Part shown: positions 1 through 64,000 of the stretch, piece by piece
Layout of the letters: each line of letters begins with the position of its first letter
Numbering within the stretch: position 1 is the first letter of the stretch
Source: Thraustochytrium sp. TN22
Lineage: Eukaryota; Sar; Bigyra; Thraustochytrida; Thraustochytriidae
Assembly: GCA_013306675.1 (NCBI GenBank)
Contig: JABLUY010000173.1
Span: 18,958-82,957 of the forward strand
Direction: 5' to 3'
Length of the DNA: 64,000 nucleotides
Position numbers and translations under genes: made by a program
The notes under the pieces: generated by a model
The model's input: the letters and a program-made list of their open reading frames with translations, nothing else
Database searches by the model: none
Told to the model about the DNA's origin: nothing

Positions 1-2125
1 CCACGCAGAGCCACGCCTGGCAGCACTCAGGGACCAACGATGGGAGCACGCAGGTCTCCAGGGCCGCGCTGAGGTCTGCCAGGGAATGCGAGGCATGCAG
101 GCAGCCCCGGATGGCCTCAAGCCACTGCTCGGAGGCTGTGGTCTCCACACGCAGCTTCGCCTCCTCCGCTTTGCGCGTGCGCAGGAGCACAGCCGCGCGG
201 GGCGCTACGACGTGGCGAAAAGCCAGGACCTCGGCCTCCGCAAAGGGCGTGTCGGACTTGCGCAGGAGCTTAAAGCCGCCGTCGCGGAGCATATGGCGCG
301 TGCCGAGCGCGGCCTCGTCCCCCGCCTTGCACTCCTCGTGAACCTGCCCTCCTGCACCATCGACGATTTGGGCGCCCAGAAGACCGGCAAGACGCTCGAG
401 GGCCGCTTGGGCGTCGACTTCGTCGTACGCGACCCGCTCGGCCCCCTCATCCGCGGCCATTTGCGCGATGGCGAGTGCCTCGCGCAGAGCGGCGGCCTCG
501 GCGCGCGTCTCTCGCAGCGCGGCGTCCGAGGCCCCCAGCGAGGTGCGCAGCGTAGAATTCTGTGCACTGAGGTCGGCGCGGACCGCGTCGAGATCGTGGC
601 GCAAGGAATCGTGGCTCTCACGCAAAAGGGCGTGCCTGCTGACCAGGTCGTTGTGCTGTGCGCGCAGGTCGTCCCGGTCGCGCTGCAGGACGTCGCGCTG
701 GGCCTCAAGCTCGGCGACCTGGGCCGCCAGAGCGGCGCGCTCGGTGTCTGCAGCCTGCTGTCCGGCCTGGCTCTCCCCGAGCTGGGCCTCAAAGCCCTGG
801 GCAGCCGCAGCGTGCTCCAAAATGGCCTGCCGGTCGAGGAGAAAGGGCCCGACGGAGGCGCGCACGAAGAAGCGCACGGGGTCGGCGTGGAGCGGGGTGA
901 AAGTGACGCGGTCGTCGCGCAGCGCGAGGCCCACTGCAAAAGTGTAGTCGTCGGCCGACGTCGAGGACGGGTCCTCGCCGCCGGCCGCGGCGGCGTCCAG
1001 CAACACGGGCACGTAGACGCGCGAGCAGTTGGGCATCAGCTCGAAGGCGTGGTCGCGTCCGTCCGAGAAGACCATGCGGCGCGCTGCACAGCATAGGTGC
1101 GCCGGCGAGGACGGGTCGAGGCGCTGCCAGGCGGCAGCGGGCGCTTCGAGCCAGGTGACGCCGGCAACGTTCTCGTAGGCGACGAGCGAGACGCGCACGA
1201 GACCGACGATGGCAGCGAAGGCGGTCTCGAGCGCGGCGATGGCAATTTCGGTGTCCTTGGCGCGCACGGCACGCAGCGCGCTGGCGGCCGCGAGCAAATC
1301 TGCGTTGCGACGCACGGTCTCGGCGTGCTCGTCGGCGGTGGCACGCAGGTCCGCGATCTCCCCTTCGCGCGCCTCGAGCAGCGCGCACGCCTCCAGGCGG
1401 AGGCGGTCCGCGTCGCTGGCGCGCTGCGAGGCCACGAGCGCCTCGGCACGCACGGCTGCGGCGGCTTCCTCGGACGCGAGCCGCGCCGCGAGCGCCTCGC
1501 TGGCATCGGTGCAGCGCGGGATAGCGAGCGCGAGTGCGAAGGCGAGCGACTCAAGCGCCTCGCGTGGTGCGGCACTCCGCTGGCGCCGCATACGGACCCG
1601 AAGGACGCCGCAAAGCGCGTCCAGGCCCACGGGCTGGTGGAAGACCATGGTGGCGTCATCGTCGTCCACCACGTGGGCGACGGGCGCGGCGGTCCGCGCA
1701 ATCTCAACGAGGATGCCGGGCGGGAGCGGGGGGGCATCGCGGGCGCTCCAGGCGGTTTGGCGGTCCGCGTGCAGGACGTAGAGTGCGACTTCTTGCACGT
1801 CGTCACCGAGGCCGGCGCGGGCGTCGCGCGCCACGGCGGCAACGAGGTCCTCACAGGTGCGGCAGGGCGCGAGTAGGCGGCAGGCGCGGGCGAAGGCGGC
1901 CTCGTGGCGCGCTTCTCCGTGCCTGGCGGCCTCGCGCCTATGCAGAGCGTCCTGGCGCGCAGATAAGCGGGCGGCCGCCCTATCGAGCTGGTGCGTGAGA
2001 TGCTGGAGCTGGGCGTCGAACTCCTGGTCTGCCTGCCGCGGCCCGGCGTTACCGTCGAGCGTGCGAGCGTGCCTGCGGCGCACCTCGCGCAGGTGCTGCT
2101 GCGCAGCGGAGCCGCGGTCGGCCAT
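1..2125 (-). CDS. GAF-like / coiled-coil protein, C-terminus off the left edge
   Basis: The frame is open from the ATG at 2125 to the window edge, giving at least 708 residues with no stop, so this is a 5'-complete, 3'-truncated gene. The first ~90 residues and two later stretches (about 245-300 and 430-540) are heptad-rich, alanine/glutamate/arginine coiled coil. Between them are globular stretches that read like GAF domains. One lies around residues 95-235. Another, around 300-425, ends in the F-V-x-A-S-V-G-P-F-L-L-D-R-Q type helix common after GAF folds. A third copy starts near residue 665 and is cut by the edge. GAF domains bind small ligands or mediate dimerisation; no kinase or cyclase domain is visible in this part. 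The ATG sits in a good context (gcc ATG gcc). The GAF call is by pattern only, and the function is unknown. Confidence 0.7.
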   Translation of the reverse strand, partial: MADRGSAAQQHLREVRRRHARTLDGNAGPRQADQEFDAQLQHLTHQLDRAAARLSARQDALHRREAARHGEARHEAAFARACRLLAPCRTCEDLVAAVARDARAGLGDDVQEVALYVLHADRQTAWSARDAPPLPPGILVEIARTAAPVAHVVDDDDATMVFHQPVGLDALCGVLRVRMRRQRSAAPREALESLAFALALAIPRCTDASEALAARLASEEAAAAVRAEALVASQRASDADRLRLEACALLEAREGEIADLRATADEHAETVRRNADLLAAASALRAVRAKDTEIAIAALETAFAAIVGLVRVSLVAYENVAGVTWLEAPAAAWQRLDPSSPAHLCCAARRMVFSDGRDHAFELMPNCSRVYVPVLLDAAAAGGEDPSSTSADDYTFAVGLALRDDRVTFTPLHADPVRFFVRASVGPFLLDRQAILEHAAAAQGFEAQLGESQAGQQAADTERAALAAQVAELEAQRDVLQRDRDDLRAQHNDLVSRHALLRESHDSLRHDLDAVRADLSAQNSTLRTSLGASDAALRETRAEAAALREALAIAQMAADEGAERVAYDEVDAQAALERLAGLLGAQIVDGAGGQVHEECKAGDEAALGTRHMLRDGGFKLLRKSDTPFAEAEVLAFRHVVAPRAAVLLRTRKAEEAKLRVETTASEQWLEAIRGCLHASHSLADLSAALETCVLPSLVPECCQAWLCV

Positions 2126-2662
2126 GGCAGGCAGACAGACGCCCAGGTGGCGGCGGCGGTGACGGCAGCGGCGTTTGACTCTAGCGTTCACTTCGTACGA
2201 ACCGCGGGCTCCTGGCTGGCTGGTAATAATTAGCCTCGCTCGCCGGCCGCAAGCCTCTGGCTAGGGCTGGCTAGGCTAGGCTAGTACGTACAAGGACGAA
2301 AAAGGGCGTGTGTCGGTTGAGCGGGGACGTGGGGACCAGGTAAATCTGTCCCATAGGTGAGCACGACCACGTGTTGAAGACCCTCAGGCTTCCTACCGTT
2401 CGCCCTACCACTCAATAAAGGCCAAGACAGCGCAAGCCGAGAATGAGGTCAAGTCGCGGTCGTCGTTCATGCCAAGAATGTGCGTGCGCATGCGGATGAT
2501 TAGGTTTGTCCGAATGCACCGTCCGAGGCGCCTGTGCTGGAGGGCATGGAGATTGAACGTAAGGGACAGGCCACGGTAGACCAAAGAGGAGGATTTGTAA
2601 GGTAAGCTACATGCGATACATAAGGGGACACAGAGAAAACAGAGAGGGGCTCAGAGCAGCGT
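2126..2662. other. Intergenic region between two minus-strand genes
   Basis: About 540 bases with lower GC than the flanking genes and no frame that looks coding. It carries CTAG-rich sequence at 2260-2285. It should hold the promoter of the GAF-like gene and the 3' end of the next gene upstream. No clear core promoter element was recognised. Confidence 0.5.
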
Positions 2663-3550
2663 CTAGCTCCGGAGGAGAAAATCGAGGCATGGGATGAGCG
2701 AGGCCCACGCGATGCCGGCGGCGGCTTTGGTTGGCGCACTGCGGTGCGTTCTGGTGACGAGGCCGAAGTCGTCATGGTCGTTACTGTCGTCGCTGTCGTC
2801 GTGGTGAATGTCGTCATCCTCGTCCTGGAAGAAGTCGACGTCTTCGAAGCCGCGGACGAAGTCAGCATGGCGCTGGTCGGCGAAATTTGCTGCTCCTGCT
2901 GCTGCTGCTGCTCCGGAAGAGGAGGGGTTGCCTGCGCGGCCGTCGTTGCAGCCGTCCTCATCCTCGGACTCGCTGTAGTCTCCAACCTCGGCGTCGACAA
3001 AGAAGGACAGCGGGATCTTGCGCCAGGGCCGCGTGCGGCGCATGGCGTTGAGGCGGTTGCGGAAGTCAAGCGCGGCCTGCAGCTCGCGGTCGTCCGGCAC
3101 GCGCAGGCCGATGGCCGCAAAGCGATGCGCGGGGACCGTGGAACGGAAGAGGGCGGGCGTGCACTGGTGGTGCTGTGACTGCCGCACCGTGAGCGAGTGT
3201 GAGGCGGGGTCTTCGCTGGCCGGCGTGAGGGGCGAGCGGTCCTCCGAGGACGCAGCCGTAGACACGGAGGACGCAGAGCTCTGGGAGCTGGCGACCTTGC
3301 GCAGACCCGAAGTACGCGCCACGACCCTCTTCTTCCACGCTGCCTGCGGCGGGTGGCGCCTGCGGCACGTCCTGCTGGTGCTGTTGCTAGCGAGGCTCGT
3401 GCTGCTCACCGTCCAGCGCCTGCCCGCGGCCGGCATGTCCGCGCGTGGCTTGGTGACAACCTCCGCGACCGCGTGGCGCTGCCTGAGCCCGTGCTCCATG
3501 GTCACCAGCAGCACGTCCGTGCTCTCGTCGACGGCCTGCAGGCTCGTCAT
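2663..3550 (-). CDS. Hypothetical acidic, serine-rich protein
   Basis: A frame of 295 residues from the ATG at 3550, the only ATG before the conserved-looking part. The frame is open further upstream but without another ATG. Residues about 90-130 are serine/threonine-rich. Residues about 140-190 are compact and basic (a VPDDRELQAALDFRNRL stretch followed by an R-R-T-R-P-W-R-K-I-P-L-S-F-F segment). The C-terminal third is very acidic, with runs of D, E and H, and ends in a short hydrophobic stretch. The R-P-W-R-K-I-P-L-S-F-F segment followed by acidic residues could be a docking motif. I recognise no family. The basic-then-acidic organisation suggests a nuclear or regulatory protein, but this is inference. 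The N-terminal ~80 residues are low quality, so a 5' exon upstream is possible. Confidence 0.6.
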   Translation of the reverse strand: MTSLQAVDESTDVLLVTMEHGLRQRHAVAEVVTKPRADMPAAGRRWTVSSTSLASNSTSRTCRRRHPPQAAWKKRVVARTSGLRKVASSQSSASSVSTAASSEDRSPLTPASEDPASHSLTVRQSQHHQCTPALFRSTVPAHRFAAIGLRVPDDRELQAALDFRNRLNAMRRTRPWRKIPLSFFVDAEVGDYSESEDEDGCNDGRAGNPSSSGAAAAAGAANFADQRHADFVRGFEDVDFFQDEDDDIHHDDSDDSNDHDDFGLVTRTHRSAPTKAAAGIAWASLIPCLDFLLRS

Positions 3551-3880
3551 GCGGTCTTGCTGGCTGTGCGACGACGATGTGACGGAGGCGGTCGGCGCAA
3601 AGCTCCAGCGTTCGGCTGGCTGGCCGCTGGATGCCCGGGGCGGGGCGAGGCGGGGCGGGGCGGGCGTTGGCGCGGCGACCCCGCGCTCGCCTGGGTCTCT
3701 GGCGTGCCTCAGCCGCCTGGCTACAAGCCAAGCTCTTCTGCTGCTGCAAGCTTGGCGAGGGAGAACTTCCGGAGAAGAAGTAAAAGGCTCACTGTCAGTG
3801 CCGTTGGCCACCCCGGCGATCGTGGTCGCCGGCTCGGCTCAGCGAGCGCCGAGGCACAGCGACGCCGCGAGACGCCAACC

Positions 3881-3913
3881 GAGCCGAGCCGAGCCGAGCC
3901 GAGCCGAGCCGAG
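3881..3913. repeat. (GAGCC)n pentanucleotide array
   Basis: Six uninterrupted GAGCC units are followed by a GCAAG/GCTAG stretch. It lies about 330 bases upstream of the start of the acidic hypothetical gene on the minus strand, so it may be in its promoter region. Confidence 0.8.
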
Positions 3914-4209
3914 GCAAGCAAGCAAGCTAGCTAGCTCCGCCGCAGCTGCCACGCGCGCTTGGCGAGGAATGGGATTGGCGGCGTGACCTCGACTGCTGCT
4001 GCGTTGCCATGCACCGCCATGCACCCCGTCTTGGAAGCTAGTGATAGGTGTCCGTGCACAGCTGGCACTCTGCATTGCACTCGCATCTGCAGAGCGGGTG
4101 CACGTTCGCGTACGGTACTACACACGTTTCGTGGCATAGCCCCGTTCGCGCACAGGGTCTGCGATCTTGCGAGAAGGGAGCGTCGAGCGTCGAGCGTCGA
4201 AATGGAGAT

Positions 4210-4273
4210 CGCCTCCCGAAATGCGCGACGTGACGACGCTGCGCCTCCCGAAATGCGCGACGTGACGACGCTG
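4210..4273. repeat. 32-bp perfect tandem duplication
   Basis: Two adjacent copies (4210-4241 and 4242-4273) of a unit containing CCCGAAATGCGCGACGTG. It is preceded by three GAGCGTC copies. No gene context. Confidence 0.85.
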
Positions 4274-5078
4274 CGCAGCATCGGAGCTCATGGCGACGCG
4301 CCGGGCGGGCCGCGGGCCGCCGCCACGGCCGTGAAGACATTTGCCGACGAACGAACCTGGAAGCCAAGTTTGGTTTGCTTTGGGTTGTCGTCGCTTGTCG
4401 AAGAGCGTTGCGATGGCGAGCAAGAGCGCGAGCTGGCAGTGGCAGCCTGGCGGGTGGTCAGCCGGTCCAAGCTGGCCGCCAGCGGCCGAGGTCAGGCCGC
4501 TGTGAAAAGGGTCGCGAGTGTCGATCACGCACAAGTATTGGACGCCCCCCACCCTGTCTGCGGGGTGGCTGTGGTCCGTGGAGGCGCGGAGAAGGGCGGC
4601 GGTCGTGGGTTGCACAGAGATGCGCCGGCGCCGATGCCGCTCCACCGCGCCTGCACAGCTTCTGTGCGTGAGGAGGGCTGACTGCGTGACTTGCACTCGT
4701 TGTCACGGTTTTGGGGCCGCGGGCATGCTGGCGGGCAGCACTGTGGGACCTGGATACAGCCCGCAGCTGCGCACAGGGCCTGCGTTACGCGCAGTGGCAG
4801 CAGGGCGGCCTGCCAGTGGCTGCCAGGTTGCGTGATCGGCCGCGGAGCCTTCCCGAGTCCTGCCTGCGCTTTCAAGTTGACTCACTCCTTGCGTCCACAT
4901 ACGTCCAGCGGTGGGACTAGCTACAAGTGCCGGGTCGGTCGCGGCGGCACGGCAAGTCTCACGCGGAAGCAACCGGTCTCATGCGGAAGGAGGTTGTGCA
5001 GCCACAGCCGTGCTGGTTGCCAGGCGCGATCGGCCAACCAGCTCGCAAGGTTTAAGAAAAGCTAGGCCTGCCTAGGCC

Positions 5079-5098
5079 TCTCTCTCTCTCTCTCTCTC
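5079..5098. repeat. (CT)n microsatellite
   Basis: Ten CT units in non-coding DNA. Similar CT/GA tracts recur upstream of several genes in this window. Confidence 0.9.
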
Positions 5099-6829
5099 CC
5101 ATGATTCCTCCTTCGAACTTGCTTGGTGGCTGGCTGCCCGTCCCCCCAGTGTCACCACGCGCCACTCACGCCTCCTTCCTGAGCTTCGCCTTGCCTGCGG
5201 CACTGGCGACACTGACCGACGCGAGGGGACAGCGCGGAGCGAGCTTCCCGTCGCGGTTTTCGCTCCGAGCCGCGCGCCAATGAAGTTCTCGCCGCCCGCG
5301 GCGCGGCGCTTCGGGCCAGGCAGCCGCACAGCGCGCCGCAAGAAGCCACGCGCCGTGAAGCCACGCGCCGTGACGCACGCCAAGGCGCGGCGAAGCCAAG
5401 GGCGATGGCGCGCCGTAGGCTCCCTGGTCGCAGAATGAATCACGTAGGCTCGATCTTCCTGTGGCACCACGTCAGTACGCGCCGCGCTCTAGTAGCCGAG
5501 CTAGGAGCTAGCCCTGGCGACAGCGACCACGAAGGCGAGCTGGCCTGGCCAGCCAGCACCAGCACTGCGCTGCGTGCAGCCGAGAGCGCACGGCACGAAC
5601 TGTGATGCCATGATGGGTGAGGCTGGATCCTGCGGTGACGGCGAAGCGCGAGGCCGCATCACGGCGCCGTCCGGGGCCACCGAGTGCTCGCTCGCTCTTT
5701 GCAGCGTGCAGTGCGTGGCGCTCTCTCGGCGCGTCTGTGCGAGCGTGCTGCGCGCTGCGCACGCGAGCGAGCGAGCAAGCAAGTAAACTTAAGCGCGAGG
5801 ATGGACGAATCTCGCCGCACGCCGCTGCGCTGCGCTGCGCTGCGCTGCGCTCTGCGCCTGCGGCGGCGTCCGCCGAGAGCCCCTGGCGCGCCTCGCTCGC
5901 GGCGGCGGCCCCGACCGGCCCCCGCGCGGCCGGCTGAGGCTGGCCGGCTGCCTGGCCGGCCGGCTGCATTGCTGCTGGCTTGGCTGGCTGGCTGGCTGGC
6001 TGGCCCTCGCGACTTCTCAGGGGCGCGGCGGAGCGCGCGCCGCCGCGCCTTCCTGCGCCAGCCGGCCGGGCCTCGGCGCTTGACGCCAGCCAGCTTAGTG
6101 GCAGCAGCGACCTGGTCATGGCGGGCAGTTGGAAGGCGGAAGTCGCCTGCTTCTACTTGCTTGTGGCTGCTTCTTGCTTGACGAACTCGACGGGCGCTTC
6201 AAGTTCCCGCCGCGCTGCCTGTGCAGCAGCAGCAGCGCTTGACTTGACCCACCGCGCGGCGCGGCGCGGCCAGAGCGGCGCGGCGCGGCCAGAGCGGCGC
6301 GGCCAGAGCGAGCACTGCAGGTAGAGGGCTGGTCCGGGCCAGAGAGGGCGGCGCGTCGAGCGCGGCGCGCGTGGGAGCGAGTCTCAGCGAAAGGTCCCCA
6401 AGCCGAGTCAAGCCAAGCCAGCAAGCCACCAAGCACTTGCTCACGCACTGCCGTGCCTGCCTGCCTGCCTGCACGCCGCGAGCGAGCGAGAGGAGGCGAG
6501 CGAGCAAACCTGCAAAGAAAGCGCTGCGCTCCGCGTGTCTCGCTCCGCGCGTCGAGTCTCGCTCAGCCGCGCTCTCGGGTCTTCTCGTCTCGTGCTCGGC
6601 GTCTCGTCGGTGGGGATCGTGGATCCCAGGCACTTGACGCAGGCGCGCAGGCAGCAAGGCAGGCAAGGCAGGCAAGCAGGCCGAGTCAAGTCTATCAAGC
6701 GCCGCGGCCTTGGCTTCCTTCGCTCGCGGTCGCGCGCTCCATCGAGCCCTCGGCTCCGCTGCGCTCCGCTCCCGCGGCGCCCCGGTCGATCTCGCCAGCG
6801 GCGGCGCCCGCGGCGCCCGCGCGCCTGCG

Positions 6830-7098
6830 CCCGTCAGGGTCGGCCGCTCGCAGGTAGCTGCTGCGCTCGTTGGGGAAGAAGCGCACGTGCAATCCAGCAG
6901 CGGCGCCAGCCAGCACCGCGGCAAACCGTCCACCTCGGCGCTGTGCAGCCGCCGCACTCGCTCCACCGCGCTGGCCAGCGGCAGCAGCGCCGTCACGCGC
7001 CGCGGGCGACCACCGGGCAGCCAGCCGAGCAGAGTCGTGGCGGCCACGGGCTGGGTCGGCGCCTCGATCTTCGCAAGCGGAGCGACCACGAGCAGGCA
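6830..7098 (-). pseudogene. Possible broken coding trace
   Basis: On the minus strand, from about 7098 down to 6895, one frame has GC-ending, coding-like codons (reads ...KIEAPTQPVAATTLLGWLP..., then ...VTALLPLASAVERVRRLHSAEV...). After about 6893 the protein-like signal moves to another frame (...RFFPNERSSYLRAADPDGRR...). There is a stop just upstream and no ATG in the first frame. This could be a decayed gene, a spliced exon pair, or chance in GC-rich DNA. No family was recognised. Confidence 0.25.
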
Positions 7099-7808
7099 TT
7101 TTCATTTCAAATCGGCATAACCAAGCCGTCGCGCGAGGCGAGGCGAGCCCGCGCGCCACGGCCACGGCCACGGCCACGGCCGCGCAGTGCAGTGCAGCGC
7201 AGCGCAGCGCAGCACAGCACGGCAGTGCAGCGCAGCGCAGCGCAGCGAGGCAGCGCCTCGGCGGTTGCTCGCGGCCTCCTCACGCGGTACCCGTCACCGG
7301 GCAGGGACCTGCCGTAACAACAGCCGACTCCGCTCCACTCCACTCCAACTCCTCGCGGCCGCTCGCTCGCTCGCGCCGACCCACGGCCGCGCGGCAGGCA
7401 AACGCAGAGGCGAGCGCAGGCGCAGCGGCAGCGCAGCAGCGCAGCAGAGCAGCGCGGCGCGGCGCGGCGACCCACCCGCCAAGGCGAGCCAAGCGAGCCT
7501 GGGCGGCGCGGCCGAGGAAGAAGCAGCGGCGGGGTGGCGCACTGTGAGTCACGAGCGAGCGGGCCTGCGCGTAGCCAACTGAGCCGGGCGAGAGCTACTT
7601 GACGCGTGGCGGGCGCGGCAAAGCGGCAACGCGGGAGAGCGCGCGCGAGCTCGGTCGCAACGGCAGCGGCGTGCAGCGCTCGGCGGCAGCGGCCAGCCAG
7701 CGAACGAGCGAGCGAGCGAAGGAACGAAGGAGCGAAAGGGCGACCGCGAGGTCGCGGGTGGGATCGCGGCCCGTCATCGCGTGTTTCTGCTCGGCGGCAA
7801 CGGCGAGC

Positions 7809-9644
7809 ATGGAGGACGTCGAGCGGCGGTTGCCGGAGGACGAGCGCTCGGACCTGCCGGACTTGGAGGCGCTGCTGGACCCTCTGCTGGGCGATGTGGA
7901 CGCGGTGAGCATCATGAAGGACGATGTGATGATGCTGGACGCCATTCAGGCGGACGTGACGGAGGAGTTCCTCGAGGGCGTGGAGACGCCGCTGACAACC
8001 ATGGTGGTCTTCAACGACGACTCGCTCGAGCCCAGCAAGCCGAGCCAGCTGCGCAGCGCGCCCACCGACACTGCCAGGCCAACGGACGAGGTCGAGGACC
8101 TCATCTCGTCCAAGGACTCTGCGCTGCGCATGATTGAGTTCCTGCAGGGCCAGCTGCGCGCCAAGCAGGACGAGATTGAGGAGCTGCGTCGTGGCGGCGC
8201 CGCCACGACGCTGCCCGCTGCTGCGGCGGTCTCGCAGCCCGTGGACGTTGGCTCGCGCCCGCTGCAGCTGCGCAAGAACCTCAACGATGACTTTGAACGC
8301 ATCGTCGAGGAGGCAGTGGCCGCCGTCCAAGACACCTCCGAGGCCGACTGGGACCACGCGCGCGCGCTCAAGTCGGCCTCCGGCGCCGACCCGCGCACGC
8401 GCACGCGTAGTTCCTCGCTGTCCTCGGTCGCCGACGTCTTTGAGCCGCTCCCGGCTATCCAGCCAGAGCAGCCGCAGCCGCAGCCGCAGCCGCAGCTGCA
8501 GGAGCAGGACCAGGCGCAGGCGCAGCAGCAGGACCAGCAGGCAGCGCGCCGCAAGAAGCGCAAGCTTTCGCCGCCTTCTTCGTCGCCGGCCGTGCCGGCA
8601 CTTTCCTCTTCTTCGTGTTCGCCTTCGTCCGCGACCTCGATGCCATCCACAAAGCGCATTCGCAAGCCATCCGCCAAGGTCGTCGCTGGCATGGAGTCGG
8701 ACTCGGCGCTCGCTGAGGCCGTGGCGGCCGCACGCGCGCCCGAGCTCCCCTCGCAGCGCCGCGCCTCTTCCTCGAGCGCCGCATCCACGGCCTCGTCCAC
8801 ATCGAGTACCGCGCGCCTCGCGCGCCTCGCCTCGTCCGCATCTTCGGCCGATTCGGTCGGGTCCGCGGACGACGGCGCCGATAGCGACGGCGAGGGCGAG
8901 GGCGGCTCCAAGAAGACCGCGCGCCGCTGGACCTCGGAGCAGGACGAGGAGCTGCGCCGCGCCGTGGAGCGCCACAACGGCCAGAACTGGAAGGCCATCG
9001 CCAGCATGGTGCACGGCCGCGACCATGTGCAGTGCCTGCAGCGCTGGAAGAAGGTGCTTCAGCCCGGCCTCGTCAAGGGCATGTGGAGCAAGGAGGAGGA
9101 CGACCTGCTGCTCGAGCTCATGAGCACCAGCAAGCCCAAGAACTGGGCCGAGGTCGCACAGCGCATCCCCGGCCGCACCGCCAAGCAGTGCCGCGAGCGC
9201 TGGAGCCTCAACCTTGATCCGGCCATCAACCGCGGCGCATGGACGCAGGCTGAGGACGAGCTTCTCCTGCGCCTGCACGACAAGCTCGGCAACCGCTGGG
9301 CCGAGATCAAGCGTCACCTTAAGGGCCGCACCGAGAACGGCGTCAAGACGCGCTTCAAGAGCATCGAGCGCGCGCGCGCCAAGGATCGCGAGGTCACCTG
9401 GACGCCCGACCTTGAGAAGCAGCTTCACAACATCGCCGTGCGCTTCGACTGCCAGATGGACGAGGTCGCCAAGCACCTGCCGCGCCTGCTCCGGGGCATC
9501 TCCTCCCAGGCCATGCGCGAGCACTGCAAAATTCTGCGCGATGCCGAGGCGCGTCGCGCCCGCGCTGCCGTCGCTGCGGGCCCGCGCGTGCATGGACTCA
9601 AGTTCCCTGCTGACAACCCGCTGCTCGCTACCAACCGCTGGTGA
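7809..9644 (+). CDS. Three-repeat MYB (MYB3R-type) DNA-binding protein
   Basis: A 611-residue protein from the ATG at 7809 (context gcgagc ATG g). The N-terminal half is acidic then serine/glutamine-rich. It includes a short coiled coil (about 100-130), a PQPQ run near 220 and a basic R-K-K-R-K-L patch that could be a nuclear localisation signal. Residues about 373-525 hold three tandem MYB repeats with the regularly spaced tryptophans: R1 begins RRWTSEQDEEL, R2 GMWSKEEDDLL, R3 GAWTQAEDELL, each ending in the helix that contacts DNA (for example RTAKQCRERW). In animals, plants and many protists such R1R2R3 proteins regulate cell-cycle genes. A fourth, weaker helical segment (about 528-585, starting VTWTPDLEKQL) may be a degenerate MYB-like repeat. 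In-frame sequence upstream of 7809 is low complexity and not used. Confidence 0.93.
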   Translation: MEDVERRLPEDERSDLPDLEALLDPLLGDVDAVSIMKDDVMMLDAIQADVTEEFLEGVETPLTTMVVFNDDSLEPSKPSQLRSAPTDTARPTDEVEDLISSKDSALRMIEFLQGQLRAKQDEIEELRRGGAATTLPAAAAVSQPVDVGSRPLQLRKNLNDDFERIVEEAVAAVQDTSEADWDHARALKSASGADPRTRTRSSSLSSVADVFEPLPAIQPEQPQPQPQPQLQEQDQAQAQQQDQQAARRKKRKLSPPSSSPAVPALSSSSCSPSSATSMPSTKRIRKPSAKVVAGMESDSALAEAVAAARAPELPSQRRASSSSAASTASSTSSTARLARLASSASSADSVGSADDGADSDGEGEGGSKKTARRWTSEQDEELRRAVERHNGQNWKAIASMVHGRDHVQCLQRWKKVLQPGLVKGMWSKEEDDLLLELMSTSKPKNWAEVAQRIPGRTAKQCRERWSLNLDPAINRGAWTQAEDELLLRLHDKLGNRWAEIKRHLKGRTENGVKTRFKSIERARAKDREVTWTPDLEKQLHNIAVRFDCQMDEVAKHLPRLLRGISSQAMREHCKILRDAEARRARAAVAAGPRVHGLKFPADNPLLATNRW

Positions 9645-10371
9645 TCGAACCACTTTGCTTCTTCAAGCCCGAGTTGACAAGAGAGAGAGAGAGATACGAC
9701 GTCCAAGGAGTGGGCCGGCCTGAAAAGCTCGTGCATGCACGCACGCACGCACACACGCATGCACCAAGGCGAGGCGAGGCGAGACGAGATCAGCAACGGA
9801 GTGCCTGTCGGCGCCCCAGGCTCGCGTCTCTCGCTCAACTCAGCCTTGTCGGTGTATTCTCATGCTCGGCCTGTCTCTTCGCCTGAACCCTTCTGACTTC
9901 GCGACGTACCATTAGCACCTTCTAGTTCGTGATACTTCTGAGATGAATATGATTGAGAATGAGCTCTGCTGACTGCTGGTTTGTCTGTCTGGCTGATCGT
10001 CACGGCCGTCTGTCTGTCTCCTCATCCCTTTTTTTTCTTTTTCTTCTCCACAGTCACTCTTCGCATTCACAAGTCGGTCTGTCAACGCTGTGTGAAGACA
10101 GTCAAACCGATCGCCGGGTCTCTCTCTCTCTCTCTCTCGGCAAGTTCGCACATTTTTCTCTCCTCAGATCAAAACAAAGCCACCCGGTAGTAGTGGCTGA
10201 GCAACAGACATTGACACATTGTGTGACTGGAGGTTCGGAGACTCCACAGTTACGAGATGTCACGATAGTTGACCGCGTCACGGGCAGCACTGGCACTGCC
10301 AGTGGCGCTGCACCGTCACGGGCGGCACGGCCCGGGCGCGCCGCGCCAGGGTGCGTGTGACGAGTCATCCT
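9645..10371. other. Convergent 3' region between the MYB and GPAA1 genes
   Basis: About 730 bases of relatively AT-rich sequence between two converging stop codons. It contains short GA/CT microsatellites (about 9681-9692 and 10119-10138), CACGCA/CATGCA simple repeats near 9740-9765 and a T-rich run at about 10030-10047. No coding signal was seen; it probably holds both 3' UTRs. Confidence 0.6.
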
Positions 10372-12519
10372 TCACAGCTTTCGCCCTAGGGTGCCAGAAA
10401 GCACAGCGAAAGCGATCAAATGCGCTGGCGCGTGCACAACAAGGAGCAGCGGCACGTGCATGAGGCCATCCGCCTCGAAGGCCAGGGCCAGAGCCTGCAG
10501 CGTCGCGCCCATGTCCGCCGACGCGCCGCCCGCAAGCCCCCAGGCGCTCGGGTCCGCCACCACGTGTGGCAAGACCAGGATCGCAAGCACCGGGCAGACG
10601 AGCAGCCAAAATACGAGCCCAACGAGGAATCCCCCGAGACCCTGAGCAGGCCGCACATTGGCATAAAAGAGCGAGGTCCAGCACGCCGAAACGAGCGCGA
10701 GCGGGTAGTTCACCATACCGACGACTGCGTGCGCCACAATGAGACACAGCTGCAGCAGCGGTCGCACCACCTTCCAAAGCTCGTTCGGGCACGCCGGCTG
10801 CGCCCGCCGCCGCAGGAGGTACATGACGAGAAAGGCGCAGAGCGCGGCGAGCCCGGTGGTGTGCGCCGGCTGCCGTAGGCCCCGAGCGCGACCCGTGAGC
10901 AAGAAGGCGCCGTAGGCCACGGCGGTCGCCAGCACGCCGATGGCCGCCAAGATGGCCGCCACCGGGTCGCCCTTGCGCATACTCCACACGTGCAGCGAGC
11001 GCGGCCGTGCCTTGTCCGGGCCTACGAGCGCGCTCGCGCCGACACCCGTGCCAGCGGCGCCCGTCTGCGCGCACGCCTGCAACACGCCGAGCAGCAGCGG
11101 CGCCAGCGCTAGGACGAGAGAGCCCGAGTACTCGCCAATGCTCACGAAGAGGTCCAGGTCGGGGATGATGTAGAGGAAGTAGGACTGGTGGATCTTCTCC
11201 TCCAGGTTACTCAGGCTGCGCAGCGTGTGCTCCGTGACGCGCCCGAGCGCCACACACGCCTGGTTGGGCTGCGCCCAGCGCCGCGCCGGCGACTGCCCAT
11301 ACGCCGTCGCCAGTGAGACCGCGTGTACGTCGTACGGGAGAAGCTCCGCGTGCAACCCGGTTGGCCCAAACGCCACGCCCTGCATGAAGCGCAGCATCTT
11401 CTCCATGCGCCCAAGGTACAGATTCACGGCGGCGCGCGAGGGCGCCTGCGCGCGGCCCAGCACGGCGCCGGCCGCCTCGTGCAGCGGCGTCGCCAGCTTT
11501 GCGCGCGCCGCAGCCAGCACGTCCTCGCCCTGCGCGCCCGTGGGCCACTGCGTCAGCTTGACGCGGTCCATCGTGGGCCTCGCGTGCATTTTGAGCAGGT
11601 GCACCACAACGTTCACCAGGTCCAAGTTTGGCAATAGGCCGTTGCCACCCGGCACGCGCACGTCGATGGCCTCCGCAAAGTACCCCGGGCCCGGCGCACG
11701 ATCCGTGTCCAGCACGAGGCCGCCCACCAGCAGGCCGGCGTGCGACACATTGGCACGGGAGCCGTCCGGCGCCAGGCCGGCGTGGTACCGCTCGGTCCAC
11801 GTGCGCACGCCGGCGCGATCCCGGGCCACGAGCACCACAAGGTTCTTGCCAAGCCAGTCGGCGTCCGCCAGCAGCTCCGCGATCGCCAGCGCCAGGCCCA
11901 CGCTTGAGCAGCCCTCGCCCTCGCCGAGCGACCCGCGCTTCGCGACCAAGATCATGGCGTCGCGGCGGTCCGCGGCTGCCCGCGGCCGCAGCACGCCAGA
12001 GACCTGGCCCAGTGCGTCCACGTGCACGTCCTCGAGGCCGGCGCGCAGCATCTCGTTCGCGATGACGGCCCCGCGCCGCCCGCCCGCGGCCACGGTCGCT
12101 TCCAGCGCGTGCGCGCGGAGCACGTGCGCGTCCGCAAAGGCCGCGCGGCCTGCGCCGGGACTCAGTGCGTTCTCCGAGAAGTACGTGCCTCTGCACTTGA
12201 GCTCGCCCGTCGTGATGCACACCAGCGGAAAGAGGCCGACCCACACGAGCCCGAGCACGAAGAGCACGACGCCGACGCGGCCGGCGCGACTCAGGACCGC
12301 CTGGACGACGCGCTCCAGCGCCGAGGGCGGCGGCGGCACCGCTTCCGCTGCCGCTGCCGCCGCCGCCCCCGCGTCCCCGGCCTGCGCCTCTCCGCTGCGC
12401 GCCTTGGCGCGGGCGGCGGCCTGCATGCCCGCGTGTGCCGCCGTCTCGCGCACGATCTCCACGTCGCGCGCGGCGCCGCCAACGCCGCGCCGCTGCCGCG
12501 GGCCGGCCGTCGACGCCAT
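10372..12519 (-). CDS. GPAA1: GPI transamidase subunit GAA1/GPAA1
   Basis: A 715-residue membrane protein. The family is recognisable from the lumenal segment YFSENALSPGAG after the first membrane helix, GGNGLLPNLDLVN in the middle, and EEKIHQSYFLYI followed by PDLDLFVSIGEYSG before the C-terminal membrane region. Gaa1 belongs to the GPI transamidase complex in the ER membrane. It recruits the protein substrate and GPI lipid for attachment and has an M28-peptidase-like lumenal fold without proteolytic activity (family knowledge). Layout: a cytosolic alanine-rich N-terminus, a first membrane helix near residues 80-105, a lumenal domain to about 450, then roughly six hydrophobic segments. The frame extends to 12537 only through a GTG codon, so the ATG at 12519 is the start. 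Its 3' end converges on the MYB gene. Confidence 0.95.
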   Translation of the reverse strand: MASTAGPRQRRGVGGAARDVEIVRETAAHAGMQAAARAKARSGEAQAGDAGAAAAAAAEAVPPPPSALERVVQAVLSRAGRVGVVLFVLGLVWVGLFPLVCITTGELKCRGTYFSENALSPGAGRAAFADAHVLRAHALEATVAAGGRRGAVIANEMLRAGLEDVHVDALGQVSGVLRPRAAADRRDAMILVAKRGSLGEGEGCSSVGLALAIAELLADADWLGKNLVVLVARDRAGVRTWTERYHAGLAPDGSRANVSHAGLLVGGLVLDTDRAPGPGYFAEAIDVRVPGGNGLLPNLDLVNVVVHLLKMHARPTMDRVKLTQWPTGAQGEDVLAAARAKLATPLHEAAGAVLGRAQAPSRAAVNLYLGRMEKMLRFMQGVAFGPTGLHAELLPYDVHAVSLATAYGQSPARRWAQPNQACVALGRVTEHTLRSLSNLEEKIHQSYFLYIIPDLDLFVSIGEYSGSLVLALAPLLLGVLQACAQTGAAGTGVGASALVGPDKARPRSLHVWSMRKGDPVAAILAAIGVLATAVAYGAFLLTGRARGLRQPAHTTGLAALCAFLVMYLLRRRAQPACPNELWKVVRPLLQLCLIVAHAVVGMVNYPLALVSACWTSLFYANVRPAQGLGGFLVGLVFWLLVCPVLAILVLPHVVADPSAWGLAGGASADMGATLQALALAFEADGLMHVPLLLVVHAPAHLIAFAVLSGTLGRKL

Positions 12520-12874
12520 GCCGCTCGCGCCCTGCACCGCCGCCGCCGCCGCCGCCGCCGCTGTTGCTGCCGCGCTGTTTAGCCTCTGGTCTTGCCAAGG
12601 GCGGCGAGCAGCTCAGGCTCGACGAAGATCTCGCCCACGGCCATGGTGGCCGCTGCCTTGGACGGGCGCCGCTCTGGCATGATCTCCTCTCACCCAGGTC
12701 CAGGAACGAATGTTGCAGGCTTTGAGCGTTGACAAGAGACGACTTGATCTGATCTGGCTGACAGTGAGTGATGGTTGTGACAGAGAGAGGTTGGCTAACT
12801 TAGAATGTCAAGCGGCGACGTCGGTACTAGCTAGCCAGAGCTAAGCTTAGAGCTCTAGCTGGCTAGGCCTAGGC
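12520..12874. other. Intergenic region with CTAG-rich tract
   Basis: 355 bases between the GPAA1 start and the stop of the BRCT gene. The part next to the BRCT stop (about 12825-12872) is a run of CTAG/GCTAG/CCTAGG words. A CCGCCG simple run lies just upstream of GPAA1. No promoter element was recognised. Confidence 0.5.
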
Positions 12875-13621
12875 CTAGACGGCGTGGTGCGTCTCGCACC
12901 ACTCGCAGGAGGCCTTGCCGGAGTCATGGCACGAACAGCAGCAGCCGAGGTCGATTTCGATGACGGGCGCCACGGTGACGTAGTCGTCCTCAGAATCATC
13001 GTCGCTTCCGCGCGGCTTGGCGGGCGGCGCGGGCTTGGCTTCCGGCACCTTTTGCAAAAAGGGCTCGAAAGGGACGATGGCCTTGGCGGCGTGACAAGCG
13101 TCCAGAAAGCCAGCAGAGACGACCGGGACGTTATGCTTGAGCGCCTTGCGCACCTTCTGCGAGCGGCGGCGCACGGCGCGGTCCGAGGCGACGAGAGCGA
13201 AGACGCGCTTGTGCAGGATGCCGCTCACGGCGCCACCGGCGCCGACCACCTGGTCGCGCAGGTCCTCGAAGCTGACCTCGACGTCGTCGGAGCCGTCGTC
13301 CTCGTCGTCATCCTCGTCGTCGTTGCTGCGCACGGTGACGCCGAAGACCTTGCCCTTGAAGAACTTGAGCTTCTTCTGCAGCGCCTGCTTCTCGCCGGCG
13401 CGCTCCGCCTCGGCCCCGTCGCCGCCGGCCTTGGCCTTGGCGGCCTTGGCCTCGGCGGCCTTGCGCCGCTTGCGCTTGCGCCGCTCCTTGGCACGGGTGG
13501 CCGCCGGCGCCGGCGCGGCGGGCGGCGCGTCCTCGTCCGAGTCGGAGTCCGCCAGCACCACGTGCTGCGCGCGGCCGGCGGCGGGCCGGCCGCGCTTGCT
13601 GCCGCGCGCGGGCGCCTCCAT
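12875..13621 (-). CDS. Single-BRCT-domain protein with Cys-rich tail
   Basis: A 248-residue protein from the ATG at 13621; the frame upstream reaches only a TTG. Residues 1-75 are basic and low complexity, with KRKRRK-type nuclear localisation patches. Residues about 80-205 form a BRCT-like domain: an FFKGKVFGVTV first strand, an acidic insert, SFEDLRDQVVGAGG (helix 1 plus glycine turn), ALVASDRAV, KVRKALKHNVPVVSAGFLDAC (helix 2 to the conserved W/F region) and F-x-P-F. BRCT domains bind phosphopeptides or DNA ends in repair proteins. The tail holds C-C-C-x-C-H and C-x-x-C-x-x-H-H, a pattern that could bind zinc. The gene is divergent from the papain-family protease gene with 287 bp between starts. 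Confidence 0.8.
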   Translation of the reverse strand: MEAPARGSKRGRPAAGRAQHVVLADSDSDEDAPPAAPAPAATRAKERRKRKRRKAAEAKAAKAKAGGDGAEAERAGEKQALQKKLKFFKGKVFGVTVRSNDDEDDDEDDGSDDVEVSFEDLRDQVVGAGGAVSGILHKRVFALVASDRAVRRRSQKVRKALKHNVPVVSAGFLDACHAAKAIVPFEPFLQKVPEAKPAPPAKPRGSDDDSEDDYVTVAPVIEIDLGCCCSCHDSGKASCEWCETHHAV

Positions 13622-13908
13622 CGCGCCGCGCGCGGGCCGCCAGCCGGGCGTCTGCGCGAGGCCGCGGGTCTGGCGCGGGGCCGAGGCCGGGGCCGTGGGT
13701 GGCCCCTGCCGCGCCGCCTTGAACGTGAAGGCGGCGGCCACTGGCAACCCAACCCGAAGCCAGGCCGCCGGCAGACGCCCAAGCCCTCGCTCGCCGGCGC
13801 GCGCGCGGCGAGGAGGGCGGCGGCGGCGGCGGCGGCGGCGGCCGGGGCGCTCCGGGCCCCTCGGCCCGCGCGGCGCGGGTTCCGCTGCGGCGGCGGCGGG
13901 AGGCGACC
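13622..13908. promoter_or_regulatory. Short divergent promoter interval
   Basis: 287 bases separate the start of the BRCT gene (minus) from the start of the papain-family gene (plus), so both promoters and 5' leaders must lie here. It is extremely GC-rich, with CGG/GGC runs near 13815-13845, and has no TATA-like sequence. Confidence 0.5.
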
Positions 13909-15129
13909 ATGGCGGCGGCGCTGGCGGCGCTGGCGGCGCTGGCGACGCTGGCGACGGCCACGGCGACGGCGGAGGCGGCGACGGGCGGGCAGGGCGGCGA
14001 GCCGCTGCACGTGTGGGCGGCGTTCAAGGCGGAGTTTGGGCGCACGTACGCGAATGCGTCGCATGAGGAGCAGCACCGCGCCGTGTACGAGGACAACGTG
14101 GCGTACATCGCGCGGCGCAACCGCGAGCAGACTTCGTTCAAGCTGGGCGTGAATGAGTTCGCGGACGTGAGCGCGGAGGACTTTCGCGCGCGGCTCGCGA
14201 CGACGGTGATGACGCCTGGCCTGCTGCGCTCGCGCGCGCCCTTCCACTTCGCGGACCGCATGGAGGACCTCCCTGAGCGCGTGGACTGGCGCGAAAAGGG
14301 CGCCGTGACGGAGGTCAAGAACCAGGGCCAATGCGGGTCGTGCTGGGCGTTTGCCACGGTAGCTAGCATGGAGGGCAGGTACGCGATCGCCACGGGCGCG
14401 CTGCGTAGCCTGTCGGAGCAGCAGCTGGTGGACTGCTCGGCCGCGAATGCGGGCTGCTCGGGCGGCAACATCGAGCGCGCTTTCGATTTCATCATCCACA
14501 ACGGCGGTCTGGATTCGGAGGACGACTACCCGTATGAGGGCGTTAGGGCGGCCTCCTGCGACGTGGCGCGCGACCGCCGCGTGGTGGCGCGCATCCGCGA
14601 CTTTCGCGATGTGGAGCCGCACAACGAGCAGCAGCTGCTGGCGGCCGTGGCGCGTGGTCCCGTGGCCGTGGCCATCGAGGCGGACCAGCGCGACTTTCAA
14701 TTTTACCAGAGTGGCGTCTTCGACGGCACCTGCGGCGATAAGGTCGACCACGGCGTCACCGTGGTGGGCTACACAGAGGATGCCTGGATCGTGCGCAACT
14801 CGTGGGGTTCCTCGTGGGGCGACGAGGGCTACATTTACATTAAGCGCGGGCTCTCCTCCCGTACGCACCCGGCCGGCCTGTGTGGCATTTTGACGGCGCC
14901 CAGCTACCCGCTGGTGGGCGACCATGACCCTGTCCCGCTACCGGACCCAACGCCAGGCCCGCAATTGCCTTGCGACTGCACGTCCTCTTGCGAGTCCATG
15001 TGCAACCAGTTCGGCATGAAGTGTTGCTCTGGCAAGGGCGGCAACTGCAACTGCCAGCCGCCGCGCGACACCTGCTGCGACTACGGCATGGACCCCTGGC
15101 AACTACTGCAGGAGCAGCAGTCTCTCTAG
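13909..15129 (+). CDS. Papain-family (C1A) cysteine protease, secreted or lysosomal
   Basis: A 406-residue preproenzyme. Residues 1-22 are a hydrophobic signal peptide. Residues about 33-95 are an I29-type inhibitor propeptide, with ERFNIN-like spacing (EEQHRAVYEDNVAYIARRN) and the KLGVNEFADVS motif. The mature enzyme starts around LPERVDWREKGAV. The catalytic set is visible: oxyanion Gln139 and Cys145 in NQGQCGSCWAF, His281 in DHGVTVVGY, Asn297 in NSWGSSWG. Such enzymes degrade proteins in acidic compartments or outside the cell. After the catalytic domain come a proline linker (PLPDPTPGP) and a cysteine-dense tail (about 355-395) with paired Cys resembling a reduced granulin or small disulfide knot. 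Start chosen as the ATG that opens the signal peptide. Confidence 0.95.
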   Translation: MAAALAALAALATLATATATAEAATGGQGGEPLHVWAAFKAEFGRTYANASHEEQHRAVYEDNVAYIARRNREQTSFKLGVNEFADVSAEDFRARLATTVMTPGLLRSRAPFHFADRMEDLPERVDWREKGAVTEVKNQGQCGSCWAFATVASMEGRYAIATGALRSLSEQQLVDCSAANAGCSGGNIERAFDFIIHNGGLDSEDDYPYEGVRAASCDVARDRRVVARIRDFRDVEPHNEQQLLAAVARGPVAVAIEADQRDFQFYQSGVFDGTCGDKVDHGVTVVGYTEDAWIVRNSWGSSWGDEGYIYIKRGLSSRTHPAGLCGILTAPSYPLVGDHDPVPLPDPTPGPQLPCDCTSSCESMCNQFGMKCCSGKGGNCNCQPPRDTCCDYGMDPWQLLQEQQSL

Positions 15130-15654
15130 GCATGAAGCGAGAATGAGGAGATGATGGCTCATGATTTTCCTGCTGTGCCAAACGCTCTAGCGCGTAGAAG
15201 GGGCATGCAACCCTGCACATGACATTGCTGCGCAGAATCAAGACATTACTGCAAACTCAGCAAGGGTCGGCTTTGCTTTTGTGTGTGGCGAATGGGGAGT
15301 TGCTTGCTCTGGTATTGCCAAAATCACTCTTTTCGCATTATTGCTGGTACCCTACCATCGTGTGACGGAGTCATGACCGCCAGAGTGAGCGACCGAGGTC
15401 ATCCAGCTGTGATAGGCGCGACCAGATCCCAGATTCGGTGCAAACGTTGCGCAGCTTGCTCTGGTATTGCCAAAATCACTCTTTTCGCATTATTGCTGAT
15501 ACCCTACCATTGTGTGACGGAGTCATGACCGCCAGAGTGAGCGACCGAGGTCATCCAGCCGTGACTCATCGAAAAAAGAATCACCACTCAGCTTCCGTCT
15601 TACTTGTTTACACCGAATCTGGGATCTGGTCGCGCCTGTTGCGCGTTGAACCAC
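15130..15654. other. Convergent 3' region with a repeat element
   Basis: 525 bases between two converging genes. Apart from presumed 3' UTRs it consists mostly of a direct-repeat/inverted-repeat element, annotated separately at 15302-15636. No protein-coding signal. Confidence 0.6.
15302..15636. repeat. Composite element: 111-bp direct repeats interleaved with 26-bp inverted repeats
   Basis: A 111-bp unit at 15302-15412 is repeated at 15454-15564 with three substitutions. A 26-bp sequence at 15415-15440 (starts GGCGCGACCAGATCC) recurs as a perfect reverse complement at 15611-15636, flanking the second direct repeat. The order DR1-IR-DR2-IR in otherwise unique 3' DNA looks like a small foldback or MITE-like element, or the product of a local duplication and inversion. 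No transposase frame is present. Confidence 0.8.
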
Positions 15655-16674
15655 TTACGCCGGCATGACATTGAGCATGCGCTTGGAAAAGCTCTTCCAG
15701 TACTTGCTGAAGGCCTTGATGTCGGACTTGCTGCTCTCGTGCTGGTTGAGCTCGTCGCGCATGGCGCGGAGCAGATTGAACTCGGCGTCGAAGAGCTCGG
15801 CCAGCTCGGGGCAGGTGATGATGTTGTGAGCATCATTGTCGAAGTCCTTGACGCTGGCGAGCACCTTGCTCTTGCCGATCTGGTACTGCTCCTCCTCGTG
15901 GTCCATCCTGCGCTCACGCTTGTCCGGGTTGGTATGACCCTCGGTGGTGGCAGTCTTGCTCTTGCGGCGCTGGCGGTCCTTGCCGTCGCGGTGGTGCAGC
16001 GTGTCAGTGCGAAGCTGCTTGATCTCCTTGGCGCGCGAGTTGATGTGCTTGAGAGAGGTGTACCCACCGGCCGCCGAGATGGCGCGGTCGATGCGGCCGC
16101 TCGCGTTCATGACGTCCTCCGGCATGCTGCGGCCGCGGCGGTCAAAGTTCTTGGCCTTCTCCTGGAGATGCGCGCACCTGCGCATGGCCTGGTTCATGTC
16201 CTTGAGCGCGAACTGGACGCGCTTGTGCATCTTGATGAAGTGCTCCCACTCCTCCTTGTCGGCCTGCGACGGCTCCGTGAAGTTCGAGTGAAAGTGCCGC
16301 TGCTTCCACTGCTTGGTGCGCTGCCAAAAGCCCGGGTGCTCCAGCTTGCGCGTGGCGTGCATGCCGTCCTCCTCAGTCATGGCATGCTGGTGCGTGGACG
16401 CGCTCGTCTGTGCCTGCGCCTGCGCGTGCGGCTCGCTTTCGAGGTGCTCGTGGTCGTGCTCCTCGGCCTTGAGGGCGGTCTGCTCGTCCCCGTGAGTCGA
16501 ATCCTCATCCGCGGTCATGCTGTCCTCACTCAGCTTGCTCTCTTGCGGCTGCGCCTCGCTCGCGATGGCCGAGTTCTCCTGGTGCGCCTGCTGCTCCTTG
16601 TTCAGGCCGGCATGCTGCGACTTGCTGTAGCCGCCGTCGTCCGTGTACGTGTCGTTGTCATGGTTGGCCAGCAT
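15655..16674 (-). CDS. Charged helical protein, possibly BAR-like
   Basis: A 339-residue protein from the ATG at 16674. The frame upstream continues another 141 codons but becomes arginine/serine-rich and unlike coding sequence. Residues 1-110 are polar, rich in Q, E, D and H. Residues about 115-339 are mostly long amphipathic helices (WEHFIKMHKRVQFALKDMN, then AISAAGGYTSLKHINSRAKE, then CPELAELFDAEFNLLRAMRD), with a lysine/arginine-rich segment between the second and third. Three long helices with the last containing an F-D-A-E-F-N-L-L pattern are compatible with a BAR-type membrane-curvature domain, but this is weak. A coiled-coil adaptor is the safer description. No signal peptide or membrane segment. 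Confidence 0.7.
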   Translation of the reverse strand: MLANHDNDTYTDDGGYSKSQHAGLNKEQQAHQENSAIASEAQPQESKLSEDSMTADEDSTHGDEQTALKAEEHDHEHLESEPHAQAQAQTSASTHQHAMTEEDGMHATRKLEHPGFWQRTKQWKQRHFHSNFTEPSQADKEEWEHFIKMHKRVQFALKDMNQAMRRCAHLQEKAKNFDRRGRSMPEDVMNASGRIDRAISAAGGYTSLKHINSRAKEIKQLRTDTLHHRDGKDRQRRKSKTATTEGHTNPDKRERRMDHEEEQYQIGKSKVLASVKDFDNDAHNIITCPELAELFDAEFNLLRAMRDELNQHESSKSDIKAFSKYWKSFSKRMLNVMPA

Positions 16675-17529
16675 CGTGCAGCTTGCGGGCGGTGTTCTTG
16701 CTTTGCTTTGGTGTAAAAGGGCGGCTTCTCGATCTCCAACGTTTTGGGTCTGCTCCCGGTTGGCCGCGTCCGCCGCCGTCGTGAGCACATGCTCTGCACG
16801 GGGGGGATAGCGACCGAGCTTCAGCGCAGAAGTCTCGACCCCGTGCACCGCAACACCGCAACTACCAAGCGGCTTCTCGAGCCCACTGCAGGCTCCGCTT
16901 CGCTCGGCGGCGTCATGAAGCGGCGACCACTGGCAGCGAAGCGCACCGAAGCGGGCGGGAAGCCTGGCCGAGATGGAGGCGGAAAGGAGGCCTGGCCTGC
17001 TGGCCGCGGGCCGGGAGTCGAGGCGAGAGCCAGAGGACCTTTCAGACTCGGACGGCGTGCCGCGCCGCCGACCACGGGCGCGGCGCTGCAAGGTCATAGC
17101 AGGGGGTGCGGATCAATCGTCCGCACGCCCGCACGCTCGTGACGGGACTTTCCGGGGCAGGGGACAGCGCGCGCGCGCGCGCCGCTGGCTACGCGAGAAA
17201 AGAAAGAAAGGAGTCAGCGAGGAACCGCGCGCCGTGGCCTACCAGCTTGCGCTCAGCAGCCCTCAGCAGCGCTCAGCAACACGACCGCGCGTTCTCGCAC
17301 AGGCTCGCACAGTCCGAGTCACTCCGCCTTGCTCCGCCTTGCTCCACTGCAGTCGGCGACTCGGACCTCCGAGGCGGAGCCTCTCCACAGTTCCAGGTCT
17401 CGCCTTGCGCCCGCAGTCGTGTTGCTGTGGACGCTTGCGTCCGGCCGTCGTGGGATGACAACGCCTGTCACCGACCCAGGCGCATTCTTCACTGGCACTG
17501 TCACTCACGGCGACAGTGGCGTACCGGAA
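16675..17529. other. Intergenic region, tandem minus-strand genes
   Basis: 855 bases, GC-rich, no convincing coding signal. A GC alternating run (about 17170-17182) and CAGCA-type repeats near 17255-17280 are present. It should include the promoter of the downstream helical protein gene. Confidence 0.5.
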
Positions 17530-18360
17530 TCAGACCACACTGGCAGAAGCCAGCACCGCCGACCGCCGTGAGGGCTCCAGGAGGGTCATGAGCCTTAGCG
17601 CCACGGCGAGAAGCGCGAACACCAGCAGCAACGCGAGCACGCGGCGGGCACGTGTGACGACGGCTGCGGCGCGAGAGCCAGAGAATCCAGCTCCGAATCC
17701 GAGCGGGACGTGCTGAAGCCCTGCACCGCCGCCGCATGGGTGGGCGCCGTCATGGCTGCTCTGACTGCCGCTCCGGTCGAAGCGCAACACGTGGACGCCC
17801 TCGCGCTGCGCCACAGACGCCGCCTCATTCGCGCAAGCCGTGCTGGCGCCAGGCAGGTACAGCTTGCCCTTGTACGGGTCGAACACGAAAACGTCCGCGT
17901 CCAGGCTTCGCAGGAGCTTGCGCCAGAGGTCCGGCGTCTCCCCGTGGCTCCGCAGCTCCAGGCCTTGATCCGTGCGTAGCATGTGCAGAGTCACGACGTG
18001 GCCCGACGCTGACCCTTGGGCGCCCTCGTGAATCGCCTCGGTTTCTTCTTCTTGGTGAGCATTGTCGCTCAGCGTCGCGGACGGCGGCCCGAGCCCAGCA
18101 AAGTACATGACATACGAGTTCCACGGCGCAGCGGCCTCGCGCTCAGCCACGAGCTGCGCTTCGTCACGGACCGTGTCGAGCGCCTCGCCCGCGTGAGCTA
18201 GGCGCACGTCCTCCACGCCCTCTTGGCGGTAGCCCAGCAAGTGGCCCAGCCGGCGGCGCAGCTCGCCCACCGTGAGCATGGCGTCGGCGCTCGGCTCGAG
18301 CGCAAGCGCGAAGGCCTCGCCCTCGGGGCCGCGCACGCGTACCAAGGCCGGCGGCGCCAT
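17530..18360 (-). CDS. Ubiquitin-like domain protein with C-terminal membrane anchor
   Basis: A 276-residue protein from the ATG at 18360. Residues about 5-75 have the ubiquitin-like order: a strand (VRVRGPEGEAFAL), a T-V-G-E-L-R-R-R-L helix, and V-R-L-A-H-A-G-E-A-L at the position of the K48-type loop. The middle (about 95-175) has a FDPYKGKLYLP segment. Residues about 241-261 form one strongly hydrophobic helix (VLALLLVFALLAVALRLMTLL) followed by 15 residues, as in tail-anchored proteins. The architecture recalls HERP-like ER proteins or membrane-anchored Ubl proteins, but no full family match is claimed. A tail anchor would place the Ubl domain in the cytosol. Confidence 0.75.
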   Translation of the reverse strand: MAPPALVRVRGPEGEAFALALEPSADAMLTVGELRRRLGHLLGYRQEGVEDVRLAHAGEALDTVRDEAQLVAEREAAAPWNSYVMYFAGLGPPSATLSDNAHQEEETEAIHEGAQGSASGHVVTLHMLRTDQGLELRSHGETPDLWRKLLRSLDADVFVFDPYKGKLYLPGASTACANEAASVAQREGVHVLRFDRSGSQSSHDGAHPCGGGAGLQHVPLGFGAGFSGSRAAAVVTRARRVLALLLVFALLAVALRLMTLLEPSRRSAVLASASVV

Positions 18361-18500
18361 CCTGGCCTGCCAATTGCAGTCGTCCGCCCGCGCCGTCCTG
18401 CTGGTTGTGGTTGGCGCTGCGCCGCCTTGAATTTGAATTCTGAAAGTTTGAGTCCAGGCTCTCTAGCTAGCTAGCTGGGCTGGGCTGCTGTGAGTGAGGA

Positions 18501-18590
18501 CTCATCAGAGACCCAAACCATTTTCAAACCCAAAGGGTTTGGGTCCTCATCAGAGACCCAAACCCTTTTCAAACCCAAAGGGTTTGGGTC
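18501..18590. repeat. Two 45-bp tandem units, each a hairpin
   Basis: Units 18501-18545 and 18546-18590 differ by one base. Each contains ACCCAAACC(A/C) followed about 10 bases later by AAAGGGTTTGGGT, its reverse complement, so each can fold into a stem of about 13 bp. The second unit has the perfect stem; the A in the first unit makes one mismatch. Confidence 0.85.
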
Positions 18591-18618
18591 GCTAGCTAGC
18601 TAGCTAGCTAGCTCTAGC
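18591..18618. repeat. (CTAG)n tetranucleotide array
   Basis: About six GCTA/CTAG units directly abut the hairpin repeats. A TAGC array gives a stop codon in every frame of both strands. Confidence 0.85.
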
Positions 18619-18872
18619 TTGGCAGATGGTCTTTGATGCGGGTCGCTAGCGAGATGGTTCAGGATGCAACTCGCGATCCAGCTTGCCTGTTGGTCCATGA
18701 TTCATCTACTTGCCAGCTGGAAAGACCAAAAGCAAAAGGTGATGGGGCGCCAACACGCGATCGAGCTTGCCACTTGCCTGATCGATCTGATTCTCAAAGT
18801 TTCTATCTTGCCAGTTGGTTCACGATTCAAATGGTTCATCAACGATTCAACATATGGTAGTAGACGCATCCG

Positions 18873-19844
18873 TCAGAGCTTAGCCTTGCCATCCTTGTCC
18901 CAGGACCCCTCTTCGAAACCGAGGCCCTCAAAGACGGTTTCGTCCGTGAGCGCGCGGTGGGCGTTGGCGTAGGTGTTCTTCTTGATGCCGGCCATGGACT
19001 TGCGGTACTGGGGGCCGCGGAAGCGGTCCTTGGCGATGAGTTCCTGAGTGAACTCGAGCGCGACCTCAACCACGCGGTCGGCGGCCACGGCATCGGCGAC
19101 GAGGCGCTCGCGGACGAGGTCCTTGGCCGTGTAGCGCTTGCCGTAGACGATCATGTCATTGTGCATGTGCACGGGCGTCTTGGCCTTCATGAGCTCCGTC
19201 ATGCCTTTGCTGTAGACAAGACCAAGGTCGATGGCTGGCACGAAGAAAAGGCCCTTGTCGGCGACCATGACGCGGTAGTCGAAGGCCAGCCCGAGCATGG
19301 CGCCGGCCGCGCAAAAGTGGCCGTGGATGGCCGCGATGGTGGGCAGCGGGAAGGTGAGCAGGCGCGCAAGGAGCTTCTCCGTGTCGCGCTGCAGGCGGTC
19401 CGCGCCGCGCGGGTTGGCGTCGATCCAGCGCAGGTCCATGCCGTTGCTGAAGAACTTGCCCTCGTTGGTGACCACGACGGCGCAGGCGTCCGGCTCCGCT
19501 AGCGCCGCGTCCAGCGCCGCGTCCAGCGCCTGCAGCAGCGCCGGGTTCACGCGGTGCTCGCACACGCGCGTGCCCCACGCAAAAGTCTCGTCCTTGTCCT
19601 CGCCCGTGAGCGTGACCAGCACCACGCGGCCCTCCGACACCATGTCCACGCGCAGCATGTCGCTCGCCATGAGCCCGTCCGACACCTGGCTCTCCGCCAC
19701 GCTCGACAGCCGCCGCTGCACCACCGACAGCCGCGCGCCCTCCGACGTGCCCTTGGCCTTTCTATCCCTGCCGCCCGCGCCGCCGACGCCGCCGACGCCG
19801 CCGACGCCGCCGAGCCCCAGGCACTGCCGCAGCCCGGCCAGCAT
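18873..19844 (-). CDS. ECI: Peroxisomal enoyl-CoA delta-isomerase / crotonase family
   Basis: A 323-residue crotonase-fold enzyme. Oxyanion-hole segments are visible at KFFSNGMDLRW (about 130-140) and IHGHFCAAGAMLGLAFDYR (about 173-191), and PAIDLGLVYSKGM follows at the position of the catalytic acidic loop in delta3,delta2-enoyl-CoA isomerases. Overall it resembles plant peroxisomal ECI-type enzymes more than hydratases. The last three residues are A-K-L, a canonical PTS1, so import into peroxisomes is expected. The enzyme shifts double bonds so unsaturated fatty acids can enter beta-oxidation. The first ~58 residues are glycine/serine-rich and poorly conserved in appearance; Met59 or Met63 are alternative starts. 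Confidence 0.9.
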   Translation of the reverse strand: MLAGLRQCLGLGGVGGVGGVGGAGGRDRKAKGTSEGARLSVVQRRLSSVAESQVSDGLMASDMLRVDMVSEGRVVLVTLTGEDKDETFAWGTRVCEHRVNPALLQALDAALDAALAEPDACAVVVTNEGKFFSNGMDLRWIDANPRGADRLQRDTEKLLARLLTFPLPTIAAIHGHFCAAGAMLGLAFDYRVMVADKGLFFVPAIDLGLVYSKGMTELMKAKTPVHMHNDMIVYGKRYTAKDLVRERLVADAVAADRVVEVALEFTQELIAKDRFRGPQYRKSMAGIKKNTYANAHRALTDETVFEGLGFEEGSWDKDGKAKL

Positions 19845-20648
19845 CTCTCAGTCAGGCTGGTCTAGCTAGCTCTAGTAGCCCGTCAACGCGACGCTGCTCG
19901 GCGCGAGTCCGACCGCCGCCGCCGCCGCCGCCGCCGTCGCCGCCGCCGCGCCGCCGAGCCCCGCCGCCGCCGGCCGCGCGCGACTCCGAGTCGGCTCTGC
20001 CGCGGGCCCGGCTGCCCGGCCTGCCGCGCCGGCAGCGGGACGCGCGCGCCGCCCGCGCCCTCGGCTGCTTACTTACGCGCGCACTGTGCACAGCGCCCGA
20101 GGATCCCGCCAGGGCATGACGCAGGCGGGAGCGCGAGCCTCGTGCGCAAACTTTCGCGCCAGCGAGCGCAGCGACGAGCGCCCGGGCTCTGGCGCCTCGG
20201 GAGCGGCCGTGCAGGAGCGCGCTGGGCGCAAGCCTTGCTCAAGCCTGGCCCGCCTCAGCATGGCACGCCGCGCCTTGCACGCGTCGCCCTTGAGAGGGAA
20301 CTGGCACGTGGCAGCCGCCGCAGCCGCGCACAGCCGCACTGCAGCATGCACCACCACGCCGCGCTTGCACGCCGCCACGCGATGGTGCAGGCAAACGGGC
20401 TACAGCCAGGCGCAGTGCGCTCCGGCCGCGATGGTCTCCCTCGAGCAGCTCGAGCCTCTCGCGGGCTTGCCCCGCGAGCTGCCGTGTGCGCGGGAGAGGG
20501 AGGCAGCAAGCAAGGTCTCGTCTTGACCGTGAGCCAGCCAAACTTGGTCATCGATCGTAACGGCCTCACTGTCAGCGCGCGCGGAGCACGGCGGCGGCGG
20601 CGCGCAGGGGGCAGACGGTGAAGTGCGGGCGGCGGCGGGCCGGCGAGC
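19845..20648. other. Divergent intergenic region
   Basis: About 800 bases between ECI (minus) and the small secreted protein (plus). It has a CTAG-rich stretch at 19862-19876 and CCGCCG runs at 19910-19975. Long frames exist but read as arginine/alanine-rich noise. Both promoters must lie here. Confidence 0.5.
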
Positions 20649-21267
20649 ATGCGGGCGGCGGTGGTGGCGCTGGCGCTGGCGCTGGCGCTACTGCTGTGCG
20701 CCCGCGGCGCAAGGGCGCAGGTGAAGGAGTTCCACAAGGTGTACCTGTGCGATGGTGAGGGCTCGTTGGACGGCTCACGCATCCAGTACACGCTCGACTT
20801 TGCCATGTGCAAGGAGAACAACCCGGACGACTATTGCCTGGTAAGTTAGGTTGTCGCGCGGCGTTGCGCGGCGTCTTGCTCGGCACGATTCAAGAATGGT
20901 GCCTGACGCGCTCTCGCTTGCTGCTTCTCGTACTCGATGCTTCTCGTACTCGCTGCTTTCGTTGCTTCTCGCGCTCACCACGTAGAAGTGCCGCTGCGCG
21001 TTCGTCAAGTACTACAACGTTGCAAGCGCCTGCTTTGAAGCGGACGCGGACTACGAGTCGCGCGTGCTGGCATCCAAGGAGCAGTGGGAGTCCGACTACG
21101 TGGAGCTCTGCCTGGACGGCGATACCTCGGCCGCCATCGACTTCTCACTTGACCCGACGAGCGAGAACTTTTGCAATGCGGCGTCGCGCTCAGTTCCTGG
21201 CGGCGTTGCTGTGCTGGCTTCGCTCTTCTCCACGCTCGCCACAGTGTACCTAGCCACCGTAGCCTAG
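20649..21267 (+). CDS. Small secreted, Cys-containing, probably GPI- or membrane-anchored protein (spliced)
   Basis: Exons 20649-20840 and 20986-21267, intron 20841-20985 (GTAAGT...TAG), phase 0, giving 157 residues. Reading through the donor would stop two codons later. Exon 2 continues the coding pattern without its own convincing start. Residues 1-23 are a signal peptide (ALALALALLLCARGARA). The mature part has scattered cysteines (YLCDGEG, FAMCKENN, DYCL, KCRCAF, ACFEAD, ELCLDGD, NFCNAAS). The C-terminus is a hydrophobic stretch (VAVLASLFSTLATVYLATVA) after small residues, as in GPI-attachment signals, although a plain membrane anchor is possible. Family unknown. Confidence 0.8.
20841..20985 (+). 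other. Intron (145 nt) with tandem acceptor
   Basis: The donor is GTAAGT at 20841. The acceptor is TAG at 20983-20985, immediately followed by AAG, so a NAGNAG choice would add or drop one Lys. The intron contains short TGCTTCTCGTACTC-type repeats. Confidence 0.8.
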
Positions 21268-22642
21268 GCTAGCCTGGTCGAGGCGAAGGGCCCGATGACT
21301 GGCGCCCAACAATGTATCTTAGAGCTTGCACAACAGTCGACGCAACGCGTGTAGCCAGCAAAGCACTTGCCTGGTCTCCGGCTCTCCTGGTGCCTCCCTT
21401 TGCCCCTCGGGCGTCCCACTTGTCCCGACGCAACGTAACGTGCTCCACATCTGGCATCCCATGTCCACCCGGGGACTTTGCACAGCGCCCTTCCTCAAAA
21501 GGCGTGGCGGGATCGCCACCGCCCTGTCCGCTGGCTAGCTAGTGCCTTGCGGCCGCGCCCAATCCATTCTGGCATGGCCAGCTTCCGCAAGCTCGTCTCG
21601 CGCTTTCCACGCGGCGCCCCATCTTCGCCGCGACTCGCGCAGCGCCCCACCTCTTGACGGGCGCTCGGCGTCACGCCCCGCGTCGCGTGCGGTCGCGGGC
21701 GGCAGAGCGCACGTCCGCGGCCGTTCGGCCCCGTGGCGGGAGTCACGCGGGCGGCCAGCGTGCTGGGCCTTGCTGCGCCTTGCTGCGCGCCCTGCGCTTC
21801 GCGACGGACTGCAGCCCCGCGCCAGGAGCGTGGCGCTCCCTGACGAACGAGCGAGCGGCACGCAGCCCCTGCCTGCCATCATCTCCCGTTTCGAATTTGA
21901 AAACGAGAGGGCGCATTCGGAATTCAAACCAGCGCTGCAGACCAAGATCGATCGAGGCCGGCCAGCAGCGCGGCGACGGCGCTCCGCGGCGGCGGCGGCG
22001 GCGGCGGCGGAAACGCCCCGGCTGCCTGGCAGACGGAGACGGTGAGTATCGCCCGCCCGTGGCCGGCCTGGCCGCCCCCACTCACGCACTCAGGCTGCAG
22101 CGCTTTGTTTTGTTTCATTTGACCAGTGAGCCCAGCCACTCCCTTCCCTTCCTTCATTCGCCTTGCTTGGAGACCGACTCCGGCAAAGGAGACGGCCGCG
22201 GGCTGGACTCCCGCTTGCGCCAGGCGTGCGACGCCGCGACGCCGGAGCGCCGCGAGCAGACCCTGTGAGTGAGGCGCGCGGCAGAGCGTCGCGAGCGAGC
22301 GAGCGAGCGTCGCGAGCAGGTTCGTGACGCGAGCTCGGCTCGGCCCGGCTCGGCTGGCGGCGCGGCCGCGACGGGCGGCGACGGCGAGTCTGAACGAGGC
22401 CGTGCCTGAGAGTGAGAGGCACGGCGCTCCGTGACGGGCCGGCCCTCCAAGCGCTCTTCTCTCTCTCTCTCTCGCCCTCCCTCCTCTGCTCCCGGTCGGG
22501 CAGTCGCGCGTCGGCCTCAAGAGCAGCTCGCAGCGCAGGGCAGCGCAGCGTGGCGCGGCGCGGCGCGGCACGGCGGCGGGCGTGCGGAGACCGCGAGGGC
22601 GAGCGAACGGTAGCAGCGCGTAGCCGGATCGCGTGCAGCAGG
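21268..22642. other. 1.4-kb intergenic region
   Basis: It begins with CTAG-rich sequence right after the stop codon (21268-21278) and has a second CTAG patch at 21533-21543. A CT microsatellite at about 22458-22474 and GCGCGG repeats (about 22555-22572) precede the next gene. No coding signal that I trust. It should contain the promoter and leader of the type I membrane protein gene. Confidence 0.5.
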
Positions 22643-24523
22643 ATGCGGAACTCCGTGGCGGCCGGGCTCGTGGCCGTGGCGGTGGCGGCGGCCTCGGCCC
22701 AGGGCCAGCAGCTCTACGAAGACGCTGTGCGGTTCACGTACGTGTGCCGGTACGATGGCGGCGACACGTTGAGCGCGAGCGGGTCGTTCGGCCCGTGCAT
22801 GTACATGAACGAGACGTCGCTGCGCGTCTCGGGCAGCACGCGCGTGTATGCCGAGATGGTGGAGATCGCCGACATGAACGCCACCACGGACCATCACTAC
22901 GGCTGGAAGATCTACCTCAACGGCACGGTGGGGGACCAGATCGACGCCAAGATCGAGCACAACTTTACGGACGCTGGCCTGATCATGGGCGGCAACCTGA
23001 ACAACCACATCAACGCGGTGGACGTCAGCTCGTCTTCCTCGGACGGTGAAGCCATGACTTGGCAGGTGGACGGCGCCTCCATCCCGAGCGACCTGGCCGG
23101 CCCGTGGCGCTTTAGGTACTCGCACAACGGCAACGAGAAGTGTCTCGCGCTCTCGGACTCGGGCCGCGCGCACCTGCTCAACTGCACGTCCAGCGACACG
23201 CAGCTGCGCCTGGTCAAGTACACGTCGCCGCCCACGAGCCGCCCGACCACGTACGCGCCCACGTCCACGCCGCAGCCCACCTCGGACAACGCCGACACCT
23301 TCTCGGAGATGGCCATCATCCTGCGCAAGTCGCTCCTCGACGTGTACTCGCGCGGCCTGCTCATCGGTCTTGGCGTCTCCACCGGCAGCAACCCGAACTA
23401 CTACCCGGCGTCGGGCGACAAGCTGCAGCTCAAGAGCCTGCAGAAGAACTTCAACAAGGACGACGAGCTCGCTCAGTTCAAGATGCTCTGGGACTACGAC
23501 GAGGACTACCACCTCTCGCTCACGCGCGACTCGGGCGACGACACCGACCTCGTATTGGAGTCCATCAAGAACCTCAACAAGCTCGGCCGCGACCCCATCG
23601 ACACCTACGGCTACGTGCTGCTCAGCGAGGTCTCGGGCAAGGTCAAGCAGCGCTTCACCATGGTCAAGACCGGCCAGACCAGCACCAAGGGCACGCTCGT
23701 GAAGATCGTCATTGGCGACAACATCAAGTCCTCGACTGCGGACTTTAGCAGCAGCGACCTCTGCCTCACCGTCGCCAGCTGCGACCCGTGGAGCGAGGAC
23801 ACCTGCCGCCCCAACTCCAACCTCGTTGGGTGCGAGGACTCCTGCGACGACTCCGACAACAAGCAGGAGGGCATCGTCAATGGTACCTACGTCAAGCTGG
23901 CGCGCTGCATGACTGCCTACAACGAGGCGCAGATCTTCGCCATTATCACCGCCGAAGAGGCGCTCAACGTCATTGAGGAGGCATCCACGGCGCGTCCCAC
24001 CTTCGCGCCCTCCGCCTCGCCCACTTCAGCCGTCACCACGGTGATCACCAACCCGCCCACCACCGAGCAGACTCAGGCCGCCACCGAGTCGCCCACCGCC
24101 ACCAACGAGCGCGTCGAGAGCCCGGGCAGTGATGACGATACCTCTTCGGGCCCGGACGCCTTCATTTGGCTCTACGTCGTCATCGCCGCCGCCGTCGCCG
24201 CAGTCTTTATCTTCCTCGTTGCCCGCCGCCGCCGCCGCAACCGTGACCGCAGCGAGTACGGCACGGGCGATTTCAAGTCAGGCATGGGTCCGCTGGGCTA
24301 CGACGATGACGACGACGACGACGACCAGGAGCTCTATAACTCCTTCGCTACCGGCGCCGGCGCTGGCACGGCCCGCACCGCCGATGCTGCTGCCGTGCGC
24401 CGCACTGGCGCCAACAACAGCGGTCTGGACCAGCCCATGATCAACAAGCGCTCCAACTCCATGTCCTTCGAGCCGCACGTTGCTCACTTCGAGCAGGAGG
24501 CCGGCTTTGTCGCGCGGGTTTGA
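22643..24523 (+). CDS. Type I single-pass membrane protein with possible beta-trefoil lectin segments
   Basis: A 626-residue protein from the ATG at 22643. Residues 1-21 are a signal peptide (VAAGLVAVAVAAASAQG). The ectodomain has several N-x-S/T sites and two stretches with the ricin-B-like pattern C-L-x-x...V/L-L-x-x-C...Q-x-x: one around residues 170-195 (KCLALSDSGRAHLLNC...TQLRLV), another around 370-435 (LCLTVASC...VKLARCMTAYNEAQIF). Two Ser/Thr/Pro-rich linkers (PTSRPTTYAPTSTPQPTS, and one before the membrane) suggest O-glycosylated stalks. One membrane helix near residues 512-534 (FIWLYVVIAAAVAAVFIFLV) is followed by an R-R-R-R-R stop-transfer and a cytoplasmic tail with a D8 run. Likely a surface receptor or adhesin; the ligand is unknown. 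Confidence 0.82.
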   Translation: MRNSVAAGLVAVAVAAASAQGQQLYEDAVRFTYVCRYDGGDTLSASGSFGPCMYMNETSLRVSGSTRVYAEMVEIADMNATTDHHYGWKIYLNGTVGDQIDAKIEHNFTDAGLIMGGNLNNHINAVDVSSSSSDGEAMTWQVDGASIPSDLAGPWRFRYSHNGNEKCLALSDSGRAHLLNCTSSDTQLRLVKYTSPPTSRPTTYAPTSTPQPTSDNADTFSEMAIILRKSLLDVYSRGLLIGLGVSTGSNPNYYPASGDKLQLKSLQKNFNKDDELAQFKMLWDYDEDYHLSLTRDSGDDTDLVLESIKNLNKLGRDPIDTYGYVLLSEVSGKVKQRFTMVKTGQTSTKGTLVKIVIGDNIKSSTADFSSSDLCLTVASCDPWSEDTCRPNSNLVGCEDSCDDSDNKQEGIVNGTYVKLARCMTAYNEAQIFAIITAEEALNVIEEASTARPTFAPSASPTSAVTTVITNPPTTEQTQAATESPTATNERVESPGSDDDTSSGPDAFIWLYVVIAAAVAAVFIFLVARRRRRNRDRSEYGTGDFKSGMGPLGYDDDDDDDDQELYNSFATGAGAGTARTADAAAVRRTGANNSGLDQPMINKRSNSMSFEPHVAHFEQEAGFVARV

Positions 24524-25269
24524 GACGAGCGAGCGAGCGACGCGCGTGCCGCGTGCCAGCGTCACGTGCAAGTCCAGCGTCACGTGCAAGCTGTAATTTT
24601 TTCCTCTTGACGCACTCCACCCACACAGACACACACACACACTTAGTACTCGTACGCACACAAGCGCCCGAAAGTATATGAGACCATCTGATGCTCGCAC
24701 CCATGTGTGTTCGTTCGCTTATGGCCAGAGATGAATCGATAGATGCGCTTCCGTTTCCAGTGCATGCGACAGACGTCAAACAGACCACGCGCTTTGTTTG
24801 ACCTTTCTGCGCGTGCAGCCAACGTGCGGCCATTGCACTCGGGAGACATACTCTGATATCTCTGCGGTGCGTGCCAGACAAGGTGGTGGTACATTTGTGC
24901 GCCTGACTTGAGTATGTTCTTTTGAATGCATGCATGAATGAAATAGTCGTGTCCTTCTGACCCAGCTTCTGCTGCTTGCTGCTGCTTGTTGCTGCTTGCT
25001 GCTCTTGCCGATGCCTTGGCAAAAGAGGCACTGGAAAAGTGCCTTTATGTATGAGGTTGCGGCCAGCCGTCTCCTGACCGTCTCTGCTATCTGACTCTCG
25101 CTCGCTGATTCGCTGATTCGCTGGTTCACTGGCTCCTCTCTTCTACTTTTTCGCTCGCCGCGCCGTGGAGAATGACAACGATGCTTCGGCGGAAATCCTG
25201 CCGTTGCCATTCTCGGTTGGGCCTCTGCCGTTCGCTTGTCTGTCGTTTGCTTGTCTGCCGTTTGCCAAG
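24524..25269. other. Convergent 3' region
   Basis: 746 bases between converging genes, AT-richer than coding DNA. It has an ACAC run at about 24626-24641, a GCTGCTTGCTGCTTGTTGC repeat at 24968-25005, and GATTCGCT repeats near 25105-25125. No gene signal; probably both 3' UTRs. Confidence 0.6.
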
Positions 25270-27876
25270 CTAGACCTTCATCTTCTTGGCATTCACGGCG
25301 TCGGAGGTGCCCAGGAGGTGCTCGTCAAAGTACTCCTTGACGCGCTTCTCCATGTAGATGCGGTCTTGCAACCTGCGTGGAGAATGGCGTTCGTCGGGAA
25401 AGAGGAGGAGGTCATAGTGCTTGTTGGCGGCGATAAGAGCGTTGATGAGACGCGCGGTGTGGCGAAAGTGCACGTTCTCGTCGATGAGGCCGTGCACGAG
25501 CATGAGCTTTCCACGCAAGTTGCGCACGTGCGTCATGACGGAGCCCTCCTCGTAGCCAGTCGGGTTGGTGGCAGGCGTGCCCATGTAGCGCTCCGTGTAG
25601 TGCGTGTCGTAGCCATCCCAGTGCGTGACGGGCGCACCGGCCACGGCAACGTGGAAGACGTCGGGCCGCTTCACAAGACACATGGCGGACATGTAGCCGC
25701 CATAGCTCCAGCCGTAAATGCCGACGCGCGCAGGGTCCGCGACGCCAATTTGGACGAGGTGCTGCACGCCGGTGACCTGGTCGTCCACCTCGACGGTGCC
25801 CATGCAGTGCTTGACCGCTCCCTCAAAGGCCAGCCCGCGAAAGGCACTCCCGCGGTTGTCAACCTTGAGCACAGCGTACCCAGCGTCCGCCAGGCGCTGG
25901 GCGCGCATGTCCACCGTGACGTCCCAGCCGTTGGCAACGCGCTGCACGTGCGGGCCGCCGTACACCGCAACCACAAGTGGGTACGGGCCGGGCCCGTGGC
26001 GCGAGGCCACCGGCCGATACAGCGCGCCGAAGAGCTCGACCGCGCCGTCGCTCGAAGGGAAGCGGATCAGCGTGGGCTCCACCAGCAGGGACCGCAGGCG
26101 CCCCAGCTCCTCGCGCACCAGCGGGCTCTCCGTGCCGTCGTGCAGCGTGTACAGGGGCGCCAGGCCCTTGTCGCCGCCGACGCCGCCCGTGAGTCGGTAA
26201 AGGACCGTCGTGGGTGGCACCGTGGTGCTGTGGTGCGTCACCACGGCCAGGTCGCCCTCCGGGTCCATGACCATGGCGTGCACACCCGTCACGCCCGCCG
26301 TGAGCGGCACGAGTTCCGGCTGGGCATCGGTGCTCCACAGCGAGCAGCAGTACACATGACGCTCCAGCGGGCCCTCCTTGGTGGCAGAAAAGTAAACCAG
26401 CCCACGCTCCAGGTCCAGCTGCAGCAGACCCGTCACCATCCACTCGCCCTCTGGACACAGTGGGCGAACCAGCGAGGTCTGTCGCGTCTGCGCGCAATAG
26501 TGGTACAGGTACAGCTTCATGAAGCCCTCCTGGCGCTCCGAGCCCCACACGAAGAAGAAGTTCGCGCCGCCGCTCGAGCCGCCGCTCGTGCTCCCGCTCG
26601 CACCCGACGCCATCCCGAAGATGCCGCCGCCAACGCCGCCGCCAACGCCGCCGACGCGCCCGTCTGCGCTCTTCATGACCACGTCCGCGTCCGCACCGCG
26701 CCGCGGCAGCCCCAGCTTCAGCTCGGCGGGGCGCGACTCGAACGAGACGAAGAGATCGTGCAGGTTGATCCAGGTGGCCGACTTCTCGTGCACCAGCACC
26801 GTGCGCTCGCCGGTGTCCAGGTCGTACCGAACCAGGAGCAGCTCCGATTGCTCACGATTTTGCAGCTGCGCCGACAGCGACCCGTCCGGGAGCCAGTCCA
26901 CCCGCGCCAGATACATGTCCGGGTCGTTCGCGCCCTCCACAAAGCTCGTGTCCAGCCACTGCACCGCAGGCACGCTACCGCTGCTGCTGCTGCTGCTGCC
27001 GCCGCCGCCGCTGCTGCCGTTGCCCCCAGCGGGCGGCGGCACTGCCACTACACCCAGCTTCACGCGCGGGTTTTCGCGGCCCGCAAACGGATACCGGTGG
27101 TCCTCCTGCGCCTCGGGGCCCACCGCATCGCTGCCCTGGTGCATGATGCGGAACTCGGGAATGTGCGACTCGTCTACGAGCTCAAAGGCCAGCCGCTCGC
27201 TGTCGGGCGACCACCAAAAGCCGTGGTATCGGTCCATCTCCTCCTGCGCGATGAAGTCTGCAAGACCGCTCGTCCTGCCATGCCCGCGCGAGCCGAACGT
27301 GAGCCGCACGGGCGCCGCGCCCTGCGTCTCGACGTCCTGCACGTACAGCTCCGCGTCACGCACGAAAGCCACCATGCCGCCGTCCGGCGCAAGCTGCGGG
27401 TCCAGCGCCCCGCCCTTGGCGTCGTCACCGGGGGCGGCGGTCGTCGCCTTGTCGAAGACCTTGCGCGGCGCCGCGCTGCGCGTCGTCTCGCCCATATCCT
27501 TGAGAAAGATGTTACCGTTCAGCGGGATGAGCATGCGCGACGTCAGCTGTGGCGACGTGCCCCAGGCGTACTGGGTGATGCCCACAGACATTTGCCGGGT
27601 ACGCTCGCGCCGCAGCTTGTCCTCCAGCGACAGCGTTTCCTCCGTGTTGCTCTGCTCCGCGCTTGCCTCCGGATCCCACAGCTTGTACGGTTCGCCCTGC
27701 GCGTTGCCCTGCTCATCCAGATCCATGCAGAAGAGCTGCCGTTTGAGCAGATTCTCGCTCGAGTCCGGGTACAGGAACGCCAGGAACTTGCGGCACGGGC
27801 TGAACGCCGTGTGCGTCGGTGACACCACGCCCGGCATGGGTCGCGCCGCTACGATCACCTCGTCGAGAAGGTTCAT
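25270..27876 (-). CDS. Dipeptidyl peptidase 8/9-type S9B serine peptidase
   Basis: An 868-residue protein from the ATG at 27876, which matches the family length; the longer frame upstream has no ATG and is low complexity. The N-terminal two thirds form the beta-propeller, including the [18 protein letters not shown] segment typical of DPP8/9, whose Glu pair binds the substrate N-terminus. Glycine/serine-rich inserts sit at about residues 300-320 and 405-430. The C-terminal alpha/beta-hydrolase domain carries Ser724 in GWSYGGY, Asp799 in [10 protein letters not shown] and His831 in PDERHSPR. There is no signal peptide or membrane anchor, so it should be cytosolic like DPP8/9 rather than DPP4. 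It removes X-Pro dipeptides. The gene converges on the type I membrane protein gene. Confidence 0.95.
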
Positions 27877-28755
27877 CCTCGCTCCGGCCGCGCCGCCCGC
27901 CCGCCGCGTTTCCTCGCGGCGCCGCTGCACCCGCTGCCCCTCCTCCGCCTCGCGACGGCCCTCGTCCCGGCCCTGCCCGGCCCGGCCCGGCCCGCCGCAC
28001 CAGGTCCGCCGCGGGCCTGCGCCGCTTCGACCGGGCTCGCCGCCGCTCGCCGCCGCCGCCGCCGCCGCCGCCGCGCCGCGCCGCGCCGAGCCGCACGCGC
28101 AGGATCGCCCCGAGCCTTCGGGCTTTGCCGGCGGCTGCAGCCTGCTCGATCTCACTCATCATCACTGTCAGGCAGGCAGGCAGGCAGGCAGGCAGAGGCA
28201 GGCTCGGGCTGCCACTGCAGCGGCGATGACGAGAGAGAAGAGGCTTCCAAGCAGAGGAACTTGGCGTGAAAGAGAAGATTGACCGGCACCGCACTGCGAC
28301 CACGAGACGGTGGCGAGCCTGAGCCTGAGCCTGAGCTTGAGCTGACTGTGACGAAGGACTCGCCGACGGACTCGGTCGTTCATCAAGTTGTGGCGGGCCT
28401 GCTCCGGCGATGAGGCTGCAGAACAAAAAGCGACGCACAAGCACCGAAAGACCTGCAGGAGCTGAGCGAGCTGCAGGGGCAGGAGCGGCAGCAAGAGAAG
28501 CACTGGCAGAACAGATGGAAGCGGGAGCACGGTGATCCAAGTTGTGGGGTGCTTTTCACTCGACACGTTACTACCACGGCAGAAAGCTCAATGTCAAGCA
28601 CAGCTTGCACGCACGGTCAGGCAGAGTTCATCATCATTCACGGTGGCAGACGGATGCTCGTCATCATTCAAGGTGGCACCTGGCTGCGCTCAGAGGCTCG
28701 CGCGTGAACCTGCCCCGGAGAGCTCATGAACCTCGTCACGGCGGGCTACTAGGGC
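27877..28755. other. Intergenic region, tandem minus-strand genes
   Basis: About 880 bases. CCGCCG runs lie near 28045-28075, GGCA repeats at 28168-28195, and a CTGAGC/GAGCTTGAGC hexamer patch at 28318-28342. No convincing coding sequence. It should include the DPP8/9 promoter. Confidence 0.5.
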
Positions 28756-31525
28756 TCAGCAGGAAAAGGCTGCCTCGACAGCGTCGCGCATGGCAGGGAC
28801 GTCCAAAAAGGGGATGACGTCGTAGGCGAGGCAGGCGGTCTGAAAGGCCTCCGCGGTGAGCGCGAGGCCGGTGTCGGCGGAGCCCGATCGGCCCAGCGAA
28901 GCCTCTCGAAAGATGCGCAGGATCTTGCGGCTTGTGAGCTGCGGGTTGGCCCGCTGTAGGATTCCGGTGAATTCGTCAAAGGAGAGCACGCCGTTGCCAT
29001 CGCTGTCGCCGCGCAAAAACAGCTGCCGGAGCTTTTCCTCGACGTGCTCCTGCCGCGCCACGAGCACCTTGACGAGGCTCTCCAGCGCCTTGTCCACGTC
29101 AATCACAACCCGGTCAACGCGGTTTGAAGCGTCCCTGCTGCCTCGCTGGTCCTCCTCCTCAGCGTGCAGCATGGCATTGCGCACGTGCAGACGGACCGTA
29201 GTACGGTCGCCGGACGAGACGCCGTGAGGCAGGCGCATCTCCGTCACGCGCTTGCCCTTGACGTTGGTGTGCTCCGAGTGCACGGCTGCCATCTTCTCCA
29301 CAGCGCGGCAGTACACATTGACTTTGCGCGGCGGCAGAAAGGTAGAGTACACGGCGCGCAGGCAGTCCACCGCTCGGGACAGCGGCACGTAGGCGCGGTC
29401 TTCGTGCAAAAGGACGTCGCCCTCCGGCGACACGGCAGGCGCCGGAGCCGGAATGCTGCAGTCGACCTGGTTGCCGTTCCCATGTTCGCGCTCGTGCTCG
29501 CGCTCACGCTCGCGCTCGCGCTCGCGCCCGCCCCGCCCAGGACGTGCCGCAGCCCTGGCGGCGACTGGCGGCCGCAGGAGCCACTCCCGAACCTGTATAA
29601 AGACCTGCAGGATGCTGTTGTTGCGGATCGGGTCTGTGGAGGCGCACAGGAAACGCGCAAAAAGGCGCACCCGCGCATGCTTCTTCAAATGCGCGCGTGT
29701 CGCCGCCACAAGCTCGTAGAGACGCACCTCTGCGATACGACGCAAGCCGTGCCGAAAGAGGAACTGCTCAATGGTGAAGTCCACAAGTGACTGCAATGGA
29801 AGCCCGTCGTGCGCGTCGCTGCGGTCCGCGAGTAACTTGGCATCGTACAGAGCGTGAACTTTGTCCAGGAGCCACCGCAGCGACTGCGGCGGTGCCTCTG
29901 TGATGGTTTGCGGTAGATTCACCAAGAAGGACGTCAGCTCGTCCGTCATGCGGAAGCCCGTCTTGCCGCTGTTCAGGACGCGCACAAGAATATCGCTCGA
30001 CAGGCGCGGCGCCTCGGGGCGATGCGTCGCGGAATGCTCGTCGCCCTCCTCGCTGCCCCGTGTGGAAGGGTTGGAGCCACTAGAGATCTCGGTCGGAAGT
30101 GCGTCAGTGGCCTGCGCCGCCGCCGTCTTCTTGGCGTCGCTCGTGCTCGGGGACTTGACGTTTGGGCTCAGCGGGGCGGCGTGCGACTGCGCCCGGACGC
30201 GCTGCAGGGCCTCGGTCTGCTCGTTGAGGCGGCGGCGCGCCTCGGCGACGAGCTGCTGGCGCGCCTGCTGCGCCTCCTCGTTTAGGCGCTCGATCTCGAG
30301 GAGCTCCGAGGCGGTCACTTCCTTCTGCACCTCCACCTTGCAGCGCGGGCAGCGCGCGAAGTTGAATGCGCGCCACCAGAGCGTCTTGGCGCTCGCACGC
30401 TGGCTCACGTACATGACATCCTGGTTACCGGCGCCGAAGCCTTGCCGTGGCTCACTGGTCATCGTGCCCTTGTGCTTCATAAGCACAAGCTCTACATTGT
30501 CGCCGCGCAGCTTGGCGGCCATGAATTTGGCGTCCTCGCGCTTGCCGCGACGTGCCTCCTCCTCCGCCACCTGCAGCAGCTTCTCCATGTTGCTCAAGAT
30601 GACCTGCTTGGCGTGGCCCTGATCTTCGAAAGAGGTCACGAGCGAGTCCAGCGCCTGCAGCGGCTGCTCCAGCGCGAGCTGCATTGGGTCTGCAGCCGGC
30701 GCAACTCCCTCGGACGCGTCCGCCAGCAGGAGCCGCCGAGGAGACTTGCTGGGCGACCGCGCGCGGCGCATGAGGTCCTCGGACTCGCCGCGCAGCATCT
30801 CGCGCAGGTGCTCGACCTCCTCCTCCAGCTCGCCGATGCGCTCGCTTTGTGTGCGCACCACGAGGTCGTTGGCCGTCGTCTGCGCACGCAGCACGCGCTG
30901 GTCGCTCTCGAGCGTCATGATGCGCACGTGCAGCGCCTGCTCCCGCACGCGCATCTCCGATGCCCTGCGCCGCAGGGCGGTCACACGCTCCGCCTGCATG
31001 CGCGACGTGAGGGCCAGCAGCTGCTCGAAGCAGTTTACGTACCGCGTGCGCAGTTTCCCGAGGATGCGTCCCAGCTGCGCGTGCCGCCCGTCCATGCCCT
31101 GGGTCAGCTCGGCGAAGTGGTGCGTCAGCTCTTGAACGCGCGCTACCACCTGCATGAGCTCGTCGTTGTGAGCGGCGCGCTCCTCAGCGCCCTCGCGGTC
31201 ATGCTCATCCTCCAGCAAATAGTCCCCTCCCTCCTCCTCCTCCCCCCCCCTCCTCCTCCTCCCGCGTGCGGTCCTGTTCGACTCTGTCGGGCGTCTCCGG
31301 CTTGGCGTCCGCCTTGGCCTGCACGTTGCGCAGGAAGCTCTCCTTGTCGCCAGTTGGGCTCGACCACCATCGCGACCTGGCTTCCTCCAGGCGCTGCAGC
31401 TCACGTTTTGCCGGAGCATTGGCGCCTTCGCCCTGGAGCACGGGCTGCTGCTGCAGCTTCTGCTGCCTCCCGCCAAGGTCGCCGGTACTCGCCGTGTGTC
31501 GCGCCTTGCCGATGGCCGGCAGCAT
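28756..31525 (-). CDS. EF-hand / coiled-coil protein, frame interrupted at a G9 run
   Basis: The main frame (stop at 28756) covers about 830 sensible residues but has no good start. Its first ~75 codons upstream of 31250 are arginine-rich noise. In another frame, an ATG at 31525 opens about 93 coding-like residues (MLPAIGKARHTASTGDLGG...) that run into the nine-base C run at 31242-31250 (G on the coding strand). One base fewer in that run would join the two frames, so a homopolymer error or real frameshift is likely. Domains in order: long coiled coils, an FARCPRCKVEV Cys pair, a helical region with LFRHGLRRIAEVRLYELV, an ERERER low-complexity linker, and near the C-terminus one clear EF-hand (DSDGNGVLSFDEF) with a degenerate partner. 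It resembles large flagellar or cytoskeletal EF-hand proteins; the role is not known. Confidence 0.8.
31242..31250 (-). other. Homopolymer at the frame break
   Basis: Nine C on the plus strand within a GGA/GAG-rich coding stretch. Coding quality switches frame exactly here, so this is the probable site of the indel. Confidence 0.7.
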
Positions 31526-31941
31526 GGCCGCCGCCGCCGCCGCCGTGCTGCGGCGGGCAGCGCGCAGGCCGCGCTGCGCCACGCTGCGCTGGGCTGCGCG
31601 CGCCCTTCAAGGTTGGCGAGCTAGCCCGCCCGATGCCAGAGTTCAAGAACCCGGTGGCGGCGGCGGCGGCCACGAGCGAAACGGACAGGTTTTTTCCAAG
31701 GCAGCCCAGCCTGGGTCACGGTCCTGCCCAGGCACAAGACGCACTCGTCGATGGCGGCGACAGACAAGGCGACGGAGAGCAAGAGGAGCATGGCGAGGAG
31801 CGCGAGATGATGGAGAGCAGCGGTAATTCGTTTGTGCACACGCTGGACCCAGAACCTCACGGGGCCGGCTCACAGGCTAGCTAGCTAGTTGGCTAGATTC
31901 CACGCATGGCGGAGCGCCGGCGCAGGGCGTGCGGCGAGCGC
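31526..31941. other. Intergenic region with CTAG tract
   Basis: 416 bases between the EF-hand gene start and the COX-like gene stop. It includes a (CTAG)n tract at 31876-31889 and a CGG run at about 31651-31668. No coding signal accepted. Confidence 0.5.
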
Positions 31942-32733
31942 TTAGCTGGAGAAGCCGTGCTTCTTGTTCTGGAAGCGGACGCTCCAGAGGGGGATGGCGA
32001 TGCCCAGGCCGGTGACGCCGAAGACCACGGCGGCCACGGCGGCCTTGCTGAAGGGCGGGTGGAACACGCGGTGCTCATCGTGGCCGCCGCCCAGCTTGGG
32101 CTTGGTGGCGGTCACCAGCGAGCGGGAGTTGCCGGCGCGGAGCGCGGAGCTGTGCAAGCGAGCGGGCGGGATCGATCGTCAGTCAAACCGTGTCTTGAGC
32201 AAGCTCGGTCGGTTATATCCATGCGCACTTCCGACGCGGCCCGGAGACGGGTCGCACCAAGAGAGGGACGGAGAGGAAAGCCGAGCGCCCAGCCCGAGCA
32301 AGGCTGGTCGCGACCAGCTACAGCGTCCCCTCCCTCCCCGGGTGCGCTCCCTCGTCCAGCTCGTGGCTGCTGCTGCTGCTGGGTAGCGTCACGAAGCGTC
32401 CCTGGCCGCTGCCTCGTCGTCGCGCGTCTCCGCGGAGCGCGCGAGCGGCGCGGCGGCGGCGCACGGGCGGGGGCGCGAGCAGGCCTGCGGCCCGTCCCCG
32501 CGCCGCTGCTGGTGCGCGCGCGGTCGCGGGCCGCGGCGGCGGGCGGCGGCGGCGGCGGCGGTAGCACGCGCGGCGCTGCCGCCGCCCTTCATCGGCGGCC
32601 AAGCTTTCCCATCTCTCTCTCTCTCGCGCTCTCACGCGGCGCGGGGCCGGCGGCGGCGCGCGGGGCGCGCGGCGCGCGGGGCGGCGGCGGCGCGAACGTA
32701 CCGGCGGGCGGCCGCGGTGGCGAGGGCGATCAT
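31942..32733 (-). CDS. Mitochondrial cytochrome c oxidase small subunit, COX7C/Cox8-like (spliced)
   Basis: Exon 1 is 32733-32702 (32 nt, ATG) and exon 2 is 32149-31942, giving 79 residues. The second exon alone opens only with TTG. Joining the exons at GTACGT...GCACAG restores one frame and gives an N-terminus of MIALATAAARR, a typical mitochondrial presequence. The mature part matches the pattern of COX7C / yeast Cox8: V-F-x-x-P-F-S-K, then one membrane helix with F-G-V-T-G-L-G-I-A-I-P-L, then V-R-F-Q-N-K-K-H-G-F at the end. This is a nuclear-encoded single-helix subunit of complex IV in the inner membrane. Identification rests on a short pattern, so another tiny respiratory subunit is possible. 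Confidence 0.75.
32150..32701 (-). other. Intron (552 nt) of the COX7C/Cox8-like gene
   Basis: Donor GTACGT at 32701-32696, acceptor GCACAG ending at 32150, phase 2. The interior is very GC-rich and includes a CT microsatellite at about 32610-32624. It is far longer than the other two introns found here. Confidence 0.7.
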
Positions 32734-32874
32734 CGTGGCGGGGGAGGGGGGCGGGCGAGGATGCGCGGCGGCGAAAGGAAGGCCTCTTCTTTCGAGCTTT
32801 GCTGGTTGGGCCGCTTTGTGCAGCCGCGGGGCCGCGCCCAGCCTGCCCCCCAGCCAGTCCCTGGCGCCGGAGGC

Positions 32875-33213
32875 CTAGCGGGGAGATGGGGGCACAGGGG
32901 AGGCGGAGCGCGGCGCCGGGACTAGGGCGCGCAGGTCCTCGCGTACGAGCGCGAGGTGGTCGTCCAGAGCGCCGTCCAGAAAGGCGGCCAGAACAGCGCG
33001 CTGCGGCGCGTCGCAGGTCTTGCTGGCCAGCTTGGCGACGGCGTCGCGCAGCGGGGCCACCTGCGCCTCCGTGTGCCGCAAAAGGTTCACCTCACGAGCG
33101 AGCGCCTCCCGGGCAGTCTCGAGGCCGGCCTCGAGGCCGGCGAGCTCGGCCTGTTCAGCGCTTGTGCGCTCGCGCAGCTGCAGCAGCAGCGACTCCATGT
33201 CGCGGCTGTCCAT
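32875..33213 (-). CDS. Small coiled-coil protein
   Basis: A 112-residue protein from the ATG at 33213 (MDSRDMESLLLQLRERTSAE). Residues 1-65 are a continuous heptad coiled coil (leucines spaced a/d, many E, R, A). Residues about 65-95 form a helical cap, and the last 15 residues are a Pro/Ser tail. The stop lies only 141 bases upstream of the COX-like gene start. The size and shape resemble subunits of small multimeric adaptor or kinetochore complexes, but no family is assigned. The coding call rests on codon use and the clean coiled coil. Confidence 0.6.
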   Translation of the reverse strand: MDSRDMESLLLQLRERTSAEQAELAGLEAGLETAREALAREVNLLRHTEAQVAPLRDAVAKLASKTCDAPQRAVLAAFLDGALDDHLALVREDLRALVPAPRSASPVPPSPR

Positions 33214-34103
33214 CTTTGCTGAGAGGAGGAGCGCCGACCGAAGGCGAAGGAAGGATGATGCCGCTGATGACTTGCGGGCGAGCGGGATTGCAAGCGATGA
33301 GCGCTGCGCGCGGTGAGCGCTGCGAGCGATGAACGCTGTTTGCCTGCCGGTCTCTCAAGTCACTGGCAGGCACAGGCATGGTGCTCTTTTTGCATTTTCT
33401 TGCACTTGCAGAATTCAGTGAGTTGGTTACTCTTCAAGTCGCGCGATGCGGGTTTCCAACGGCTTTTGGGACTAGCTAGCCTAGCGGGAGCACCTGAGCG
33501 ACACCAACCCGAGCCTCATATTATCGGTCTGCGTTGACTAGGCCTACAAGGTATGTGAGCGGTCCACGAGCCAGGTACCAACGAGCCCAGCAAGAGAGAG
33601 TTTGTTGAACCCTGCATGCATGCCTTGAACGGAAAGCTTCAAAGCTGCTTGGCTGCAAGTGGTGGTCTTTCTTGGCCTCGACCTGTCACGAGGTATACAA
33701 AGCCTCTCTGCAGAAGCTTCCCCCCTCACAGAAGAGCGCGTGGCCATCATGATAGCGAGGCTCGCACGTGTCCATGATGAAGTTATAAAAGCTGCACGGC
33801 ATCAGAGGCAAGGCCTCCACCCGGACTCGGAGCATCCTTCGCCAGGCTGGTGCTCTTCAAGAGCCTGAGGGTGAGGCACGCAGACTGAAGCAGTGGCCCA
33901 TCATGGCCACTGTAAGGGCTGAGGCTAAAGTCCGCGTCCGTGGCGCCGCCGGAGCTGGCGTCGGTCGCGTCCGAGTCACGGTGGCCAGGCGCGGCGTCCC
34001 GCCACTCCCGCCGGCGCAGAACAGAATCAAAGTCTCGAGCGAGCGCCGGCGAGCAAGAAAGCGAGCGGGCGGGCGGTCGGGCAGGCGCGAGCGAGCGGGC
34101 AGG
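33214..34103. other. Divergent intergenic region
   Basis: 890 bases between the coiled-coil gene (minus) and the CHI-fold gene (plus). The central part (33360-33900) is AT-richer, with a CTAG-rich patch at 33472-33485 and a TATAAA at 33785-33790 on the plus strand, about 315 bases before the next ATG. No further gene was seen. Confidence 0.5.
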
Positions 34104-35394
34104 ATGCTGCGCACGGCGGCGTGGCGCGCGGCGCAGCAGGGCGCGGCCGCGGCCGCAGCACGGCCGTGGACGGCGGCGGCCACGGCGGCCACGGCAGCCA
34201 CGGCGGCCACGGCGTCGGCGCGCGGCGCGTGCCTGGCGGGGCCTGGGCTGGGCCTGCGGCGCGGCGTGGCGCGGCTGAGCTCGCAGGCGCCGCGCGGCAA
34301 GACGGAGACCGGGCGGTTCCAGCGCAGCGCGGTGGAGAACAAGCCCAAGGTGCTCGTGGCGGTCTTTGCGTTCGGCATGGCGAGCGGCATCATCAGCCTG
34401 GTGGCGTTTTTCGAATTCTCGCGCGCGCAGTGCGAGGAGCGCAAGGGCCCGTCCGAGGCGGACTCGCTCATGACCGTGGTGGAACCCGTGACGCAGACGA
34501 AGTTCCCGCTCACGCTCATGGGCTACGAGACGCATGACAGCACGCACTGGCTCGTGGCGCGCACCGTGCGCTGCATGCTGGGTTTGTGCTCCATCTCGCG
34601 CGCGCGCGCGTACAGCTACGCCATCTACCTCTCTTCGGAGGCGGCGCAGTCGTGCCAAAAGGCCAAGACGCTGGAGGAGGTGACGGACATTCTGCTGCCC
34701 ACGCACGTATGCGCCGAGGAGGCCGCGCATGCCGAGGACTCCAGCTTCGACTCGCTCCCGGACTTTGTGCCGGCCAGCGCCTTCGCCGGCGCCAAGAAGG
34801 GCTACGTTTTCACCATGAACGCCGCCAAGGGCGGCCTCGGCTACCATAAGGACGAGAATGGCCGCGCCAGTGAGATTGCAAAGGAGTCCCGCGTGTACGT
34901 TTGCTCGTGGTCTGAAGGGACCATGTCGGGGTTATGATGGGGGGAAGACGCAGAGCAAAGAGAGACTGACCGAATTCGCTTGACTCGAACTTTGAACACG
35001 AACGCGCAGGGCGTACCCGAGCATCGCGCTGCGGCTCGTCATGCTGCGCGACCAGAACGGCGACCACATCGCGCACGGCTTCGACCGCACGCTGCTGCAC
35101 CGCATCCGCGCAGCGCAGGAGAACAAGGCTGGTCCTGGCAAGGATGCTCTGCGCAAGCTCACGCAGCTCGTGGCGCGCCGCAAGGAGTGGCATGCCGGCG
35201 ATACGCTCGAGTTCGTGCGCTTGGCGCACGGTTACGTGGACATTCGCATTAACGGCACCAAGGAGCTCACGCTGCGCTCCGAGTCCTTCTCCTGGGCCGT
35301 CTTTGACGCCTACCTCGGCCCCAAGGGCCACATGAGCGCCGCCAGCCGCGAGGAGCTCCTTGAGCGCACGCAGGAGATCGCAAGCCTCATGTGA
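34104..35394 (+). CDS. Chalcone-isomerase-fold protein of the mitochondrial inner membrane (AIM18/AIM46-like), spliced
   Basis: Exons 34104-34894 and 35010-35394, 391 residues. The donor GTACGT and acceptor GCGCAG join codons as ...E-S-R-V-A-Y-P-S-I-A-L-R-L-V-M-L, continuing one domain across the junction. The start at 34104 opens an Arg/Ala-rich mitochondrial presequence (MLRTAAWRAAQQ). A membrane helix follows at about residues 90-112 (VLVAVFAFGMASGIISLVAFF). The rest has CHI-fold hallmarks: K-F-P-L-T-L-M-G-Y-E near the first strand, R-A-Y-S-Y-A-I-Y-L in the middle, and F-D-A-Y-L-G-P-K-G-H-M-S near the end. This layout (presequence, membrane helix, CHI domain facing the intermembrane space) is that of fungal Aim18/Aim46. 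Catalytic activity cannot be judged from sequence. Confidence 0.85.
34895..35009 (+). other. Intron (115 nt) of the CHI-fold gene
   Basis: GTACGT at 34895, CAG ending at 35009, phase 2. The unspliced frame reads to a TGA at 34935-34937 inside the intron. Confidence 0.8.
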
Positions 35395-35769
35395 ATGGGT
35401 GCAATTGCCTGCTAACTTAGCTACTGGTAGAGCTTAGCCCTTGCGAAAAAGGTTTTTAAGTATGCCTCGCCCCACGGGGGCGGGCCAACCCTTTATTCAC
35501 ACGGGGCACTCAACTTGCCATTGATGTGAGGCAAGACTACAGAGACATGGTTGATGAGAGGCAAGACTACAGAGACTCGGTCAGATTGTACCACTCAACT
35601 TGATGTGAGGCAAGACTACAGAGACATGATTGATGAGAGGCAAGACTACAGAGACATGGTCAGAGTTTATGGGTGGGTTGTACAAGAGGGGGGGGGAACA
35701 ATGGTACGGAGCAGTGTGTCGATACAGAGCTGACTGGCCGGCGGGCGGGTTGCCTGCCTGCCTGCCTGC
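35395..35769. other. Convergent 3' region with tandem repeat
   Basis: 375 bases between two converging stop codons. It contains CTAG-like words just after the CHI stop and a tandem repeat (annotated at 35521-35667). No gene seen. Confidence 0.6.
35521..35667. repeat. 79-bp tandem repeat with nested ~31-bp subunits
   Basis: Copy 1 begins at 35521 and copy 2 at 35600. Inside each, GGCAAGACTACAGAGAC occurs twice, giving four occurrences. The open frame across it is probably an artefact of the repeat. Confidence 0.85.
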
Positions 35770-36171
35770 TCAGGGCCCGGCGAAGGCCATCAGTGCGATC
35801 ATGAGGACAATGGCCACGACCACGTTGAAGATGAGCTCGTAGACGCCCCACGGCTCGTTGTCGTCCAGGTCGCCGTCGGAGCGGAGCTTGCCCAGATAGC
35901 TGCGCGCCTTGGCGAGCTGCGCCGCCAGCTCGCGCTTGCTCCTGCTGCGCCGATGTCGGCGTCGGGCAGCGCGATCTCCGCTGCTGCCGCCGCTGGCGGA
36001 CGTTGTGCACGTCATCCACGCCCTGTGCGCGGGCTGGAAGGCGAAGCTCATGAGCGCGTTCTCAGGGATGGTCTCCAGCCCGAAGCTCCTCACGCCGCGC
36101 AGCTTGCGCATGCCGGCGGCGGCCTCGACGCGCGGGGCCGCCGCGTCCACGCCCGCGCCCGCCCTGCACAT
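35770..36171 (-). CDS. Small protein with C-terminal membrane anchor
   Basis: 133 residues if it starts at the ATG at 36171, or 113 from the ATG at 36111; the frame reaches 36192 only as GTG. After a compact N-terminal segment (KLRGVRSFGLETIPENALMSFAFQP) comes a basic stretch (RRRHRRSRSKRELAAQLAKARSYLGKLR), an acidic turn (SDGDLDDNEPWG) and a final hydrophobic helix (about 22 residues, VYELIFNVVVAIVLMIALMAFAG) ending two residues from the C-terminus. This is the topology of a tail-anchored ER or mitochondrial outer-membrane protein. An unseen 5' exon is possible. No family recognised. Confidence 0.6.
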   Translation of the reverse strand: MCRAGAGVDAAAPRVEAAAGMRKLRGVRSFGLETIPENALMSFAFQPAHRAWMTCTTSASGGSSGDRAARRRHRRSRSKRELAAQLAKARSYLGKLRSDGDLDDNEPWGVYELIFNVVVAIVLMIALMAFAGP

Positions 36172-37875
36172 CCGCTGCGCCTCGCGCAGCACACCGCAGC
36201 GCCCGAGGGCCGCGCGCCGCGGCGCCCTCCCTCCCTCTTTCCCTCGTACGCGGCGTCCGCGGTGACGGCGCGCGTCGCCGCCGCGAACTTGTGCACCGCA
36301 CCACTGGCGCGCGCGCGGGGGCCGCGCGCCCGCGAGCGAGCGAGCGGCGGCGAGCGCGCGCGGCCGCGGAGGGCGGCCGGGCGCGCGCGCCGCGGCGTCC
36401 GGGCTCTGTGCGCCGCCGCGCGCCGCGGTCCCGGCGTCCTGCCCGGCCGCGGCCGTTCTGAGTTAGCCTCGTCGCTAATGTTGGCGAGGTCCTCCTCGCG
36501 CTGCTCGCAGGTTGCCGCCGCGCTAGATTCGCGCGCCACGCGCACCGGACCCGGCGGCGCGGCGCTTCGAGCGCGGGGCGGCGCGCCGCGTCCGCTGGCA
36601 GCGCGGGACTCTCAACGGTGGTGGCCGGCGACTTGTCCGAGGCCGGCTTCGAGCACGACGAGGACTCGGAGGACGGCCAGGACGAGGTGCAGGCCGGAGG
36701 GCCAGGATTGAGAGGGCCAGGATGGGCCCCAGGCGAGGGCGGAGCGGAGCGCCTCGCGGAGGGGGGCTGGAGAGCGAGCGGGCCCGGGTTGGGGTTCTGG
36801 CCGCGGAGGGATCTGTCTGTCTGTCTGTCTGTCTGTCTGCCTGGGCGTCGACGGGCGAATCATGGGCAGGCGAGATGCGAAGGCGTCGCGCCGCATCTTG
36901 TCTGCTAGTTAGTGTGCGTGCGTAGTAAGTAGCCTGGAGCGCGAGCGGAGTCCGAGCGGCTGGAAGGAAGAGCAAGGCGCGGCGAGGCTGGCTCGGGAAG
37001 CATCCAAGGCCTAGCTGCGTGCGGGAGCGCCGTGGCTAGCGTGGCGAGGCTGCGGTGACGTTGATAACGAGGCCGCGTCGCGTGCCTGCCAGTGCTGCTG
37101 TCGCTTGTTAGGGTCTTGCATCGCCAACTCACGACACAGAAGATCCAAAGCGGCTCTGCGGAAGATCCGAAGTTGAATCTATCTCACGCGTGCCAGCCAG
37201 GACTGCCAGTGCGCTCTTGTTTCCGCAGTGTCGCTCGCCGCCCCTACGCGCTCGCCGCACCCGTGCCCTCGCACCCTTCATACCAGGCGCTGCAGACTCC
37301 GCCACGCTTCGCGACGAGCGCTGCCTCCGCTGCCGTCGCGCTTCGCATGCGAGTCGTCCGTCCGAGTTCAAGTTGGACGCCCTCAGGCTGAGCCCTCCGA
37401 GTCGAGCCATCCGAGTCACGGTCCGCTCACGACGCGCAGTGGCCCGCGGAGTGGGCCGCGCAGTGCCCTCTCCACGCGTGGCTCCCACTCGGCTCCGTCT
37501 CGGTCGTGGTCATGGCTCTGACGTGCGCATCGATCGACCCGGGCCACACGTACACCATCGAGGACCTCTTCACAGGCGAACGTCGGCGGCGCACGCCACA
37601 GGTCTTCTCCACTGCACTACGCCGCCGATGCCTCACTCCACTGGCAGGCCTGCGACCTGGTCAGAGGTCTCGGCGTCGTCTCGGCCCTGTCTCGGCTCCG
37701 TCTCGGCTCGTCCTCGGCTCTATTTGCCCAGGCATGCGTCCGCTGGAAAGGCGGCCAAGGAGGGCAACCGCCGCGCGGGCGAACCGGGACGAGCAGGAGC
37801 TGGAGCTGGAGCTGGAGCTGGAGCTGGAGCTGGAGGCAAAGCAGCAGTGCAACCGCCGCGCGGGCGAACCGGGAC

Positions 37876-37921
<46 letters not shown>

Positions 37922-38150
37922 TATACCTGGGCCTGGAGCTGGAGCTGGAGCTGGAGCTGGAGCTAGAGCAGGAGCAGGCGCTGGAGCTGGAGCTGGAGCA
38001 GGAGCTGGAGCAGGAGCTGGAGCTGGAGCTGGAGCTGGAGCTGGAGCCGCCAGAGCCAGAGCGGGAGCAGAGGAGCTGGAGCCGAAGCCGGAGCGGGAGC
38101 AGGAGCGGGAGCAGGAGCGCCTGCAGCAGTGCGGCCAGCGGCGCAGCGCG
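36172..38150. other. 2-kb divergent intergenic region
   Basis: It holds the promoters of the small anchored protein (minus) and the HPAT-like gene (plus). It has GTCT repeats at 36811-36840, GCGCGCG runs near 36300-36390, and a long GGAGCT/GGAGCA hexamer array (37796-38110) just before the HPAT start. A short frame at 37512 (about 30 coding-like codons, reads HTYTIEDLFTGER) could be a uORF or an upstream exon. Nothing else coding was accepted. Confidence 0.5.
37796..38110. repeat. (GGAGCT/GGAGCA)n hexamer minisatellite
   Basis: Hexamer units, clean between about 37796-37836 and 37877-38046 and degenerate to 38110, lie 40-350 bases upstream of the HPAT-like ATG. Because the unit is 6 bp the frame stays open across it, but the predicted Glu-Leu/Ala-Gly peptide is unlikely to be part of the enzyme. 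Confidence 0.85.
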
Positions 38151-39806
38151 ATGCGCGCCGGGGCGCGCGAGTTCGAGGCGCGGCGGCGCGCGGCCGCGGC
38201 GCCGTGGTGGCGGCAACGGCGCGCGGTGGTGGGCGCGCTGGGCGCAACGGCGGTTCTGGCGGTGGTGGGGTGGCTGTACCACGTGGCGCTGGTGACGCAG
38301 GACCTGCAGCGGTCGGTGCGAGCGGGGGGCAAGGCGCTGCGCAACCTGGACTTGGAGGCGCAGGCGCAGGCGCTCGAGGACAGCGCGGCGCAACGCAAGG
38401 CGACCGCAGCGTACGATGCGCTGGCGGAGGCGGCTGCAGCGCCCGTTGACCCGGTGCTGTACCTGTACGCGGAGCGCGACTGCAAGGGCGACGTGGTGAC
38501 GGCCATACGGCCGCGCGAGGCCGGCAGCACGGATCTGCATGGTGTGTGCCAGTACAACGCGGCTTCGATGCGGCTTGAGGGCGGGCCGGAGGTCGATTTC
38601 TACTCGAGCTGCAACTCGGGCCGCGACTACATCGGCTCGCTCTTCGCGTCCGAGGGCTGCGTGCAGCGCTACCACTACCCCTCGGCGAACTCCTTCCGCT
38701 TCGTGTGGGAGTCGTCGCTGGCGCGGCGCCAGATTCCGGACGAGGTCCTGGAGACGCAGTGGGCACTGCAGGATCACCGGCCCTCCAAGCCGGCCGGGGC
38801 GCCGGCGCGCGCGCGCATCATCTTCTCGTGCGAATCCTCCGAGTACTTTGGCTACCAGGTGTGGGCGAACTACTATGCGTTCCTGACGAGTGGGCAGTCC
38901 AGCGCGTCCTGGACGCGTCTCCTGACCGCTGGCCGTCGTGATGACTTGCCCACGGTCACGGACGGCCTCGCCACCTTCCAGGCCAAGCGCTCGCTGTACT
39001 CGCGGCGGTACTCGCCCATCAACAAGCCGGACGTCATCACCAAGTGGTTCGCCTCTCAGGACCGTCCCCGGGAGGAGGTCATGGTGGTCATCGACCCGGA
39101 CAACTGGCTCCTCAAGGACCTTGACGCCTACGTGGCCCGAGTCAAGCCGGGCTACGCCATCGGCGAACCGGCCTATTACCACGGCAGCCGCACGGCGCAG
39201 AAGCTCTGGAAGGAGGTCTGCCAGCGCAACTGCGACGTGGAAGCCGACCTCGTCGGAGTCCCTTACATCGTGCACCGCGACGACCTCGCAGCCATCGCGC
39301 CACTCTGGCGCTCCTACACCATCATGCTCAAGGATCGCATGGAGCGCGATGAGGACTTCAAGAAGCAGTTCGGCCACCTCGACCTCTCCTGGGCCGCTGA
39401 GATGTTCGGCTACAACTATGCATGTGCGCACGTTGGCGTGCGCCACGAGGTCGTGCCGCGCATTCAGGTCCGTGACGTCGACTCGGAGCACCGCAAGGAC
39501 CGCCTGCAGGAGGTCGCCATGATCCACGTCGGTCGCGCCTGGTTTCCGCCCGACTACCCACCCGCTCAGAAGTGGGCGCACACCGAGGGCAAGAATTTTA
39601 GGCGCTTCGGCCAGCAGGTTTGGTGCAAGTGCAACTTCACCGCCAGCACCATCATGCCGTGGCCCGTGCCCCCCGAGGCCGATTTTCAGAGCACCAAGAC
39701 GCTCGAGATGCTGCACTACTCCAAGGAGCGATTTGGCCCTATTCCTGTCAACACCGAGTTCCGGCGCGGCGCCTCGCGCGGATCCTACGGCCACAGCTTG
39801 AACTGA
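38151..39806 (+). CDS. HPAT/SERGT-like Golgi glycosyltransferase with N-terminal beta-gamma-crystallin-like domain
   Basis: 551 residues from the ATG at 38151. Residues about 25-47 form one N-terminal membrane helix after basic residues, a type II Golgi topology. Residues about 100-187 resemble a beta-gamma-crystallin module (VLYLYAERDCKGD, then CQYNAASMRLEGG, then VDFYSSCNSGRDY). The C-terminal domain (about 220-500) matches the hydroxyproline O-arabinosyltransferase / peptidyl-serine galactosyltransferase fold: IIFSCESSEYFGYQVWANYY, the acidic VVIDPDNWLL motif (about 312-321, at the DxD position), ADLVGVPYIVHRDDLAAIAPLW, and AEMFGYNYACAHVGVRHEV. These enzymes glycosylate cell-wall or secreted proteins in plants and algae. 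The acceptor here is unknown. The upstream hexamer repeat is excluded. Confidence 0.83.
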   Translation: MRAGAREFEARRRAAAAPWWRQRRAVVGALGATAVLAVVGWLYHVALVTQDLQRSVRAGGKALRNLDLEAQAQALEDSAAQRKATAAYDALAEAAAAPVDPVLYLYAERDCKGDVVTAIRPREAGSTDLHGVCQYNAASMRLEGGPEVDFYSSCNSGRDYIGSLFASEGCVQRYHYPSANSFRFVWESSLARRQIPDEVLETQWALQDHRPSKPAGAPARARIIFSCESSEYFGYQVWANYYAFLTSGQSSASWTRLLTAGRRDDLPTVTDGLATFQAKRSLYSRRYSPINKPDVITKWFASQDRPREEVMVVIDPDNWLLKDLDAYVARVKPGYAIGEPAYYHGSRTAQKLWKEVCQRNCDVEADLVGVPYIVHRDDLAAIAPLWRSYTIMLKDRMERDEDFKKQFGHLDLSWAAEMFGYNYACAHVGVRHEVVPRIQVRDVDSEHRKDRLQEVAMIHVGRAWFPPDYPPAQKWAHTEGKNFRRFGQQVWCKCNFTASTIMPWPVPPEADFQSTKTLEMLHYSKERFGPIPVNTEFRRGASRGSYGHSLN

Positions 39807-40131
39807 CTGACTGGGGGCAGCGCGTAGATGCGCTGCTTGTAGTCAGCGCCGCGCCGCTGCACTGGCAGTGAGAAGAAAATTTTTATGAAAATGGGCATTG
39901 TGGTGGGTGGAACCATGGGATACCCAAAGCAGAAGAGACTTTGCCGTTTGACCAAGCCCGGTCACGACAACTTCTTGAACACAAGTCTCTCGGTGGCCAG
40001 CCAGCACCGAAGTGAAGCGAGCTCTTGTGCTTGCCTGCTTCGTGCCTCTTCCTTTCCCAAAAAAAGAAGTCCGAGTCAAATGATGTCAGTTGGGCCCCAC
40101 CTGCCGGCAGCCATACCGCCAATCTAGCTAT
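39807..40131. other. Convergent 3' region
   Basis: 325 bases between the HPAT-like and SNF2 stops, AT-richer, with CTAG-like words at 40123-40136 next to the SNF2 stop. No gene. Confidence 0.6.
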
Positions 40132-43100
40132 CTAGTCAATCACGATGATGTCCTCCTCGGAGCCAGCACCAAGGTCGATGACACCGGATTTCTCCTTCTC
40201 CTTCTTCGACAAAATACTCCCCTCCGGCACGAAGCCCGCCTGGAGACGTCCCGATGTGATACAGGCGGCGACCCACTCGGGCCTTTTAAAGACGCACCGA
40301 ATCGGCTGTTGCGGCATGTGGACAGCCTGCGTCTGGGCATCGATCCGCTGTTGCCAGCTGCTACAGAGCCCTGCCAGCCGCTCGCGGCGGAAGGAGGACA
40401 CCACGAACTGGCAATTGACGTTGCTTGGCTGATCCGAGTCGATCGCCACCACGACGTTGGCGCCGTTGCGCTGAAGCGCCTCGATGAGCTCGTCCGCATT
40501 CGGCACACGCTTGCGCAGCACCAGCACAGAGTGCGGAGCAAATACTCCGCGCGGGTCTGGTGGCTTCTGCATGTACCAGCGATCTAGACTGACCTGGTAA
40601 TTGGGTTCCAGGTGGCTGTACCTGGTATAACTATACGGGCCCTGCAGCATGCGCTGGCCGGAGTCGCCAACAACCTGCCGACCATGGTGAGCACCAACCT
40701 GACCGACGCGGTCCGCTGCCTGGCTGCCAGCGGGCCTATAGGCGGCGCTGCCGCTGCCGCTGCCGCTGCCGCTAGGCAGCTCGCCCTTCTTCATGCGCGC
40801 GACCATATCGGCAGCCTTGGCCGCGGCAACGTGGGGAGGAAAGTTCTGCTCAAGGTACCTGGCCTCCAGCTCCTTCACCTTGGCGAACTCCGCCAGCGCT
40901 TCTTCACGCGCCGCTTCGGTCTGGCGCTCCGCATCGTCCTCGTTCAGCAGCAGATCTTCGAGACAGAAGTCCGTCACAAAGTCTGTACCCCCGCGGTCGT
41001 TCGTGAGCACGCGCTGGAGAGCAATATCACGACGTAGGGCCCGCTTCTGCTGCATCTCCTTCTCCGTTGTCACCGGATCAACAACGACCTGGATCTCGCC
41101 CCCGTCGCCGCCATCAGCCGCACCCTGGCCCTTGCCGTTCGCCTGTAAGTGCTTGGCAACTCCGCCTGCGGCCTCGGCTTCGCCGTTCACGGCGTTCTTG
41201 GCGATGGCAGCGCCCTCCGCGCCGTTGGCAACGATCGTGTCCCCATCGGTGTTGGCGATGGCATTCGCCTGCGGCACTATGCCGCGTGCGGCCTCCTCCT
41301 CCGCAGTCTTGGCTTGGCCGCCACCTCCCTCCTCCTGGCCTTCTTGAAAGGCATCATCGTCATCGTCATTCTCCTTCTCGATCTTGGTCTCTTTCCCCTC
41401 CTCTTCGGCTTCATCCATCTGCTCCTCGTCCTCATTCTCGTTCTCCTCCTCGTCCTCTCCAGTCTGCAGGTCGTCGCGGAGCTTGGCAGGGTTAATGGTT
41501 GCCTTTTGCTGTTGGTTGAAGCGGCGTATGCTGAAGAAGTTGCGCAGGTCCGCCGCGTGGATGGTGCGCTTGGTGGCGCGAGCGTCGACGACACGCGAGG
41601 TCAGCGACTCCTTCTTTGTCTGCTGGTCAAAGATCGTGCGCTCCATCGTTCCAGCCGCAACGAGACGGTAGACAAAGACCGGCTTGGTCTGGCCGAAACG
41701 GTAAGCACGGCACATGGCCTCGTGGTCCAGGCAGGGGTTCCAGCAGGCGTCAAACATGACGACACGGTTGGCCGACTGCAGGTTGAGGCCCTCGCCGGCC
41801 GCTCGCGTGCTCGCCAGGAAGATGCACTTTTCGTGAACGGGCGCCGCGTTGAAGTCATCCACGATCTTGTTGCGCTCGCTCTGCGGGGTCGACCCATCGA
41901 GCCGCGAGAAGCCGATGGAGATGCCCGGCAGGTACGGGCAGCTGTCCGACCCAGCATCCAGCAGCGGGTTGCCCTTGCGCGCCTTTGCGCCGGGCGTTGC
42001 GCCTTCGCCGTCTCCATCGCCGGTGCGGTCCGTGTCTTCGGAACTGGTATGCGCCTCGTCCTCGGCCGGGCCGTGGCGGCCTGCAGTGTCTTCTTCGTCA
42101 GAATCTGCGTCATCCTGCAACTTGATGAGCGCCTGCTGCTTGGGAACGAGCTCGTTGTGGGCACGAATGATGGCTTCAATGATGTTGAGCGTCTGTACGC
42201 TCTGCGAGAAGACGATGGTCTTCTCGTTCTGCTCGCGGATCTGACGCAGCAGCGAAAAGAGGACGACCATCTTGCCCGAGTCCGAGAGGTGCGTCTCGGG
42301 CTTGTAGTTTTGCAAAGCGTCGCGCGCCCATGACAGCGCATGCCTGGACGCGGGCAGCGCGCCGCCCTGATCGTCGATGGCCAACACTGCGCCGTCCTCG
42401 TCGTCCTCCTCCTGCATCTGCCGCATCACGCGATCGTGCTCGACCTGCTGCAAGCGGGAGATGCGGTTGTCCTCCTCAAGCAGGTCCTCCTTGGAGAGCT
42501 GCGCCTCGATGCCACCACGCAGCTGTGCCCCGCGCCAGGAAGCGCGGTGCCAACGGTGCAAGGTGAAGCGCACCATGGAGTCAGGTGCCACGGCCATGTT
42601 TCGTGATTCGCGCACCGTCTCTTCGTATCCGTGGTCGCAGCACTGCATGCCGTTGACGCTCTCAATCTCGTCAAAGGGCTCGAACCAGAGCTGGTCTGGA
42701 TCAGCGCTGACGGCAGCACCAACAGCGCCGGTAGGTGACGAAGACGACGACGACGAGGTGGAGGAGGAGGAGGAGGAGGATGTAGCAGCAGCTGCCGCCG
42801 AGGCCGCCGCCGCGGCGGCCGCCGAGCTCGCTCCGCCATGAACGCGAACGACACGAAAAACGAGGAGGCGGTTGGCGGGACTGTAGCGGTCCGCGGACAC
42901 GTCAAAGGACTGCACCTCAATTGGTAGCGTGTCCAGCACAGAGAGCGGGACGTCGATGGTGACGACTGCGAAGACGCCGTCGCGCGCGCCTAGGCCGGCT
43001 GCACTCGAGCCCTCGCTCTCGCGGAACGTGTTGCAGATGATGTCCGGGTGGTTGACGATGGCCAGCGAGTAGTGGTAGGCCGCGATGATGCCGCCGTTGC

Positions 43101-44140
43101 GCGAGGTACCCGCGTCGCCGTTGTCCGCAGCCTCGCCCACGCGGTGGCGCACAAAGGCCTTGTACAAGGTGCCTTGATGCTTTGTGAGCCGGCAACGCAC
43201 CACCCACTCATACTTGGGTGGGAGCTCGCGCGCCAGGTGCTGCGAGTCGCGCCGTAAGATGATGGAGCGCAGCATGTCGTTGAGTACCATGGTGCGCGAG
43301 CGCGCGAGTGAGACGTCTTCGGGTTTGGAGTCGGCTGCTTGGCCGTTCTCAATGGGGATTTTGAACTGATGCTTGAAGACCTCCTTGGACTGCAGGAACA
43401 TGGGCCGTGCGAAGTTCACCATGCACCAGTATTCGTCGAGGTGGTTCTGCAGCGGGTATCCAGTGAGCACGATGCGCCGCCGCGTGCGGATGAGCGACAT
43501 GGCCTTGACGATTTGCGACTTGGCCTGCCGTAGGCGGTGGCCCTCGTCAACGATGACGAGCGAGGGCCCCGGGTCGGTGGCCAGCAAGCACCGGGCCCTA
43601 ATCGCCTGCTCCGATTCAGGCGGGTCCGTCTCCTTGGGCTCCTGTACCAGGGAGCGGAACATCTCGTAGCCAGTCAACAGCAGGCCGCCCTCGGCCTGCC
43701 AGCGCTCCAGGACCTCGAGCCTCTGCTCGAGACGCGAACCGGTACGCGTGTCCAGCACGCGGACGTTGAAGAGCTTGAGCGCCTCGCGATACTCCGGTAT
43801 GTCCTTGTCCAGCCACTTGTGCAGCTCGCGGTGCCAGTTCAGCACCACGGACGTGGGTGAGACGACCAGAACGGTCGTCTTGCGGTTCGGGTCCTGCGTG
43901 TCCTTGTGGTGCTTGAGGAAGGTGTGCATGAGCGAGATGTTCTGCAGCGTCTTGCCAAGGCCCATGTAGTCAGCCAGGATGCAGCCGCTCAGCGTGTCGG
44001 ACTGCACGTGGCTCCAAAGGAACCTGACGCCCACGGCCTGGTGCGGCTTGACCACCTTGGAGAAGATCGGGTCCAGCCTCACGCGAGGCACGTGTTTGTG
44101 TCCAGCCTTTCCGTTGGTCTTACCCATGTTTGCTGGTGCC

Positions 44141-44239
<99 letters not shown>

Positions 44240-44733
44240 GCTGTTGCTGAGGACGAGGACGAGGATGTGGCAACGGGGGATGTTGTTTCTGCTGCCGTCG
44301 TTGTTGCCGCTTCAGACGCTGGCGCCGCGGCCTCATCCTCGGTCTTTGCCTTGTGCGCGCCATTTTCGGACTCGGCCTTGGCCTCGTCCGATTTGGCCTC
44401 GTCAGCCTTGACGTCCCAAAGCGGAATGCCCTCCCGACGGTCCTTCTCGGAAATGGCCTCGATGGCCCACTTGCCGGCGCGCCGCGCGCCGCGCTTCGCC
44501 CGCTTGAGCAAGCGCTCATCCAGCTTGGACTTGGCTTGGTTGATCTTGCGCTTGCGCTGCTTGTTGGCGCTCGGGCCCGCAGCGCTCGCGTCTCCCGCCA
44601 GGAAACGTTCCGTGGCCTCCGCGCGCGTGCCCGGCTCGGCGCCCGCATCCTCGTCGTGTAGCTGCGCGTCCCCCTCGTCCTGCTGCTGCTCGTCCAGGTC
44701 GGAGCCCATCTCGTCCAGGTCCGCCATGCTCAT
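40132..44733 (-). CDS. ATRX-like SNF2 family ATPase with C-terminal BRCT-like module
   Basis: 1533 residues from the ATG at 44733; the frame above reaches only a TTG. An acidic/basic N-terminus and an (AG)n run (about 166-200) precede the ATPase. Lobe 1 has KPHQAVGVRFLW, DYMGLGKT (Walker A, about 257-264), VLVVSPTSVVLNW, VDEGHRL (about 397-403) and LTGYPLQN. Lobe 2 has FSRLDGSTPQSERN, STRAAGEGLNL and CRAYRFGQTKPV (the arginine-finger region). Both match the ATRX/RAD54-like branch of SNF2 chromatin remodelers. Between lobes lies a long insert with a serine run and a PDZ-like stretch (about 622-732, ...EIESVNGMQ...SMVRFTLHR...). After lobe 2 come a Glu/Asp-rich region and a ~150-residue module ending in IRCVFKRPEWVAACITSGRL, a BRCT-like helix, shared with the neighbouring gene. 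The last residues (DIIVID) fit a SUMO-interacting motif. Confidence 0.93.
44139..44240. repeat. (CTCCTG)n hexamer array inside the SNF2 gene
   Basis: About 17 hexamer units, read on the minus strand as alternating Ala-Gly. Same unit as the array at 37796-38110. Length is likely variable among strains. Confidence 0.9.
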
Positions 44734-45422
44734 CCGTGCCGCGCTGCGCGGAGTCAGCGCCGCGCTCCGTGCGGACGAGGCCGCTGGTGCACGTGCGCCG
44801 CGCGCCGCCCGCCGCCGCCGACGGAGTGCAGGATGGACGTCGCTCTGGCGTCGCGGCCACGTCTGGGAGCGGGAGGGAAAAGTTGTTTGCAAAGGGAGCG
44901 ACGCTGCGCGCGCAGCGCGTACTCTACCGCGCCGCGCCGCGCCGCGCCGCGCCGCCGCGCCGAGCGGGCGAGCGAGCGAGCGAGCGCGCGCGCTCCGGCC
45001 GAGCTAGCCCCGTCGCCTGCCCACGCCGAACGCCGCGCCAGCGCCCACCCGCGCGGCCGATCGGTGCTTGCTCGCTCCAGCGAGCTCGCTTGGACTTTTG
45101 CGAGCGAGCCAAAGGAGCCGCGGTGTCGTCGTTAGTTTCCAGGCAGGCAGGTCAGGCCTAAGCTCCATCAGTAGCCGGAGCTACGTAGACCAATTTGGAT
45201 CGAGGAGCAGATCTCGCCTCGGCCAAGGAAAGTGTACTGCTTGCGGTCCCGGACCCAGCCTACACCGAGCTCTGGCTCGCGGTCTACGGTAAGATGCTGT
45301 TGACTTTGCTTATTTCAAGCCCTGGTAGAGTTGGGACCACGAGGTCATACGTAAGACTAATTAGGATAGAGGAGCAGATCTCGCCTCAGGCTTGCGTTAG
45401 GCTCTGTTGCTGTAGCTTTAGC
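44734..45422. other. Intergenic region with duplicated 3' sequence
   Basis: 689 bases between the SNF2 start and the stop of its neighbour. GGAGCAGATCTCGCCTC occurs at 45204-45220 and 45371-45387. A 28-bp segment at 45321-45348 matches 45472-45499 inside the neighbour's coding end with four differences. GCGCC/GAGCGAGC repeats lie near 44925-44995. The SNF2 promoter must be here. Confidence 0.6.
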
Positions 45423-47051
45423 TTAGTCAAGTACGATAGGGTCACCGCACCCCTGGTAGAGTTGGTGGTACCCCTGGTAGCATTGGGTCCACGAGCTCAG
45501 GCGAGAGAACTTTTGAAAGCTGGCGTCGTCTTCGTCAGGACCGAAGCCCATGAGCATGCGACCCGCGTCGACGCAGGCTTTGACCCACGCGGGCTTCTTG
45601 AAGACGCACCTGATCGGCACCTGCGCCGTGTCAGCAGCGAGCGTCTTTGCGTCGCGCTTCTCTTGCCAGGCCTGGCAAATGGAAGAGAGCTTGTTCCTGC
45701 GAAGGGATGAGACCACGTAACGGTAGCCGTCAATTGCGTTCTTGAGCTCCTCGACGTCGCGCACCAGGTCAACTTTGGCACCATGGCAGGACAGGACCTC
45801 GAGGAGGTCTGCAGCGTCCGGGAGCCGCTTACTCAGGACAAGGACTTTCTGCCCTCGAAAGACCCCAGCCGTGGCAGCCTCGTCCTTTGATTTCTCCATG
45901 CACCAGTTGTCCAAATTGGACTGATAAGCAGAGTCCAGGTGCATGTACTTGGTGTAAGGATGCTTCAGCCTCAACTTCGGAATCACTGCCGTGGACGCCT
46001 CAGTACGCCTCGCGATCTTGCGGTCTTGGGAAGTAGCGCTTCCATTTCCCGAACGAAGCCACGTCATGAGATGGCTCTCTTTACGGCGAGGTCCGGCCAG
46101 ACCGAGCGTGTCGGTGACAGCTGCGCGACCAGCCGAAGCCGGTGATGACGGAGCCGAGGCGGAGGCGGCTGAAGGCGAGGTGGCGGCATGCGCAGCCGTG
46201 GTCAAGGGCGAGACACCAGAGGCCGACAGCGAGGCGGGGGACGAAGCCGAGGTGGCGGTGCACGAGGTGGCGGTGGAGGTGGAAGGAAGCTTTGAAGCCG
46301 AGTCGGAGATCGTCTTTGCGGCAGCGCACATCGAGGCCGCCAGCCCAACTCGGACCCCGCCTTCGTTGTCATGCGACTTGGGGATCGATGTGGAGGGCGT
46401 GGATGGGTTTGAAGCCGGCCGAGGGCCACGTTTTGCGGGCTGCTGAGCTGCTCCCATGGGTTGCGAGGACACTTTCGCCGACTGCGCCGCTCTCTCCGGC
46501 TGCGCCGCTCTCGCCGACCGTGCCGCTCTCGCCGACGGTGCCGTCTTCGCAAATTGCGCCGCTCTCGCCAACTGCGATGTTCCCGCTGACTGCGCTGTTC
46601 CCGCCGACTGCGCAGCTCTCGTCGGCGCATGGCTGTTCGCTTGAGCTGCTCGGGTGTGCGCCTGAGCCTGTGCTTGCGCCGCTGGAGCGAGCGAATGAGG
46701 AGGCTGAGCACCTGGCATGCCCCTCTCGATGTGAAAGAGCCTCGTCTCAATATTTTGCATGAGCTTGTAGTTCTCACGCGCCCAGTGTCTCATCTCGTTG
46801 ACATTGCGCTGCATGAGGCGCTGGCTATGCCTGAGGTACTTGAGCTTGTTCCGTTTTCGGCGAATTCTCCTCACGTCGCGCCTCCTGGCCTTCATGGCCG
46901 TCGTCTGCGCTGCGCTTGTCGCCCCGGAGGAGGTGCCCTGGGGCTGCCCCTTGGGCTTTTCGCCTCGCTCCTTGTCATCTTGGCTGCCCTGGCGCGGCGG
47001 CGCCGCAGCCAGCACCGAGGCCGCGGCCTCACTGTCAGAACTACCCGGCAT
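45423..47051 (-). CDS. Paralogue of the SNF2 C-terminal module on a disordered scaffold
   Basis: 542 residues from the ATG at 47051; the longer frame starts at TTG. Residues 50-110 are strongly basic and helical (KARRRDVRRIRRKRNKLKYL). Residues about 115-375 are low complexity: repeated R-A-A-Q-S/A-R-A-A-Q units, then Ser/Thr/Ala-rich. Residues about 380-530 closely parallel the end of the adjacent SNF2 ATPase: YTKYMHLDSAYQSNLDNW, KVLVLSKRLPDAADLLEVL, YRYVVSSLRRNKLSSICQAW, VPIRCVFKKPAWVKACVDAGR. The last residues (PIVLD) also resemble the SNF2 end. There is no ATPase domain. A BRCT-like fold is the best guess for the shared module. It lies on the same strand, 0.7 kb upstream of the SNF2 start, so a local partial duplication is likely. 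Confidence 0.85.
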   Translation of the reverse strand: MPGSSDSEAAASVLAAAPPRQGSQDDKERGEKPKGQPQGTSSGATSAAQTTAMKARRRDVRRIRRKRNKLKYLRHSQRLMQRNVNEMRHWARENYKLMQNIETRLFHIERGMPGAQPPHSLAPAAQAQAQAHTRAAQANSHAPTRAAQSAGTAQSAGTSQLARAAQFAKTAPSARAARSARAAQPERAAQSAKVSSQPMGAAQQPAKRGPRPASNPSTPSTSIPKSHDNEGGVRVGLAASMCAAAKTISDSASKLPSTSTATSCTATSASSPASLSASGVSPLTTAAHAATSPSAASASAPSSPASAGRAAVTDTLGLAGPRRKESHLMTWLRSGNGSATSQDRKIARRTEASTAVIPKLRLKHPYTKYMHLDSAYQSNLDNWCMEKSKDEAATAGVFRGQKVLVLSKRLPDAADLLEVLSCHGAKVDLVRDVEELKNAIDGYRYVVSSLRRNKLSSICQAWQEKRDAKTLAADTAQVPIRCVFKKPAWVKACVDAGRMLMGFGPDEDDASFQKFSRLSSWTQCYQGYHQLYQGCGDPIVLD

Positions 47052-47450
47052 CGCGGCAAGCCAGCTGACTGCCTGCTGCCTGCTGCCTGAGCCCGCGCGC
47101 GCTCCCACCGCAGCGCAGCGGCGCGCAGCGGCGCGCAGCGGCCTGTCAAGCCGCAAGTATTCTGCTGCGGCGCAGCGGCAGTCTGAGCTTGCGAACCTAA
47201 CCTAACCACCATGGTGGCGGACCCCCCACTCAACCACCGCGACGCCGAAGGCCCGACACAGTGGAGACACTGACGACGCGCCTCAACTGCAGACGCGAGA
47301 AGAAAACTTAGGTTACACAAAGATCATCATGATGAATCTTGAACGTCAAAGTCGCCGCTGCCCGGGGCGCGAAGCGCGGCCTTCCATAGGCTGTGCAGCG
47401 CGCGGCGCAGATCATGGGCGTGACGCTGATGCTGCATCATGGCGAGACGG
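47052..47450. other. Intergenic region, tandem minus-strand genes
   Basis: 399 bases between the SNF2-tail paralogue and the P-type ATPase stop. It has GCAGCGGCGC repeats (about 47105-47140) and no distinct coding signal. Confidence 0.5.
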
Positions 47451-50393
47451 TCAGACGAGGAGGGCGCCAGCATCAAGGTCGTCAAGAGTAGCACGGTCAC
47501 CGGCGTGGAGCAGGCGCTTGTCGGAAACGCAGCAGGTGATGAGCGTGCGCGTGAGGGCGAGGTAGGTGAGAATGATGGCGGCGAGGTAGAGCCAGTAGAC
47601 GGAGGGCAGCGGGACGAAGCCGAAGAGGCTGCGCATGGACGGGAAGAGCGTGAGCGCGGCGCCTGCGCAGCAGACAAAGGCGGAGAGCAGTACGAGCGTG
47701 CGCGAGGGCGGCGCACTGGCCGTGGAGCGCTTGGACTGGCGGCGCTTGCCGAAGCGAGGGCTGAGGCAGGCGAAGCGCGCGCGGTGGTCGTCCTCGTTGA
47801 GGCGAAGCACAAAGACGACGAGCGTTTGGGAGACGAGGCCTTCGACGAACCAGCCAGTGTGGAAGAGGCGCTGGTTGGACTCGTCCGCGCCGAGGAGGAG
47901 GTAGAGCGTGCCAAAGGTGATGCAGTCGAAGACGCTGCTGATGAGGCCGACGAGGATGATGAAGCGCGCGAGGTAGGCGACGTTGAGGCGCAGCGGGCGC
48001 GCGAGTTGCGTGCTGTCGACGTCGTCGCTGGGCACGCCAAACTGAGCGATGTCGTAAAGCGCACCGGAGAGCACCACCTGGAAGGGCAGCATCGGGATGA
48101 AGGGGATGAGCACGCTGGCAATGAGCATGGACCACATGTTGCCGAAGTTGCTGGAGGCGGCCATTTTGATGTATTTGACCATGTTGAGGAAGGCGCGGCG
48201 CCCGAGGCGCGTAGCGGGGCCGAACATGTGCAGCGACTTGCGCGTAATGAGGACGTCGGCGGCGGCCCTGGCGGCATCGCAGGCGGAATCCACGGAGACG
48301 CCGACGTCGGCGGACTGGAGCGCGGCGACGTCGTTGACCCCGTCGCCCACGAAGCCAACGGTGTGGCCGAGCGCGCGCAGCTCCGTGACAATGAGGCGCT
48401 TGTGGTGCGGCGTGAGGCGCGCGAAGACGTGGCAGGACTGCACGAGCGAGCGCAGCGCCTCGGGTGGTGCTAGGTCGAGGGTGTGGCCGTCGACGACGTG
48501 GTACGGGTCGCGAATGCCGACCTGCGCCGCCACGTGGCTGGCGACGCTTGCCGTGTCGCCCGTGAGCATGCGCACAGAGACGCCGAGCTCCTCGAGCTCG
48601 GCGAGCGCGGGCGCCGCAGATGGCTTGGGCGGGTCCGTGAAGCTGACAAAGCCGACCAAGATGGCTTGCTGGCGCTGCGCGCCGCGGCGCACCGCGACGG
48701 CCAGGAGTCGCTCACCAGACTCGCGCAGGCGCTCGACGACGCCGCGCTGGCGCAGTGCCGCGATGGGAGCTTCCTCGGTGGGGGCGGGCCCAGCCGCGGT
48801 TGCAGAGACAGCCGGCAGCAGGCAGCGGTCGCAGAGCGCCACAACCTCTTCGATGGCGCCCTTGAGGATGCAGAACTCGTGCTCACCGTCGCGGCCCAAT
48901 CCTGCGCGGCGCAGCAGGGTGTCGAGCGCTAGGCGGTCCTCGCCGCGGTCCGCCTCTCTGACGCTGGTGCCCTCGGCAGCGGCGGCGGCGGCGGCGGTCA
49001 TGGGGGGGTCAACGCGAAGCCTGACACGCGAGAAGCGCTGCTCGTAGTCAAAAGGGTCCTCCTCGACGAGACGAAAGGAGCGCGCGCAAGCGTCAAAGCC
49101 CGCGAGCGCAGATCCATCGATGGCGCGCTCGACGGCGTTGTTGGCGACAGCCGCCTGGAATCGCGCGCTGAGCTTACAGAGCAGCAGCGGAAGTGGCGCG
49201 AGGCGCGAGGACTCGGCGCCGGAGGCGTCGTGCGAGCGCTGCACAGAAAGGGAGTCCTCGGTGAGCGTGCCGGTCTTGTCCGTACAGAGAACGTCCATGG
49301 CGCCGAAGGCCTGAAGTGCGTTGATGCGCTTGACGATGCAGCGCTCGCGGTGGGCGAGCTCGCGCGCGCCGTAGATGAGGCAGTAGGTGAGAATCATGGG
49401 CAGCATGTCGGGCGCGAGGCCGACGGCGACGGCCGCGCCGTATAGCAGAGCGTTGAGCGGAGGATTGCCTCTCCAGACCTGCACGAAGAAGACGGCGGGC
49501 GACATGACGAGAATGAAGCAGGTCATGAGCTTGGTGAAGGACTCCATGTCGCGGTCGAAGCCAGAGCGCGGGCGGGCGTCCGTGGGCTGCCGCAGCGCCT
49601 TGCCCATTTCGCTGGCGTCGCCCGTCTGCGTGACGCGCACGGCGCCGTGGCCCGCGACGACAAGCGAGCCGGCCAGCACGGCCCATGGCGCCTCGGGCGC
49701 CAGCCGCGTGGTGGGTCCCGCGGCCTGCTGCTGGTCGGGCGTGGCGGCGGTCTTGGCCACGGGCTGGCTCTCGCCGGTGAGCTGCGCCTGGTTGACACGC
49801 AGGTGCGCGCTCGTCAGCACGACCCCGTCAGCCGGCACGAGGTCGCCGGCCGAGAGCAGCAGCAGGTCGCCCGGCACGACCTCGCGCGCCGCCACCTCGA
49901 CGGGCGTCTCGCCGTCCTTGCCGCGGCTGACGCGGCAGCGCGCGTGCAGCTGGCCGCGCAGCGCGCTGGCTGCCTGCTCGCCGCGGAACTCCTGCGCAGT
50001 CTGCACCACGACGGCCGCCAGGCCCATGGTCCAGATCACCGCGCCCGTCTGCCGGTCGCCGCTCGCGTACGCCAGCGCGCCCAGCACGGCCAGCAGCGCC
50101 GTGAGCGGGTTGCTCGCCAGGGGCACCAGGTGGGCGCGCAGCAGTTCTAGCGCGCTCGCTGTCCGCGGCTCGTTCCACCCGTACCGCGCCAGGGCGCCGG
50201 CCGCGGCGGCGTCGCTCAGGCCCCGCATCCTCCGCGCGCGCACGCGCACGAACGGGCGGGCGGGCGGGCGGGCGGGCGGGCCGCGAGCGAGCCGGCGGCG
50301 CGCCTCAGCTATGGTATTTGCAAAAGGGTGCTCCCGTGCAGCCGGCCTAACCGCCCCGTCTCCCCGCGTTACCGGCCCATCCGTGCTTGTCAT
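47451..50393 (-). CDS. P3B-type (MgtA-like) magnesium-transporting ATPase
   Basis: 980 residues from the ATG at 50393; the GTG-started extension is ignored. Hallmarks: LTGES (about 205-209), MLPMILTYCL in the first catalytic membrane helix (about 330-339), phosphorylation site DKTGTLTED with Asp372, FDYEQRFSRVRL in the nucleotide domain, MLTGDT (about 609-614), GDGVNDVAAL (about 683-692) and KYIKMAASSNFGN (about 740-752), followed by FIPMLPFQVVLSGALYDIAQ. The YIK-M-ASSNFGN and HTGWFVEGLVSQTLVV motifs are specific to MgtA/MgtB Mg2+ importers. A glycine/proline-type insert from a GGGC repeat (50256-50281) lies in the N-terminus. The family is mainly bacterial with scattered eukaryotic members, so an old transfer is possible, but codon use matches the neighbours. 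Membrane location unknown. Confidence 0.95.
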   Translation of the reverse strand: MTSTDGPVTRGDGAVRPAAREHPFANTIAEARRRLARGPPARPPARPFVRVRARRMRGLSDAAAAGALARYGWNEPRTASALELLRAHLVPLASNPLTALLAVLGALAYASGDRQTGAVIWTMGLAAVVVQTAQEFRGEQAASALRGQLHARCRVSRGKDGETPVEVAAREVVPGDLLLLSAGDLVPADGVVLTSAHLRVNQAQLTGESQPVAKTAATPDQQQAAGPTTRLAPEAPWAVLAGSLVVAGHGAVRVTQTGDASEMGKALRQPTDARPRSGFDRDMESFTKLMTCFILVMSPAVFFVQVWRGNPPLNALLYGAAVAVGLAPDMLPMILTYCLIYGARELAHRERCIVKRINALQAFGAMDVLCTDKTGTLTEDSLSVQRSHDASGAESSRLAPLPLLLCKLSARFQAAVANNAVERAIDGSALAGFDACARSFRLVEEDPFDYEQRFSRVRLRVDPPMTAAAAAAAEGTSVREADRGEDRLALDTLLRRAGLGRDGEHEFCILKGAIEEVVALCDRCLLPAVSATAAGPAPTEEAPIAALRQRGVVERLRESGERLLAVAVRRGAQRQQAILVGFVSFTDPPKPSAAPALAELEELGVSVRMLTGDTASVASHVAAQVGIRDPYHVVDGHTLDLAPPEALRSLVQSCHVFARLTPHHKRLIVTELRALGHTVGFVGDGVNDVAALQSADVGVSVDSACDAARAAADVLITRKSLHMFGPATRLGRRAFLNMVKYIKMAASSNFGNMWSMLIASVLIPFIPMLPFQVVLSGALYDIAQFGVPSDDVDSTQLARPLRLNVAYLARFIILVGLISSVFDCITFGTLYLLLGADESNQRLFHTGWFVEGLVSQTLVVFVLRLNEDDHRARFACLSPRFGKRRQSKRSTASAPPSRTLVLLSAFVCCAGAALTLFPSMRSLFGFVPLPSVYWLYLAAIILTYLALTRTLITCCVSDKRLLHAGDRATLDDLDAGALLV

Positions 50394-50682
50394 CTTGAAA
50401 CGTTCTAACAACGTTCGTATGTTCTCGATGTTGTTCTCCACAGACGGTCCGGGCCAGGCTGGGTCAAGTTCAAGATGCGATTCCCGTGTTTTAGCTAAAC
50501 TGCGCAGAGGCTGCACAGAGCTGCGTCCACAGACGGCGCGCGGGCTGGCCGTCGTGCAACCTCAGGGCGCCTGGAGGAAACAGTCTGCGTAGCAGCGTAG
50601 ACACGTAGCCAGCCGGGCCGTCGGCGCGCTCGCCTCGCGTTGGCCTTCACTGTCAGTCAGTCAGTCGGTCGGTGAGGGCGTG
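50394..50682. promoter_or_regulatory. Divergent promoter interval
   Basis: 289 bases between the starts of the Mg2+ ATPase (minus) and the alpha/beta hydrolase (plus), so both promoters share it. It has TCAGTCAGTCAGTCGGTCGG repeats near 50653-50672. No TATA-like element was seen. Confidence 0.5.
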
Positions 50683-51708
50683 ATGCTGGGCGTGGAGGCG
50701 ATGCTGGGCGTGCTGCGCGCCGTGCTCGTGGTGGGCGCCCTCCTGTGGTGGCGCGCGTCGAGGCGCATGACGTACAAGGTGGACGCAGACGAAGAGCTGC
50801 AGAACGCGTCGGAGCCTCCCAAGGAGAGCAAGGTGGTGCGGCTGACGCGCGGCGACTGCTGCTACCAGCTGGACGGCGCAAAGAATGGCGGCAAGCTCGT
50901 GGTGCTGCTGCATGGGCTGGTCGGCACGCACCTGGACTGGCAGCCGCTGGTGAAGATTCTGGTGGAGAAGCAGCGGCGCCGCGTGCTGCGCGTGGACCTG
51001 TACGGGCGCGGCTGGAGCTCGATGCCCTTCAACGAGACGGACGCGCTGCCGGAGCTGTACGCCGGCCAGGTGGCGGAGCTTCTCTTCAAGCTGGGCGAGA
51101 CGTCGGCCATTGACATCTGGGGCAACTCCATGGGCGCCTCCGTCGCGGCCTGCTACGCTGCCACCTTTGGCCGCGCCCAGGTCGCCTCGCTCACACTATC
51201 CGTGCCGGCCGGCCTGCCCAGCACAGGCGAGACCATCCCGACGTCCATGAAGATCGCCTTTGACATTCTCTCGGAGCTGCCCGTGCCAAATCGCGTGTTG
51301 GACGTCGCGGGCCGCGCCGCCATGCGCATGGCCGCCAAGAAGTCCGCGCAGTGGGACGCCGTCGAGAGCGACGAGTACAAGACCTGGTTCCAGGAGTACC
51401 AGGCCATGCGCTCGCGCGCCGAGCGCGCGCTCCCGCGCACCTACGTGGACACGATGCGCGCCTACCCTTTCTCGCGGTGCCAGCCGCTCTTCGAGAAGGC
51501 CGCTGCCACCGAGGTCCCGTCCATGGTCTTTTGGTGCAAGGACGACAGCCGCATCCCCTTCAGGTGCGCCGCCGAGATGCGCGCCGTCTACGACAAGGCC
51601 GGGGCAGACCTCGAGGAGCACATTCTCGACACCGGCAGCCACCGTCTCATCATCACGCGTCCTGCGCACATTGCTGAAGCCTTTTCCCAGTTCTCGCGAA
51701 AGAACTGA
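50683..51708 (+). CDS. Alpha/beta hydrolase fold protein
   Basis: 341 residues from the ATG at 50683. The N-terminus (residues 5-25) is a hydrophobic helix that could anchor the protein or act as a signal. The fold shows the oxyanion loop LLHGLVGTH (about 76-84), the nucleophile elbow GNSMGAS with Ser149, the acid in WCKDDSRIPF (Asp286 or Asp287) and the base in TGSHRLI with His319. All catalytic positions are present, so an active esterase, lipase or related hydrolase is likely. The closest general group by eye is the MhpC/epoxide-hydrolase-like family. The substrate cannot be told. It diverges from the Mg2+ ATPase gene. Confidence 0.88.
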   Translation: MLGVEAMLGVLRAVLVVGALLWWRASRRMTYKVDADEELQNASEPPKESKVVRLTRGDCCYQLDGAKNGGKLVVLLHGLVGTHLDWQPLVKILVEKQRRRVLRVDLYGRGWSSMPFNETDALPELYAGQVAELLFKLGETSAIDIWGNSMGASVAACYAATFGRAQVASLTLSVPAGLPSTGETIPTSMKIAFDILSELPVPNRVLDVAGRAAMRMAAKKSAQWDAVESDEYKTWFQEYQAMRSRAERALPRTYVDTMRAYPFSRCQPLFEKAAATEVPSMVFWCKDDSRIPFRCAAEMRAVYDKAGADLEEHILDTGSHRLIITRPAHIAEAFSQFSRKN

Positions 51709-52575
51709 GACTTCAGCCAGCTGTCTGCAGTGCAGGGGGCTGCAGGCTCGCGGCTAGCCCAGCCTGCCCAGGTACCTTCTCCGAGTCGCCGAGCTTCCTC
51801 AGACTCGCAGACCGACTCCGACTCCGAGTCCAACTTCTCTTTTCTCTGGTATCTAACTGCATCAAGAGCATGCTCCTTCACAGCTTGGCCTCGCCTCTGC
51901 CGGCCTGGCCGTGCGGCGTGCACGCCGTGCACGGCGCGCAGCGCTGCCCCCAGCGCAGTGGCGCGCCTCATGACCGCATCGTCGTGCAAGTCAGTGCGCA
52001 CTCCGCCACGTGCAGGGCCGCACACGTGCCGTGGCCGCACTCCCTCGCCGGCCGCACGCGCCCGCGCCTCGTCTCGCCTCGCCGTCTCGCCTCGCCTCGC
52101 CTCGCCGTCTCGTCTCGCCTCGCCTCGCCTCGCCTCGCCAGCAGGCGGGCGCGCGCCCGCGCCGCCGCCGCGCCGCCGCGCCGCCGCGCGCGCGGGGCCG
52201 CGGGGAGGGGGCGGAGTCCAGGCGGCGGCGGCGGCGGTGGGGCAGGGCAGACGGCGGCGCGCTTGTGCACGGCCGGGTCCGGTGCGCGCGGCGCGGGCGC
52301 GGGGGCGGGCGGCGGGGCCAGCGGACCCGGCGCGGCGCGTCGCGGGCGGCGGCGCGCGCAGACCCGAATCAACGAGCGCGCGGGCGGCGCGGCGCGGCGC
52401 GGCGCGGCGCGGCGGCGCGAGGGCAGCGCGCGAGGGAGGGAGGGCGGCGCGCGGCGGCGAGCGCGGCGGCGAGCGCGGCGGCAGGCCCGCCCCGCTCCCA
52501 GGCGCGGCGCGCGCGGCGGCAAGGCGGCACGGCGGGCAAGACAGAGGCGGCGGCGGCACGCGCGGCGCGTGCAGC

Positions 52576-52621
<46 letters not shown>

Positions 52622-52688
52622 CAGAAGGCGAGGAAGCAGGCGCGGAGGAGCGGCGGCGGCCGCGGAGGCCGCGGCGCGGCGAGGCAAG
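51709..52688. other. Intergenic region with GA microsatellite
   Basis: 980 bases between two plus-strand genes. The first ~200 bases are probably 3' UTR. CTCGC-type pentamer repeats lie at about 52065-52138, and a pure (GA)n tract at 52579-52614 lies 75 bases upstream of the next start, probably in its 5' leader. Confidence 0.55.
52579..52614. repeat. (GA)n tract in the 5' leader
   Basis: About 18 GA units shortly before the scaffold gene ATG. A (CT)n tract lies at the equivalent place upstream of the minus-strand CCT gene. Confidence 0.9.
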
Positions 52689-55502
52689 ATGAGCAGCGCC
52701 AAGCCCGTGGCGCAGCTGCAGGCGTTCTACGAGGAGGTGGACCCCGAGCGCGTCAAGAACGCGCAGCCGTTGTTCGAGCGATGGACGCAGGCGGAGATCG
52801 CCGAGGCGGTGTTTAAGAAGTACAAGCGAGTGCCCGAGGGCTGGGTGGCGCCGGGCAACCTGGGGTCTGGCAAGGCGCGCAAGTCCAAGACCAAGTCGGT
52901 AGGCGCCAAGCCGGCGCCACCCCGCGCCAAGCCCGTGCCACCGGCGCCGCCCAAGGGCGCGTCCAAGGAGCGCGTGGAGTCGCTCAAGGCTGAGGCGCGG
53001 CTGGAGGCCCACTTCCCGGAGCCCGCGCCCGTGCCGGTGCTGCCGCGTGCGTCCGCGAAGCCGCCGCCGCCACCGCCTGCGCGGCCAGTGTCGACCCGCA
53101 TGGTGGCGCCGCCGGCGCCGCCCTCGGGCAAGCCCAAGCCGCCTGCGCGCAACAAGCCGGCGCCGCCGCCCAAGGCAGCGCCGCCGCCGCCCTCGGTGCT
53201 TCCGCCGCCCGACGATGACGGCTCCGGGGCCAACATCGTGGACGGCCTTGAGGTTCTAGATCCGGACCACCCGGACCTGGGCAAGTACGAGCGCATGAAG
53301 AACGCCGGCCTGCCGCAGGGCGCGGTGGAGAACTCCATGGTGCGTGACGGCGTTCATCCCTCGTCCGTCTTTGGCGACGACGTGCTCACCGTAGCGCCCG
53401 CGCCGACCGCTGGTGGCGGTGGCGGTGGTGGTGGCAGCAAGCCTTCGCCACCGCCGAAGCCGGCCGCGCCGCCCAAACCGGCCGCGTCCAAGCCCGCGCC
53501 GCCGAGCGCGTCCAAGCCCGCGCCGCCGAGCGCGCCCAAGCCCGCGCCGCCGAGCGCGGCCAAGCCCGCGCCGCCGGCGGCCAAGCCAGCCAAGCCGGCG
53601 CCGCCAGCCAAGCCAGCCGCTCCGGCGCCAGCTCCCGTAGCCGACGAGATGGACGGCGAGGGCGGCAACTTGGTGGACGGCCTGGAGGTGTTGGACCCAT
53701 CTCACCCAGACCTGGGCAAGTACGAGCGCATGAAGAATGCCGGTCTGCCGCAGGGCGCGGTGGAGAACTCTATGGTGCGCGACGGCGTCCACCCCTCGTC
53801 CGTCTTTGGCGACGAAGTGATCACTATGGCACCCGCACCGTCCATGGGCGGCGGCGGCGGCGGCGGCGGCGGCGGGCCAGCCAAGCCGCCGCCACCAGCG
53901 GCCAAGCCTGCCAAGCCGGCAGCACCACCAGCCAAGCCGGCTCCGCCGTCTGCAAAGCCGGCACCGCCGGCCGCGAAGAAGGAATCGCCCATCCGCAAGT
54001 CCTTCCGCGCGGTGGCGGGTCTCTTTGGTGGAGCGCCCAAGCCAGAGCCGGAGCCAGCCGCCAAGTCGTCTGCACCCGCACCTGTAGCCTCGAGCATCAA
54101 GCAGCGCCAGGCCAAGCTGGCAGGCATCTTTGGAGGGCCTGCTGCGGCAGCAGAGCCGGAGCCCAAGCCCGCGGCCCCCAAGGAGCCCGTGGTGAAGATT
54201 GCGGGCGGCATCGCCTCGCGCCAGGCCGCCATTGCCGGTCTGTTTGGTGGTGCGCCGGCGGCAGCAGCCCCGGCGCCCGCGCCAGCGCGCTCCGGGCCCG
54301 TCCAGGTCTCTAGTGCCTTGGCCTCCAAGCAGGCTGCACTTGCCGGTCTCTTCGGTGGCGGTGGTGGTGGTGGCGGCGGCGGCGGCGGCGGGCAGCCCGC
54401 CCCCTCATCCAAGCCTGCCGCCAAGAAGTGGCCCACCGTGGGCACGGATGGCAGTAGTGCCCCGGCTTCCGGCGGCGGCGCGCCGAAGTTTGGCGGCGGC
54501 GGCGGCGGCGGCGGCAGTGGCGGCACTGCATCACCCGGCGACAACATTGGCGGCTTGGAAATTCTCGCAGCGGATCACCCGGACCTGAAGAAGTACGAGC
54601 GCATGAAGGGTGCTGGTCTACCCCAGGGGGCTGTCGAGAACTCCATGGTGCGTGATGGCGTGCACCCTTCGTCCGTTTTTGGCAAGGATGCCATGACGGT
54701 GGACGCTGTGACAGTCCTCGGCGGTGGTGGCGGCGGCGGTGGTGGTGGCGGCGGCGGTGGCGGCGCTGCCCCTGCTCCGGCGCCGGCCCCAGCCGCGTCC
54801 GCTGCTCCGCCGCAACAGCAACAGCAGCCGCAGCAAATGATGATGCAGCAGCAACCCATGATGATGCAGCAGCAACCCATGATGCAGCAGCAACCCATGA
54901 TGATGCAGCAGCCCATGATGTATCAGCAGCAGCAGCAACCCATGATGTATCAGCAGCAGCAGCAACCCATGATGTATCAGCAGCAGCAGCAGCCCATGAT
55001 GTATCAGCAGCAGCAGCAGCCTATGATGTATCAGCAGCAGCAGCAGCCCATGATGTACCAGCCGCAGCAGCAACCCATCCCGGTAGCGCGCGCGCCACAG
55101 CCGGCGCAGCCGCCGCTGCCCATGGGTCCGCCGCCCGAGATTGAGCAGCAGTGGGTGACGATGTGGTCCGAGGAGTACAACGCGGAGTACTACTACAACA
55201 CCGAGACGGGCGAGTCGACCTGGGAGGACCCGGGTGCCAAGAAGAAGAAGAAGTTGTCGAAGCGCCTCTCGTCCAAGCGTCAGCAGCAGCCACAGCAGCC
55301 AGAGGCGGCCCAGGCCGCCACATACGCGTACATGATGTACGACTACTCTCCCTCGGGCGCCAACCCGGACGAGGTGGGCGCTTCCGCGGGTGAGGTGTGT
55401 CAGGTTATGCAGCAGGGCTCGGACGGCTGGTGCCAGGTGTCTTTCCAGGATGGCCGCTATGGTCTCGTGCCGACGAGCTACTTGACGCCGGCGAGCTCGT
55501 GA
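52689..55502 (+). CDS. Actin-type scaffold: three WASHC3-like motifs, poly-Pro, WW and SH3
   Basis: 937 residues from the ATG at 52689. Order: a short helical N-terminal domain (about 8-50, VDPERVKNAQPLFERW); proline-rich linkers able to bind profilin or SH3 domains; three near-identical motifs of the pattern HPDLxKYERMKxAGLPQG-AVENSMVRDGVHPSSVFG at about 194-229, 339-374 and 631-666; a second repeat family of three R/K-Q-A-x-(I/L)-A-G-(I/L)-F-G-G units at about 470-560; glycine runs; an MMxQQQ-rich segment (about 717-795); a WW domain with W821 and W847; and a C-terminal SH3 domain (about 878-937, YDYSPSGANPDEV...GWCQVSF...YGLVPTSYL). The first motif family resembles the C-terminal segment of WASHC3/CCDC53 found in WASH-complex and formin-like proteins. 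Expected role: an actin-nucleation or endocytic scaffold. Confidence 0.9.
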   Translation: MSSAKPVAQLQAFYEEVDPERVKNAQPLFERWTQAEIAEAVFKKYKRVPEGWVAPGNLGSGKARKSKTKSVGAKPAPPRAKPVPPAPPKGASKERVESLKAEARLEAHFPEPAPVPVLPRASAKPPPPPPARPVSTRMVAPPAPPSGKPKPPARNKPAPPPKAAPPPPSVLPPPDDDGSGANIVDGLEVLDPDHPDLGKYERMKNAGLPQGAVENSMVRDGVHPSSVFGDDVLTVAPAPTAGGGGGGGGSKPSPPPKPAAPPKPAASKPAPPSASKPAPPSAPKPAPPSAAKPAPPAAKPAKPAPPAKPAAPAPAPVADEMDGEGGNLVDGLEVLDPSHPDLGKYERMKNAGLPQGAVENSMVRDGVHPSSVFGDEVITMAPAPSMGGGGGGGGGGPAKPPPPAAKPAKPAAPPAKPAPPSAKPAPPAAKKESPIRKSFRAVAGLFGGAPKPEPEPAAKSSAPAPVASSIKQRQAKLAGIFGGPAAAAEPEPKPAAPKEPVVKIAGGIASRQAAIAGLFGGAPAAAAPAPAPARSGPVQVSSALASKQAALAGLFGGGGGGGGGGGGGQPAPSSKPAAKKWPTVGTDGSSAPASGGGAPKFGGGGGGGGSGGTASPGDNIGGLEILAADHPDLKKYERMKGAGLPQGAVENSMVRDGVHPSSVFGKDAMTVDAVTVLGGGGGGGGGGGGGGGAAPAPAPAPAASAAPPQQQQQPQQMMMQQQPMMMQQQPMMQQQPMMMQQPMMYQQQQQPMMYQQQQQPMMYQQQQQPMMYQQQQQPMMYQQQQQPMMYQPQQQPIPVARAPQPAQPPLPMGPPPEIEQQWVTMWSEEYNAEYYYNTETGESTWEDPGAKKKKKLSKRLSSKRQQQPQQPEAAQAATYAYMMYDYSPSGANPDEVGASAGEVCQVMQQGSDGWCQVSFQDGRYGLVPTSYLTPASS

Positions 55503-55964
55503 GATCGCGCTGAATTGTTCGGACCTGACGCGCGTGTGTGTGTGTGTGTGTGCGTGTGTGTGTATGTTGCTGGTGGACCGGACCTCCTTTCTCAGAAGGG
55601 ACGATTGAACAACAGGCTACAAGAAGTCAGCGCGAGTGCGTCGGTAGACCAACTTTTCTCCAGTAAAAACAAAGTATGTTGTTTCCTGTTTCGCTTGCTT
55701 GCTGTGATGTCAAGCGTTGGCGCATGGGAGCTGGTAAGCGGGACGAATGCCAGGACGGACGGCACCTGAATCTGTTGCGATGGGCATCAGGCTCAGGCTC
55801 TGCGGTTGTTTTGCTGTGCCAAGTGCTCGTCCGCGACCGTTGTTGCGATTTCTGGCTGTTACATACAAAGAAAGCACCGTGGCATGCCCTTGTGTTTCAG
55901 AGAGAGAACTAACCTTCTACGACTAACCAACTACAAGCTACGAGCTAGAAGAGAGGGAAAGGGA
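55503..55964. other. Convergent 3' region with GT microsatellite
   Basis: 462 bases between converging genes. A (GT)n tract at 55533-55564 lies 30 bases after the scaffold stop codon, so probably in its 3' UTR. CTAG-like words occur next to the CCT gene stop (about 55917-55948). Confidence 0.6.
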
Positions 55965-56879
55965 TCAAAACGCGAGGACGAGGAGCTCCCGGAGCTGCTC
56001 CTCATCCTCCTTGCGCACGAAGCGGCCCTTGACGCGGAGGCGGCTGTCGGCGAAGTTCTTTCGCACGTTGTACTTTACACGCTTCCGCCAGATGCGCTTC
56101 TCGCGCTTGCGGAGGAACTTGTCGATGAGCTTCTTGCGCTCGTCGACGGAATAGGCGCCGATCTTGCACTGCATGGGCATGGCCTCGCGCGTGAAGCGCT
56201 TCTCCATGACGGCGACGGAGCTGGAGCGTTCCCTCCGCGCCGCGCTCTTGCCGACGTCGGCGAGCAGGGAGGCGTCTTGCAAGAGGCTCTCCATGCCGGC
56301 GTTGCGCTCCGCCTCGGCCTCGGCCGAGGCCGGCGAGCGGTGCAGGTTGAGCAGGGCCGCCAAAGCCGTGCCGGGCACCGCGCCGAAGCCCGCAGGTCCG
56401 GCCAGCGCGTCGGCGCCCTCGTCGAGGGACATGGCACGTGCGCGCCGCGGCGTGTGTCGCAGCCGTAGCTCCTGCTGCTCCTCGGCGTCCTCCTCGGCGT
56501 CCTTCATCTCCTCCTCCTCCTCCTCGTCCTCGTCCTCGTCAACGGACGAGGCCTCGCTGGCGTCCGCGAGGGCGGCCGCGGCCGCCGCTTTGCGCAGCAT
56601 AATGCGCCGGCTGCGCGGCCGCAGGCCCTGCGCGTCCTCCTCCGCGTCGCCGATGCGCACCTGCGAGAAGAGCAGGCGCGGCGCGCCATCGGACTCCTCA
56701 GCGGCGTCCCTGCCGGGCAGCTCCAGCGCCGGCGTGCGCTCCATCGAGCCGGCAAGCTCCTCGGACGGCCTCGCCGGCATCAACGCCGGCGACGAGTGCA
56801 GGAAGAACAGCGCGCGCGCGGCCTCCGCCGCCGCCTCGCATGGCTGCTGCTGTTGCAGCTGCTCCACGCTCGCCGTCAT
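55965..56879 (-). CDS. CCT-domain protein (CONSTANS/TOC1-type regulator)
   Basis: 304 residues from the ATG at 56879; the longer frame upstream is arginine-rich noise. Residues about 243-292 are a CCT motif: YSVDERKKLIDKFLRKREKR followed by I-W-R-K-R-V-K-Y-N-V-R-K-N-F-A-D-S-R-x-R-V-K-G-R-F-V-R. CCT domains bind NF-Y type subunits and DNA and carry the nuclear localisation signal in plant light and clock regulators; stramenopiles have many CCT proteins of unknown role. The N-terminal two thirds are acidic and alanine-rich, with an E/D run (about 125-150). No B-box or receiver domain is present. It converges on the scaffold gene. Confidence 0.92.
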   Translation of the reverse strand: MTASVEQLQQQQPCEAAAEAARALFFLHSSPALMPARPSEELAGSMERTPALELPGRDAAEESDGAPRLLFSQVRIGDAEEDAQGLRPRSRRIMLRKAAAAAALADASEASSVDEDEDEEEEEEMKDAEEDAEEQQELRLRHTPRRARAMSLDEGADALAGPAGFGAVPGTALAALLNLHRSPASAEAEAERNAGMESLLQDASLLADVGKSAARRERSSSVAVMEKRFTREAMPMQCKIGAYSVDERKKLIDKFLRKREKRIWRKRVKYNVRKNFADSRLRVKGRFVRKEDEEQLRELLVLAF

Positions 56880-57192
56880 TCTCAACCCCCACGCGCGGTG
56901 CTTCGCACCGATCCCACGCCTCCGCGCGCGCTGCTGGCCCGAGCGCGAGCGCGAGCGCGAGCGCAAGCGCACGGCCGGAACGGAATGCGCGGGCTCCCTC
57001 GCGCCCTCTTGCCGGCCGATCGAAGCGACCTCTCCCTGAGAGCTTCCCGCTCCTGCGTGATCGCTCCACGCGCGAGGCGCTCGTCCGCGCGCTGCCTGCC
57101 TGCCTGCCTGCCTCCGTGCCGCGCGCGCCGCCGCCCGCTCGCGTCTCGTCACCTCCGCTCGTCCCGCCGGTTGGGGATCTGTCGCGCCCGCT

Positions 57193-57206
57193 CGCTCTCT
57201 CTCTCT

Positions 57207-57249
<43 letters not shown>
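57193..57249. repeat. (CT)n microsatellite
   Basis: Long CT run interrupted by CCCTCCC. On the CCT gene's coding strand it is GA-rich and upstream of the ATG by about 310 bases. Confidence 0.9.
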
Positions 57250-57252
<3 letters not shown>

Positions 57253-58550
57253 CGCCTGCTCGGACGGTCTGCTAATCTGCCTTCTCGTGCGCTACGCTAC
57301 GCTGCGCTGCGCTGCAACGCAACGCCAGCTGCGCTGCGCTGCGCTGGGCTGCGCCGCGCTGCGCTGCGCTGCTGCGCTCTGCTGCGCTGCGCTGCGCTGC
57401 GCTGCGAAGCCCGGCGGCCGATGAACAGCGGGCGCAGGCGGAGCTCGCCTTGGCCGCGGCTCAGCTGCTCTGGTCGCGCGGTTCAAGGTCTGTCTGTGTC
57501 TGTTTGCGCGAGGACGACGTCAGCCAAGCTGCTGAGCAGGGGGGCGGAGCGGGCCCGCGCGGCGAGCAGGCCGGGCAGGCGGGCGGCAGGAGGCTGCGTG
57601 CGGCCACAGCCTGGGCCCGGTGGCTCTTGCGCCAGGCTGTGCCGCGAGGGCTCGTCTGCGCCGCGCACGGCCGAGCAGAGAGGAGGCGAGGGACGGCGGG
57701 CGGGTCGGTGAGCAGTCGGAGGGCCGCGAGCCGGCAGCGACGCGAGCAGCAGCAGCGCGAGGTGAGGCAGGCAGGCACGCGCCAGCGTGGCGCGGGAGGC
57801 GCCCGCAGGAGGCGCGCGGTACAGCGGGGGAAGGCGAGCGCGCGAGCGCGCGAGCGAGCGAGCGAGCTACGAGCGAGCGCGCTTGTGCAAGAGGCTTGTG
57901 CAGGCGCAGGCTCGCGCGTATGCATACGCGCGATTGTCGCGCGTCGCTGCGGCCAGCTCGCGTGGCACGAGGCGAGGCGGTACGCCGGGAGGTTCGCTTC
58001 GCCTACTACTTGCTCTACCTCGCGGCCCCCCCTTGACGAAGTCATCCTGCCTGTGACGCCCAGTTTTGCTCCCTGCCACGACTAGCTAGGCTAGTACCCC
58101 GAGCGCCAGGAGCTGCAGCGCATCTGGAGCACCGCTCCGAGTCTTGCCAGCCCGCAGGACGCCTCACAGCACGCGCCCGCTCACGCTACCACCGCGTTCC
58201 GCGCAACTCGCGAGCGCCGCCGCTGCCGCCGGCGGGCCCAGGCGGCGCCCCGCCGAGCGCCCGAGCGGCCTCGCCAGCTGGCCAGGTCAAGGCCGGCTCG
58301 CGCGCCCGTCCACGACCGGCGTCCGCCCGCGCGCCGCCGCGCAGGCCGCGCGCTTCTGCTGGATGCGGGTGTCGTCATCGCATGCATTGCCCTCCGCAGA
58401 AGCGCAGAAGGCCGGCCGCGGTGGCGGGCGCACGGCTGGCGCACCCCCCCTGAGCTGCGGCAGCTCGGCTGCCTGCCTGGTTTTGACAGTGAGGGAGCGA
58501 GCAGGCCGTCGTGTCTGTGCGAGTCTTGCTGGCCGGGCCCTCGCGTTGCG

Positions 58551-58650
58551 TTGCCTTGCCTTGCCCCTTGCCTTGGCTTGCCTTGGCTTGCCTTGGCTTG
58601 CCTTGGCTTGCCTTGGCTTGCCTCGCCTTGCCTCGCCTTGCCTTGCCTTG
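58551..58650. repeat. 10-bp minisatellite (CCTTGGCTTG)n
   Basis: Around seven to eight units, perfect in the middle, degrading to CCTCGCCTTG at the 3' side. Not within a gene. Confidence 0.85.
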
Positions 58651-59687
58651 CCTGCGGCCGTTGGTCGCTGCGGCAGGATGGGATGCCGCTGCTTCTCGCA
58701 TGCAGCCATGCGCGCCAACGACGATGCGCTACGCGCTACGCGCGCCGTTGCGCAGTACAGCGCCAGCGCCAGCGGCTGCGCTGCGCTGCGCTGCGCTGCG
58801 CTGCGCTGCGCAGCAAGACTCGGAGACGTACCTTGGCTGGTCGCGGGGCGGGCGCCTAGCGCGAGCGAGATGGTCCAGAACTGATCTCGAAGGCGGATTG
58901 GAGCCGCGCCGACGGCGGCGGCCGCTGCGCCGCTCGCTCGCCGCTGCTGCTTGACGGCGGGTTACCCGCCGGCGCGTCCCACCGCGTCGTGGCCAGGGGC
59001 AAGGTTCTTCCGAGGGGCGGCTCCACGCGCGCAACCCACGCTCTTTCCAGTGGGCCCGGGAGCGGCAGAACTCTGCGCGCGCTGATTGGCCGCCCTTGTG
59101 CCATCGCAGTGGCCCTAGGTGGGGGAGCACGGCGCGCCGGGGAAACCGTCTGGCCACCTCGCCGGAGCCGCACATCCGCATCGTCCCAGCGCATCGCGAT
59201 TCGCGAGCGACAAGGGTAGTAGCTCGCGGCGCGCGCGCAAGTGGCCGAGGCGCCGCCGCCACAGCAGGCCGGTGGTTAAGTCGTTGGACTTGCACAACTT
59301 GTCGTTGCCCAGCCAGACGTCAAGTGTGCCATCGCTAACGGAGCGCGCCGCGGGCGGCTCGTGCTGACGTAGGTCGATGGCTGCACGGGCCCGGGCCGAT
59401 CGATCGACTCGGATCGATCGGTCGAGCGATCGATTGATCGATCGATCATCCATCCGATCGCGGCGCTGACCATCAGGCTGTGACCGGCTTGCCTACCAGG
59501 CCGCAGGCTGCCTGCGACTGCGGACATCATCAGGTTGTCTGAAGCTCAGAAGCTCACGACCCGCGACCGGCCCTCGTTGCAGAAGCGGTGGTGCACTCGG
59601 ACGGCGTCGCCCTTGCCTTGGCCTAGTAGCTCCAGAGGCTCAAGAGAGCCCGAGAGAGAGCTGGTCAGGTAGCTCGTGGCCTCCGCT

Positions 59688-59722
59688 ACGAGCTAGCTGC
59701 TAGCTAGCTCTAGCTAGCTAGC
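59688..59722. repeat. CTAG-rich tract
   Basis: GAGCTAGCTGCTAGCTAGCT-type sequence in gene-free DNA, as at several other intergenic junctions in this window. Confidence 0.8.
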
Positions 59723-60045
59723 AGACTCCGGGACTTCCGCCGTGCAACAGCAAGGCCGACCTACGTGATGGGATACGCAGGTTGTCTGTGAATGTGACAG
59801 AATGAAGCTCAAGGCTTCAAGTTGCGGCCGCCACGCAGTGTCAGTGCCAGCGGCCACTGCTGGGCTGGCTAGCAAGAGCAAGAGCAAGAGCAAGACTGGC
59901 GGCACAAGGCTTGCTGGCCCAGAGGCAGATCCAGCGCGACTCGAGGCTTCAAGTTGTTGAACTCCAACTTTGAAAAATATTGTTTGGTATCGCAGCGTGA
60001 CTCCGACTCGCTCGAAGAGTGCTGTTGATGACCAACGAGGAAAAG

Positions 60046-60909
60046 TCAGGCGGCAAAGTCGAGGAAGGCGTCAAAGAGCTCCTCGCAAAGGTCGCGCACG
60101 GCGGCACACCAATGGCTACGAGAGGTCTGGTAGAGGGCCTCGCTGGCCGCCTTGTGCGTGGCGGGCGAGGCGGCGACAAAGTTGAGGATAATGTGCGGAG
60201 CGCCGAGGATGTCGAGGGTACGACGCACCTGCTGCGCGCTCGGAGAGCGCAACTGGGCGCAGAGCATGCGAAAGAGCGGCGCGGCGGCAGGGCTGCGCGC
60301 AAGCAGATCGCTGTCGCAGAGGTGCAGAAAGGTGTCGACCAGCTCAAGGTAGAGCATGGCGGCGCCGTTGCGCGGCCAGGAGCGCGTCATGCGGAGCATG
60401 ACGCGGCCCCCGGCGCAGACTGGGTAATGCTTGGTGAGCTCAGCCATGCAGCTGTTGAGCAAGGCGGTGGCGGGCGCCGGCAGCCCAACGGCATACAGGC
60501 GGCGCGACTTGTTGAGGAGCAGCAGAAAGGTGTCGGCCAGGTCGCCGGGCGCGCAGGCGGCGACGGCCGCCGGCGAGCGCAGTACCTGCAGGTAGACGCG
60601 CAGCGCGGAGCAGAGCGCGCTCTGCGCCGAGGCGGCGGCCTGCGAGCTCTTGGCCTCCACGGGCAGCGAGCTGTCCACGCCCTCGTACAGGCAGGCACGC
60701 ACGGCACCCAGGAACCGCGGGCCGGCCTCGGGCAGGCGCGCCAACATGCGCGCGGCCGCGTCCATGGCGGCCAGCGTGCTTAGCGCGTCAGCTTCGCGGT
60801 GGTAGGCGTCAAGGGCGGGATCGTCCTGCTGCGGCTCTTCTTGGTCTTGCTGCTCATTTTCGCCGTTGTGATGTTCCTGCTGCTGGTCTTTGTTGTTGGA
60901 CTTGCTGCG

Positions 60910-60959
<50 letters not shown>

Positions 60960-61831
60960 CCTGCCCCGCGGACGAGGACGAGGACGACAGCACGCGACGG
61001 CGCTGCTGAAAGACAGAGCGCACAAGGTGCCTCATGACGAGGCCGGCGAGCTTGTCCGACATGGCCGAGCCCTCGGTGGTCTCCTCGCGCACACAAGCCA
61101 GCAGCGCATCCACCGGGAGCGCTGCGGCGCCGTCATGCTGGCCGCGCGCCACGTCCCGCAGAAGCTGCTCGAGCGCGAGCTTCACGCGCGCGCCCTCCGC
61201 CACTTCGCCCAGGAGCGCCACGCCCGGTGCGCACTCCTGCTCCGGCTGCTCCACGGCCGCGCCCGCCAGCGGCAGAACAACGTCCTCGTCCTCCGCCGCC
61301 TCGTCCTGCACCTCGTCCTGACACGTGCTGTGGCGGTGCCGAGGCAGGACGGCGAACCCGGCGCCTCGCGTGAGGTCCCGGCTGCTGCCGGCCGCCGCCG
61401 GGGGCCCAGCTGCTGCGGCTCCTGCGCGGGCGTCGGCGCCGCGCAAGAAGCCGCGGATGACGGCCGCCACCTCCTCCACGGAGGCGTCGCCGTCCCAGTC
61501 AGTCTCGCCGTCCTCCTCCTCCTCCTGCTCCTCCTCCTCCCCGCCCGCGGCGCCGTCGTTGGCCGCGAGCCCCGTCGCCCCCTCCTCATGCCGATGCCGC
61601 GCAGCGGCAGCAGGGCGTCCGCCGGGAACGGCGAGGCCTGCGCCGAAGACCGCGGGCGCCGGCGCCGCGAGCGCGGCCGGGGCCGCCGCGCCGACACGCA
61701 GCGCGGGCGCCGCGCGGTCCGCGCCCGGCTGGCGCCAGCCCGCGGACTGCGCGCGCTCGTGCTGCGCGCGGCGGCGGCAGTCCTCCCGGTCGGCCCACGG
61801 CTCGCGCAGTGGAAGGAGGTCCTGCTGGTTG

Positions 61832-61870
<39 letters not shown>

Positions 61871-62220
61871 TGCTGCCGCTCGTGCTGCTGCTGCTGCTGC
61901 TCGCGCTGCTGCTGCTGGCGCTGCGGCGACGGCAGGGGCGCGCGTGGGGGCAGCCCCAGGCGGCGCGCGTGGCACGGCGCGCCGAGCTCGACCGCGAGCG
62001 CCACGGCGATGCCGGTCGCGGCGGCGCGGTGCTGCTGCTGGTGCTGAGAATGAAGGCCGCTCGCGATGATGCGCGGTGGCGCCTGGCCGGCGTCGAGCAC
62101 GAAGAGGCCCTCCGACAGGGAGAGCGCGCGCTTGCGGCGGCCCTGCGCGGCCTGGCCCGGGTGCGCGCGCTTGACGCCCGCCGAGGCGCGCTGCAGGTCG
62201 CCGTCCGAGCTCGTAGACAT
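60046..62220 (-). CDS. Helical-repeat protein, possibly PP2A-B56-like, with CAG-repeat tracts
   Basis: 724 residues from the ATG at 62220; an in-frame ATG at 62307 (29 codons earlier) is the alternative. Frames further upstream are noise. The N-terminal half is low complexity with a polyglutamine run (about 120-135), acidic stretches and ETDWDGDASVEEVAAVIRGFL. A polyserine run (about 420-437) follows. The C-terminal half (about 470-724) is alpha-helical with HEAT-like periodicity and ends with LFRMLCAQLRSPSAQQVRRT, ALYQTSRSHWCAAVRDLCEE and LFDAFLDF. The SP-x-x-x-Q-V and LYxxSxSHWxxxVxxL patterns resemble the C-terminal part of PP2A B56 regulatory subunits, but the rest does not clearly match. 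Start and family are both uncertain; the coding frame itself is clear in the C-terminal half. Confidence 0.72.
60911..60958. repeat. (CTG/CAG)n coding repeat, polyserine
   Basis: A long uninterrupted run of CTG units, read as AGC (serine) on the minus strand, inside the helical-repeat gene. Confidence 0.9.
61832..61868. repeat. (CTG/CAG)n coding repeat, polyglutamine
   Basis: The same trinucleotide as the polyserine tract, but in the CAG frame, coding polyglutamine in the same protein. Confidence 0.9.
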
Positions 62221-63950
62221 GCTCCGTGCACGCACCCGCCAGTGCCGCCGCCCTCGCGCCGGGCTGCGCCACAGCCGCCGCCGCCGCGCCAGGCCGGCGT
62301 CCTCCATGGCCCGCTGGCAGGCGCCGCGTGCGTCCGCGCTCCGCGCCTGCACCCAGCCCGGCCGCCCGGCCGCCAGCTCGCGCTGCTCCGCCCCGCTCGC
62401 CGCCCTCCCGCGCCCGCTCAGGCTCGCTCGCGCGCGCCCGGGTCGGGTCGCGCCGCCGGAGTTGCGCGACTGACTGGAGCGATGGAATGGCCAAAGCGAG
62501 GCGAGGCGGCCCACGCGTCGCCCGCCGCCGGCCGCGCCGCCCTGCTGCTGCCCGCTGCCTGCCTGCCTGCGCCTGCCTGCCGCTGCCTGTGCCTGCCTCC
62601 CCGCCGCCGCCCCGCGCGCCGCCGAGCCCGGGCTGCGCGCCGCCGCCGCCGCCCTGCTCCGCGCGCTGCCGCCGCTGCCGCGCCGCTCGGACTCGAGTCT
62701 GCGGCGGCGCTCTCCCCTTCCTCCCCTCCCTTCGACCCGGCAAGCCTTGGCAAGGCAGGCAGGCAGGCCGAAGCGGCGCTCGCCGCTCGCGCTAACTACA
62801 AGCACAGCACGAGTAGTAGTGCTCGCCGCTGGCCCGCTGCTGCCTGCGGGCGCGCCCGGTCGCGCGGGACGGCCGGCGCGCGTCCAGTGCGGCGCCCCCG
62901 CGGCGCGCGCCCGCGGCGGGCCGCAAGTGGGTATAGGCGCGCGCGCAGGGCGGCCCGGCCGCCGCGCCCACTTGCGCCGCGCGCGGACCGCGCTGGCGCG
63001 ACGCGCTATACCGACTGCGGCGCCGCCGCGCGGGGGGGCGCGCTCTGGACGCGCGCAGGCCGTCCCGCCCTCGAAGCCAGACAGAGGGGAACGAGCGGCG
63101 GTGACGCGCGGGTTCCGCCGGAGCCAGAGGTGCCAGCGGTGCCAGGAGTTCCAGACGTGCCAGCGCGCGGCCCGTGCGCCGCGCGCGCACGGCGCACGGA
63201 GGACCCAACGGAATATTGTGGCCTGGCAACGCACAGTGACGGGACAGCCCCTCAGGCTGGGGCCTGCGGCCGCCAGGCTTGCGCGTGCTCTCGCGCTCTC
63301 CAGCGCGCGGCGCGGCGATACCGGCCAGGCGCAGCACCCAGGCTCCCCGCGGCGCCACGCCCCAGTGGCGACGACAGTGCGCGACTTGCCGGTGCTCGCG
63401 CGCAAAACAATCCGAACCAGGGACTGAGTACGTCTGTCCCTGGCCGGAGAACAAGGCCGTGCCGTTGAGGGCGCGTGGGTGCGCTCAGCTTGAGAGGAGC
63501 CGAGCGTCGGCGGGCGGGGCCGGGCGGACGGTGAGAGATTCCTCAAGGAGCTGTGCCATGCTTGGCCTGCACGCTTGCACGCCAGCTCGTGTTGGCTTGC
63601 AGTGGCGCCGAGTGCCAGCCTGTACCGTGCAAGCGAATGGCCAACTTCGATTGCTTGCTTGCCTGCTTTTGCTTGCTTGCGTTGGCTTGCTTTCACTACG
63701 AACGGAAAGCATGGTGCGGTGCGGGGTCATGAAAGTGCAGCCTTGCAAGTGAAGAGATCGGTTTCGGCCGAGCCTCGCCATCGCACACGCCTGGCTGCTG
63801 TCTGTCCTGTCTGTTTGTGTGTCAGGTCCGTGTGTCTGTGCGTCTGCCTGTCTGTGTCATCCTTGCTCGGCTGCGCGGTACTCCGCTCAACTCAGCGGCT
63901 CCCTGCGCATAATCGAGTCGGGCGAGCGTGAGCGCCACCGGCGCGGCGGC

Positions 63951-64000
<50 letters not shown>
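62221..64000. other. Gene-poor right end with terminal (CGG)n tract
   Basis: 1.8 kb, very GC-rich. Long frames on both strands exist only because stops are rare; they are rich in R, A, P and G. CTTG/GCTTG repeats at 63635-63700, GTCTGT repeats at 63800-63860, and a (CGG)n tract from about 63952 to the end. It should hold the promoter of the helical-repeat gene. Confidence 0.5.
63952..64000. repeat. (CGG)n microsatellite at the window edge
   Basis: At least 16 CGG units that continue beyond the window; could be coding (polyalanine, polyglycine or polyarginine) in a gene to the right. Confidence 0.9.

Follow-up and report, generated by a model that had tools for sequence, protein, structure and literature searches.

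A BRCT domain shared by an ATRX-like remodeller and its motor-less neighbour in a thraustochytrid

Two adjacent minus-strand genes in a 64-kb window (the whole stretch of Thraustochytrium sp. TN22 DNA that was analysed) encode proteins that end in the same module, and this module is a BRCT domain. As judged from sequence, one protein, hereafter the remodeller, represents thraustochytrids in a stramenopile family of ATRX-like proteins with a single C-terminal BRCT domain and, often, a tail resembling a SUMO-interacting motif. The other, hereafter the neighbour, has kept the helix, the BRCT domain and the end of this arrangement but has no motor; a basic helix of coiled-coil-like character, followed by a linker of low complexity, takes its place (Table 1). 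We estimate at roughly 0.5 the probability that a BRCT-tailed ATRX-like remodeller is here accompanied by a motor-less partial duplicate that competes for, bridges, or pairs through its BRCT domain with the dock of the motor.

Table 1. Positions of the two genes and their features within the window
Feature	Residues	Window positions	Strand	Basis or remark
Remodeller gene, ATRX-like SNF2 ATPase	1533 aa from first ATG	40132-44733	(-)	Single open frame
Remodeller SNF2 motor lobe 1	231-564	43042..44043	(-)	Pfam SNF2-rel_dom, E 3.8e-54
Remodeller predicted PDZ domain between lobes, including poly-Ala/Ser loop	586-733	42535..42978	(-)	Profiles
Remodeller SNF2 motor lobe 2	819-1056	41566..42279	(-)	Pfam Helicase_C, E 2e-19
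Remodeller helix before BRCT, YTxYxHLxxxYQxxLDxW	1369-1390	40564..40629	(-)	Conserved; model helix 16-27
Remodeller BRCT domain	1396-1504	40222..40548	(-)	Profiles, AlphaFold model, structure searches
Remodeller tail GVIDLGAGSEEDIIVID, SUMO-interacting-motif-like		40135..40185	(-)	Sequence
Neighbour gene, BRCT without motor	542 aa	45423-47051	(-)	Open frame
Neighbour basic, coiled-coil-like helix	53-110	46722..46895	(-)	Sequence, codon-position composition; coiled coil by eye
Neighbour Ala/Ser/Gln-rich low-complexity stretch, probably disordered	111-320	46092..46721	(-)	Disorder by eye
Neighbour copy of pre-BRCT helix	366-387	45891..45956	(-)	Sequence alignment
Neighbour BRCT domain	396-506	45534..45866	(-)	Homology and profile; own model of low confidence
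Neighbour tail GCGDPIVLD		45426..45452	(-)	Sequence

A common C-terminal BRCT domain

The first-pass annotation had described the same C-terminal arrangement in both genes, and pairwise alignment bears this out far above chance level: BLASTP aligned the C-termini with 64 of 143 residues identical (45%), 5 gap positions and 132 bits (E 5e-36). All the motif blocks quoted in that description are present in the alignment, and the hydrophobic-acidic ends are DIIVID in the remodeller and DPIVLD in the neighbour. A module profile whose rows excluded both window proteins and the relative P0002 recognised the remodeller at E 3.9e-8 and the neighbour at E 4.1e-7, its columns coming from an alignment that still included these proteins. 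By eye, the motif of the pre-BRCT helix is seen only in the remodeller, the neighbour, P0002 and Hondaea.

One of the two genes was also said to carry an ATRX-like motor, and the best PDB match of the remodeller is indeed ATRX (2.2e-96), with a RAD54-like protein as a weaker match (9.8e-75); lobe 1 contains GLGKT at residue 258 and DEGH at residue 396. In a motor tree of 27 rows, from which P0004 was left out, 19 ATRX-like rows from stramenopiles and animals grouped together at 100/99 against eight SNF2 rows from the same genome, the tool warning of long branches among these eight. The stramenopile rows were united at 100/99, and animal ATRX and ARIP4 at only 85/79. Pfam returned only motor families and weak low-complexity matches for the remodeller and no ADD domain, and we therefore call it ATRX-like rather than ATRX.

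The module had been described as BRCT-like, and for the remodeller copy an AlphaFold model, Foldseek, VIA-align and the family profile all agree with this reading. A 22-row alignment gave a confident model (pLDDT 88.3, pTM 0.82; beta-alpha-beta-beta-alpha-beta-alpha, the BRCT order) where a two-sequence model had been too weak. With this model, Foldseek ranks 1-12 were all BRCT domains (best E 1.2e-4) and lower ranks were mixed, the three best rows having TM-scores of 0.41-0.43 by query length and 0.57-0.61 by target length; the closest folds include the BRCT domains of XRCC1 and DNA ligase III. The best 50 VIA-align rows were BRCT proteins, some of them by our own assignment, and the family profile found the TdT BRCT domain among structures at E 2.8e-9. 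Furthermore, the tryptophan of the last helix (W126 in the first row of alignment A3, which holds 20 fragments of 19 proteins drawn from the 28 that match the module profile) is present in 90% or more of the 22 rows. The full-length alignment A2 scattered the fragments and was set aside. The neighbour copy, modelled with two sequences, had the same element order at a pLDDT of 52.8, with receivers ranked above BRCT domains, and its fold is therefore assigned by homology. Pfam BRCT models matched neither window copy; at E <= 1, BRCT was found in 5 of 22 family members and BRCT_2 in 5 of 22 (best 0.003), P0002 matching BRCT_2 at 0.17.

The phosphate pocket of the BRCA1 BRCT contains Ser-Gly, the pocket residues being Ser/Thr-Gly after beta-1 and a Lys in alpha-2. 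By eye, most A3 rows carry basic residues (RK, SK, RR) after beta-1. Because such residues seem to stand where the pocket would have Ser-Gly, we do not predict phosphopeptide binding by the window BRCT domains.

Spread of the domain and origin of the neighbour

The module had been called private to the pair, which does not hold. Among the best 120 of 1645 matches to the motor search, the module profile matched 28 of the top 29 relatives, the exception being P0029, and none of the next 91, which are mostly animal ATRX and ARIP4, plus the Pythium protein P0037 and others. By these profile matches, stramenopile ATRX-like remodellers share the module as a long-standing part of their C-terminus; thus the neighbour would have taken an existing domain, and the pair invented none. 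P0003, whose gene model stops inside the BRCT, was left out of profile building and of the tail count. Zinc-ribbon-like rows numbered 20 of 28, no linker lengths were found for P0011, P0020 and P0029, and viral contigs gave no match. The remodeller C-terminus alone also found no match in the protein database, a search that is insensitive, as P0002 carries the module yet went unmatched.

Of 29 family tails, 17 show a hydrophobic-acidic pattern within their final 12 residues, against a mean of 2.2 and a maximum of 7 in shuffles; 13 of the 91 others show it too. This motif-like pattern suggests that family tails may bind SUMO; the tail of the neighbour does not fit it.

The neighbour is a diverged partial copy of the remodeller gene, and the copy was probably made within thraustochytrids. 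Birth by partial duplication had been proposed from the window itself, and it gains support from a tree with oomycete rows in which the remodeller, the neighbour and P0002 group at 94/93. When Hondaea was added and only labyrinthulomycete-type rows were kept, the split holding these three and Hondaea reached 100/99. The remodeller and the neighbour as closest pair received only 61/16, with p-AU values of 0.33 and 0.335 for the two alternative groupings, so that the duplication may have come before or after the split from P0002 and Hondaea. The neighbour gene is flanked by the remodeller gene on one side and a P-type ATPase gene on the other, two genes that one Hondaea gene model fuses. The flanking gene order, with the P-type ATPase beside the remodeller, is conserved with Hondaea; the first-pass annotation mentioned neither this order nor the PDZ domain described below, nor the wider occurrence of SUMO-motif-like tails.

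It is possible that the neighbour acts as a BRCT adaptor in its own right, having gained separate partners after the partial duplication and being functionally unconnected to the remodeller, and that adjacency is a mere trace of the duplication. The BRCT domains of the two proteins are 43-45% identical, and at only 43% the pair is about as distant as the remodeller and P0002 are from each other (42%). In addition, the first 360 residues of the neighbour found nothing among the collected proteins beyond one chance-level match (E 9.6), and its tail has diverged. However, the last strand and helix region, PIRCVFK-P-WV-AC, is among the best-kept blocks of the module, and the genes are still adjacent despite a divergence similar to that between the remodeller and P0002.

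We judge it rather improbable that the neighbour is a duplicate in decay or, the genome being GC-rich, an open frame without function. The neighbour was described as having no motor, only a basic helix and a disordered repeat, and both the helix and a low-complexity stretch are present in its sequence; the G+C of that stretch by codon position (0.63, 0.74, 0.66) is not coding-like. The GC-rich window is also full of long frames (87 of at least 200 aa, on both strands), and the protein database held no match to the neighbour at E <= 0.001 among 7995 listed candidates, a weak search whose list was probably filled by low-complexity words. Against decay, the neighbour is open over 542 codons, the codon-position composition of its helix and module is coding-like, and the module is recognised by the profile made without the rows of the window proteins and P0002. 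Moreover, the copied module has a dN/dS of about 0.37 by NG86 (dN 0.44; dS 1.2, which is saturated).

A predicted PDZ domain between the motor lobes

By profile comparison, the segment that separates the two motor lobes of the remodeller is predicted to contain a PDZ domain. A profile of seven inserts (A4) searched against the PDB had a best E of 8.9e-5, and the best 60 of 135 rows were PDZ proteins, several of them by our own assignment. Against a PDZ set from the same genome, hhalign gave E 5.4e-6 over 41 columns, while five shuffles all had E >= 0.55 and the cross-controls gave 0.39 (insert against BRCT) and 0.27 (module against PDZ). With the window row left out, a profile of the other six members still recognised the window remodeller at E 1.1e-9, and the insert profile matched seven labyrinthulomycete-type proteins and none of 116 other proteins of the set. 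Pfam PF00595 was found weakly in three of the seven members, and Pfam had no match on the insert of the window remodeller.

Since the remodeller has a predicted PDZ domain between its lobes and PDZ domains commonly bind C-terminal peptides, the tails might be ligands of this domain, forming an on/off latch in cis with the remodeller tail or in trans with the neighbour tail. P0004 and P0006 have a terminal Leu, in keeping with such a latch. Nevertheless, we strongly doubt it: the last residue is Asp or Glu in the window remodeller, P0002, P0005 and P0007, which is unusual for PDZ ligands, and the tail is kept in many oomycete proteins, none of which matches the insert profile. We also find it unlikely that labyrinthulomycete ATRX is a two-protein, two-lock remodeller, in which the PDZ domain would sense a C-terminal peptide and gate ATP-driven motion, and the BRCT domain would heterodimerise, in the manner of XRCC1 and DNA ligase III, with a motor-less paralogue, encoded by the adjacent gene, that tethers the motor to SUMO-rich bodies or to nucleic acid.

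Possible roles of the pair and comparison with known systems

In our preferred reading, that of a BRCT-tailed remodeller with a motor-less partial duplicate, the BRCT domain and tail would attach the motor to a partner from DNA repair or from a nuclear body, and the neighbour, oligomerised on nucleic acid, would present the same dock. The neighbour might then compete with the remodeller for the partner, or cluster several partners and thereby recruit the motor, or pair its BRCT with that of the motor as XRCC1 and DNA ligase III do. Because the two domains share less than half of their residues, their binding may have diverged. The BRCT of PARP-1 is a monomer according to PMC3195086, so a single BRCT need not dimerise.

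A motor-less BRCT paralogue would offer a simple test of whether a docking domain, once copied, comes to regulate the protein it was copied from, and the inside of a remodeller motor is an unexpected site for a peptide sensor. Among the papers listed in literature searches, titles and abstract openings describe neither a BRCT on an ATRX-like protein, nor a motor-less paralogue, nor a PDZ domain in the motor, which is no proof of absence.

The likeness to animal ATRX and ARIP4 (RAD54L2) lies in the motor, as the tree grouping and the best PDB match indicate. The remodeller differs from them in having a C-terminal BRCT and a predicted inter-lobe PDZ domain and, by Pfam, no ADD; the BRCT and PDZ profiles matched none of the 91 lower-ranked rows. 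In animals, where ATRX is a genome-stability remodeller, a BRCT is supplied by a separate binding partner: human ATRX binds NBS1 via the FHA and BRCT domains of the latter (PMC11631451). In the stramenopile group, by contrast, the BRCT, often with a SUMO-motif-like tail, stands on the ATRX-like protein itself, and the link between ATRX and BRCT may therefore be old or have been built twice.

The closest known counterparts of the domain are the single BRCTs of TdT and Pol lambda, XRCC1 (its second BRCT), DNA ligase III and PARP4. The window BRCT differs from these in following a SNF2 motor, in its long alpha-2 helix and in escaping the Pfam BRCT models in both window copies. XRCC1 and DNA ligase III, the best Foldseek matches, form BRCT-mediated dimer complexes according to structure titles and a title cited in PMC3195086; there, single BRCTs of two proteins make a heterodimer, as those of the window pair might.

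Finally, Drosophila has the ADD portion and the SNF2 portion of ATRX in separate proteins, dADD1 and dXNP (PMC10671109). This separation of the motor from another part of ATRX is a precedent for dividing the window remodeller; the second Drosophila protein carries the ADD, whereas in the window pair the BRCT is kept in both.

Two adjacent genes with a common C-terminal module

The larger of the two genes encodes an SNF2 ATPase with Pfam motor domains and both the GLGKT and DEGH motifs. Its best solved relative is ATRX (2.2e-96; a RAD54-like protein, 9.8e-75), which bears out the ATRX-like motor proposed in the first-pass annotation. In the motor tree, stramenopile proteins fall together (100/99, two branch support values) beside animal ATRX and ARIP4, and this remodeller groups with P0002, a close relative, and Hondaea (100/100). 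The neighbour has no Pfam domain above cut-off, and neither window copy of the module has a Pfam match; the module's best structural matches are the BRCT proteins XRCC1 and DNA ligase III. The annotation had also read the same C-terminal arrangement in both genes, and pairwise alignment confirms it (45% identity, 143 aa, 132 bits, E = 5e-36). The likeness is real, and the feature is well kept. Within the window's own 37.9 Mb genome, the neighbour's module matches just these two places at E <= 0.001 (three candidates scored).

Features in and around the gene pair
Feature	Window position	Strand	Basis
Small protein with BRCT domain	12875-13747	minus	Pfam, 21.6 bits vs 21.3 cut-off
Hydroxyproline O-arabinosyltransferase-like gene	37506-39806	plus	E 5.6e-18
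Remodeller, 1533 aa, second in reading order	44733-40132	minus	open reading frame
PDZ domain separating the remodeller's motor lobes	42535-42978	minus	insert profile
Neighbour, 542 aa, first in reading order	47051-45423	minus	open reading frame
Frame of 1210 aa matching WW and SH3 domains	51870-55502	plus	

Distribution of the module, tail and PDZ insert

The module, first taken to be private to the pair, is not. A search with the motor, of which the best 120 of 1645 matches were considered, returned P0002 (59% over the motor region), P0003 of Hondaea fermentalgiana and P0004-P0007, besides a large number of oomycete proteins. These relatives bear the same module at their C-termini; Hondaea and Mucochytrium (P0005) are both thraustochytrids. 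Among these 120, the module occurs in 28 of the 29 best relatives, P0002-P0030 (P0003 partial, P0029 without), most of which match by construction because they built the profile, and none of the next 91 reaches E = 1. The profile, whose rows exclude both window proteins and P0002 and whose columns come from an alignment including all three, recovers the remodeller (3.9e-8), the neighbour (4.1e-7) and P0002 (5e-12).

A hydrophobic core beside acids marks the last 12 residues in 17 of 29 family members (1000 shuffles: mean 2.2, maximum 7) and in 13 of 91 other rows; related rows are not independent. The remodeller tail, DIIVID, fits this pattern, and the neighbour's, DPIVLD, fails it. The small BRCT protein has VIEIDLG near its end.

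A CxxC-CxxC ribbon-like motif precedes the BRCT in 20 of 28 relatives, none of them labyrinthulomycete-type, and is absent in P0009 and P0028. P0030, whose source name (GSMAST32) suggests a marine stramenopile, ends in two modules by profile scan, each preceded by such a motif by eye.

The remodeller's insert, between its motor lobes, lies within the stretch flanked by NHPD (561) and SGKM (819). A profile of the seven labyrinthulomycete-type inserts reaches E = 8.9e-5 in the PDB, where the top 60 of 135 rows are PDZ proteins, and matches the genome's own PDZ set (E = 5.4e-6, probability 86, 41 columns). It picks all seven out of 123 proteins compared, and none of the other 116 falls below E = 0.39, including in each leave-one-out run; the omitted member is recovered at E values ranging from 3e-19 for P0002 to 0.0043 for P0004, with 1.1e-9 for the window row. 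Pfam matches are weak (PF00595 in 3 of 7, best PDZ-type E = 0.0098), with no PDZ-type match for the window row. In non-labyrinthulomycete stramenopile-type rows, where excisable, the linker spans 20-130 aa. The likely ancestor carried a zinc ribbon, a BRCT and the tail besides the motor; labyrinthulomycetes would then have lost the ribbon and gained the PDZ domain. The window's genome encodes a second PDZ remodeller, CHD1-like (L057:276-6761, plus strand, contig C117; PDZ_6 E = 5.3e-9, above cut-off), with chromodomain matches and an SNF2 motor.

Origin and constraint of the neighbour

In Hondaea P0003, publicly named 'calcium-transporting ATPase 1', the gene model runs from a P-type ATPase directly into the remodeller and stops inside the BRCT; this fusion and break are probably annotation errors. 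In the window's genome, its two parts are best matched by the genes flanking the neighbour: the ATPase part at 67% (next-best place, 32% identical), the remodeller part in three pieces at 57%, 51% and 41%. Judged by these matches, the neighbour sits inside a gene pair that Hondaea also has.

Origin by partial duplication, as first suggested, is upheld by the module trees. With oomycete rows included, one group (94/93) holds P0002 and both window proteins; when the rows are restricted to labyrinthulomycete-type proteins, Hondaea joins these three and the four part from the remaining rows at 100/99, with no firm branching order inside the group. Because of this split, and since visual inspection shows the pre-BRCT helix YTxYxHLxxxYQxxLDxW in no protein but these four, the duplicated piece probably comprised helix, BRCT and end, and was copied among thraustochytrids once Mucochytrium had branched off.

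The neighbour's frame is open across 542 codons; its helix and module, unlike its low-complexity middle, have a coding-like composition by codon position; and its module differs from the remodeller's by dN 0.44 and dS 1.2 (NG86) or 0.45 and 1.08 (LWL85), both saturated; together these point to constraint on the protein. The same codon is kept at 33 of 64 unchanged residues.

Comparison with known BRCT pairs

The BRCT would dock the motor, and a motor-less BRCT paralogue, a candidate partner, could compete, bridge or dimerise. Against pairing, the single BRCT of PARP-1 is described as monomeric (PMC3195086). The BRCTs of XRCC1 and DNA ligase III, by their structure titles, form a heterodimer, and because these are the module's best structural matches, pairing is the most testable option.
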